Assembly (NCBI GenBank): GCA_030041195.1
Contig: JASHOI010000024.1
Span: 1-44,692 of the forward strand
Direction: 5' to 3'
Length of the DNA: 44,692 nt
From: Streptosporangiaceae bacterium
Lineage (GTDB): Bacteria; Actinomycetota; Actinomycetes; Streptosporangiales; Streptosporangiaceae
Position numbers and translations under genes: made by a program. This document shows, piece after piece, positions 1 to 44,692 of the stretch; the stretch's first letter is position 1, and every line of letters starts with the position of its first letter. The notes beneath the pieces are model-generated. The model saw nothing but the letters and a program-made list of their open reading frames with translations. It had not been told where the DNA came from and made no database searches.

Positions 1-80
1 TGTCGAGCGCGGAGGTAGCGCTGATGACAAGGGAAGAGGCAATCGCTCGCATGCAGGAATTCTGGAGCCAGCCCGACTGA
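1..80 (+). CDS. Possible 3' end of an unidentified gene
   Basis: An open frame enters from the left edge (codons from base 3) and stops at TGA 78-80. It ends with the residues MTREEAIARMQEFWSQPD. A GGAGG at 10-14 precedes an ATG at 24, so this could also be an 18-codon peptide, but the C-terminus of a gene cut by the window edge is more likely. Too little is present to assign a family. The 120 bases downstream hold three GTGTCCTGG repeats (81-89, 98-106, 121-129) and no gene. Confidence 0.25.
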   Translation, partial: SSAEVALMTREEAIARMQEFWSQPD

Positions 81-199
81 GTGTCCTGGCGTCCTCGGTG
101 TCCTGGACTCGCACACCCGGGTGTCCTGGGTGCCTGACCCACCACCCGAAACGCCCGTGAGGACGCTCGTCCCTCATCACGAGAAACGAGCCTCTGAGC

Positions 200-276
200 T
201 GGTCGGGGTGGCCGGATTTGAACCGGCGGCCTCTTCGTCCCGAACGAAGCGCGCTGCCAAGCTGCGCTACACCCCG
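200..276 (-). tRNA. tRNA-Pro (anticodon CGG), CCA end encoded
   Basis: Read on the minus strand, the 7-bp acceptor stem CGGGGTG pairs with CACCCCG. The anticodon arm CTTCG/CGAAG encloses the loop TTCGGGA, giving anticodon CGG for proline codon CCG. The T arm GCCGG-TTCAAAT-CCGGC is canonical. Discriminator A is at 203 and the terminal CCA is genomically encoded at 202-200. There is no intron. CCG is a favoured proline codon in this GC-rich genome. No integrated element is visible beside it in the window. Confidence 0.95.
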
Positions 277-319
277 GCGACCGCCATGGAAGTCTAGCGG
301 ACGCTGTGTGGTGGTGCTC

Positions 320-1237
320 TCAGCTGTTCCGCGGAACCAGGGTCAGCAGTGAGGCCTCCGGGCGGCAGAAGAGCCGGAACGGCGCCCACGGTGAGGTGCC
401 GAGGCCTGCCGACACGTGCAGCCACGGCTGCTTCGGGTCGTCGGCGTCCGCTGGGTGCCGGTGCAGGCCGCGTGCTCGCTCCGGCTCGATGCCGCAGTTG
501 GTCACCAGCGTGCCGTACCAGGGCAGGCAAACCTGGCCGCCGTGGGTGTGGCCGGCCAGCAGGAGGTCGTAACCGTCCGCGGCGAACCTGTCCATGATCG
601 AGGGCTCGGGCGAGTGCATCACACCGAGCCGCAGATCGGCCGATGGGTCGGCGGGCCCGGCGATCTTGTCGTACCGGTCGTAGCTGATGTGTGAGTCATG
701 CACGCCCGCCACCGCGATGTTCAGGTCGCCTGCCTTGATCGAGCCGCGGTTGTTGTTCGCGTTCAGCCAGCCCGCAGCCTCCATGCTGGCGCCGAGCTCG
801 GCCCAGGGCAGGTCGGTTTCGTCGCGCGCCCGCACCGAGCTGTCGCGCCACAGGTAGCGCGCCGGGTTCCGTGGCTTCGGCGAGTAAAGGTCGTTGGAGC
901 CGTAGACGAACACGCCCGGGCGGTCCAGCAGCGGCCCGAGCGCTTCAAGGAGCGGCTCGACGGCGTCGCGGTGGGATATCGAGTCACCCGTGTTGACCAC
1001 CATGTCGGGCTGCAGGGCATCCAGGGACCTGATCCAGGAGAGCAGCCGGTGCCGGCCGGGAGTCAGGTGCACGTCCGAAATGTGCAGAAGCCGCAGCGGC
1101 CTGGCGCCAGCGGGAAGCACCGGGACGTCATAGCGGCGCAAGGCGAACCAGTTGCGCTCGATGACCGACGCGTAGCCGAGAACGCCGGCCCCTGCCGCTG
1201 CGGTGGCGATGAGGGCTTGTCGTCGTCGCATCCACAC
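320..1237 (-). CDS. Membrane-anchored metallophosphoesterase (Rv3683-like)
   Basis: A 305-residue calcineurin-like phosphoesterase. The N-terminus has arginines then an Ala/Gly-rich hydrophobic stretch (about residues 7-25), suggesting a membrane anchor or uncleaved signal. Dinuclear metal-site motifs follow in order: DVH (55-57), GD (84-85), GSND (113-116), a His near 209 and GHTHGGQ (229-235). The best family match is the YkuE/Rv3683 type; relatives act on phosphodiester or lipid-linked substrates, but the substrate here is unknown. In Mycobacterium this gene also lies beside ponA2 and whiB4, which supports the assignment. It is divergent from the YqeY gene, with a 97-bp gap. A second in-frame ATG two codons downstream is an alternative start. 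Confidence 0.85.
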
Positions 1238-1334
1238 ATGGTGCCATGCCTCGCGCCCTTAGCCCGACTTGGCCGGCCTGCCGGCACACCGGAGCGGTCG
1301 GCCGCGCTGGGCCCAGACAGGGCAGGATGTCCTC

Positions 1335-1790
1335 ATGGCTGGACTGAAGGATCAGCTCCGCGCGGACCTCACCGCGGCGATGAAGGCACGCGACGAAGTG
1401 CGAACCAGGACGCTGCGCATGGTCCTCACCTCGGTCACCAACGAGGAGGTGTCGGGGAACGCGGCGCATGAGCTCAGCGACGATGACGTGCTCCGGCTGC
1501 TCGCCAGGGAGGCCAGGCGGCGCCGAGAGGCGGCCGAGGCGTTCGATGCGGCCGGGCGGGCGGACCAGGCGGCCGCCGAGCGGGCCGAGGACCAGGTCCT
1601 GGCCGAATACCTTCCCAAGCAGCTCAGCGACGCCGAGCTGGCCTCGATCGTCGCCGACGTGATCAAGGAGACCGGCGCGTCCGGTATGGGCGCGATGGGG
1701 CAGGTTATGAAGGCCGTGACGCCGCGCGTGGCGGGGCGCGCCGAGGGCGGCCGGGTGGCCGCCGAGGTCCGCCGCGCCCTGGCGGGCTAG
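1335..1790 (+). CDS. GatB/YqeY domain protein
   Basis: A 151-residue protein of the YqeY family, which shares the tRNA-binding tail domain of the GatB amidotransferase subunit. It starts MAGLKDQLRADLTAAMKARD and carries the family's helical N-terminal half and the C-terminal YqeY core, including the segment around SGMGAMGQVMK near residues 118-128. Family length is about 150 residues, so it is complete. An upstream in-frame start would add 22 residues unlike the family, so the ATG at 1335 was chosen. The molecular role of stand-alone YqeY proteins is not established; a link to tRNA or aminoacylation is inferred from the domain only. It is convergent with the PBP gene across a short tandem repeat. 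Confidence 0.85.
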   Translation: MAGLKDQLRADLTAAMKARDEVRTRTLRMVLTSVTNEEVSGNAAHELSDDDVLRLLAREARRRREAAEAFDAAGRADQAAAERAEDQVLAEYLPKQLSDAELASIVADVIKETGASGMGAMGQVMKAVTPRVAGRAEGGRVAAEVRRALAG

Positions 1791-1867
1791 CCAGGTCAGC
1801 CGCGCCCTGACCGGCCAGCCAGGTCCGCCGCGGAGAACCGGCCAGCCAGGTCAGCCGCGGAGAGCGG
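1791..1867. repeat. Three imperfect 27-28 bp tandem repeats between convergent genes
   Basis: Copies start at 1791, 1819 and 1846. Each opens with CCAGGTCAGCCGCG or a one-base variant, and the first two end with CCGGCCAG. The third copy runs into the last codons of the PBP gene (stop at 1851-1853). The array fills the whole gap between the YqeY and PBP stop codons. It looks like local duplication of a gene end. No terminator with a T run is visible in it. Confidence 0.7.
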
Positions 1868-4151
1868 TGACGATGGTCGTCAGCGGGTCATCGGCCAGCG
1901 GGCCGACCGGGGGTGTGCCACCACCATGCCCCCCACCTTTGCCTCCGCCCTTACCGCCACCGCCGCCGGTCTTAGCCGGCTTCGGCGAGTTGATGCCGGT
2001 GCCCTCGGAGAAGTACGGGCTGTCCGCCGGCAGGCCGACGAACGATGCGGCGCTGCCGAGGTTGGCACCGCTGGTGAAGCTCATCTGCCAGGTCGCGGCC
2101 GGTGCGTTGTCGCCGAACATCTGGCCCGGGCAGTCCAGGCCGCCGCCGAACTGGAGATTCTCGCGGTAGCAGGAATTCTGGCCGAGCATCGCGCCGCCGG
2201 TCGTTGGGTCGATCGGGTTGAACACCGAGACGTAGCCGGCCAGGTGCGGCGTATAGCCGGCGAACGCGGCGTAGTAGCCGCTGTTGGCGGTGCCGGTCTT
2301 GGCAGCGGCGGGAACGTTGATCCCGCGGCCTGCCGCCGTGCCCGGGGAAACCAGCACGCCCTGCAGGATGTAGTTGGCCGCCTCGGCCACCGAGGCCGCT
2401 AGCACCCGGTGGCAGTTGGCGCCCATCACCGGCAGGCTCTCGCCGCTGGAGGTCAGGATCTGGCTGATCGCGACCGGAGTGCAGTAGATCCCGTTCGCCG
2501 CCACGGTCGCGTAGGCGTTGGCCATGCTCAGCGGCGAGACCGGCGCGAAGCCCAGCGTGAACGCCGGCTCGTTGTCGGCGGAGTACGGCTGGTCGAGCGC
2601 CGGGTCGGGGCGAAGCAGCGAGACGCCGTTGGCCCAAGTCAGCCCCAGGCTGACCGCGGTCTTGACCACGTTGCACAGCCCGACCTTCTGCTCCAGGTGG
2701 GCGTAGAACACATTGATCGACTGGGTGGTCCCGTTGTACAGCGTGAACGTGCCCTTGCCCGGGCCCTCGGCGTTCTGCAGGCTGAACGCGCCGGTGGGGT
2801 CGCCCGCGCAGTTGAAATACGGCGAGACCGTGGTCGGGGACACCACCGCCTGGCTGAACCCGAACGGAACGCCCTGCTTCAGCGCGGTGATCAGAGTGAA
2901 GAGCTTGCTGGACGAGCCGGTCTGCACGCCGGTGCCGCCGTCGTACTGAGTGGGCACCGCGTAGTCGACCGTGGTCTGGCCGGGCCCCGTGCCGTAGGGA
3001 CGGTCCACCGCGATCGCCCGGATCTTGCCGGTGCCGGGCTGGATCATGACCTCGGTATCGACGTCGTTGTTCGGGTTGTAGTAGCCGTTATCCGCCGGCA
3101 GCACCCAGTTGACCGCGCGGTTCGCCGCGTTCTGGTCGGCCGTGTTCAGCGTGGTGTAGATCTTCAGGCCGCCGATGGAGTTGAGGTCAGCGTAGGCCGT
3201 GGCGTACGCGCTGTTGCTCTTCATCTCGGACATCACGTAGTCGCAGAAGAACGCGTCGCTCGCGGCCGACGGGCTGATGCATCCCTGCGTCAGCGGCGCG
3301 GCGGACTCGTTCAGGCCCAGCGGCAGCTTTTCGGCGGCTGCGGCCTGCTTTCGCGTTATATAGCCAACCTCGGCCATGGCCGTGAGCACTGTATTGCGCC
3401 GGTTAGTGGCGTTAACCGGGTCGGTAAAGGGATTGTAGAAGGTGGGGTCGCGTATCAGGCCGGCCAGCAGAGCCGCCTGCGGCAGCGTGAGATCCGCGGC
3501 GCTGGTGCTGAAGTAGCGCTCCGCAGCCACCTGGATGCCGTACGCGCTGTTGTCGTAGTAGGCGACGTTGAGCAGAGCGGTGAGCAGCTGGTCCTTCGTC
3601 ATCTCGTGCTCGACGTTGGCCGCCATCTTGAGCTCGCGGATCTTGCGGCCGAGCGTGTCCGCGACCGCGGCTTGCTGCTCCTGCTTGGTGGTCGCGGTCA
3701 GGAGCAGGGCGTTCTTGACGTACTCCTGCGCGATCGTGGAGGCACCCTGGAGAGAACTGCCGTTCACGTCCGCGGCAACCGCGCGGAGGGTGGCGCGCAG
3801 GTCGAACGCGCCGTCCTGGTAGAACCTCGAGTCCTCGATCGCGACGATCGCGTTCCGCATCACCGGCGCGATCTGGTTGTAGCTGACCGGGATGCGGTAG
3901 ATGTCGTTCGGGTAGTAGTACGCGATCAGCTTGCCGTTAGCGGTCAGAAGCTCCGAGCGCGACGGGATCTGCCCGAGCGATGCCACCTTGAGGGTGTTGA
4001 ACGCATTCGCCATATTGCGCGTCGCGACCCCGACTAGCCCGACCAGTGGTACCGCCACGGCCGCTATGAGCAGCCCGGCACCGACGGAGACGGCCAGCAG
4101 CCTGCCCACCGCGCTGACGCCTGCGCCGGCGCGGCGCTCTGAGTTCAGCAC
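1851..4151 (-). CDS. Class A penicillin-binding protein (PonA2-like)
   Basis: A 766-residue bifunctional peptidoglycan synthase. A short cytoplasmic tail precedes one membrane segment (about 17-43). The GT51 glycosyltransferase domain includes catalytic-Glu motif EDSRF (106-110) and GASTIAQE (136-143). The transpeptidase domain has SxxK at 413-416, SIN at 478-480 and KTG at 618-620. The tail is Gly/Lys-rich and no PASTA domain is seen, unlike mycobacterial PonA2. In GT51 motif 1 the usual His of EDxxFxxH is Asp (FYQDGAFD), though the catalytic Glu remains. It acts outside the membrane, polymerising lipid II and cross-linking stem peptides. Its place beside whiB4 and the metallophosphoesterase matches ponA2 (Rv3682). 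Confidence 0.92.
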   Translation of the reverse strand: MLNSERRAGAGVSAVGRLLAVSVGAGLLIAAVAVPLVGLVGVATRNMANAFNTLKVASLGQIPSRSELLTANGKLIAYYYPNDIYRIPVSYNQIAPVMRNAIVAIEDSRFYQDGAFDLRATLRAVAADVNGSSLQGASTIAQEYVKNALLLTATTKQEQQAAVADTLGRKIRELKMAANVEHEMTKDQLLTALLNVAYYDNSAYGIQVAAERYFSTSAADLTLPQAALLAGLIRDPTFYNPFTDPVNATNRRNTVLTAMAEVGYITRKQAAAAEKLPLGLNESAAPLTQGCISPSAASDAFFCDYVMSEMKSNSAYATAYADLNSIGGLKIYTTLNTADQNAANRAVNWVLPADNGYYNPNNDVDTEVMIQPGTGKIRAIAVDRPYGTGPGQTTVDYAVPTQYDGGTGVQTGSSSKLFTLITALKQGVPFGFSQAVVSPTTVSPYFNCAGDPTGAFSLQNAEGPGKGTFTLYNGTTQSINVFYAHLEQKVGLCNVVKTAVSLGLTWANGVSLLRPDPALDQPYSADNEPAFTLGFAPVSPLSMANAYATVAANGIYCTPVAISQILTSSGESLPVMGANCHRVLAASVAEAANYILQGVLVSPGTAAGRGINVPAAAKTGTANSGYYAAFAGYTPHLAGYVSVFNPIDPTTGGAMLGQNSCYRENLQFGGGLDCPGQMFGDNAPAATWQMSFTSGANLGSAASFVGLPADSPYFSEGTGINSPKPAKTGGGGGKGGGKGGGHGGGTPPVGPLADDPLTTIVTALRG

Positions 4152-4514
4152 CCAAACAGGTTACGCTGACCACCGTATTGCGGGCGCCAGGAAGCTGGAT
4201 CCCGCTCTCGGGGCGGCGCAGCGAACGGGAAGGGGGAGGTCGGCGCCGCGTCAGACCTTCGGTGCGGCCCGACGGCTGGCCACCAGAGGGGGGAAGATGG
4301 CCATGACTAGTCACTTCTGTTCGCATAGTCCAGGAGGGCTATTTGAGAAATGGGCCCCGCGGGGTCTAGCGCTGCGTGGCGGTTTTCCGTAAGTTACTTT
4401 TCCGCGACCATCGCTACCGAGGCCGGCGTACCGCCGCGTCCCCGGGACCGCAACCAGACGCCATCCGGCGTGACGACCCAAGCATGGGCGTGACGATCAG
4501 GAGGAGTGGGCCAC
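4152..4514. other. Divergent promoter region, PBP gene / whiB4
   Basis: This 363-bp gap separates the divergent PBP and whiB4 starts, so promoters for both should lie here. A perfect 10-bp palindrome TGACTAGTCA sits at 4304-4313, and GTAAGTTAC, a near-palindrome around one G, occurs at about 4390-4398; either could be an operator. No convincing -35/-10 pair can be named by eye. AGGAGG at 4499-4504 is the whiB4 ribosome binding site. No gene is seen. Confidence 0.5.
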
Positions 4515-4814
4515 ATGTGGATCACGGACTGGACCGCCCGTGCCGCGTGCAAGGGAACTGATCCTGACGAGCTCTTCGTTCAGGGCGCGGCACAGAACCG
4601 GGCCAAGCTGATCTGCCGGGGCTGCCCAGTACGGACCGAGTGCCTGGCTGACGCTCTCGACAACAGGATTGAGTTTGGGGTGTGGGGCGGGATGACCGAG
4701 CGGGAGCGGCGCGCGCTGCTCCGCCGCCGCCCGGACGTGACCTCATGGCGCGATCTGCTCGAGAGCGCGCGCAACCAGTACGAGCGGGCCAGCGACGAAC
4801 TCGTCGCCAGCTGA
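4515..4814 (+). CDS. whiB4: WhiB-family iron-sulfur regulator, WhiB4 type
   Basis: A 99-residue WhiB protein. Four cysteines expected to bind a [4Fe-4S] cluster are at residues 12, 34, 37 and 43 (CRGC pattern at 34-37), followed by the GVWGG turn (55-59) and a basic ERERRALLRRR segment for DNA contact. The phrases DPDELFV, ADALDN and EFGVWGGMTER are shared with mycobacterial WhiB4 rather than other WhiB paralogues. AGGAGG at 4499-4504 is 10 bp from the ATG at 4515; a GTG at 4506 is too close to it to be used. Mycobacterial WhiB4 is a redox- and NO-responsive regulator of oxidative stress genes. Its neighbours here (PBP on one side, two ArsA-like ATPases on the other) reproduce the Rv3679-Rv3683 block. 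Confidence 0.92.
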   Translation: MWITDWTARAACKGTDPDELFVQGAAQNRAKLICRGCPVRTECLADALDNRIEFGVWGGMTERERRALLRRRPDVTSWRDLLESARNQYERASDELVAS

Positions 4815-4843
4815 GCACAACCTGATCACAGCGTCGTGATGCC

Positions 4844-4876
4844 CCCGCCCGTCGTGGCCGTAACAGCCACGGCGGG
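4844..4876. terminator. Hairpin between convergent whiB4 and ArsA-like ATPase gene
   Basis: CCCGCC (4844-4849) plus GTGGC (4854-4858) pair with GCCAC and GGCGGG (4866-4876). This makes an 11-bp stem with a 4-nt bulge and a 7-nt loop, followed by TTGTCATT. It lies just after whiB4 and just after the stop of the converging gene, fitting a shared terminator. Confidence 0.6.
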
Positions 4877-4879
4877 TTG

Positions 4880-6076
4880 TCATTCGGTATAGAAACTGTC
4901 TCCAACCGCTGCAAGCCCGGCGAGGTCGTGCACATCGTCGGGCTGCGCAGGCACCTCGGTAACGGGCACGTGCGGGTGAGCCGTGGTGAAGTGCTCGGCC
5001 ACCCGGTGCTCGACCGCTGACTGCTGCATCCGCTCGGCGTGCAGCCGCAGGGCGGCGATTGTCAGCACGTGTGAGCTGCCGTCCTCGCCGTCAGCGGCCT
5101 GCAGCGTCTCGGCCGCGGCCAGGCTGCGCGCCGCCGACAGCCGGGCGGCCGGCGAGCGGTGCACCCGGTTGAGGACCAGGCCGGCCAGCGGCATGCCCTC
5201 CTGGGCCAGGCGCTCCACAAAGTAAGAGGCCTCGCGCAGCGCGTCCGGCTCCGGCGCCGCGATCACCAGGAACGCCGTCCCCGGGGCGCGCAGCAGCCGG
5301 TAGGTGTAGTCGGCCCGTTCGCGGAACCCGCCGAACATCGTGTCCAGGGCCGAAACGAACGTCTGCACGTCCTTGAGCACCTGGGCGCCGAGCACCTTGG
5401 TCAGCACCCCGGTGACCATGCCGAAGCCGGCGTTCAGGACCTTCACATACGCGCGCCCGCCCACCTTCGCCGGGACCACGAGCAGCCGGATCAGCCGGCC
5501 GTCGAGGAACCTGCCAAGACGCTGCGGCGCGTCGAGGAAGTCCAGCGCGGACCGGCTCGGCGGGGTGTCCACGACGATCAGGTCCCATTCTTCCGCCCGG
5601 CGCAGCTGGCCGAGCTTCTCCATCGCCATGTACTCCTGCGTGCCGGAGAAACCCGACGACAGCGACTGGTAGAACGGGTTGGCCAGGATCTGCGCCGCGC
5701 GATCCGGGTCCGCGTGAGCCTCGACGATCTCATCGAAGGTCCGTTTCATGTCCAGCATCATCGCGTGCAGGCTTCCGCCGGCAGCCCCATCGGGCCCAGT
5801 GCCCTGAACGCTGACGCCAGCGGGAACCCGCTCCGGAAACGGGACCGGGCGCGGGGTGTTGTCCAGCCGCGACAGGCCCATCGACTGAGCCAGCCTGCGC
5901 GCCGGGTCAACGGTGAGCACGACCACGTGCCTGCCGCGCTCGGCGGCGCGCAGTCCGATCGCGGCGGCGGTCGTGGTCTTGCCGACGCCGCCGGAACCGC
6001 AGCAGACGATCACACGGGTGCGCCGGTCGTCGATGAGCCGGTCGACGTCGAGCTGCGGCGGGGTGACCTTGTTCAT
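4880..6076 (-). CDS. ArsA/Get3-like anion-transporter ATPase (Rv3680-like)
   Basis: A 398-residue P-loop ATPase of the ArsA/Get3 (deviant Walker A, SIMIBI) class. The nucleotide site GSGGVGKTT is at 27-35, and the switch motif DTPPSRSALDF is seen near the middle. No membrane segment or arsenite-binding Cys cluster is obvious, so arsenic transport is unlikely. It is the second gene of a two-gene operon: its ATG overlaps the last base of the upstream ATPase stop (TGATG at 6076), suggesting coupled translation and a hetero-oligomer. The mycobacterial pair Rv3679-Rv3680 has been linked to resistance to nitric oxide and glycerol. The same partner genes are present here, but the substrate is unknown. 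Confidence 0.88.
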   Translation of the reverse strand: MNKVTPPQLDVDRLIDDRRTRVIVCCGSGGVGKTTTAAAIGLRAAERGRHVVVLTVDPARRLAQSMGLSRLDNTPRPVPFPERVPAGVSVQGTGPDGAAGGSLHAMMLDMKRTFDEIVEAHADPDRAAQILANPFYQSLSSGFSGTQEYMAMEKLGQLRRAEEWDLIVVDTPPSRSALDFLDAPQRLGRFLDGRLIRLLVVPAKVGGRAYVKVLNAGFGMVTGVLTKVLGAQVLKDVQTFVSALDTMFGGFRERADYTYRLLRAPGTAFLVIAAPEPDALREASYFVERLAQEGMPLAGLVLNRVHRSPAARLSAARSLAAAETLQAADGEDGSSHVLTIAALRLHAERMQQSAVEHRVAEHFTTAHPHVPVTEVPAQPDDVHDLAGLAAVGDSFYTE

Positions 6077-7089
6077 CAGGCTGCCCCCTGCTCGCGGAGC
6101 GCAGCGGCCAGCCGGTAGAGCCCGGCCAGGTCGATGCCGTCGGTGATCATGGGCAGGTCGTAGCGTGGCTGGCCGGCCTCGGCCAGCCTGCGCCGCTGCT
6201 GCTCCTGGCCGACGGCCGCGACCGCGTGCTCGGTGAGCTCGGCCGCGAGGTCCCCGGCGAGGCGCACGCTGTCGTCGAGGCCGGCCGCCTTGAGGCCGAT
6301 CGCGAGCTCGTGCTCGTCGACCGACCCGGCCGCCACCTCCTCGAGCTCGGCCAGCGGCAGCGCCATCGGCCGGACCATGTTGATCAGGATGCCGCCGACC
6401 TGGATCCCGCCACCGGGCAGCCCGCGCAGCTCGGCGATGCCGTCCAGCACCTCCTGGACCGGCATCTCCTCCAGCGTGGTGACGAAGTGCACCGCGGTCT
6501 CCGGGGAGTGGATCACCTTCTGGACGGTGTCGGCGTGGTTGCGGATCGGCCCCACCCGGGCCAGCCCGGACACCTCGGAGGTGACGTTGAGGAATCGGCC
6601 GATCCGGCCGGTTGGCGGCGCGTCCATCACGACCGCGTCGTAGACGGGCTTGCCCGCCTTCTTCCTGCGGACGGCCTCCGCCGCCTTACCGGTCAGCAGC
6701 ACGTCGCGCAGTCCGGGCGCGATCGTGGTCGCGAAGTCCATCACCCCGAGCCTGGTCAGCGCCTTGCCCGCGTGCCGGAGGTTGTAGAACATCTCGAGGT
6801 ACTCGAGCAGCGCCGACTCCGGGTCCGCGACCAGCGCGTCCACCTCACCGCCGGGCTGAGTGTCGCTGGGCGGCGCCACCGCGATCTTGCGCTCCTCGTA
6901 CGGCAGCGGAGGGCTGTCGAAAACCTGCGCGATCCCCTGCCGGCCCTCGACCTCAATCAGCAGCACCCGCTTCCCGCCGGACGCGAGCGCGAGCGCCAGG
7001 GCGCTGGCGACCGTGGTCTTGCCGGCCCCGCCTTTCCCGGTCACGACGTGCAGCCGCACGCCATCCCAGTCCGTGTCCCGTGTGCTCAC
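6076..7089 (-). CDS. ArsA/Get3-like ATPase (Rv3679-like)
   Basis: A 337-residue partner of the downstream ATPase. The P-loop GKGGAGKTT is at 18-26, followed by VLLIEVEGRQGIAQVF, FATTIAPGLRDVLLTGK and DAPPTGRI, all typical of the Rv3679 family. Start choice: a longer frame extends upstream, but its extra 39 residues are Arg/Gly-rich and unlike the family. GTG at 7089 gives VSTRDTDWDGVRLHVVTGKGG and a length near mycobacterial Rv3679 (about 340). It is the promoter-proximal gene of the two-gene operon and overlaps the next gene by one base. It is divergent from the SPFH gene, so promoters for both probably lie in 7090-7287. Confidence 0.88.
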   Translation of the reverse strand: MSTRDTDWDGVRLHVVTGKGGAGKTTVASALALALASGGKRVLLIEVEGRQGIAQVFDSPPLPYEERKIAVAPPSDTQPGGEVDALVADPESALLEYLEMFYNLRHAGKALTRLGVMDFATTIAPGLRDVLLTGKAAEAVRRKKAGKPVYDAVVMDAPPTGRIGRFLNVTSEVSGLARVGPIRNHADTVQKVIHSPETAVHFVTTLEEMPVQEVLDGIAELRGLPGGGIQVGGILINMVRPMALPLAELEEVAAGSVDEHELAIGLKAAGLDDSVRLAGDLAAELTEHAVAAVGQEQQRRRLAEAGQPRYDLPMITDGIDLAGLYRLAAALREQGAA

Positions 7090-7287
7090 CCCTTGGAGGC
7101 TATCCGGGCCTGGGCACCGTGAATGCCCCTGGCGGCGCGTGTCGCCGTCCCTCGCACCCCGCCGGCCACTGCAGGCACCCTGGCGCCAGGCCGGCGCGCG
7201 CCGCATGGTCTCTGGCGCCTAGCTGAAATGGCACTAGGCTGGGTCGAAAGTACGGGTGTGACCGTGACCGGAGAAGAGGTGTAGGTG

Positions 7288-8337
7288 ATGGTTGCCGCCC
7301 TAGTGGTCATTCTGGTGATTATCGTTCTCGGCGGGCTTATCACGGCCGGCCGCTCGCTGAAGATCGTGCAGCAGTACGAGCAGGGGATCATTTTCAGGTT
7401 CGGGCGGGTGCTGCCCGGTACCCGTGGTCCGGGGCTGACCATCATCCGGCCGTTCGGCGACCGGATGCAAAAGGTCAACATGCAGATCGTCGCGATGGCG
7501 GTTCCGGCGCAGGAGGGCATCACCAGGGACAACGTCAGCGTCCGGGTGGACGCGGTCGTCTACTTCCGGGTGGTCGACCCGATCAAGGCCACCATCAACG
7601 TGCAGAACTACATGTTCGCGATCTCGCAGCAGGCCCAGACCTCGCTGCGCTCGATCATCGGCCAGTCGGAGATGGACCAGCTGCTCGCCGAGCGCGACAG
7701 CGTGAACCGGGAGCTGCGCCGGATCATCGATGAGCCGACCGAGGGCCCGTGGGGGATCCGGGTCGAGCGGGTGGAAATCAAGGACGTCTCGCTCCCCGAG
7801 GGCATGAAGCGGTCGATGTCGCGGCAGGCCGAAGCGGAGCGGGAACGGCGCGCCCGGATCATCACCGCCGACGGTGAGTACCAGGCCTCCAAGCGCCTGG
7901 CCGCTGCGGCCAATGTCATGGCGCGCGACCCCGCCGCGCTGCAGCTGCGCCTGCTGCAGACCGTCGTCGAGGTCGCGGCCGAGCGCAACAGCACGCTGGT
8001 CATGCCCGTTCCGGTCGAGCTGCTCCGGTTCTTCGACAAGTTCACGCCCAGCACGAGTCCCGGCGGCGAGCAGCCAGGCTCCCTGGCCGACTTCGGCGGC
8101 GAGGACGTGGAGAAGGCAGAGGCCGAGATCGAGGGCGGCGCGCCGCTTTCGATCCCCGAGGTGCCGGACATCCCCCAGCTGCCCGCGGCCGACGCGGGCC
8201 TGGACAAGGTGGCCGCCGATGCGGCGCCCGAGGCCACCACGATCACCGCGGACGGCCACGCCGAGGACCGGCGGGCCGCGGCGAACGGGGACGCGCCGGC
8301 CACCACCAAGGATGCCGCGGCTGACTCTGACGGGTAA
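7288..8337 (+). CDS. SPFH/band 7 (stomatin/slipin-like) membrane protein
   Basis: A 349-residue protein with one N-terminal membrane segment (about 2-20) followed by the band 7 domain, recognisable from YEQGIIFRFGRVL, RGPGLTIIRPF, QEGITRDNVSVRVDAVVYF and the ERDSVNRELR and QAEAERERRARI stretches. The C-terminal 80 residues are acidic and Ala-rich and probably disordered. Slipins scaffold membrane microdomains and usually pair with an NfeD protein or protease; no NfeD gene adjoins it. GAAGAGG about 8 bp before ATG 7288 favours that start over the GTG one codon earlier. It is an extra gene relative to the mycobacterial Rv3679-Rv3678c arrangement and may be a separate unit from the genes that follow. 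Confidence 0.88.
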   Translation: MVAALVVILVIIVLGGLITAGRSLKIVQQYEQGIIFRFGRVLPGTRGPGLTIIRPFGDRMQKVNMQIVAMAVPAQEGITRDNVSVRVDAVVYFRVVDPIKATINVQNYMFAISQQAQTSLRSIIGQSEMDQLLAERDSVNRELRRIIDEPTEGPWGIRVERVEIKDVSLPEGMKRSMSRQAEAERERRARIITADGEYQASKRLAAAANVMARDPAALQLRLLQTVVEVAAERNSTLVMPVPVELLRFFDKFTPSTSPGGEQPGSLADFGGEDVEKAEAEIEGGAPLSIPEVPDIPQLPAADAGLDKVAADAAPEATTITADGHAEDRRAAANGDAPATTKDAAADSDG

Positions 8338-8375
8338 CGCGCGGCGGGGCTGAGCCGCCAGGCTATGGTTCCGTC

Positions 8376-8531
8376 ATGGCGAAGTGGGAGTACGCAACGG
8401 TTCCGCTGCTTGTGCACGCGACCAAGCAGATCCTGGACAACTGGGGCGAGGATGGCTGGGAGCTCGTGGCGGTCGTTCCCGGGCCGAACCCCGAGCAGCT
8501 CGTTGCCTACATGAAGCGGGAACGGTCGTGA
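8376..8531 (+). CDS. Small DUF4177-type protein (Rv3678A-like)
   Basis: A 51-residue peptide beginning MAKWEYATVPLL and containing the pattern DNWGEDGWELVAVVPGP, typical of DUF4177 (a short beta-alpha protein built round a GWELV motif). Its stop overlaps the GTG start of the RidA gene by four bases (GTGA, 8528-8531), so the two are translationally coupled. Short genes with this motif precede the RidA homologue in other actinomycetes, which supports reality despite the length. Its function is unknown. Confidence 0.82.
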   Translation: MAKWEYATVPLLVHATKQILDNWGEDGWELVAVVPGPNPEQLVAYMKRERS

Positions 8532-9010
8532 GCCCAGAGGAAGGCGAGCGCTCGCCGGAGGCCAGGCTCGCCGCGATGGGGCTCAGCCTGCCGAACGTGG
8601 CGCGCCCGCTCGCCGCCTACGTGCCGGCGGTACGTACCGGCAACTACGTGTACACCTCGGGTCAGGTGCCGGTCGTCGACGGGCAGTTGCTGGCCACCGG
8701 CAAGGTCGGTGCCGCCATCGGCGTGGCCGAGGCCGCCGCGCTGGCCAGGACCTGCGCGCTGAACGCGCTGGCCGCGGTGGCGTCGCTGACCGGCGGGCTG
8801 GACGCGGTCCGGCGCATCGTCAAGGTGACCGGGTTCGTGGCCAGCGCGCCCTCGTTCACCGAACAAGCGCAGGTGATGAACGGAGCGAGCGAACTGCTGA
8901 TCGAGGTGTTCGGCGAGGCGGGCAGGCACGCGCGCAGCGCGGTCGGGATGGCGGTGCTGCCGCTGGACGCCCCGGTCGAGGTGGAGCTGATCGCCGAGGT
9001 CCGGGATTAA
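8528..9010 (+). CDS. RidA family (YjgF/YER057c/UK114) protein
   Basis: A 160-residue RidA-fold protein (Rv3678c-like). Archetypal RidA hydrolyses reactive enamine/imine intermediates made by PLP enzymes. Recognisable segments are YTSGQVPVVDGQLLATGKVG, the central helix around ARTCALNALAAVASLTGG, VKVTGFVAS and the C-terminal RSAVGMAVLPLDAPVEVEL. The catalytic Arg of classical RidA occurs in an RxxxxV context; here RSAVGMAVL keeps an Arg at that place. It is longer than E. coli RidA (128 residues) and of the subfamily common next to MBL-fold genes in actinobacteria, so enamine deaminase activity is not certain. The GTG start at 8528 overlaps the preceding small gene. Confidence 0.88.
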   Translation: MSPEEGERSPEARLAAMGLSLPNVARPLAAYVPAVRTGNYVYTSGQVPVVDGQLLATGKVGAAIGVAEAAALARTCALNALAAVASLTGGLDAVRRIVKVTGFVASAPSFTEQAQVMNGASELLIEVFGEAGRHARSAVGMAVLPLDAPVEVELIAEVRD

Positions 9011-9022
9011 GCGAGCGAGCCG

Positions 9023-9898
9023 GTGGTTTTCCGGCGAGCGGGCGAAGTGACCGGGCCGATCAGGGTCGGTGGCCAGCTCGGCCAGCGGGCCCTCGACATC
9101 CTCGCCGGGAAGCAGCCTCCAGCGCGGCCGCGTGACGCGGCCACCGTCATGCTGCTGCGGTCGGCCTCCGGCGGCGCGCCAGATGGCGGCGGGCTCGAGG
9201 TCTACATGCTGCGCCGCAAGTCCTCGATGGCGTTCGCACCGGGCGCCTACGTGTTTCCCGGCGGGTCGGTTGACGCCAGGGACGCCGACGAGCAGGTGGC
9301 CTGGGCCGGGCCCGGAACCGCCGAATGGGGCGAGATCTTCGACGCCCCGCCGGAACTGGCCTGCGCGCTGGTCTGCGCCGCGGTCAGGGAGACCTTCGAG
9401 GAGTCCGGCGTGCTGCTCGCGGGTCCTTCCGCCGACTCGGTGGTGGCCGACACGACCGGCGCCGACTGGGAAGCCGACCGGCTGGCGCTGCTTGACCGCT
9501 CGCTCTCGCTGGCCGAGATGCTGGCCAGGCGCGGCCTCGTGCTCCGGTCGGACCTGCTCAGGCCGTGGTCGCGGTGGATCACCCCGGTGATCGAGGAGCG
9601 CCGCTTTGACGCGAGGTTCTTCGCCGCCGCGCTGCCGGCGCAGCAGCGCACCAGGGATGTCGGCGGCGAGGCGGCCGAGGTGGCCTGGGTCAGCCCGGCC
9701 GACGCGATCGCGATGGGCCGGCGCAGGGAAATTCTGCTGTGGCCGCCGACCGCGGTGACCCTGGCCGAGCTCGCGGCCTGCGGCGACGTGGCGGCGGCGC
9801 TCAGGCCCCGCCAGGTCAGACCGGTGCTGCCGGAGGCCAGCGTGGCCGAAGGCGCGGCCTGGCTGACCATCCCGGCGGATTTGGAGTACCCGCTATGA
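9023..9898 (+). CDS. Nudix hydrolase with interrupted Nudix box
   Basis: A 291-residue Nudix protein. The catalytic helix VRETFEESGVLL (about 121-132) is clear, but the upstream half of the box (FPGGSVD, about 78-84) is separated from it by a roughly 30-40 residue insertion. This layout is typical of NUDT19-like enzymes, some of which cleave CoA or acyl-CoA diphosphates. The specific substrate here is unknown. It sits in a co-directional run, DUF4177-RidA-Nudix-MBL, and its stop overlaps the next start (ATGA, 9895-9898). Start is uncertain: GTG 9023 or GTG 9047, neither with a strong ribosome binding site. Confidence 0.85.
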   Translation: MVFRRAGEVTGPIRVGGQLGQRALDILAGKQPPARPRDAATVMLLRSASGGAPDGGGLEVYMLRRKSSMAFAPGAYVFPGGSVDARDADEQVAWAGPGTAEWGEIFDAPPELACALVCAAVRETFEESGVLLAGPSADSVVADTTGADWEADRLALLDRSLSLAEMLARRGLVLRSDLLRPWSRWITPVIEERRFDARFFAAALPAQQRTRDVGGEAAEVAWVSPADAIAMGRRREILLWPPTAVTLAELAACGDVAAALRPRQVRPVLPEASVAEGAAWLTIPADLEYPL

Positions 9899-10716
9899 CC
9901 GGCATTGACGGATCCGGAACCGCCCGGGCACGGTGCGTTCTGGCCCCTAATCCGTCGCTGATGACGCTGGACGGGACGAACACCTGGCTGATCGCCGAGC
10001 CGGGCGCCGAGCCGGCCATCGTCGTGGACCCCGGCCCGGACGACGAGGGGCACCTGAGCCGGGTCCGCGCGGCCGCGGCCGAGGCGGGCCAGCGCATTGA
10101 GAAGATCGTGCTCACCCACCGCCACGAGGACCATTCCGGGGGCGCGCGGCGGCTGGCCGAGCTGACCGGGGCCCCGGTCCTGGCGGTCGACCCGGCGCAG
10201 CGGCTCGGGGCGGACGCGGCGCTCGGCCCGGGGGACACGGTGCGGGCCGGGAGCACGGAGCTGCTGCGGGTGATCGAGACCCCGGGGCACACCTCCGACT
10301 CGGTGAGCCTGCTGCTCGAGGCGGACGGCGCGGTGCTGACCGGGGACACCGTGCTCGGCCGCGGCACCACCGTGATCGCCGGCGACGGAAACCTGGGTGA
10401 CTACCTGCGGTCGCTCGACCGGCTGCGGGCGCTGGCCGACGATCCTGGTCTGCTGGCGCTGCTGCCCGGGCACGGGCCGCTGCTCAGCGAGCCGGCCCAG
10501 ACGCTGGATTACTACATCGCGCACCGGGCGGAGCGGCTCGCCGAGATCGAGGCCGCGCTCGCCGCCGGATGCCGGACCCTGGCCGGCATCGTGGAGACGG
10601 TGTACGTGGACGTGGACCGGGCGCTGTGGCCGTTCGCCGAGTGGTCGGTGCGGGCGCAGCTCGCTTACCTGGCCGAGCGCGGCGCGCTGCCGCCCGACGT
10701 GGAGCTGCCTGACTAG
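9895..10716 (+). CDS. MBL-fold metallo-hydrolase (Rv3677c-like)
   Basis: A 273-residue metallo-beta-lactamase-fold hydrolase. The zinc motif THRHEDH is at 74-80, followed by the third-ligand context TPGHTSDS, GDTVLGRG and PGHGP. The C-terminal helical region (EIEAALAAGCRTLAGIVETVY) resembles the LACTB2 type, some members of which are nucleases. Antibiotic hydrolysis is not implied. ATG at 9895 overlaps the Nudix stop by four bases, so it belongs to the same transcript. The following crp gene is convergent, as in Mycobacterium Rv3677c/Rv3676. Confidence 0.87.
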   Translation: MTGIDGSGTARARCVLAPNPSLMTLDGTNTWLIAEPGAEPAIVVDPGPDDEGHLSRVRAAAAEAGQRIEKIVLTHRHEDHSGGARRLAELTGAPVLAVDPAQRLGADAALGPGDTVRAGSTELLRVIETPGHTSDSVSLLLEADGAVLTGDTVLGRGTTVIAGDGNLGDYLRSLDRLRALADDPGLLALLPGHGPLLSEPAQTLDYYIAHRAERLAEIEAALAAGCRTLAGIVETVYVDVDRALWPFAEWSVRAQLAYLAERGALPPDVELPD

Positions 10717-10811
10717 AACGCCGGTCAGGTAGCCGAAACACACCTCTTCCCGGTCGCCGGCGGCTCGTTGAATCGGGGCAATCCCGGCATAAATCCTCAT
10801 GATCGGGTTAA

Positions 10812-10852
10812 CGGGGAATTCTGTCAGTCCTATTCGCTGACGCGTTTCCCCG
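10812..10852. terminator. Nested hairpin between convergent MBL and crp genes
   Basis: Outer stem CGGGGAA (10812-10818) pairs with TTCCCCG (10846-10852). Inner stem GTCAG (10823-10827) pairs with CTGAC (10837-10841) round a 9-nt loop. It lies between two converging genes, so a shared terminator is the simplest reading. There is no long T run on either side. Confidence 0.45.
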
Positions 10853-10901
10853 CTCTGAGGGGTTTCCCGTTATCTGACCGGTGACCCGCCCCTGCCCGCC
10901 G

Positions 10902-11585
10902 TTACCTGGCCCGCCGGCGCATCCGCTCCGGGTCGATCAGCAGCACAGACTTGGGATGCAGCTGGATCCAGCCGCGGGCCACGAAGTCGGCCAGCGCCTT
11001 GTTGACGGTCTCCCGCGAGGCTCCGACCAGCTGGGCCAGTTCCTCCTGGGTCAGGTCGTGATTGACCTGCAGGCCGTCCTCCTGCTTGGTGCCGAACCGC
11101 GCCGCCAGGTCGAGCAGGGCCTTCGCGACCCGGCCCGGCACGTCGGTGAAGACCAGGTCGGACATGACCTCGTTGGTACGCCGCAGCCGCCGGGCCAGCG
11201 CCGCGAGCAGATGCATGGCCACATCCGGCCGCCCGGTGAGCCAGAGCCGCAGGTCGTCGTGGGCCAGCGCGGCGAGGCGGACATCGGTGACGGCCGACGC
11301 GCTCATCGTGCGCGGCCGCGGGTCGAACAGCGAGAGCTCCCCGAACATCTCGCCGGGCCCGATCAGGCTGATCAGGTTCTCCCGGCCGTCCGCCGACGTC
11401 CTGGTCAGCTTGATCTTGCCGTCGAGCACCACGTACAGCCGGTCACCCGGGTCCCCCTCGTCGAACAGCCGGTCGCCCCTGGCCAGCCCGACCTCGGTCA
11501 CCCCGGCCCGGAGCGCCTTCGTCCCCTCGTCGTCAAGGGCCTCGAACAGCGGCGCCCGCCGGAGCATCTCCTCGGCGTTTTCCAC
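10902..11585 (-). CDS. crp: CRP/FNR-family cAMP receptor protein (Crp/GlxR type)
   Basis: A 227-residue global regulator. The cyclic-nucleotide domain carries GDRLYVVLDGKIKL and the phosphate-binding cassette FGELSLFDPRPRTMSA, including the conserved Arg. The C-terminal winged helix contains DLTQEELAQLVGASRETVNKAL, nearly identical to mycobacterial Rv3676. It binds cAMP and controls metabolic promoters in related bacteria. The GTG start at 11585 has GAGGAGG six or so bases upstream. No Crp consensus (TGTGA-N6-TCACA) was found by eye near its own promoter. Confidence 0.93.
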   Translation of the reverse strand: MENAEEMLRRAPLFEALDDEGTKALRAGVTEVGLARGDRLFDEGDPGDRLYVVLDGKIKLTRTSADGRENLISLIGPGEMFGELSLFDPRPRTMSASAVTDVRLAALAHDDLRLWLTGRPDVAMHLLAALARRLRRTNEVMSDLVFTDVPGRVAKALLDLAARFGTKQEDGLQVNHDLTQEELAQLVGASRETVNKALADFVARGWIQLHPKSVLLIDPERMRRRAR

Positions 11586-11682
11586 GGCACCTCCTCGCCC
11601 GCGTCCAGGAGTTACTACTCAGTGTCGCCTATTCATCACCAGGACGCGACTTGCGCCCCTTCAGGTGCCTCTCCGCTGATTC

Positions 11683-12180
11683 TCAGAGATGTCCGTCTTC
11701 GGCCTCGGCAAGCCGTACCCGGCAGGCCTCGATCTCCTCTGCCGCCGCGGCCGCTCCCACCCACCGGCCCGCCTCGACGACCTTGCCCGGCTCCAGTTCC
11801 TTGTAGACCTCGAAGAAGTGCTGGATCTCCAGGAGCTCAAACTCCGAGACGTCCGCGATGTCGTTCAGGTGCGCCATCCGCGGGTCCGTTGCCACGACCG
11901 CCAGGACCTTGTCGTCCGGACCGTTCTCGTCCCGCATCCGGAACATGCCAATCGCCCGGCACTGGATCAGGCAGCCGGGGAAAGTAGGCTCGTCGAGCAG
12001 GACGAGCGCGTCGAGCGGGTCTCCGTCCTCGGCCAGCGTGTTCTCGACGAAACCGTAGTCAGCCGGGTACCGAGTGGAGGTGAACAGCATTCTGTCCAGC
12101 CGGATTCGCCCGGTTTCATGATCCATTTCATACTTATTCCGTTGGCCCTTGGGTATTTCGATGGTCACATCGAAGTTCAC
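11683..12180 (-). CDS. ppa: Inorganic pyrophosphatase
   Basis: A 165-residue soluble family I pyrophosphatase that hydrolyses PPi to phosphate, pulling biosynthetic reactions forward. Signature residues are visible: the start motif [12 protein letters not shown], the [26 protein letters not shown] segment with the metal-binding D-(SGDP-like) cluster, and the late VYKELEP stretch with conserved Lys. Length equals the bacterial family norm. The GTG start at 12180 has a GA-rich ribosome binding site (GAGAGGTGGAG). It is divergent from dacB, the same neighbour as in Mycobacterium (Rv3628/Rv3627c). Confidence 0.95.
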
Positions 12181-12230
12181 AACTCCACCTCTCGGCCACG
12201 TGGATGATTGATTCCGTCGCTTCGATGTCT

Positions 12231-12243
12231 ACCCGGTCCGGGT
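12231..12243. promoter_or_regulatory. Palindrome in the ppa-dacB divergent promoter region
   Basis: ACCCGG-T-CCGGGT is a perfect 13-bp palindrome in the 108-bp gap between divergent ppa and dacB. It could be an operator or a 5' UTR hairpin for dacB. No regulator can be assigned. Confidence 0.35.
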
Positions 12244-12288
12244 GGGCCGGTGTCCAGCGGGATCCAGCATTTCCGTGAGGAGGTAACG

Positions 12289-13767
12289 GTGCGTCGGTTC
12301 CGCCGTGCCGCCACGGCGTTGCTGGCCCTGCTCAGCGTGTTCACAATCCTCGCGGGCGTCGCCGTGGCGCGGATGCTGCCGCCGCGGCTGGCGCTGTGGC
12401 GGCTGCCCACCGTGGCCAGCCGCAGCCTCGCCTTGGCCGGGCCGGTGCTGGCTCCCGTTGCCGACCCGGGCGATGGCCCGGCCGGAACAGCGCAAACGGG
12501 TCATTCCGGCTACTCCGGGCAGGTCGCGACCGCGGCGGGCGTCGCCGCCGCGCTCTCCCCAGTGCTCGGCTCGGGCACGCTCGGCAAGCACGTCGGCGCG
12601 GTGGTCGACGACCTGTCCTCCGGCCAGGTGCTGCTGTCCCGCGACGCGGGCTCGGGCTTCGCCCCGGCCTCCACCGCCAAGCTCGCGGTCGCGGTCGCCG
12701 CGCTCGACGTGCTGGGCCCGGCCGCCACGTTCAGCACCAAGGTGGTGATCGGGGGTGCCGCCTCCTCGATCGTCCTCGTCGGCGGCGGCGACCCAACGCT
12801 GGCCGCCGGGCACCCGCCGGCCTCGGACTACCCGCAGCCGGCCACGCTGGTGTCGCTCGCCGCGCAGACCGCGCGGGCGCTGCGGGCCAAGGGGATCCGC
12901 TCGGTCCGGCTGGGCTACGACACGTCGCTGTTCACCGGCCCGCAGCTCGCGCCGGGATGGCCGGACAGCTACGTCACCACCGGCAACGTCACCCCGATCT
13001 CCTCGCTCGAGGTGGACCAGGGCAGGCTGACCGCGAGTGGCGCCCCGCAGGACGCCAACGACCCGGAGAACTACCGGCCGCGCACGTTCACCCCGGCGGC
13101 CGAGGCCGCGCAGGCCTTTGCCGGGTTCCTGTCCGCTGACGGGATCCGGGTGCGCGGCGCGGTCAGCCAGACGGCGGCGCCGCACGGTGCCGCGGCCATC
13201 GCCGCGGTGTCGTCGCCGCCGCTGGCCGAGATCGTCGACTGGATGCTCACCCAGAGCAACAACGTGATCGCGGAGAACCTGGCCAGGCAGGTCGCGATCG
13301 CCACCGGCCGGCCCGCCTCGTTCAGCGGCGCTGCCGCCGCCGAGACCGCGGTGCTGCGTGGGCTGGGGGTCCGGGGAACGCTCCGGCTGGTCGACGGGAG
13401 CGGGCTGTCGCCGCAGGACCGGATCGCGCCCGACGTGCTCATCCAGCTGATCCGCCTCGCCGCGTCGCCGAGCCGGCCCAGCCTGCGCGCGGTCATCACC
13501 AGCCTGCCGGTCGCCGGGTTCTCCGGCACGCTCGCCCCGGGCGGCAGCGTCTTCCCGGACGTGGGGCAGGCCGGGCTGGGCGTGGTCCGGGCCAAGACCG
13601 GCAACCTGTCGACGGTCGTGGCGCTGGCCGGCATCGCTGAGGCCAGGGACGGTCAGCTGTTCGCGTTCGCGTTCATGGCCGACCGGCTGAGCAGCACCGG
13701 CCTGGTCGCCGGGGCGTCCGGTCTGACCAGCCTGGCCACCGCCCTGGCGGGCTGCGGCTGCGGCTGA
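12289..13767 (+). CDS. dacB: D-alanyl-D-alanine carboxypeptidase/endopeptidase (PBP4, S13 family)
   Basis: A 492-residue secreted or membrane-anchored PBP4-type enzyme that trims or cleaves peptidoglycan stem peptides. A basic N-terminus and hydrophobic segment (about 7-28) look like a signal anchor. Active-site motifs follow in order: STAK (128-131), SNN (323-325) and KTG (436-438), spaced as in S13 peptidases. A longer reading from 12208 is rejected because AGGAGG at 12278-12283 sits five bases before GTG 12289. It is followed by the zincin, tilS and hpt genes, as in Mycobacterium Rv3627c-Rv3624c. Confidence 0.9.
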   Translation: MRRFRRAATALLALLSVFTILAGVAVARMLPPRLALWRLPTVASRSLALAGPVLAPVADPGDGPAGTAQTGHSGYSGQVATAAGVAAALSPVLGSGTLGKHVGAVVDDLSSGQVLLSRDAGSGFAPASTAKLAVAVAALDVLGPAATFSTKVVIGGAASSIVLVGGGDPTLAAGHPPASDYPQPATLVSLAAQTARALRAKGIRSVRLGYDTSLFTGPQLAPGWPDSYVTTGNVTPISSLEVDQGRLTASGAPQDANDPENYRPRTFTPAAEAAQAFAGFLSADGIRVRGAVSQTAAPHGAAAIAAVSSPPLAEIVDWMLTQSNNVIAENLARQVAIATGRPASFSGAAAAETAVLRGLGVRGTLRLVDGSGLSPQDRIAPDVLIQLIRLAASPSRPSLRAVITSLPVAGFSGTLAPGGSVFPDVGQAGLGVVRAKTGNLSTVVALAGIAEARDGQLFAFAFMADRLSSTGLVAGASGLTSLATALAGCGCG

Positions 13768-13816
13768 GCGCTCGCCCCGGCGTGAGTCACCCGGAAGACC
13801 AACGTACGGTGGGGGG

Positions 13817-14950
13817 GTGAGCAGCTCTCAGATGATCGACTGGAATGTCGCCACGTCAACCGGCGTCAGGTGGGCGCGCCCCGGGCCCGCCGTCAGCATG
13901 GCCGAGGCCAGGAAGGTGGTCGCCGAGCTGCGCAGCCTGGCGGCCGCCGTGCAGGAGCCGGTGCACGAGCTCACCGGGCTGCCCGGTTCGGGCGACGGCG
14001 GCAAGGTCGCGGTGGTGGACCGGCCCGGGTGGATCCGGGCCAACGTCGACGGGTTCCGCGTGGTGCTCGACCCGCTGGTCCAGCAGATGCAGCAGCGCGG
14101 CTCGGCCCCGCCGGCCGGGTCGGTGATCACCGCGGTCGGGTCCCGGGTCACCGGCATGCAGGCCGGCCTGATCCTCGCCTACCTGGCAGGCCGGGTGCTC
14201 GGCCAGTACGAGCTGTTCCTGCCGCCTGACCCAGATGCACCGGAGCCCAGCGCGTCCGACGCGCCGGCGGGCAGGCTGACCCTGGTCGCGCCGAACATCG
14301 TCATGGTGGAACGCGAGCTCGGAGTCGACCCGCACGACTTCCGGCGCTGGGTGTGCCTGCACGAGGAGACGCACCGGACCCAGTTCACCTCGGTGCCCTG
14401 GCTGCGCCCCTACGTGCAGCAGCAGATGACCGAGTTTCTGCTGGCGTCCGACCTGGACCCGGCGTCGATCCTGGACCGGCTCAGGTCGGCGGCCGACGCG
14501 GTGGCCGGTGCGGTCCGCGGCAGCGGTGAGAGCCTGATCGAGGCGATCCAGACCCCGCGCCAGCGCGAGATCCTGGACCGGCTGACGTCGGTGATGACGC
14601 TGGTCGAGGGCCACGGCGACTACGTGATGGACGCGGTCGGCCCCAAGGTCGTGCCCTCGGTGGCCGAGATCAGGGCCAAGTTCTCGGCCCGGCGGATCAG
14701 CGGCGGCCGGATCGAGCAGTCGATCCGCAGGATCCTCGGCATCGACCTGAAGATGAAGCAGTACGAGCAGGGGTCGAAGTTCGTCAAGGCGGTCGTTGAC
14801 GAGGCCGGAATGGACGTGTTCAACAAGGTCTGGACCTCCCCGGAGACGCTCCCGACCTCCAGCGAGATCAGCAACCCGCAGTCCTGGCTGGACCGGGTCG
14901 ACGGCAGCGGAGGGCACGGGGTGAACGGCAGCGGCGCCGCCGCGGGCTAA
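13817..14950 (+). CDS. Zinc-dependent metalloprotease-like protein (DUF2342, Rv3626c-like)
   Basis: A 377-residue protein of the DUF2342 family, often labelled coenzyme F420 biosynthesis associated. It has a zincin motif HEETH at 182-186 in the context WVCLHEETHRTQF, with a predicted helical body. Its natural substrate is unknown and the F420 label rests on genomic association only. No signal peptide is seen, so it is probably cytoplasmic. GTG at 13817 follows a G-rich tract that may serve as ribosome binding site. It lies between dacB and tilS, the same place as Rv3626c. Confidence 0.85.
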   Translation: MSSSQMIDWNVATSTGVRWARPGPAVSMAEARKVVAELRSLAAAVQEPVHELTGLPGSGDGGKVAVVDRPGWIRANVDGFRVVLDPLVQQMQQRGSAPPAGSVITAVGSRVTGMQAGLILAYLAGRVLGQYELFLPPDPDAPEPSASDAPAGRLTLVAPNIVMVERELGVDPHDFRRWVCLHEETHRTQFTSVPWLRPYVQQQMTEFLLASDLDPASILDRLRSAADAVAGAVRGSGESLIEAIQTPRQREILDRLTSVMTLVEGHGDYVMDAVGPKVVPSVAEIRAKFSARRISGGRIEQSIRRILGIDLKMKQYEQGSKFVKAVVDEAGMDVFNKVWTSPETLPTSSEISNPQSWLDRVDGSGGHGVNGSGAAAG

Positions 14951-14962
14951 GAGTGACCCCCG

Positions 14963-15988
14963 ATGGGCCCCCACCCCGCGGTCGCCCAGGTCCGCCTGGC
15001 GGTGCGCCGCTGCCTGTCCGGTGCCGGCCTTTCGCCCGGTGACCTGGTCCTCGCGGCCTGCTCGGGCGGTGCGGACTCACTGGCCCTGGCCTCGGCGCTG
15101 GCGTTCGAGGCACCCAGGCTGAGGCTGCGCGGGGGCGGCGTCACCGTGGATCACGGGCTGCAGCCTGGATCGGACGAGCAGGCACGTAAGGTGACAAAGG
15201 CCCTGGAGGGCATGGGCCTCGAACCGGTGCACAGCGTCACCGCGACGGTGGCTCGCCCGGGGAGTCCCGGGTACCCGGGCCCCGAGGCGGCGGCGCGCGA
15301 GGCCAGGTATGCGGCGCTCGACCGGGCCGCGAGCGCGTGCGGTTCCGCCGCGGTCCTGCTCGGCCACACCACGGACGACCAGGCCGAGACCGTGCTCCTC
15401 GGCCTGGCACGCGGGTCCGGCGCCCGCTCGCTGGCCGGGATGCCGGAGCGCAGCGGCCGTTACCTGCGCCCGCTGCTGGGGATCGGCCGGGCCACCACCA
15501 GGGCCGCCTGCTCCGCGCAGGACCTCGAGCCGTGGGACGACCCGCAGAACGCCGATCCCGGCTTCGCCCGCGTCCGGGTGCGGCACCGGCTGCTCCCGGT
15601 GCTCGAGGCGGAGCTCGGGCCCGGCGTGACCGGGGCGCTGGCCCGCAGTGCCCGGCTGCTGCGTGCCGACGCCGATTTCCTTGACGCACTCGCGGACAGC
15701 GAGCTTGAACGCATCGCCCCTTCCGGGTCTGGCCACGCGCTGCCACTGGACGCCGTGGCCGCGCTGCCGGAGGCGATCAGGTCACGTGTGCTCAGGAACG
15801 CCGCGATCGCCGCGGGGTGCCCGCCGGGGAAGCTGACCGCGGGTCACGTCGCCGGGCTCGAGGCCCTCGTGACCGGCTGGCGCGGCCAGCGGTGGGCCGA
15901 CTTGCCGGGCGGTATCCGCGCCCGCCGCCGGTATGGCAAGCTGCAGTTCGGCTCGAGCGATGCGGAGGGCTCAGATGGACGCGGCTGA
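14963..15988 (+). CDS. tilS: tRNA(Ile)-lysidine synthase
   Basis: A 341-residue N-type ATP pyrophosphatase that converts cytidine 34 of the CAU-anticodon tRNA-Ile to lysidine, letting it read AUA. The PP-loop SGGADS is at 34-39, followed by [15 protein letters not shown] and [22 protein letters not shown], typical of TilS. The C-terminal part is short, as in other actinobacteria. It overlaps the start of hpt by 14 bases, so the tilS-hpt pair is coupled, an association conserved widely in bacteria. Confidence 0.93.
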
Positions 15989-16622
15989 CATGGGCGCCGA
16001 CCTTGAGGAAGTCCTCATCACCCCGGATCGGCTGCAGCAGCGCATCGTCGAGCTTGCCGCGCAGATCGACGCGGATTACGCCGATCGCGAACTTCTTCTG
16101 GTTGGCGTGCTCAAGGGCGCGGTCATGGTGATGGCCGACCTGGCCCGCGCGATGCGGCTCCCGGTGCAGATGGACTGGATGGCGGTCTCCTCCTACGGCT
16201 CCGGCACGAAGTCCTCCGGGGTGGTGCGGATCCTCAAGGATCTCGACTGCGACATCACCGGCCGTAACGTGCTGGTCGTCGAGGACATCATCGACTCCGG
16301 CCTGACCCTGTCCTGGCTGGTGAGGAACCTGCAGTCGCGTGGCCCGGCCTCGCTGAAGGTGTGCGCGCTGCTGCGCAAGCCCGGTGCGGCGCAGGTGGAC
16401 GTCGACGTGGCCTACACCGGCTTCGACATCGGCAACGCGTTCGTCATCGGCTACGGGCTCGACTACGCCGAGCGCTATCGCAACCTACCGTTCATCGGGA
16501 CCCTCGCTCCGCACGTCTACGGCGGGCCGGACAAAGGGGAAGCGGACGGGGGTGCTGCCGGGGCCGAGTTAGGCCCCGCCGGGGAGCGCCAGGGGCGCAG
16601 CCTTGCAGGGAACACAATGTGA
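15975..16622 (+). CDS. hpt: Hypoxanthine phosphoribosyltransferase
   Basis: A 215-residue purine-salvage enzyme that joins hypoxanthine or guanine to PRPP. The PRPP-binding loop [14 protein letters not shown], the flexible-loop [11 protein letters not shown] and the base-site region DFVVGYGLD-like ([20 protein letters not shown]) are present. ATG 15975 has GGAGG about six bases upstream. A longer reading from 15933 adds residues unlike the family, and ATG 15990 lacks a ribosome binding site. About 30 residues after the core ([15 protein letters not shown] and on) form a Gly/Ala-rich tail of no known role. It is followed directly by ftsH without the ESX-1-related genes found between these two in Mycobacterium. 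Confidence 0.93.
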
Positions 16623-16782
16623 GATGAAATACGTTCACGGGGGTAGGGACCTGCCGGGTGCTGTGCCTGGAGAAGGTGCCTGCTGCGTGTCAGCACGGGT
16701 CGGCGCGGTGTACCGTCGATTATTGCCGTTTTATCAGGCGGGCAGAAAGGAAAGCTGCGCGTGGGCGCTGGTACGCAAGGCA

Positions 16783-16805
16783 GTCCCGCCGGAGGTCGGC
16801 GGGAC
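16783..16805 (+). promoter_or_regulatory. Perfect 8-bp hairpin in the ftsH leader
   Basis: GTCCCGCC (16783-16790) pairs with GGCGGGAC (16798-16805) round the loop GGAGGTC. It lies about 50 bases before the ftsH ATG, and no T run follows. The 233-bp gap 16623-16855 has no credible gene. The only strong AGGAGG (16818-16823) is 32 bases before ATG 16856, too far for normal initiation. Confidence 0.45.
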
Positions 16806-16855
16806 CTGAGGCTCGTCAGGAGGGGTCGGCCCGCTAGTGGCGCGGCCGTTCATCG

Positions 16856-18982
<2,127 letters not shown>

Positions 18983-18985
<3 letters not shown>

Positions 18986-19049
18986 ACCCTTTCATCCTCC
19001 CCACGACTGCCCACATACCCGGCGCGAAATAGCCGGATGAAAGGGTTCA
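18983..19049 (+). promoter_or_regulatory. 15-bp inverted repeat from the ftsH stop to the folE ribosome binding site
   Basis: TGAACCCTTTCATCC (18983-18997) is the perfect reverse complement of GGATGAAAGGGTTCA (19035-19049), with a 37-nt loop. The left arm starts with the ftsH TGA stop. The right arm holds AAAGGG (19040-19045), the only ribosome binding site for the folE TTG start at 19054. A smaller hairpin, CCGGC (19019-19023) with GCCGG (19032-19036), overlaps the first bases of the right arm, so the two stems compete. The layout suggests translational control of folE; a terminator is less likely because no T run follows. Confidence 0.65.
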
Positions 19050-19053
19050 TTCA

Positions 19054-20619
19054 TTGACCGACCAGGATTCAGCAGCGATCGACCAGGACCGTGTCGAGCG
19101 CGCGATACGCGAGATCCTGCTGGCCATCGGCGAGGATCCGGACCGGGACGGCCTGCGCGACACTCCGGCCCGTGTCGCCAGGGCCTATGCCGAACAGTTC
19201 TCCGGGCTGCGGCAGCAGCCCGAGGACGTGCTCACCACGGTGTTCGATGCTGACCACGAGGAAATGGTCCTGGTGCGCGACATCGAAATGTACTCGACGT
19301 GCGTGCCGAGTCGGCAGGAGGTCAACGCCGTCGGCGGCCAGAAGCGCGCCGCGGACGTCGCGGTGGGCGACGAGCTCTATACGCTCGTCGACGGCGAAGT
19401 TCGGCGGACGAGAGTCACCGGCGCCAGCTCGCGCCAGGTCCGCGAGCTGGTTGAGCTGGTCACCGAAAAGGGGTGTTTCCGCGTCACCCCCGATCACCCG
19501 GTCGCCACGCCGGACGGCTGGATGGAGGCCGGTGATGCCGAGGGCAGGTTCATCGAGTGGACAGCCCCTCGGAAGCTGTGCCGGAGTCGGCTCTTGCCAG
19601 CATTCGGCTATGCCTTCGGATACGTCGTGGGCGCGGTCTGCGCAGACGGCACGGTAGGGAAGAACTATGTCTCCCTGGTCGTCAACGACCAGGAATACGC
19701 CAAGCGATTCGCCGAGGCACTGCGCGGTTCGATGAGAATCGACGCGTCGGCCCAGCCGGTGAGTAGGCCGTCGGGGTTCACCAAGCGGCAGACGCCCGGA
19801 TTCCGGGTCCGGGTAGTGTCCTCCTACCTGGCAGACATGATGCGGCAGTACGTGGGAGGTGACGCGAATCACCTGCGCCAGCGCTTCCCCCGCGTCGTGC
19901 TGCACGATGAGGAAACCTTCCGTGGCTTCCTTGACGGCTACATCGACGGTGATGGCTGCCGGCAGCCTCGCTCTGCCGGAAGCAAGATCATCAGCAGAAA
20001 TGTGCCATTCCTCGAAGAGATCGCGCAGATCATCGGTGCGCGGTTCACCCCCCGGGCCAATAATGCTTCGGCGCTGTGGGTGGCAGATAGCTGGTTCCGC
20101 AGGCACGGTTTCCGATCGCAAGCTGACACCCGGACCCGGCTGATCGAGTCCGAGTGGGCGGAAGTGCTCGAGGTGCGGCGGGTCAGGGCCGAAGGCAAGA
20201 AGCCCTTCACTGTGTACAGCTTCAGCTGCGAACCGCATCACACCTTCCTCATATCCGGACATCTCACGCATAATTGCGAACACCACCTGACACCGTTCTT
20301 CGGGTTCGCTCACGTGGGCTACATTCCGAATGAGAAGGGGCAGATCACGGGGCTGTCCAAGCTGGCCAGGCTGGTGGACCTGTACGCCAGGCGACCGCAG
20401 GTCCAGGAGCGGATGACCAGCCAGATCGCCGACGCGCTCATGAACGTTCTCGAGCCGCGCGGCGTTATCGTAGTGATAGAGGCCGAGCATTTGTGCATGT
20501 CCATGCGTGGCGTGCGAAAGCCGGGAGCCAAGACCGTTACCTCCGCCGTGCGCGGCATGTTCCTCGACTCCGACCGCACCCGCGCCGAAGCGATGAGCCT
20601 GCTGGTCGGCCGCCGCTGA
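19054..20619 (+). CDS. folE: GTP cyclohydrolase I precursor interrupted by an intein
   Basis: A 521-residue precursor. The N-extein (1-82) ends IEMYST and the C-extein (408-521) resumes [18 protein letters not shown]. Joined, they give a 196-residue FolE of normal length. FolE converts GTP to dihydroneopterin triphosphate, the first step of tetrahydrofolate synthesis. Zinc ligands by homology with E. coli Cys110, His113 and Cys181 are precursor Cys408, His411 and Cys481. Cys408 is also the intein +1 nucleophile, so the unspliced protein lacks an intact active site. The start is TTG at 19054, with AAAGGG eight bases upstream inside an inverted repeat; no better in-frame start exists. The frame is open throughout. 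It is followed by the other fol genes. Confidence 0.95.
19300..20274 (+). mobile_element. Full-length intein with LAGLIDADG homing endonuclease, in FolE
   Basis: Residues 83-407 of the FolE precursor form a 325-residue class 1 intein. Intein numbering: Cys1 in block A ([13 protein letters not shown]), block B TPDH at 63-66, LAGLIDADG motif 1 [11 protein letters not shown] at 107-117, motif 2 [10 protein letters not shown] at 210-219, block [15 protein letters not shown] at 305-318, and penultimate His324 with terminal Asn325, followed by Cys+1. All splicing residues are present and the endonuclease keeps an acidic residue in both motifs, so both activities may be intact. Codons such as ATA, AAT and AAA are visibly more frequent than in the exteins, fitting a recent horizontal origin. 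The insertion point is the most conserved active-site motif of the host, as usual for inteins. Confidence 0.93.
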
Positions 20620-20834
20620 GCATTTCCTCAGCGAAACCAGAACCAATCAGGCGCCGGGAGCGTCTTAGAGATGGCTGAACGAGATCCAGAACTAACGGAC
20701 GCGACTGGCTTATCGCCTTCCGGGCGGGGAAGCAGTCCGCTCATGGAGAGGCTAGCTGCGGTGTTCAGGCGTTTGCCCGCATCGTGTGTCGGCGATGACT
20801 ACCCTGGTGCCCCGTGACCCGGGGCTCGACCTAC

Positions 20835-22751
20835 ATGTCCGAGATGACTGACCGTAACGGGCCAGAGCCGGAAGAGCCACAAACCGGCGATACGGCGCAG
20901 AGCACCGAGCCGCGCGCCGCGAACCGGGTTGCCACCGCGGCGGCGCCGCTCGACCGCCTGCTGACCGGCCGCCCGCCGGACCGGAGGCACCAGCGCCGCT
21001 GGGTGCCGGTCATGGCGGCGCTGCTGTCGTTGCTGGTCGGGCTCATCTACATCATCGAAGGGCTGCGCAGCGGGCCGTTGTACCGGCATCTCAAGCATCC
21101 CCTGCACAAGCTCAACGAGATCGCGCCCGGTTCGCTCATCCTCTCCACCCGGGTCGCCGACGTCATCGTCGGGCTGCTGCTGCTCATGCTGGCGCACGGC
21201 CTGCGCAGACGAAAGAAGCGGGCCTGGCAGGGCGTGATGCTGCTGCTGGCCTTTGGCGTGATCCTGCATGCCGCACTGCACGACCGGCATCACGCCGCCG
21301 GCTTGATCGGCGCCGCGATCCTGCTGGTCATCCTGTGGATCTACCGCAGCGAGTTCTACGCGACCGGCGATCCGCGTACCCGCTGGCGCGCGGTGTGGGT
21401 TTTCCTGGGCCTCGCCACTGCCGACATCGCCATCGGCTTCGGCTACCTTGAATTCTCCTCGGGGAGCCTGCAGGCCGACTACACGCCGCTGCAGCGGCTG
21501 CAGTCGGCGATCTACAACCTGGTCGGCTTCAACGGGCCGGTCCATTTCGTGACCGCGACCCGCTCAGACATCTTCGGCGTCGTGATGGGCGGCCTCGGGC
21601 TGTTCACGGTCATCGTCGCCGGATACCTGTTCCTGCGCCCGGCCCGGCGCGAGGGCAAGCTCGGCGCGCGGGACGCGGAGCGGATCCGGGACCTGCTGGA
21701 CAAGTACGGGGAACGCGACTCGCTCGGTTATTTCACGCTGCGAACCGACAAGAGCATCATCTGGTCGCCGACGGGCAAGTCGTGCATCGGCTACCGGGTC
21801 CAGTCCGGGGTGATGCTGGCCAGCGGCGACCCCATCGGCGATCCCGAGGCCTGGCCGGGAGCGATCAACGCGTTCCTCGACGAGGCGGCCCGGCATGCCT
21901 GGGTCCCCGCGGTGCTGGGGTGCAGCGAGCTCGGCGCCGAGACCTGGTGCCGCGAGGACACCGGGCTGGCCGCGCTGGAACTCGGCGACGAGGCCATCGT
22001 CAACGTGGCCGACTTCACCCTGCAGGGCCGGTCCATGCGGAACGTCAGGCAGATGGTGACCCGGGTGTGCAAACACGGCTACGTGGCCGAAATCCGCCGG
22101 GTCCGCGACATCCCACGGGCCGAGATCGACCGGCTGAACCGGCAGGCCGACTCCTGGCGAGGCAACCCGACCGAGCGCGGGTTCTCGATGGCGCTGGGCC
22201 GCGTCGGCGGCGTGGGCGACGACGACTGCGTGATCGCCACCGCCACCGAAGACGGCGTGCTGCGCGCGATCCTGCACTTCGTGCCCTGGGGATCCGACGG
22301 CCTCTCGCTCGACCTGATGCGCCGGGACCGCGCCGCCCAGCCCGGCCTGAACGACTTCCTCATCGTGGAGGCGATCAAGCACGCGCCCGAGCTCGGCGTG
22401 AAGCGCATCTCGCTGAACTTCGCCATGTTCCGTGCCGCCCTGGAACGGGGTGAGCGGATCGGGGCCGGGCCGGTGCTGCGGGCCTGGCGCGGGCTGCTGC
22501 TGCTCGCGTCGCGGTGGTTCCAGATCGAGTCGCTGTACAAGTTCAACGCGAAGTTCTGCCCGGAGTGGGTGCCGCGGTTCGTCGTCTACACCGGCACCAG
22601 GGACATCCCGAGGATCGGGCTGGCCGCGCTCGAGGCGGAGGCCTTCGTCGTCTGGCCCACCGTCGAGGTGCGCAGGATCGCGCGGCAGGCCGCGCGCAGG
22701 CTCGGCCTCGGCAAGGTCAGGCGCGGGGTGCGCGCCGCGATCCAGCGGTAG
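20835..22751 (+). CDS. Membrane DUF2156 protein, lysylphosphatidylglycerol synthase-like
   Basis: A protein of about 638 residues. The N-terminal third has around five or six membrane segments (for example MAALLSLLVGLIYIIEGL, VIVGLLLLMLAHGL, LIGAAILLVILWIY). The C-terminal cytosolic part is a DUF2156/GNAT-like domain as in the MprF synthase: YFTLRTDKSIIWSP, ASGDPIGDPE, ISLNFAMFRAALERGE and LYKFNAKFCPEWVPRFVVY. MprF enzymes move an aminoacyl group from tRNA to phosphatidylglycerol, reducing surface charge. The substrate here, lysine or other, is inferred. A related gene lies in the Streptomyces fol cluster. The start could also be GTG 20814. The preceding 215-bp gap shows no gene and no clear promoter. 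Confidence 0.82.
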   Translation: MSEMTDRNGPEPEEPQTGDTAQSTEPRAANRVATAAAPLDRLLTGRPPDRRHQRRWVPVMAALLSLLVGLIYIIEGLRSGPLYRHLKHPLHKLNEIAPGSLILSTRVADVIVGLLLLMLAHGLRRRKKRAWQGVMLLLAFGVILHAALHDRHHAAGLIGAAILLVILWIYRSEFYATGDPRTRWRAVWVFLGLATADIAIGFGYLEFSSGSLQADYTPLQRLQSAIYNLVGFNGPVHFVTATRSDIFGVVMGGLGLFTVIVAGYLFLRPARREGKLGARDAERIRDLLDKYGERDSLGYFTLRTDKSIIWSPTGKSCIGYRVQSGVMLASGDPIGDPEAWPGAINAFLDEAARHAWVPAVLGCSELGAETWCREDTGLAALELGDEAIVNVADFTLQGRSMRNVRQMVTRVCKHGYVAEIRRVRDIPRAEIDRLNRQADSWRGNPTERGFSMALGRVGGVGDDDCVIATATEDGVLRAILHFVPWGSDGLSLDLMRRDRAAQPGLNDFLIVEAIKHAPELGVKRISLNFAMFRAALERGERIGAGPVLRAWRGLLLLASRWFQIESLYKFNAKFCPEWVPRFVVYTGTRDIPRIGLAALEAEAFVVWPTVEVRRIARQAARRLGLGKVRRGVRAAIQR

Positions 22752-22824
22752 CCGGGCGGTTGCCGCGTAGCGCAGGGCGGCGGGCGGTGCCCCGTGGTGC
22801 CCGGCAGCCCGTAGATTGACCACC

Positions 22825-23847
22825 ATGACCGGTGAGGCGGGCTCGGCGGCCGGGCCAGGGCGAGGGCCAGCGCGAGCGGGGCAAGCTGAGCGAGCGGGGC
22901 AGGCGGACCGGGTGCGCCCCCCGGGCCTGCCCGCGCCGGATCGCTGCCTGGTCATGGGCGTGATTAACGTGACCCCGGACTCGTTCTCCGACGGCGGCAG
23001 GTGGCTGGATCCGGCCGCGGCCGTGGCCCATGGCCTCATGCTCGCCGCCGAGGGCGCGGACATCGTCGACGTCGGAGGCGAGTCCACCCGCCCCGGGGCG
23101 GAGCGGGTAGATCAGGCGGAGGAACTGCGCCGGATCAGCCCGGTGATCTCCGAACTCGCCGCCGCGGGGATTCTGGTGAGCGTGGACACGATGCGGGCCG
23201 GCGTGGCCGAGTTCGCGCTGGGCGCCGGCGCCCAGCTGGTCAACGACGTCAGCGGGGGCCTGGCCGACCCGGGGATCGCGCGGGTGGTCGCGGAAGCCGG
23301 CGTGCCGTACGTGGTTACGCACTGGCGCGGGTACGGCCGCGACATGCAGGAACGGGCCGTCTATGACGACGTGGTACGCGAGGTCAGCGCCGAGCTCCGG
23401 TTGCGGGTCGACGCCGCCGTCGCGGCCGGGGTTGACGCATCGGCGATCATCGTGGACCCGGGCATCGGGTTCGCCAAATTGCCCGGGCATAACTGGGCCC
23501 TGCTGACCAGGCTCGGCGAGATCGCCAGGCTCGGCGGCGGCCGGCCGTTCCCGGTGCTGGTCGGCGCGTCGCGGAAAAGCTTCCTCGGCGCCCTGCTCCG
23601 GGACGCCGGCGGGCAGCCGCGCCCGGCCGGCGAGCGGGACGGCGCCACGGTCGCGGTGTCCGCGCTGGCGGCGGCCGCCGGCGCGTGGTGCGTGCGAGTG
23701 CACAGCGTCGCTGCGAACGCCGATGCCGTCCGGGTGGCCGCGCGCTGGGCGTCGGCTGCCGGGATCGCTGCCCCGGCGGGTACGTCCGGAGCGGACAGCG
23801 GAGCCGGAGCGGCCGATCCGGCGAGGGCCGGGGGAACCGCGGGATGA
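22825..23847 (+). CDS. folP: Dihydropteroate synthase
   Basis: A 340-residue TIM-barrel enzyme that condenses 4-aminobenzoate with dihydropterin pyrophosphate; it is the sulfonamide target. Signatures are GVINVTPDSFSDGG (about residues 43-56), VDVGGESTRPGA, NDVSGG and IIVDPGIGFAK, and the C-terminal SRKSF and RVHSV pterin/sulfa-site segments. The first 35 residues (Gly/Ala/Arg-rich) and the last 30 are low-complexity extensions of no clear role. ATG 22825 was preferred to TTG 22816. Its TGA overlaps the folB ATG (ATGA, 23844-23847). Confidence 0.95.
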   Translation: MTGEAGSAAGPGRGPARAGQAERAGQADRVRPPGLPAPDRCLVMGVINVTPDSFSDGGRWLDPAAAVAHGLMLAAEGADIVDVGGESTRPGAERVDQAEELRRISPVISELAAAGILVSVDTMRAGVAEFALGAGAQLVNDVSGGLADPGIARVVAEAGVPYVVTHWRGYGRDMQERAVYDDVVREVSAELRLRVDAAVAAGVDASAIIVDPGIGFAKLPGHNWALLTRLGEIARLGGGRPFPVLVGASRKSFLGALLRDAGGQPRPAGERDGATVAVSALAAAAGAWCVRVHSVAANADAVRVAARWASAAGIAAPAGTSGADSGAGAADPARAGGTAG

Positions 23848-24263
23848 GCACAGAGCGCGAGCGCGGAACTGGCGCAACGACCGGTATGAGCGGTGCGGCC
23901 ACGGACCGGATCAGCCTGCTCGGCCTGCGCGCGTTCGGCCGGCACGGCGTGCTCGATCACGAGCGCCGCGACGGCCAGGAGTTCGTGGTGGACGCGGTGC
24001 TCTGGGTTGACACCCGGCTGGCGGCCGCCGCCGATGATCTCGCGCTGACCATCGACTACGCGGCGGTGGCCGGCCGGCTGGCGGCCGTCGTCTCCGGCGA
24101 GCCCGTCGCGCTGATCGAGACGCTGGCCGACCGTCTCGCCGCCGTGTGCCTGTCCACCCACGAGGCCGTGCACGAGGTCGAGATAACCGTGCACAAGCCG
24201 CACGCGCCGCTGATCCAGTCGCTGCGGGACGTGACCGTGACCATCCGCCGGAGCCGCGCGTGA
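23844..24263 (+). CDS. folB: Dihydroneopterin aldolase
   Basis: A 139-residue FolB, which cleaves dihydroneopterin to hydroxymethyl-dihydropterin and glycolaldehyde. Recognisable segments are RISLLGLRAFGRHGVLDHERRDGQ (family motif with active-site Tyr/His region), DLALTIDYAAVA, LIETLADRLA with the conserved Glu, and VTVHKPHAPL-type (ITVHKPHAPL) with catalytic Lys. ATG 23844 overlaps the folP stop; ATG 23886 would give 125 residues, closer to the family. The four-base overlap with folK (GTGA) shows tight coupling. Confidence 0.93.
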   Translation: MSTERERGTGATTGMSGAATDRISLLGLRAFGRHGVLDHERRDGQEFVVDAVLWVDTRLAAAADDLALTIDYAAVAGRLAAVVSGEPVALIETLADRLAAVCLSTHEAVHEVEITVHKPHAPLIQSLRDVTVTIRRSRA

Positions 24264-24778
24264 CGGAGGATCTCCGCCGGACGGTGGTGCTGGCCCTCGG
24301 CAGCAACCTCGGCAACCGGCTGGCCAACCTGCAGGACGGCGTCGACGCGCTGTGCGCCAGGCCGGGCCTGCAGGATGTCGCGGTCTCGCCGGTGTACGAG
24401 ACCGCACCGGTCGGCGGCCCGGCCCAGCCGGATTACCTGAACGCCGTGCTCGTCGCGGCCACGACGCTGCCCGCCCGCGCGATCCTGGACCGCGGCCAGG
24501 AGGCGGAGAACGCGCTGCACCGGCTGCGCGGGCAGCGCTGGGGGCCCCGTACCCTCGACGTCGATGTCATCGTCTACGGCACCGAGATCAGCAACGATCC
24601 CGCTCTCACGCTGCCGCACCCGCGTGCGCACGAGCGGGCCTTCGTGCTCGCTCCCTGGCACGACGTGGACCCCGGCGCCGTGATCCCCGGGCAGGGCCGG
24701 GTAGCCGATCTGCTCGCCGCCGCCGGCACCGCGGGCGTCCGGCTGCGCCCCGACGCCAGGCTGCGACCCTGCTCATGA
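24260..24778 (+). CDS. folK: Hydroxymethyl-dihydropterin pyrophosphokinase
   Basis: A 172-residue HPPK that transfers pyrophosphate from ATP to 6-hydroxymethyl-7,8-dihydropterin, making the FolP substrate. The motifs LALGSNLGNRLANLQ, SPVYETAPVGG, QPDYLNAV and RWGPRTLDVDVIVYG (with the Mg-binding DVD) and LPHPRAHERAFVL are all present. The start is GTG 24260, overlapping the folB stop; its own stop overlaps the next ATG (ATGA, 24775-24778). Confidence 0.95.
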   Translation: MTEDLRRTVVLALGSNLGNRLANLQDGVDALCARPGLQDVAVSPVYETAPVGGPAQPDYLNAVLVAATTLPARAILDRGQEAENALHRLRGQRWGPRTLDVDVIVYGTEISNDPALTLPHPRAHERAFVLAPWHDVDPGAVIPGQGRVADLLAAAGTAGVRLRPDARLRPCS

Positions 24779-25227
24779 CCCCGACCCGGCCGTGGACGCT
24801 GCTGGCCGTCGCAGCCGTGTGCGCGGTCGCGGCGTGGCTGGTCGTCAGGTCGTCGTTTGCCGGCCTGCCGACGCTGCCGTGGACCGGGGCGCCCGCCCTG
24901 GTCGTACTCGCGATTGCCGAGGCCCTGAGCGGGCGGAATCTGCGGGCGAAGATCATGGGCCGCCGCGACGGCAAGCCGCTCGCGCCGATCGCGGTCACCC
25001 GCATCGCCGCGCTGGCGAAGGCCAGTTCCCTGGGCGGCGCCGTGTTCGGCGGGCTCGCCACCGGTTTCTTCGTCTACACGGCCGGCTTCCTCGACCTCCC
25101 CGTCCCGCGCGGCGACGCGATCAACGCGGGCATCACGGCCGTGGCGGCGGGCATCCTGGTCGCCGCGGCGCTGTACCTGGAGCGCTGCTGCCGCGCCCCG
25201 TCGCGCGACCACTACGACGACGAGTGA
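24775..25227 (+). CDS. DUF3180 membrane protein (Rv3605c-like)
   Basis: A 150-residue integral membrane protein with about four hydrophobic segments (near 10-26, 38-52, 78-102 and 112-134). The GRRDGKPLAPIAVTRIAALAKASSLGG loop is characteristic of DUF3180. It follows folK in most actinobacteria and overlaps it by four bases here. Its function is unknown; conserved position suggests a role tied to pterin/folate or membrane metabolism, but nothing in the sequence shows it. Confidence 0.85.
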   Translation: MTPTRPWTLLAVAAVCAVAAWLVVRSSFAGLPTLPWTGAPALVVLAIAEALSGRNLRAKIMGRRDGKPLAPIAVTRIAALAKASSLGGAVFGGLATGFFVYTAGFLDLPVPRGDAINAGITAVAAGILVAAALYLERCCRAPSRDHYDDE

Positions 25228-25272
25228 ATATGCTGAGCGTCGCTGTCCGGTACCGGCGAGGACTGGAACGAC

Positions 25273-26181
25273 ATGAACGCTGACAATCCGCCCACTCCGG
25301 GAGAGCACCCGGCCAGGCTGCGGGTGGGTGTCGTCGGGGCCGGCCGGGTGGGGACCGCGCTCGCGGTCGCTCTCGGCCGCGCGGGGCACGAGGTCTCCGC
25401 CGTCTCCGCGGTATCCGACGCGTCCATCCGGCGGGTCGAGCAGCGCCTGCCCGGCGTGCCGATCAGGCCGCCGCCCGAGGTGGTGGCGGCCGCCGACCTC
25501 GTCCTGATGACCGTTCCCGACGACGTGCTGCCCGGCCTGGTGGCCGGCCTGGCCGCGACCGGAGCCCCGGTTGAGGGCCGCCTGATCGCGCACGCCAGCG
25601 GCCGTCACGGCCTCGGGGTGCTCGATCCTGTCGTCCGGGCCGGCGCGCTGCCGCTCGCGCTGCACCCGGTGATGACCTTCACCGGGAGGCCCGACGACAT
25701 CGACAGGCTGGCCGGGATCAGCTTCGGGGTCACGGCGCCGGATTCGCTGCGGCTGGTCGCCGAGGCGCTGGTCGTCGAGATGGGCGGGGAGCCGGTGTTC
25801 ATCGCCGAGGAGCAGCGCGACCTCTACCACGCGGCGCTCGCCACCGGGGCCAACTACCTGGTGACGGTCGTAGTTCAGGCCAGCGACCTGCTGCGTGACG
25901 CGGGCGTGGCGCAGCCGGCCCGGATGCTCGGCCCGCTGCTTTCGGCCGCGCTCGACAACGCGCTGCGGCTCGGCGACGCCGCGCTCACCGGTCCGGTCGC
26001 ACGCGGCGACGCGGACACGGTGGCCAGTCACGTCGACGCGCTGCGGGCCGACGCCCCCGAGGTGCTGCCCGCCTACCTCGCGCTGGCCAGGCTGACCGCG
26101 GACCGGGCGGTCGCGGCTGGGATGCTCAGCGCCCCGGATGCGCAGCGGCTGCTCGGCGTGCTCGGCGGAACGCCCCGATGA
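25273..26181 (+). CDS. Rossmann-fold DUF2520 protein (Rv3603c-like)
   Basis: A 302-residue protein with an N-terminal nucleotide-binding motif GVVGAGRVGTAL (about 19-30) and a C-terminal helical DUF2520 half (HPVMTFTG, FIAEEQRDLYHAALATGANYLVT). The fold resembles 6-phosphogluconate or ketopantoate-type dehydrogenases. Because it directly precedes panC and overlaps it by four bases (ATGA), an oxidoreductase role in pantothenate supply has been proposed for such genes, but this is inference. ATG 25273 was chosen; GAGGACTGGAACGAC upstream may serve as ribosome binding site. Confidence 0.85.
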   Translation: MNADNPPTPGEHPARLRVGVVGAGRVGTALAVALGRAGHEVSAVSAVSDASIRRVEQRLPGVPIRPPPEVVAAADLVLMTVPDDVLPGLVAGLAATGAPVEGRLIAHASGRHGLGVLDPVVRAGALPLALHPVMTFTGRPDDIDRLAGISFGVTAPDSLRLVAEALVVEMGGEPVFIAEEQRDLYHAALATGANYLVTVVVQASDLLRDAGVAQPARMLGPLLSAALDNALRLGDAALTGPVARGDADTVASHVDALRADAPEVLPAYLALARLTADRAVAAGMLSAPDAQRLLGVLGGTPR

Positions 26182-27056
26182 CCGAGCGGGCCCGGCTGAT
26201 CGAGACCAAGGCAGAGTTCGCCGCGGTCCGGGGCGGCCTTTCCGCCGGGCCGGTGGTGCTGGTCCCCACGATGGGGGCGCTGCACCGGGGGCACCGGGCC
26301 CTGCTGCGGGTGGCCCGCCAGATCGCCGGCCGGAACGGGCACGTGGTGGTGTCCGTGTTCGTCAACCCGCTCCAGTTCGGGGCCGGCGAGGACTTCGGCA
26401 GCTACCCTCGGACGCTGGATGCGGACCTGGCCATCTGTGCGGAAGAGGGCGCTGGGTTCGTGTTCGCCCCGTCGCCGGATGAGATGTATCCGTCGCCGCC
26501 GCTGATCCGGGTCGACCCCGGCCCGGTCGGCCAGCTTCTCGAGGGCCGCTCGCGGCCCGGCTTCTTCACCGGCGTGCTGACCGTGGTGCTCAAGCTGTTC
26601 GAAGTTGTCCGTCCCGGCGCGGCCGTCTTCGGCCAGAAGGACGCGCAGCAACTCGCGCTGGTCCGGCAGATGGCGACGGACCTGGACCTCGGCGTTGCGG
26701 TCACCGGCGTGCCGATCGTGCGCGATCCCGACGGGCTGGCCATCTCGAGCCGTAACGCGTATCTGTCGCGCGCCGAGCGCACGACCGCGCTGGCGCTGTC
26801 GCGCGGCCTGGAGGCCGGTGCCGAGGCGGCGGCCTCCGGGCCTGCGGCCGTGCTCGCCGCGGCGAGCGCCGTGCTTGACAAGGCCGCCGCCGCCGACCCG
26901 CCGCTGGTGCTCGACTACCTGGAGCTGGTTGACCCGGTCACGTTCACCGGAGTCGGTGACGGCCACCGCGGCCAGGCCCTGCTGCTGGTCGCGGCCAGGT
27001 CCGGCGCGACGCGGCTCATCGACAACGCGCCGGTAGAGCTCCGCGGCGACCTCTGA
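26178..27056 (+). CDS. panC: Pantothenate synthetase
   Basis: A 292-residue enzyme that joins pantoate and beta-alanine at the expense of ATP. The HIGH-like motif MGALHRGHRALL (32-43), SVFVNPLQFGAGEDF, the FGQKDAQQLALVRQM stretch and the KMSKS-equivalent SSRNAYLS are all in place. ATG 26178 overlaps the DUF2520 stop. In Mycobacterium panD (aspartate decarboxylase) comes next; here only 18 bp separate panC from coaX, so beta-alanine must come from a panD elsewhere or another route. Confidence 0.95.
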   Translation: MTERARLIETKAEFAAVRGGLSAGPVVLVPTMGALHRGHRALLRVARQIAGRNGHVVVSVFVNPLQFGAGEDFGSYPRTLDADLAICAEEGAGFVFAPSPDEMYPSPPLIRVDPGPVGQLLEGRSRPGFFTGVLTVVLKLFEVVRPGAAVFGQKDAQQLALVRQMATDLDLGVAVTGVPIVRDPDGLAISSRNAYLSRAERTTALALSRGLEAGAEAAASGPAAVLAAASAVLDKAAAADPPLVLDYLELVDPVTFTGVGDGHRGQALLLVAARSGATRLIDNAPVELRGDL

Positions 27057-27074
27057 CCGGTACGGAGGAAAACC

Positions 27075-27866
27075 ATGCTGCTGACGATCGACGTGGGGAA
27101 CACCAACACCGTGCTCGGCGTGTTCTCCGGCGACCAGGTGGTCGAGCACTGGCGGATCGCCACCGACCCGGTCCGCACCGCCGACGAGCTGGCGGTGATC
27201 CTGCAGGGCCTGCTGGACCAGAGCACGGTGCTCAAGGACCCGGACATCAGCGGCCTGTCGCTGTGCTCGACCGTTCCCTCGGTGCTGCACGAGATGCGGG
27301 AGATGTTCCAGCGCTACTATCCGGACGTGCCAGCGGTCATCGTGGAGCCGGGTGTGCGGACCGGCGTCCCGGTGCGGACCGACAATCCCAAGGAGGTCGG
27401 CAGCGACCGGATCATGAACGCGCTGGCAGCCGTGCACCTCTACGGCGGCCCCGCCGTCGTGGTCGACTTCGGGACCGCGACGAACTTCGACGCGGTCAGC
27501 AAGAACGGCGAGTTCGTCGGCGGCGCGTTCGCCCCCGGCATCGAGATCTCGGTCGACGCGCTGTCCCGGCGGGCGGCCCAGCTGCTCAAGGTGGAGCTGA
27601 CCCGCCCCAGCCGGGTGATCGGCCGCAGCACCGTCGAGTCGCTGCAGTCCGGGATCATCTTCGGGTTCGCCGGCCAGATCGAGGGCATCGCCAGGCGGAT
27701 GGCGGACGAGCTTGCCCCAGGCGACCCGGAGTCGGTGACGATCATCGCCACCGGCGGGCTCGCGCCGCTGATCATTGACGAGGTGGGCCTGATCGATGCC
27801 TACGAACCGTGGCTGACCCTGATCGGCCTGCGGCTTGTGTTTGAGCGCAACGCGCCGGGCGGTTAG
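27075..27866 (+). CDS. coaX: Type III pantothenate kinase
   Basis: A 263-residue kinase of the ASKHA fold that starts CoA synthesis by phosphorylating pantothenate. The phosphate-1 motif DVGNTNTVLGVF (6-17), GSDRIMNALAAVHLYGGPAVVVDFGTATN with the catalytic Asp, and the phosphate-2 TGGLAPLI are recognisable. CoaX kinases are not feedback-inhibited by CoA. GGAGG eight bases before ATG 27075 gives a good start. It directly follows panC, so pantothenate is made and used by neighbours. Confidence 0.95.
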   Translation: MLLTIDVGNTNTVLGVFSGDQVVEHWRIATDPVRTADELAVILQGLLDQSTVLKDPDISGLSLCSTVPSVLHEMREMFQRYYPDVPAVIVEPGVRTGVPVRTDNPKEVGSDRIMNALAAVHLYGGPAVVVDFGTATNFDAVSKNGEFVGGAFAPGIEISVDALSRRAAQLLKVELTRPSRVIGRSTVESLQSGIIFGFAGQIEGIARRMADELAPGDPESVTIIATGGLAPLIIDEVGLIDAYEPWLTLIGLRLVFERNAPGG

Positions 27867-27902
27867 CCGGCCCGGACCCGAAAACCAGCTGGGGGGAACC
27901 AA

Positions 27903-29111
27903 ATGACAACGCTGCACGACGACGCCGACATGGCTGCGCAGCTCGAGCGGACGCTGATCGGGGCCTATTGCGGGTCCGCCGATCTGGGCGAGGCGATCGC
28001 CACTTCGGCGCGGGTCGCACCCGGCGACTACGGCCAGTGGTATGAGGAGTGGGCCCACACGGCCCAGGTCGCGCTCGGTGCCGCCGAGGCGGCCGCGGCC
28101 GGCGGGCACAACCTGCTGGCGGCCCGGGGGTACCTGCGATCGGCGGAGTACTGGCGCCAGGCGTACTTCTTTCTCCGCCATGAGCTCGGCGACCAGCGCG
28201 TGCACACCGGCTATGAGCGGCAGCGGGACGCGTTCCGTAACGCCGCCCCGTTCCTGCCCTTCGGCGTCGAGCCCGCGGCTATCCCGTTCGATGGCGCGGC
28301 GATGCCCGGCTACGTCTACCGCGCGGCGCCCGGCGGCCAGCGTCCGACGGTGCTGTTCGCCGGCGGCTTCGACGGCACGGCCGAGGAACTCTACAAGTAC
28401 GGCGTGGTGGCCGCGCTCGACGCCGGGTGGAACGCGGTGGCCTGGGACGGCCCGGGGCAGGGCGGCATGCTCGTCGAGCACGGGGTGACCATGCGTCCGG
28501 ACTTCGAGACCGTGCTCACCGCGGTCGTCGACTGGACGCTGCAGCAGCGGGACTTCGCCGATCCGCTGCGGCTGATGCTCGTCGGCCGCAGCCTGGGCGG
28601 CTACCTGGCGCCACGCGGCGCCAGCGGCGAGCCGAGGATCGCCGCGCTGGTCTGCGATCCGGGCCAGTTCGACTTCGTCTCGCGGTTCCGGTCGATGTTC
28701 AGCGACGGGGACTGGCAGAAGGTGGTCGACGCCGACCCTGACATGGACGCCAGCCTGGAGGGCTTCCTCGCCAAGCCGCGGGACCGGGAGTTCTACGGTG
28801 CCCGCATGGCGGCCATGGGCGCCGCCACGTTCGGCGGGTGGCTGCGCACCATGATCGGGTACACGATGGCCGGCCGGGCCGGGAAAATCGCCTGCCCGAC
28901 CCTGGTCACCGAGGGGGAGGGCGACTTCGCCAGCCAGAGCCGCACCCTGTTCGACGCGCTCACCTGCCCCAAGCAGTACCGCGAGTTCACCGCGTCCGAA
29001 GGCGGCGGAGGGCACTGTGAGGGAATGGGCCAGATGCTGTGGCAGCAGGCCGTCTTTGCCTGGCTGAGCGAGGCCGTGGCCGCCGGCCAGGCAGGAAACC
29101 CCGGTGCTTGA
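27903..29111 (+). CDS. Alpha/beta hydrolase (FrsA/DHPON-hydrolase-like)
   Basis: A 402-residue hydrolase. An N-terminal helical cap (to about 125) precedes the hydrolase core: PTVLFAGGFDGTAEELYKYG, AWDGPGQGGML, nucleophile elbow GRSLGGYLAPR near residue 225, and GGGHCEGMG with the likely catalytic His near 363. This layout resembles 2,6-dihydroxypseudooxynicotine hydrolase and FrsA-type enzymes, which cleave C-C or ester bonds; the substrate is unknown. It stands between coaX and lysS, where Mycobacterium and Streptomyces do not normally have such a gene, so it is probably an insertion. The G-rich GGGGGG sequence nine bases before the ATG is a ribosome binding site. Confidence 0.78.
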   Translation: MTTLHDDADMAAQLERTLIGAYCGSADLGEAIATSARVAPGDYGQWYEEWAHTAQVALGAAEAAAAGGHNLLAARGYLRSAEYWRQAYFFLRHELGDQRVHTGYERQRDAFRNAAPFLPFGVEPAAIPFDGAAMPGYVYRAAPGGQRPTVLFAGGFDGTAEELYKYGVVAALDAGWNAVAWDGPGQGGMLVEHGVTMRPDFETVLTAVVDWTLQQRDFADPLRLMLVGRSLGGYLAPRGASGEPRIAALVCDPGQFDFVSRFRSMFSDGDWQKVVDADPDMDASLEGFLAKPRDREFYGARMAAMGAATFGGWLRTMIGYTMAGRAGKIACPTLVTEGEGDFASQSRTLFDALTCPKQYREFTASEGGGGHCEGMGQMLWQQAVFAWLSEAVAAGQAGNPGA

Positions 29112-29140
29112 GCCGAGGCGGGACCGGTAATCTCGGGCAG

Positions 29141-30631
29141 GTGACCGACGAAGATCGTGGACACCTGCCCGAGCAGATGCAGGTGCGCCTGGCCAAGCTT
29201 GACCGCATCCGGGCCGCCGGCGGCGAGCCGTACCCGGTCGGATTCCCGCGCACCACGACGATCGCCGAGATCCGCGAGAAGCACCCCGACCTGCCGCCGG
29301 ACACCGCAACCGGCGACGAGGTCGGCGTTGCGGGGCGCGTCACGGCGTCCCGCATCGGGGGCAAGCTCTGCTTCGCGACGATCAGGGACGGCACCGCGGA
29401 CATCCAGGTCATGATCTCGCAGGACCGGGTCGGCGAGCAGGCGCTCGCCGCCTGGAAGAGCGACGTTGACCTCGGCGACCATATTGGGGTCGTGGGCGAG
29501 GTGATCACCTCGCGCAGCGGGGAGCTTTCGGTGCTCGCGGACTCCTACGCGATCACCGCCAAGGCGCTGCGGCCGCTCCCGGACAAGCACGCCGGCCTCA
29601 GCGACCCGGAGTCGCGGGTGCGCCAGCGCTACCTCGACCTGATCATCAACCCGGCCGCGCGCCGGATGGCGGAACTGCGCGCCACCGTGACCAGGTCGCT
29701 GCGCGAGGAACTGCACGCGCGCGGGTTCCTCGAGGCGGAGACGCCGGTGCTGCAGGTCCTGCACGGTGGCGCGAACGCCCGGCCGTTCACCACCCACAGC
29801 AACGCCTACGACATCGAGCTTTACCTGAGGATCGCGCTCGAGCTCTACCTGAAGCGCCTGGTCGTCGGCGGCATCGAGAGGGTCTACGAGATCGGCCGGA
29901 TCTTCCGCAACGAGGGCGCCGACGCCACCCACAACCCCGAGTTCACGATGCTCGAGGCGTACGAGGCATACGGTGACTACAACACGATCGGCACGCTGAC
30001 CAGGGAGCTGATCCAGGCGGCCGCGGTTGCCGCGCTCGGCAGCACGGTTGTGCGCCGGCCGGACGGCTCCGAACACGACATCGGCGGAGAATGGCCCTCG
30101 GTCTCCGTGCACGAGGCGATCTCCCGCGCGCTCGGCGAGCAGATCACGCCCGACACGACCGAGGAGACGCTGCGCCGACTGTCCGAGCGGATCGGCATTC
30201 ACCAGGACCCGAAGTGGAACCGGGGCCAGGTGCTGCTCGAACTGTACGAGCACCTCGTCGAGGCGCGGACGGTGGAGCCCACCTTCTATCGCGACTTCCC
30301 CGTCGAGGTCTCGCCGCTCACCCGGCAGCACCGGTCCGACCCCAGGCTCGCCGAGAAGTGGGACCTGGTCGCGTTCGGCGCGGAGATCGGCACCGGGTAC
30401 AGCGAGCTCGTGGACCCGGTGGAAGAGCGCCAGCGGCTGACCGCGCAGTCCCTGCTCGCCGCCGGAGGGGATCCGGAGGCGATGCAGCTCGACGAGGACT
30501 TCCTGCGGGCGCTCGAGTACGGAATGCCGCCCAGCGGCGGGATGGGCATGGGCACCGACCGGCTGCTGATCATGTTCACCGGGGCGTCGATCAGGGAGAC
30601 GATCCTGTTCCCGACCGTCCGCCCGGAATGA
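29141..30631 (+). CDS. lysS: Lysyl-tRNA synthetase, class II
   Basis: A 496-residue class IIb synthetase that charges tRNA-Lys. The N-terminal OB-fold anticodon domain contains GEVGVAGRV-like (GDEVGVAGRVTASR) and FATIRDGTADIQVMI. Class II motif 2 FRNEGADATHNPEFTMLEAYEA and motif 3 GMGMGTDRLLIMF are clear. A longer frame from 29039 adds 34 Arg-rich residues, and GTG 29141 gives the expected length (mycobacterial LysS about 505). It may also supply lysyl-tRNA to the DUF2156 lysyltransferase upstream. A hairpin at 30688-30725 follows. Confidence 0.93.
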   Translation: MTDEDRGHLPEQMQVRLAKLDRIRAAGGEPYPVGFPRTTTIAEIREKHPDLPPDTATGDEVGVAGRVTASRIGGKLCFATIRDGTADIQVMISQDRVGEQALAAWKSDVDLGDHIGVVGEVITSRSGELSVLADSYAITAKALRPLPDKHAGLSDPESRVRQRYLDLIINPAARRMAELRATVTRSLREELHARGFLEAETPVLQVLHGGANARPFTTHSNAYDIELYLRIALELYLKRLVVGGIERVYEIGRIFRNEGADATHNPEFTMLEAYEAYGDYNTIGTLTRELIQAAAVAALGSTVVRRPDGSEHDIGGEWPSVSVHEAISRALGEQITPDTTEETLRRLSERIGIHQDPKWNRGQVLLELYEHLVEARTVEPTFYRDFPVEVSPLTRQHRSDPRLAEKWDLVAFGAEIGTGYSELVDPVEERQRLTAQSLLAAGGDPEAMQLDEDFLRALEYGMPPSGGMGMGTDRLLIMFTGASIRETILFPTVRPE

Positions 30632-30687
30632 GCCAGGGAGGGGTTCAGATCCGGGCGCGGCGGAGGTAGACCGGTAAGTTCGCCGGG

Positions 30688-30725
30688 AGCTGGCGTCACC
30701 CGCTGAGGGTGACGGGCCGCCAGCT
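30688..30725. terminator. Terminator hairpin after lysS, overlapping the converging gene end
   Basis: AGCTGGC (30688-30694) continued by GTCACCC (30695-30701) pairs with GGGTGAC (30707-30713) and GCCAGCT (30719-30725), with a 5-nt bulge GGGCC on the 3' side. It is a 14-bp stem followed by TTGCTGG. It ends the lysS transcript and overlaps the 3' end of the converging propeller gene. Confidence 0.65.
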
Positions 30726-33119
30726 TTGCTGGCTGGTCACCAAGCCAAACCCGGTGACCGTGGAGCCGTCCGGTGCCAGGGTGGTGATCTGAGTGGTGCC
30801 GGCGCCGGTGCGGGGCAGGCCGTGGGCGGTCGCGGGCGTCCAGGTCGTTCCCTTGCCGGACGTCCAGATTGTGGCTTGTGAGCCTTGCTGGAGTGCGGCG
30901 GTGAAGCCGCGTGCGCCGGCGGTCAGCGCGGTGATCGTGCCCGGTGCGCCGAACGGCACCCGCTGCCAGATCCAGCCGCCGTCAACCGAGAGTTCGGCGA
31001 GCGGCGTGACGACGTTCCCACGGGTCTGCTCACCCATCGCGACGATCACGTCGCCGTGCACCGCGACCTGGTCGAGCGCGCCGGTGGCGCCGGGTGGCAA
31101 CCGCAGCACGGTGGTCGTCCACGCGGTGCCGTTGATCGTGGTCCACACCGCGGGCTGGCCGTTGTGCGAGCCGGCTGAGATGAACCCGTGCGGCAGCGGC
31201 GCGTCCGCGAAGACCTGGCTGGAGCCGGTGGTGTCGTTCGCGTCGTGCGCGCGGGTCCAGGTGGTCAGGTTTGGCGACCACCACACGTCCGCCAGGCAGC
31301 CGCCGGCCGACGCGACCACCCGGCCGACAATCGCGTACCCGCGCGGGCCTGCGGTGGCTGCGACGTTGGTCACAGAGCCGCTCACGTTGGCCAGGTCGGC
31401 GGCGATCCCGGTGGCCGGGTGCCAGCTGATGCCGTTGGCGGAGGTGTAGGCGACCGGGCCGGGTACGCCGACGGCCAGCCAGCCATCGCGGCCGTGGGTA
31501 ACGCTGGTCAGCGCCGTCAGCCGTGGTGCTGTCGCCGAGACCAGCGACAGGGAGGAGACCAGCGTCCACGAACCCCTGCCCGCCGGCTTGTGCCAGATCG
31601 CGGGGTAGCCGTCGGCGCTGCCGACCGCGACCTGCGCACCGTCGGCCACGGCCATGGCGTTGACCGCCTCTTCGGGGACCAGAGCGCCCGCGATCGCGGC
31701 AAGCGCGACCGGATGGATGCGACCAGAAGCCGTCGCGTTCAGCAAGACCGGCTGCTGACCGGTGCCGGTGGCGGTGGCCGAGCCAGCGATGATCGCGGTG
31801 TGGTTCGCGCCGACCGTGGCGCCGTTGAGCAACTCGCCTGCGGAGTTGCCGAGCGAGGCGGTCGGCCGCCAGGTGCTGGCGGTGCCGGTGCTGGTGAACG
31901 CCACCAGGTTCCCGCCGACGGCCTTCCCGGCCACGACGAAGCCGTCATCGCTGCCCTTGACCAGGGTCGGGCTGAAGCCGCCGGCCGTGCCGATCGTGGC
32001 CGCGTATCGCCAGGAAGTTCCGTTCGGGGAGAAATACGCCACGCCATCCGCCGCGCCGCTGGGGGTATGACCGGGGCGGACCGCGATGAGCCCGGAGGCG
32101 TCGAACCCCAGGCCGGCCACACCGCTGCCGGCGCCGTGGCCGGCCGGGACGGTTACCGGGATCCACCTCGTCCCGCCGTTGGTGCTCAGCCACACACCGG
32201 TCTGCCCGTTGCTCAGCGGGCCGGTGATGACCGTGTCGTGGCCGAACGAGGTGGCGTACTTGATGCTCTGCGCCATCTGGCCGGGCTCGCCCAGGCCGGC
32301 CTGCGCCGCCGTCATCCGCTGCCAGCTCACCCCGTTGTGCGAGGTCCAGATCACCGCCTGCGTCCCGCCGCCGGGACCCCTCGCGGTGCCTGCGGCAACA
32401 AATCCATCGGCGGTGCCGTTGAGCACCCACATCTGATCGCCGGGCAGCATCGGGGTGATCTCGTGGCTGGCGGCCAGCGTCCATGACCGGCCGTCGCGGC
32501 TGGTCCAGATGGCCTGCGGGCCTATCGCCAGCCAGCCGGCCGGACCGCCGGCCAGCCGGACCGCCGCATGTCCCAGCGGAGCCGGACCGCCGCCCGCCGC
32601 CCGCTCCGGGGCCAGCCGCCAGCTGGCCCCGCCGTTGACCGACACCAAGAACTGCTGCCGCAGCACGCCGTCGCTGGCCTGCTCGCCCGTGGCCACGATC
32701 GTGTCGCCGGAGGACGTGATGCGGCTGATCGTCTGAAACACCCCGCGGCTCGCCTGGCCCGGGTAGGTCGCCAACGTGGCGGCCGGCAGCGCCGATGTGC
32801 CGTGGCTGGCCGCGTGGGCACCGTGCCCCACGTCCAGCACCACGCCCGCCGCGACCACCGCCCCCAGGCCTACGGCCGCAACCGTCACCGCCGCTAACGC
32901 CGGCCCGGCCCGGCGACGGGCGGCCCGGGGTTCGCGGCCAGACGCGCCCGGCCCGAGAACCGGCTGCGGCAACGACTCCGGCCCGGTGATGCGCTCCGGC
33001 CTGCCCGGCCAGGCCGACGGCCCGGCCGGGCCAGTCAGCCTGGCCATGATCACCGTATCCTGGTCAGGGAATGGCTGTGTCGTCTGATTTTCGGCTGCGT
33101 CTTGCTGTGCGCCCGCCAT
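30696..33119 (-). CDS. Single-pass membrane protein with sialidase/BNR-like beta-propeller
   Basis: An 807-residue protein of unknown function. About 70 cytosolic residues (Pro/Arg-rich) precede one membrane segment (about 72-97). The rest, predicted outside, is built of repeats of the type WTSxNGxSW (for example IWTSHNGVSWQRM, WLSTNGGTRWIPV, AYTSANGISWHPA), Asp-box-like hairpins that suggest one or two beta-propellers. No catalytic set of a true sialidase is visible. GGGAG lies eight bases before ATG 33119. It does not belong to the conserved core gene order, which suggests a lineage-specific gene. Confidence 0.7.
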   Translation of the reverse strand: MAGAQQDAAENQTTQPFPDQDTVIMARLTGPAGPSAWPGRPERITGPESLPQPVLGPGASGREPRAARRRAGPALAAVTVAAVGLGAVVAAGVVLDVGHGAHAASHGTSALPAATLATYPGQASRGVFQTISRITSSGDTIVATGEQASDGVLRQQFLVSVNGGASWRLAPERAAGGGPAPLGHAAVRLAGGPAGWLAIGPQAIWTSRDGRSWTLAASHEITPMLPGDQMWVLNGTADGFVAAGTARGPGGGTQAVIWTSHNGVSWQRMTAAQAGLGEPGQMAQSIKYATSFGHDTVITGPLSNGQTGVWLSTNGGTRWIPVTVPAGHGAGSGVAGLGFDASGLIAVRPGHTPSGAADGVAYFSPNGTSWRYAATIGTAGGFSPTLVKGSDDGFVVAGKAVGGNLVAFTSTGTASTWRPTASLGNSAGELLNGATVGANHTAIIAGSATATGTGQQPVLLNATASGRIHPVALAAIAGALVPEEAVNAMAVADGAQVAVGSADGYPAIWHKPAGRGSWTLVSSLSLVSATAPRLTALTSVTHGRDGWLAVGVPGPVAYTSANGISWHPATGIAADLANVSGSVTNVAATAGPRGYAIVGRVVASAGGCLADVWWSPNLTTWTRAHDANDTTGSSQVFADAPLPHGFISAGSHNGQPAVWTTINGTAWTTTVLRLPPGATGALDQVAVHGDVIVAMGEQTRGNVVTPLAELSVDGGWIWQRVPFGAPGTITALTAGARGFTAALQQGSQATIWTSGKGTTWTPATAHGLPRTGAGTTQITTLAPDGSTVTGFGLVTSQQSWRPVTLSG

Positions 33120-33206
33120 CTGTCCCGCTCCCTCTACGTGCCGGGCAGCTCAACGTCTTGTATTGCTGCCCTCACCCTCCCGAACGGGGCGTGGCAGCCA
33201 AACAGT

Positions 33207-33734
33207 TCAAGGTTGTTCAGGCCGCCCTGCCTGGGGCCGGCTGAGCTGGCCCAGGATCTCCCGCAACCTGATGAGGTCGGCAGCGGGCAGGTCCCGCAGC
33301 GGGGCCGGGGGGCGGGCGATTATGTCCTGCGCCTTGCGCTCAGCCTCGCGCCCGTCGGCGGTCAGCTGCACCGTCTTCCGCCTGCGGTCGTGCGCATCGG
33401 GCGTGCGCGAGAGCAGCCCGAGAGCCTGCAGCTCGTTCACGATGATGGTTGTGTAGGACGGGTCGGCCCCGATGGCCTGCGCCAGCTCGGCGAGGCTGAG
33501 CGGCCCCGCGGCCAGGCTCATCAGCGCCTTGACCCGGCCCGCGCCCCGGCCCAGGCCGAGTGCGTGCCGCAACTCGTCCGCGGGGTCGTGACCGCGGACG
33601 AAACCGGACATGAGTTCCCACGCCTCGCCGGCGAGGCCGGATTCACCCGAAGGATCCGCCGCAGGCTCCGAGGAGCCGACATCACCGGCATGGCGGCGTC
33701 GCGCGGCCGGTGAAAGTGGTTGTGGCTGGTTCAT
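33207..33734 (-). CDS. MarR-family transcriptional regulator
   Basis: A 175-residue MarR-type protein. The winged helix contains LSLAELAQAIGADPSYTTIIVNELQALGLLSRTPDAHDRRRKTVQLTADGREA, with the diagnostic DxxDRR wing. The first 35 residues form a disordered extension. It is divergent from the esterase gene across a 108-bp gap holding an AT-rich palindrome, so it probably represses that gene and itself. The ligand is unknown. GGAGG lies about 12 bases before ATG 33734. Confidence 0.85.
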   Translation of the reverse strand: MNQPQPLSPAARRRHAGDVGSSEPAADPSGESGLAGEAWELMSGFVRGHDPADELRHALGLGRGAGRVKALMSLAAGPLSLAELAQAIGADPSYTTIIVNELQALGLLSRTPDAHDRRRKTVQLTADGREAERKAQDIIARPPAPLRDLPAADLIRLREILGQLSRPQAGRPEQP

Positions 33735-33783
33735 ATGCGCTCTGCCTCCGAAGCTTAAGCGGGCTCGCGGCCCCGGAGCCGGC

Positions 33784-33826
33784 TTGACACGGCGTGAGTT
33801 AATATTAGTGTTAATATTAATATTAA
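33784..33826 (+). promoter_or_regulatory. Esterase promoter with AT-rich palindromic MarR operator
   Basis: TTGACA (33784-33789) and TAGTGT (33806-33811, fits TAnnnT) with a 16-bp spacer form a plausible promoter. TTAATATTA (33799-33807) overlaps the -10 region, and a perfect 16-bp palindrome TTAATATTAATATTAA (33811-33826) follows it. Binding of the adjacent MarR protein would block this promoter. AGGAGG (33832-33837) is the esterase ribosome binding site. Such AT-rich DNA stands out in this GC-rich genome. Confidence 0.65.
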
Positions 33827-33842
33827 ATGTTAGGAGGATCCC

Positions 33843-34856
33843 ATGCCACGAGAGGCATCCCAGCCCGCACCGGCGGTGCGCGACGAGAGCGGCAACAGGG
33901 CCGAGTACCTCGGGGCGCTGCTCGCGTCAGCCCCGGCCGACGTCCGGGAACGGCTCGCGGAGATCGGCGAGTTCACGCTCGGCGAGCAGAACCTCGCCGA
34001 GATGCGGCGTCGGCAGCTCCGTGATCCAGGCACGCCGTCAGGTGCCGTGGAGCACGCCGACCACCTCGCACCTGGCGGACCCGGAGACCCCGACGTTCCC
34101 GTGCGGCTGCACCGGGAACGCGGGATAACCGAGCCACGGCCCTGCCTGATCTCGATCCACGGCGGCGGCTACGTGATCGGCTCGCACCTGGGGGACGACG
34201 GCCGCTTCGACCGGTGGTCACCCGCGCTGCGCTGCGTCGGGGTATCGGTTGGCTACCGGCTCGCGCCCGAGACGCCGTTCCCTGGGCCCCTGGAGGACTG
34301 CTACGCCGCGCTGCGCTGGGCTTACCAGAACGCGAGCGACCTGGGCATCGACCCCGACCGGATCGGGATCATCGGCGGGAGCGCCGGCGGCGGGCTGGCC
34401 GCCGGGCTGGCCCTGCTGGCCAGGGACCGGGCGGAGATCCCGGTGGCCTTCCAGGTGCTGAGCTACCCAATGCTGGATGACCGGCTGGCCACGCGGTCGG
34501 GACAGGCCGGCGCGCCGCTGTGGGGGCCGTCAGCCAACCAGTTCGGGTGGCGCAGCTACCTGAGCGAGTTCGGCTCCGGCGATGACGTGCCCGGCTACGC
34601 GGTGCCGGGCCGGGCCACCGAACTGTCCGGGCTGCCGCCCGCGTTCATCACTGTCGGCAATCTCGACGGCCTGCTGGACGAGGACGTCGACTACGCGCGG
34701 CGCCTGATCGCGGCCGGCGTGGCGACCGACCTGCACGTCTTCGCTGGCGCGCCGCACGCCTTCGACAGCATGCTGGCCGGCACGGCGGTCGCGCAGCGGG
34801 CCGGCCGCGTGCTGGAGGACTGGCTGGAATCCCGGCTGCACCCGGAGCCGCGCTAG
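33843..34856 (+). CDS. Alpha/beta hydrolase, hormone-sensitive-lipase family esterase
   Basis: A 337-residue esterase. The HGGG oxyanion motif is at 106-109, nucleophile Ser180 in GGSAGGG (178-184), Asp about 275 (NLDGLLDE) and His305 in GAPHAFD. This is the complete HSL-family catalytic set. It probably acts on short-chain esters; the true substrate is unknown. No signal peptide is seen. It is transcribed from a promoter with a MarR-type operator shared with the divergent regulator. Its stop overlaps the converging NlpC/P60 gene by four bases. Confidence 0.88.
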   Translation: MPREASQPAPAVRDESGNRAEYLGALLASAPADVRERLAEIGEFTLGEQNLAEMRRRQLRDPGTPSGAVEHADHLAPGGPGDPDVPVRLHRERGITEPRPCLISIHGGGYVIGSHLGDDGRFDRWSPALRCVGVSVGYRLAPETPFPGPLEDCYAALRWAYQNASDLGIDPDRIGIIGGSAGGGLAAGLALLARDRAEIPVAFQVLSYPMLDDRLATRSGQAGAPLWGPSANQFGWRSYLSEFGSGDDVPGYAVPGRATELSGLPPAFITVGNLDGLLDEDVDYARRLIAAGVATDLHVFAGAPHAFDSMLAGTAVAQRAGRVLEDWLESRLHPEPR

Positions 34857-35902
34857 GCGACGATACGGACCGCTCCCACGTACACGTCCCACATCACCGG
34901 CTGGATCTGCACGTCCTGACCGAACGTGGGCGCGTCCACCATCATGCCGTTGCCGATGTACAGGCCGACGTGGCTGATGTCCTGGAAGAAGAACACCAGG
35001 TCGCCCGGCTCCAGCTGGCTGCGGGAGATGTGCTCGCCCTCGTTCCACTGAGCGCCGGTGAAGTGGACCAGGCTGATCCCGACCTGGGCGTAGGCCCACA
35101 TCACCAGGCCGGAGCAGTCGAAGTCGTCCGGGCCTGCGCCGCCCCAGACGTACGGGTCGCCGATCCGGGTGAGCGCGAACCGCAGGGCCTGCTCGCCGAT
35201 CGTGTCGCCGGAGACCTGGATGTTGGGGTAGCTGCCGGTCTGGTCGAAGATGGCGAGTGCCTGGCTGAACGCCGAGCTGTTCAGCACGTCCTCCTTGGAC
35301 TGGATCTCGCCGACCTTCTTGCTCATCTCCGCGGAGAGCGTGGCGGCCTGTGCTTGCTCCTGCGCCGCGGTTTGCTTCGCGCGGTCGGCGGCGTCCTCGG
35401 CCGACTGCAGCAGGCTCATCGTGCCGCCCTGCTGGTACTCCAGCTGCAGCATGATCGACTCGCTGTTCAGGAACTGCTGCGGGTTCGCGGTCTGCAGCAG
35501 CTCGACGGTCGGGTTGAGGCCGCCCATCATGTAACTCTCGGAGGCGATCTGGCCAACTTGTACCTGCCCGGCGCCCAGCGCCGTCTGGTCGCGCTGGGCT
35601 GTCTCCTTGGCGACGGCTTCCTCTGCACGCGCCTCGGTCAGCTGGATCCGCAGCGCGTCATACTGCTGGCCCAGCACGTCGATCTGATTGGACAGGGTGT
35701 TGGCCTCCGCCACGGTCGCCTGCAGGCTCTTGGGCGTGCCCGCCGAGGCGGCGTTGCCGATCCCGCTGGGCAGCGCGAAGCTGATCAGCGCGGCGGTGCT
35801 GGCCAGGATGCCGACCCGGCCCCACGCTCGCCGCGAGATCCCGTGGCGATGAGTCCCCCGTGAACTCGTCTTGCCGGAACCGCTACGGGGCAAGAACTCC
35901 AC
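34853..35902 (-). CDS. Secreted NlpC/P60 cell-wall endopeptidase
   Basis: A 349-residue RipA-like hydrolase that cleaves peptidoglycan stem peptides. A signal-like segment (about 27-52) with an A-S-A site precedes a long coiled coil (60-210). The C-terminal NlpC/P60 domain carries Cys263 (FDCSGL), His311 (ISHVGLY) and an acidic third residue about 323 (MMVDAP). The GTG start at 35902 follows AGGAGAGGAG. Its leader contains a c-di-AMP riboswitch, as in Streptomyces cell-wall hydrolase genes, so expression should fall when c-di-AMP is high. Confidence 0.9.
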   Translation of the reverse strand: MEFLPRSGSGKTSSRGTHRHGISRRAWGRVGILASTAALISFALPSGIGNAASAGTPKSLQATVAEANTLSNQIDVLGQQYDALRIQLTEARAEEAVAKETAQRDQTALGAGQVQVGQIASESYMMGGLNPTVELLQTANPQQFLNSESIMLQLEYQQGGTMSLLQSAEDAADRAKQTAAQEQAQAATLSAEMSKKVGEIQSKEDVLNSSAFSQALAIFDQTGSYPNIQVSGDTIGEQALRFALTRIGDPYVWGGAGPDDFDCSGLVMWAYAQVGISLVHFTGAQWNEGEHISRSQLEPGDLVFFFQDISHVGLYIGNGMMVDAPTFGQDVQIQPVMWDVYVGAVRIVA

Positions 35903-35924
35903 GTGGAGTCTCTCCTCTCCTAGG

Positions 35925-36145
35925 CCGCCTACCGGGTTAGCTGACGGGTTCGGGCCGGAGCAGCCCTACGACTGGACACGATCCGCTCAGCAGCAGACCA
36001 TGACCGGTCGATTCACCCCGGGGAAGGTGGGTCCCCGGCTCCCCGGAACACGTTTCCGCGCGCCAGGAACTCGGCGGGTCATGCGCCGTATCCGGCCGCC
36101 TCCAGGGCAGGATGCGCCGCAACTGGGTGACAGCGATGCAGGTTA
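35925..36145 (-). promoter_or_regulatory. ydaO/yuaA-type c-di-AMP riboswitch
   Basis: On the minus strand the conserved core reads GAGCCGGGGACCC (about 36043-36029), GGGGTGAATCG (36019-36009) and GAACCCGTCAGCTAACC (about 35951-35935), the hallmark segments of the ydaO class. P1 is formed by CCTGC (36142-36138) with GTAGG (35932-35928), one G-U pair included. The element ends about 25 bases before the NlpC/P60 start. c-di-AMP binding usually turns expression off. Boundaries are approximate; the middle stems were not folded. Confidence 0.9.
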
Positions 36146-36417
36146 ATCCAGGTGGACCATGGTGCACACGTGAAACGACGAAATTCTTACGCATGAAACG
36201 TGCAGCAAAGCACCCCCCCAAGGGACATCCGCACCCAAGATCCTCCCGTGTGGCCGGGAGGGAAGCCCCTGCTGATACGCTATGCAGGCACTCGTGATCA
36301 TTCCGTGATCAGCGGAAGAATGGCCCCACCCGAGCTGTCAACGCAATGCGTGCTTGTTCGATAACGTTCCGTATGCGGATTGGTGTGCGGCGGTTTGCCA
36401 GAGAGAGATGTGCGGGG
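36146..36417. other. Divergent region between riboswitch and argA-type gene, with direct repeat
   Basis: This should hold the promoter of the riboswitch transcript (minus) and of the acetyltransferase (plus). The octamer CGTGATCA occurs at 36293-36300 and 36304-36311, an 11-bp spacing that places both on one DNA face, as for a dimeric regulator. No -35/-10 pair stands out, and no gene is present. Confidence 0.45.
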
Positions 36418-36921
36418 ATGAACTACACGGTCAGGCCGGCTCGCACCAGTGACGTCCGTGCGATCCGCGGCCTGGTGGACGCCAACGTCGCGTCCGGCCG
36501 GCTGCTGGACAAGGCAACGGTCACGCTCTACGAGGACATCCAGGAGTTCCTGGTCGCCGAGCGGGACAGCGACCGGCAGGTCATCGGCTGCGGCGCGCTG
36601 CACGTGATGTGGGAGGACCTGGCGGAGATCCGCACGATCGCCGTGGACGAGGCCTGCCAGCGCGAGGGCGTCGGCCAGATCATCGTGGAACGGCTGCTTG
36701 GTCGCGCTCGCGAACTCGGCGTCGGCCGGGTCTTCGTGCTGACCTTCGCCGTGAAGTTCTTCGGCCGCCTCGGCTTCGAGGAGGTCACCGGAGAGGCCGC
36801 ATCGCCGGAGGTATATGCCGAGCTGCTGCGCTCCTACGACGAAGGCGTGGCCGAGTTCCTTGACCTGGACCGGGTGAAGCCGAACACGCTGGGCAACACC
36901 AGGATGCTGCTCCGGTTCTGA
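36418..36921 (+). CDS. argA: Amino-acid N-acetyltransferase, short ArgA type (Rv2747-like)
   Basis: A 167-residue GNAT enzyme. Motifs are shared with Mycobacterium Rv2747: VRPARTSDV, VTLYEDIQEFLVAE, VIGCGALHVMWEDLAEIRTIAVD, the acetyl-CoA loop REGVGQIIV and YDEGVAEFLDLDRVKPNTLGNTRMLL. The family acetylates glutamate (or glutamine) as an alternative first enzyme for arginine synthesis. It lacks the amino-acid kinase domain of E. coli ArgA. ATG 36418 gives the family start. It is convergent with the EndoQ-UvrD gene, 10 bp apart. Confidence 0.88.
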   Translation: MNYTVRPARTSDVRAIRGLVDANVASGRLLDKATVTLYEDIQEFLVAERDSDRQVIGCGALHVMWEDLAEIRTIAVDEACQREGVGQIIVERLLGRARELGVGRVFVLTFAVKFFGRLGFEEVTGEAASPEVYAELLRSYDEGVAEFLDLDRVKPNTLGNTRMLLRF

Positions 36922-36931
36922 CGGCGGCCGG

Positions 36932-39900
36932 CTAGAGCAGCCTGAGCTGCCGGCCGGAGCGCCCGGCCCGGCCGGGCCGCTCGGCAGACCCGGATCGGTC
37001 CAGGAACGCCGGGCCGATCGCGGCAATTAACGGCGACGGGCCGGCCGCGCTGGTGCTGCCGCGCCTGGTCCGGCGGCTCGCGCAGGTCAGGTACAGCCGC
37101 GCGCGCGCCCTGGTCATGCCGACGAACAGCAGCCGCCGCTCCTCGGCCAGGTCGGCGTCGGTCATGGGGCCGGGCCCGTGAACCCGCAGCGGCAGCAGGT
37201 CCTTCTCGCACCCGGCCAGGAACACCACCTCGAACTCCAGGCCCTTGGCCGCGTGCAGCGTCAGCAGCGTGACCGCGTCGGCCCGCGGGTCGAGAGCGTC
37301 GACCTCGGCGCCCAGCGAGATTTCGGTGAGAAACTGCTCCAGGTCGCTGCCGCACCGCAGGGCCAGCGGAGCCAGGACCTCGCCGGCGGCGCGCACGTCC
37401 ACCTCGGCCGCCGGGTCTTCGGCTCTCGCGGCGAGCGTCCGCACCGCGCGGCGCAGCCGGTCCGCCACGGTCGTGCTGCCCGGGCTGGCCAGCCGCATTT
37501 CCCTGACGATTCCGGGCACCCCGGTGCGGCGTTCGAGCAGGTCGTGTGAGCTCTTCTGGAACGGCAGGCCCGCGCGGGTCATCGCCTGGCCGAGCGGCTC
37601 CGCCTGCGCATCGGTTCGGTAGAGCACCGCGATGTCCGAAAGGCCGATGCCATCGTGGCCGGGTTCCCCGGCGCGGCCGGTGTCCAGCGCGTGGAAGGAC
37701 GCGCCGCCGAGCAGCCGCTCGATCTCGCGGGCGATCCAGGCGCCCTCGCCGCGTTCGTCAGACGCCTCGTGAAGGCCGATTAAAGCGGCGTCGCGCTGGG
37801 CACCACCCGGAGCCGGCGTGGGCTGCAGGACCCGCCCAGGCACGAGGGACGACGGCGCTATGGCCGACAGGGCGCCGCCGACTATCGCCGGGCTGGACCG
37901 GTAGTTGCGCGTCAGCGTCCTGGTCACCGCGCCTGGGTAGTCACGCGCGAACCGGAGAAACACGCCGACGTCGGCGCCGCGGAAGCCGTAGATCGCCTGA
38001 TCCGGGTCGCCGATCACGGTCAGCCCGCTGCCATCTCCGGCCAGCAGCCGCAGCAGCCGGTACTGGGCGGGGTCAATGTCCTGATATTCATCGACACTGA
38101 TCAGCGGCCACCGGCCGCGCAGCGACTCGGCGACCGCGGGCTCCGCGGCCAGCAGCGCAGCGGGCAGCGCGATCAAGCCGTCGAGGTCAACCAGGTCCCT
38201 TGAGGCGAGGGCCTTGGCCAGCTTCTCCCTGATGACCGGGTCGGCCGAGGCATCGGCAAGCAGCCGTTTGCCGCCAGCGGCGGACCCGGCGAGCTCGGCG
38301 GCGACCTCGAGCACCTCGGCATCGTCGGCCACGCGGAAACCGGCGGAGAGACCGGCCAGCTCGTAGTGCTCCCGCAAGATCATCAGGCCAAGCCCGTGCA
38401 GGGTGGTGACCGTCACCTGCCGGTCTGCCGCGGCCGGGAGCATGGCGGCGAGCCGGGCCCGCATCTCGTCGGCGGCCCGGCGGGTGAACGTGATCGCCAG
38501 GCACGACCCCGGGCCGGCCGCCGAGCCTGCTACCTGGCGGGCGATCCGGTGCGTCAGCGTGCGCGTCTTCCCGGTTCCCGGCCCGGCGACGATCATCAGC
38601 GGGCCGTCGGCCTCGACCGCGGCCAGCTGATCGGGGTCGAGATCGGGGCCCGGGCTGGCCGCCACCGGTTGCGGCGCCCGCACCGCTTTTCTGCGGTTTT
38701 TCCGGCCGGCCGGCGAGCCGGGCACCGCCGCGTTCTTTTCCGGTGGTTTCGCTTGCTTTCCCGCCGGGATCGCCAGGTCGAACAGCGCGTCAGGCCCGTC
38801 CAGTTCCCCGGGCTCGAACAAGGCGACAATTCCGTACTCGCCGTCGTATCCGGCCTCGCGCCTTACCTCGCCGCGGCGCAGCCTGCCGATGGCCTCCGCC
38901 AGGACGCTGCCGCCAGCGCGGCGCAGATCGTCGGCAGCGGTCTCGGTGAGGATCCGAAGCTCCGGCCCGAGCGCTGCAACAAGCCTGCCAACTTCGTGAT
39001 TAACTTTCTTACTCTTCGGTCCGGTGGCCAGAATTTCCCCGATTATCTGTGGCAGTTGAACCAAGTTGGTGAATCCAGGCGCGCCAGGCGGGCGATAGCC
39101 GGCCGGTCTGTCGGCGAGCTCGGTGACCCTATGCAGCACGCCGATCGTGAGCGCCTTGCCGCACTCGGGACACACTCCTTCATGCTCCCGGCTCTGCTCA
39201 GGCTCAAAGCGAACGCCACATTTCCTGTGGCCGTCGAGGTGGTACTTGCCTTCTTCCGGATAGAACTCGATCGTGCCAGCCAGCCCGTTGCCGGTGCGCA
39301 GGGCGTCGGCCATCGCGAAGTAATCAAGCCGAACATCGAAGGTGGTGGCCTCGCGGCCGAGCATAGGCGGTGAATGCGCGTCCGAGTTGCTCACCAGGCG
39401 ATAGCCATCTAGTGACGAGCACCGCCAGTTCATGGGCGGGTCCGACGACAACCCGGTCTCGATCGCAAATATTTCACCGGCCAGATCGCCGTAGCAGTCC
39501 GCCACGACATTGAACCCTGATTTAGATCCGAGCACGGCAAACCAGGGCGTCCACGCGTGCGCCGGGACCAGGTAGCAGCCGGGCCCGCCGTCGAGCGTGA
39601 TCTCGAGCAGATGGCGTGAGTCCAGCCCGAGGATCGGCCGTCCGTCCGAGGCCAGGTTCCCGATCTTCGATAGCGCCCGGGTGATCCGGTCCGCTGCCTC
39701 GAAAGTCGGCGCGTACAGAAGGTGGTGGACTTTCCTTGTCCGGTCGCCGCCCCGGTAGATCGTGGATATCTCTGTGGAAAGCATGAACCGCACTTCAGCG
39801 GTGCAACTGGGGGCTGAAGTGCGCCGCAGCCGTTCTTCGGCCTCCTTGCCAAGCCGGAACAGGCCCGGCTCGGCGGGCACCAGCGACTCGCGCAGCTCGT

Positions 39901-40045
39901 CGGCCCAGCCGGGGTGCGTGAAGTCACCGGTTCCGACGACCGTTATCCCCTTGCGGCGCGCCCACCAGGCCAGATGCTCCAGGTCACAGTCCCTGCTGCA
40001 GGCGCGCGAGAACCGCGAGTGGATGTGCAGGTCGGCGTGGAACAT
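36932..40045 (-). CDS. EndoQ-like PHP endonuclease fused to UvrD/Rep helicase
   Basis: A protein of about 1037 residues. Residues 1-425 match endonuclease Q: PHP metal motif DLHIHS (5-10), GTGDFTHPGW (38-47), PAHAWTP (161-167), SNSDAHSP (219-226) and a zinc-ribbon Cys set (276, 292, 295, with a nearby His). EndoQ nicks DNA 5' of deaminated bases. A Lys/Pro linker (430-465) leads to a UvrD-type superfamily 1 helicase: Walker A GPGTGKT (488-494), VDEYQDID, GDPDQAIYGFRGAD, LTLHAAKGLEFE and EERRLLFVGMTRAR. Start: a longer frame reaches 40606 but its upstream 187 residues are low-complexity, so ATG 40045 at the PHP start was chosen. The fused protein could nick at a damaged base and unwind from it. 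Confidence 0.9.
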   Translation of the reverse strand: MFHADLHIHSRFSRACSRDCDLEHLAWWARRKGITVVGTGDFTHPGWADELRESLVPAEPGLFRLGKEAEERLRRTSAPSCTAEVRFMLSTEISTIYRGGDRTRKVHHLLYAPTFEAADRITRALSKIGNLASDGRPILGLDSRHLLEITLDGGPGCYLVPAHAWTPWFAVLGSKSGFNVVADCYGDLAGEIFAIETGLSSDPPMNWRCSSLDGYRLVSNSDAHSPPMLGREATTFDVRLDYFAMADALRTGNGLAGTIEFYPEEGKYHLDGHRKCGVRFEPEQSREHEGVCPECGKALTIGVLHRVTELADRPAGYRPPGAPGFTNLVQLPQIIGEILATGPKSKKVNHEVGRLVAALGPELRILTETAADDLRRAGGSVLAEAIGRLRRGEVRREAGYDGEYGIVALFEPGELDGPDALFDLAIPAGKQAKPPEKNAAVPGSPAGRKNRRKAVRAPQPVAASPGPDLDPDQLAAVEADGPLMIVAGPGTGKTRTLTHRIARQVAGSAAGPGSCLAITFTRRAADEMRARLAAMLPAAADRQVTVTTLHGLGLMILREHYELAGLSAGFRVADDAEVLEVAAELAGSAAGGKRLLADASADPVIREKLAKALASRDLVDLDGLIALPAALLAAEPAVAESLRGRWPLISVDEYQDIDPAQYRLLRLLAGDGSGLTVIGDPDQAIYGFRGADVGVFLRFARDYPGAVTRTLTRNYRSSPAIVGGALSAIAPSSLVPGRVLQPTPAPGGAQRDAALIGLHEASDERGEGAWIAREIERLLGGASFHALDTGRAGEPGHDGIGLSDIAVLYRTDAQAEPLGQAMTRAGLPFQKSSHDLLERRTGVPGIVREMRLASPGSTTVADRLRRAVRTLAARAEDPAAEVDVRAAGEVLAPLALRCGSDLEQFLTEISLGAEVDALDPRADAVTLLTLHAAKGLEFEVVFLAGCEKDLLPLRVHGPGPMTDADLAEERRLLFVGMTRARARLYLTCASRRTRRGSTSAAGPSPLIAAIGPAFLDRSGSAERPGRAGRSGRQLRLL

Positions 40046-40423
40046 ACCGTTGTTGTCCGCCCTCCCGTTATTGCCGGCCCCTTGGCCGATCCGATACTGC
40101 CACGCCGGTCTGACAGGCCGGGCGGATGCACAAGTTTCAGGGGGCCAGTGAAGGAGATTGCGGAGCGGGACCGGGAGGCGGGAGGGGGGTGATGGGGGCG
40201 GGCTTTTTGCATTCATCGGGGTCCTGCGGCCGCCCTTGGGTGGGCCGGCCGGGGGGCAGTCGGCGCGATCGGCCAGAATGCTATGAAGAGGAAAATGGAG
40301 CGGGCCGGGGGCTGCGACCGCGTCCCGCCCGGTGCCGCCGGAGGGTTGGCCAGCGCGAGCACGCGCGGCCCCGGTGGCCGTAACTAGTAAAGGCCGGCGG
40401 CGGGCTGAAGGGAGGTGAGCCCG
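40046..40423. other. Divergent intergenic region, EndoQ-UvrD / small membrane gene
   Basis: A 378-bp GC-rich stretch with several G runs (around 40160-40200) and no gene with recognisable family. Promoters for both flanking genes are expected but no consensus pair is clear. AAGGGAGG at 40408-40415 is the ribosome binding site for the downstream GTG at 40424. Confidence 0.5.
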
Positions 40424-40639
40424 GTGAAGGACCTGTCTGTGCTTACGCCTCCGCTTCTCATGTTCGTCGCATTCCTCATCGCGGTTGGCGCCTTCCTGCG
40501 CCATGAGATGGGCGCATCTCGCAGGCGGCGCGATCGGGATCAGTCTGGTGATATTTCCGCTGAGAGCACGATTCCGGATAGTACAAGCGACCATGCGACT
40601 GGCCACCCCGATGATGCGGACGCATCTCGAGCCGATTGA
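40424..40639 (+). CDS. Small single-pass membrane protein
   Basis: A 71-residue predicted protein, starting VKDLSVLTPP. One hydrophobic helix (LLMFVAFLIAVGAFL, about 11-25) is followed by a basic patch RRRRDR and an acidic, His-rich hydrophilic tail. AAGGGAGG (40408-40415) is eight bases before GTG 40424; GTG 40415 overlaps the ribosome binding site and is unlikely. No family is recognised. The topology suggests N-out, C-in. It lies just upstream of lsr2 but in more GC-normal DNA. Confidence 0.55.
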   Translation: MKDLSVLTPPLLMFVAFLIAVGAFLRHEMGASRRRRDRDQSGDISAESTIPDSTSDHATGHPDDADASRAD

Positions 40640-40743
40640 TGACAGCCACTCGCTGGCTGATTACGGAGAGTTACGACCATCTTCCGGATTGCCGTCGCGT
40701 GCTCGCGATGCGGAACTCATGTCATGAATCTTTGTGGCTCGAA

Positions 40744-40773
40744 TTGGCAAACGCAAGAGTTCTGGTATATGTT
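40744..40773 (+). promoter_or_regulatory. Putative lsr2 promoter
   Basis: TTGGCA (40744-40749) is followed by TATATG (40766-40771, 16-bp spacer) or TATGTT (40768-40773, 18-bp spacer, fits TAnnnT). The 45 bases between it and the lsr2 ATG give a short leader. The segment 40720-40800 is AT-rich for this genome, as expected of a target of Lsr2 itself. Confidence 0.5.
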
Positions 40774-40818
40774 TTAGCGACTCCCTAATAGCTTGCTCAG
40801 CAGAAAGGCTGGCTCCCC

Positions 40819-41142
40819 ATGGCGCAGAAGGTCCAGGTGCTGCTCGTCGACGATCTCGATGGGGGCGAGGCGTCGGAGACGGTGTCGTTCAGCCTCGACG
40901 GCACTGCCTACGAGATCGACCTGAGTGCGGATAACGCGGGCAAGCTCCGCAAAGATTTTCAGTCTTACATCGAACATGCCCGCAAGGGCGGTGGCGGTGG
41001 TCGGCGTCGTCGCGCGAGAACTGGTCCGGGTCGTGAGCGCAGTGCGGAGATCAGGGCTTGGGCTAGGCAGCGTGGACACAAGGTGAGTGAGCGCGGCCGC
41101 ATTCCGGCGACGATCATCTCCGAGTACGAGGCATCGCATTAG
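40819..41142 (+). CDS. lsr2: Lsr2 nucleoid-associated protein
   Basis: A 107-residue Lsr2. It has an N-terminal dimerisation domain ([32 protein letters not shown]), a flexible Gly/Arg linker (about 56-72) and a C-terminal DNA-binding domain with AT-hook-like RGRIPA near residue 93. It bridges AT-rich DNA and silences foreign genes, the actinobacterial counterpart of H-NS. It would be expected to bind the AT-rich MarR-operator and intein segments in this window, though this is inference. It is directly upstream of clpC, as in Mycobacterium (Rv3597c/Rv3596c). Confidence 0.95.
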
Positions 41143-41164
41143 GCGGAAGACTGCACGGCGAGGT

Positions 41165-41197
41165 GTTGGCGTCTCCCTCCCTCGACGCTAGCCAACT
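41165..41197 (+). terminator. Bulged hairpin after lsr2
   Basis: GTTGGCGTC pairs with GACG and CCAAC, with four bases bulged, round a TCCCTCCCTC loop. It is about 20 bases after the lsr2 stop. No T run follows, so strength is uncertain. Confidence 0.4.
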
Positions 41198-41520
41198 GGC
41201 GTGCCAGTCAAAGCGTGGTTTACCCACAGCCCGGATCGGCCGGCCCTATATCGGGCAAAGGCGCAATCCGGTAAGCACAGCAGGAAAGCCGGCGGCGGAC
41301 CGTGCCGCGCTCGTCAGAGCGCCGGGCGGTGCGCCGCCGGTCTTCGTCCCCACGGTCGCCGCTCGCGTGGGTTGCGGCACCACGGGCGACCCGCCGGTGC
41401 GCACCGGCCGGCCGGGGGGCGTCGCGTAACGGCCCGAAATCAGGGAGTGGTTGGCCACGCGTGTCCGGCCGGGGCCGGGAACACGGGGCGCGGCGGGGGC
41501 GTTCGCTCGCGGCGTAGCGG

Positions 41521-41546
41521 GGAACACTGGCCCTCTGGCCTAGGTT
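41521..41546 (+). promoter_or_regulatory. Sigma-R/SigH-type promoter of clpC
   Basis: GGAAC (41521-41525) is followed after exactly 18 bases by GTT (41544-41546). This matches the thiol-oxidative-stress ECF sigma consensus GGAAT/C-N18-GTT of Streptomyces sigma-R and mycobacterial SigH. clpC is a known member of these regulons. The leader to the clpC ATG would be about 140 nt. Confidence 0.55.
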
Positions 41547-41694
41547 TTTATGGGGTGAACGGCCTGTGCCCGGGGAACGTTTTACATGTGTGACACATTG
41601 CACGCAAGGCGTCGCCCGGCGCACCGGCTACCATGCGAAAAAGAGGGGCAGCATCCAGTGTGCCTCCCCGACCGCCCTGTGAGGGAGCGACGAG

Positions 41695-44262
<2,568 letters not shown>

Positions 44263-44278
44263 CCGCCAGAGCGGCGTT

Positions 44279-44317
44279 CCTGCGCCCGGTCACCACGCGT
44301 TGGTGACCGGGCGCAGG
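44279..44317 (+). terminator. Strong terminator hairpin after clpC
   Basis: CCTGCGCCCGGTCACCA (44279-44295) is perfectly complementary to TGGTGACCGGGCGCAGG (44301-44317) with a 5-nt loop CGCGT, 16 bases after the clpC stop. There is no T run, as usual for actinobacterial terminators of this kind. Confidence 0.85.
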
Positions 44318-44348
44318 CGTGTCCGAGCCGGAGCCGGACGCGACCAAT

Positions 44349-44395
44349 GATCTAGGAGGCTCGCGTGCGGTATTTGCACCTGATCCTCCTAGATC
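44349..44395. terminator. 11-bp inverted repeat between clpC and mutY
   Basis: GATCTAGGAGG (44349-44359) pairs with CCTCCTAGATC (44385-44395), with an inner GTGC/GCAC stem in the 25-nt loop, followed by TTTCT on the plus strand. It lies 55 bases after the mutY stop on the minus strand. A bidirectional terminator is likely. Confidence 0.6.
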
Positions 44396-44450
44396 TTTCT
44401 GCTCTGCGTGGTATGTGAGTACTTCGCCACGGGGAAGGGGCGTGTGGGGC

Positions 44451-44692
44451 TCAGGCGCCGGACGGATGCTGGGCTGTGGCGCCGACGTGGCCAGGTAGCG
44501 CGTACATCCCGTGCTCGAGAGCCTCGGCGAGGCCGTCAGCGACCAGCCCGCTTAGCGCCCTGGCCCGCTGTGCCTGGTCGGGCCAGGCGGCGTCGAGCCG
44601 GGCCGCCGGGACCGGGCCCGCGGCCTCCCTCAGGATGCCAAGCAGCCGTCCGCGGCACTCGCGGTCGCTGCCCGCGTAGCGCGCCTGCGGCG
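44451..44692 (-). CDS. mutY: A/G-specific adenine glycosylase, 3' end
   Basis: The last 80 codons of a gene running off the right edge; stop is TGA at 44453-44451. The residues RYAGSDRECRGRLLGILREA and the ending ALSGLVADGLAEALEHGMYALPG match the C-terminal region of actinobacterial MutY (Rv3589-like: RWAGTDRQVRGRLLDVLR). MutY removes adenine mispaired with 8-oxoguanine or G. The catalytic and iron-sulfur parts lie outside the window, so intactness cannot be judged. A mutY gene close to clpC is usual in actinobacteria. Confidence 0.75.
   Translation of the reverse strand, partial: PQARYAGSDRECRGRLLGILREAAGPVPAARLDAAWPDQAQRARALSGLVADGLAEALEHGMYALPGHVGATAQHPSGA

Follow-up and report, generated by a model that had tools for sequence, protein, structure and literature searches.

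The segment at positions 19300..20274 of the window (the whole stretch of DNA analyzed, 44,692 nucleotides from a Streptosporangiaceae bacterium) is almost certainly a class-1 (Cys1) LAGLIDADG intein, which lies directly before the active-site cysteine of GTP cyclohydrolase I (FolE) and is predicted to be capable of both splicing and homing. A preliminary description, made from the letters of the DNA, had proposed an intein at this place in FolE; the homologues of the protein and the predicted fold of the insert show the intein to be real. Its relatives occupy the same site in bacteria and phages, and a group of free-standing derivatives lies beside folE in Streptomyces.

An intein at the catalytic cysteine of FolE

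The interrupted gene is a folE precursor of 521 amino acids with a TTG start (19054..20619; this and all other features of the window given here are on the + strand), the reading frame of which stays open through the insert. Its N-extein (19054..19299) comprises 82 residues and ends in ...DIEMYST. The intein (975 nt, 325 amino acids), a Hint splicing domain split by a LAGLIDADG endonuclease domain, starts with CVPSRQ after ...EMYST and finishes with ...GHLTHN before CEHHL. The C-extein (20275..20616), delimited by PF01227 and by alignment to the E. coli enzyme, runs for 114 residues from the Cys+1 of CEHH (codon 20275-20277). PF01227 matches the frame in two stretches that flank the insert (Pfam, E 2.4e-72); the flanks of this in-frame insert thus jointly match an uninterrupted FolE. 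The order of genes is a tilS-like gene, a phosphoribosyltransferase, ftsH (16856..18985), folE, a phosphatidylglycerol lysyltransferase-like gene (20814-22751), which separates folE from folP, and folP itself (Pterin_bind, 22816..23847); given folP and these neighbors, the window folE is part of a folate gene region.

The residues named in the preliminary description were all found in place: Cys1, the first splicing nucleophile (19300..19302); the block B TxxH motif, here TPDH, at intein residues 63-66 (19486..19497); the penultimate His324 and terminal Asn325 (20269..20274); Cys+1; and two LAGLIDADG motifs, one with Asp116 (19624..19650) and one with Asp218 (19927..19956). C1, T63, H66, H324 and N325, together with C310, an extra cysteine in block F (20227..20229), are each present in 168 of 168 aligned splicing members of the family, many of which were extracted by a pattern demanding a starting Cys and an N before CEHH; among the 120 homologues listed, one protein alone, the truncated P0035, fails that pattern. 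The 168 include 17 mini-inteins, and 119 of them come from one search and hence are not independent; seven of the 33 loci described below (L004, L006, L021, L022, L027, L028 and L032) were left out. At the level of sequence, such conservation excludes a chance origin of the splicing signature. With Cys1 in every member the intein is therefore of class 1; class 3 inteins, which carry a WCT motif and no nucleophile at position 1, were considered and rejected. The endonuclease aspartates are retained in 155 of 157 (D116) and 150 of 151 (D218) splicing members with a residue there, and W265...H269-G270-F271 (20092..20112) is kept in mini-inteins despite the deletion of the endonuclease.

The preliminary description had looked to intein and endonuclease profiles, and here the outcome was divided. 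LAGLIDADG_3 matches the insert with 24.3 bits, above its cut-off of 22.5 (Pfam), whereas Intein_splicing (Pfam, 13 bits against a cut-off of 35.8) and intein_Nterm (NCBIfam, 12.7 bits against 24.5) stay below theirs; the low scores are a matter of profile sensitivity and no biological feature. NCBIfam also gave a partial match to the RNA polymerase A'' model PRK14898 (37.5 bits against a cut-off of 783), and a sequence search of PDB returned weak matches to the Pho RadA intein alone (E 0.035). Decisive for the identity of the segment are its homologues and its predicted fold, rather than the curated intein profiles. The window protein has 833 homologues at E <= 1e-3, and the FolE domain PF01227 is present in every one of the best 120. 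The AlphaFold model of the intein combines a Hint fold with the two alpha/beta halves of a LAGLIDADG endonuclease, and PI-SceI, I-Tsp061I and I-SceI are among its fold matches. The corresponding model of the precursor, of low confidence (pLDDT 70, pTM 0.46), is uninformative about precursor inactivity.

In an alignment of the C-extein with E. coli GTP cyclohydrolase I (1fbx), Cys+1 falls on residue 110. We take the catalytic zinc to be bound by the Cys at this residue, by the His at the third position after it and by another Cys, and on that understanding the alignment agrees with the earlier claim that the +1 nucleophile is itself an active-site ligand. In the mechanism that we propose, Cys1 would perform an N-S shift after translation, Cys+1, the future zinc ligand, would accept the N-extein via transesterification, and Asn325 would cyclise; an S-N shift would then give a seamless FolE of 196 residues, the length of the exteins joined without the insert. 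The LAGLIDADG domain would cut intein-free folE at the CEHH codons, and repair would copy the intein in. Homing would keep the intein, at a site that could hardly mutate or lose it imprecisely because it encodes the catalytic centre. The window intein is one member of a same-site family with full-length, endonuclease-less and empty states.

Distribution of the family and its meaning for the host

FolE inteins were found in Actinomycetota, Rokubacteria, Planctomycetota, Gemmatimonadota, Chloroflexota and phages (some names of the surveyed groups are those that we presume to apply). The comparison with FolE of relatives upholds the intein: in 33 of 33 loci, 30 from the genome scan and three from a second viral scan, the insert lies in FolE at the same place. 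Mini-inteins of 501-576 nt occupy eight of these loci, and one further locus has an insert of 888 nt. The inteins closest to that of the window among the matches listed are 75% and 73% identical to it and belong to proteins named Actinomadura.

In surveys of larger groups each search scored just the top candidates per genome. In the family of Amycolatopsis L001 (Pseudonocardiaceae), 60 of 297 genomes match at 1e-3; 33 of these matches are FolE inteins and 27 are weak partial matches. Seventeen of the 33 carriers span the whole model and 16 show two end parts alone; 14 were already in the set, and all 19 that were newly fetched have the intein in FolE at this site. Matches were found in 2 of 249 genomes in the order of Thermomonospora (at 1e-15), in 21 of 95 in the phylum of Rokubacteria (at 1e-10; 20 span the model, and the FolE site is confirmed in five loci, those within the 33-locus set), in 3 of 251 in the phylum of Ktedonosporobacter (Chloroflexota; L066 counted by intein match alone), in 1 of 246 in Planctomycetota and in 9 of 396 in a sample of Actinomycetota. 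The last nine comprise five FolE-type inteins (L076 by intein match alone), three free-standing forms, to which we return below, and a distant partial match inside another long open reading frame (L079). The occurrence of the family is patchy, and its full, mini and empty alleles are those expected of an ordinary homing cycle.

Intein and extein identities correlate overall (0.69; 325 pairs from 26 sequences), so part of the distribution may reflect vertical descent with loss. Two outliers, with an intein more similar than its exteins, point to movement: P0120 and Amycolatopsis L001 are 44% identical in FolE and 67% in the intein, and phage L033 and Crossiella 38% and 61%, respectively. The correlation, and the endonuclease part missing in 16 of the 33 Pseudonocardiaceae carriers, would also be expected of a fixed relic that splices, has a dead endonuclease and is inherited vertically. 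We consider such a relic unlikely, for the endonuclease motifs of the window are intact, D116 and D218 included, the intein has been transferred across phyla, and its GC3 is 0.80 against 0.945 in the adjacent ftsH (exteins 0.85, folP 0.88).

No carriers of the FolE intein were found in a plasmid scan or in a first viral scan that used the window intein alone as query; a viral scan with alignment A3 yielded three contigs, two of them alike in match. These contigs (L031/L032 and L033; contexts L085-L087) carry FolE with the same intein. The terminase PF03354 was found in none of the three viral records, and viral status is therefore argued from IMG/VR, from the portal protein in the record of L033 (L087, G563) and from UvsX-like, single-strand-binding (SSB) and DnaB-like proteins in that of L032 (L086, G562); the two larger records look like phage. 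In L032 the neighborhood of the FolE-intein gene includes QueC, PTPS (QueD-type) and a radical SAM gene that scores just under the Pfam cut-off (27.1 against 29.5 bits), the company seen in 7-deazaguanine DNA-modification clusters. Phage FolE may be a vehicle for the intein. In the same phage, long stretches of the UvsX-like and DnaB-like proteins (L086:1861-3906 and L086:10782-13106, both on the - strand) resemble profiles that are labelled terminase large subunit or primase, perhaps on account of further inteins within these proteins.

The preliminary description had reasoned that folate synthesis depends on splicing, and that splicing, if sensitive to redox or zinc, could be a switch. Dependence is plausible for the 16 of 30 carriers that have neither a second FolE nor FolE2 (the latter occurs in two of the 30); the other 14 also encode an uninterrupted FolE. 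The 16 divide into eight named isolates and eight metagenome bins, possibly incomplete; in one of the bins (L020) the sole FolE has a broken frame. The idea of a switch, in which splicing and folate synthesis would respond to redox or zinc via Cys1, C310 and Cys+1, found no support and we regard it as improbable. It draws on the invariance of C310, which all 168 splicing members have and none of the 120 listed non-splicing members has, on the alignment of Cys+1 with what is presumably a zinc-site Cys, and on the 16 carriers with no other FolE or FolE2. Yet the search detected no FolE intein in 264 of the 297 Pseudonocardiaceae genomes, and in 14 of 30 carriers a second FolE accompanies the interrupted one. 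A general regulatory need is thus not apparent, and the patchy pattern of full, mini and empty alleles is that expected from selfish homing alone. C310, moreover, was lost along with the splicing residues and may merely serve catalysis or packing; its conservation suggests a link to splicing rather than to redox.

Extein frames are broken in two of the 33 loci, L006 (upstream of the intein) and L020 (downstream), in each case close to the intein; the L006 genome has an uninterrupted second FolE and the L020 genome has none. That the insert of the window is itself a frameshift, a mis-assembly or a decayed insert would find its one precedent in these two loci, but it is vanishingly improbable and for the window refuted by the uninterrupted frame, the conserved key residues and the hundreds of homologues.

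Free-standing ex-inteins beside folE in Streptomyces

The three free-standing matches of the Actinomycetota sample are genes adjoining an uninterrupted folE (L074, L075 and L078). The ex-intein of L074 (L074:1486-2478, - strand) lies downstream of an intact folE and is itself intact; that of L075 has an in-frame stop near its end, and that of L078 is frameshifted. Beyond L074, ex-inteins are present in L075, L078, L089, L095, L098, L101, L102, L109, L114 and L219. The L074 protein, in which Pfam finds no family at E <= 0.1, has 565 homologues at E <= 1e-3, and the best 120 of these measure 270-339 residues and are without CEHH. The organism-named proteins among these 120 are from Streptomyces, and the genus of G1030 is taken as Streptomyces on this ground. 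FolE is uninterrupted in 139 of 140 genomes of that genus, the remaining genome being without a match.

Ex-inteins derive from the FolE intein and have lost its splicing residues. In a quick tree with midpoint root, built from 50 of 56 rows (nine ex-inteins and 41 inteins; six minis left out), the ex-inteins form one clade (SH-aLRT 100), which is nested in a group of support 91 that includes the window intein. Among the 120 ex-inteins listed, Gly replaces C1 in all 87 that are aligned there (33 gaps), H66 survives in two, the position of C310 is Leu in nearly all, that of H324 is Arg in every one and Asn325 is kept in none; Asp116 is kept in 119 of 119 (one gap) and Asp218 in all 120. Near-invariant in the 168 splicing members and lost in these ex-inteins are C1, V2, G32, T63, H66, P67, E76, E86, H269, G270, V305, C310, H324 and N325, and near-invariant endonuclease positions are retained. 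The contrast possibly names E76, E86, H269, G270, V305 and C310, besides the known residues, as needed for splicing; it is a lead and no proof, because the ex-inteins are one clade and a residue may drift away on one branch.

A genome-wide search found the ex-intein in 10 of 140 Streptomyces genomes, in addition to L075 outside the sample. In all ten it follows folE on the same strand, 68-79 nt behind the folE stop in nine carriers and 238 nt in one; by our criterion six copies are intact and four broken. The occurrence is scattered: on the folE tree the ex-intein requires 9 changes, where shuffled data average 9.8 (87 of 500 shuffles are as low), with at least 5 changes on well-supported branches, and loss and gain are not distinguishable on this tree. 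Among the six intact copies, the LAGLIDADG part has a median dN/dS of 0.175 and the Hint parts have 0.34 and 0.24, values that are rough (15 pairs, dS near 1).

Two further features of these loci deserve mention. In the four carriers shown, folE and the ex-intein are separated by a strong stem, which is probably the terminator of folE; an RNA hairpin regulating the ex-intein was rejected, the folding energy of this stretch being no stronger in carriers than in non-carriers (median -33.2 versus -38.0 kcal/mol). In G1581 a second, inverted ex-intein piece (L225:2545-2751, - strand) occurs in a stretch that contains a run of N; since the aligned piece does not differ from the intact copy, it is probably an assembly fault.

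We tentatively propose, as a real possibility, that the ex-intein is a FolE intein that escaped in Streptomyces to become a splicing-dead, selected homing endonuclease, that it spreads by co-copying the 3' end of folE and that its own folE is recoded. It would cut endonuclease-free folE alleles and be copied in with the repaired folE 3' end, and synonymous codon changes at the old insertion site would shield the carrier's folE. The overall pattern suggests splicing-free homing, presumably with folE as target.

Codons at the old insertion site, which in carriers tend to be rare synonymous ones, bear on the proposed protection. All 10 carriers use GAA for the Glu, against 30 of 129 non-carriers (Fisher 1.6e-6), and 8 of 10 use CAT for the first His, against 43 of 129 (0.0051), kinship being ignored in both tests; L075, the carrier outside the sample, has GAA too. 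C-E-H-H is the four-codon window of lowest GC3 in folE, at 0.28 in carriers and 0.64 in non-carriers. TGT does not differ between the groups (6 of 10 carriers, 66 of 129 non-carriers), nor does CAT at the second His (5 of 10, 45 of 129), and carriers L101 and L102 show little recoding beyond GAA. Strong recoding, defined as four or more AT-ending codons in -5..+3, is seen in 8 of 10 carriers, and 21 of 129 non-carriers match most carriers in this respect. A kinship-corrected test with five well-supported independent pairs gave nothing significant; GAA, CAT(+2) and the summed measure went in the same direction or showed no difference, and TGT went in the opposite direction in a few pairings. 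Because of the recoding in non-carriers, the unchanged codons and the loss of significance after kinship, we treat self-protection by target recoding as hypothetical. The dip at C-E-H-H is present even in Streptomyces without the element, where the values for the same residue elsewhere in folE versus at the site are 1.00 versus 0.49 for Cys, 0.92 versus 0.66 for His and 0.91 versus 0.77 for Glu; it may be a mark left by earlier encounters with the endonuclease.

Known systems and significance

Endonuclease-bearing class-1 inteins (the Mtu RecA splicing domain, TliVMA/PhoVMA and PI-SceI) share with the FolE intein the Hint fold, Cys1, block B TxxH, the His-Asn end, Cys+1 and the central LAGLIDADG domain. 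Unlike them, the FolE intein has FolE as host and sits at its zinc Cys; in the structure alignments listed it is at most 28% identical to known inteins, and the extra invariant C310 and the W..HGF segment retained in mini-inteins are features of its own. Mycobacterium phages ET08, Gizmo and Colt have an intein-like insert in their portal protein with which all 325 residues can be aligned (E 1e-8), but at 25.6% identity and in an unrelated host protein. A literature search on FolE/GTP cyclohydrolase inteins or homing endonucleases, covering mostly open papers, found no report of such an intein, in line with the preliminary description, which knew of no characterised example; a search on actinobacterial or free-standing intein elements, covering mostly open papers, found no report of an ex-intein. 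Database entries of both families exist, named GTP cyclohydrolase or hypothetical protein.

For the ex-intein there are two points of comparison. Free-standing homing endonucleases of phages (T4 type) practice 'intronless homing', in which the gene lies beside its target and is inherited via co-conversion of the flanks. The ex-intein is like them in lying beside its presumed target and in its proposed inheritance with flanks, and unlike them in being chromosomal and intein-derived. In the yeast WHO elements and HO, a gene for an intein-like endonuclease follows its target gene, with a scattered occurrence and both intact genes and pseudogenes; WHO genes encode intein-zinc finger fusions, target FBA1 and occur with FBA1 3' fragments (PMC7282813). 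The ex-intein parallels WHO in its position downstream of the presumed target gene, its scatter and its mixture of intact and broken copies, and differs in adjoining folE, its apparent ancestral host gene. Searches of the ten carrier loci and of three longer contexts gave no second piece of folE with a meaningful E-value; with no such fragments, the ex-intein may work like a WHO element, yet is none.

If the FolE intein splices, then its excision uses the same Cys with which the enzyme must afterwards hold its zinc. This would be an extreme example of inteins in catalytic centres, and folate synthesis in carriers with no other FolE would hang on splicing. If our reading of the ex-intein is true, bacteria would have their own version of the WHO/HO route of yeast. 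One element is on view in several stages, as full intein, mini-intein, empty allele, phage-borne copy and splicing-less derivative, and the fate of an intein after the loss of splicing becomes testable in Streptomyces, a laboratory genus.
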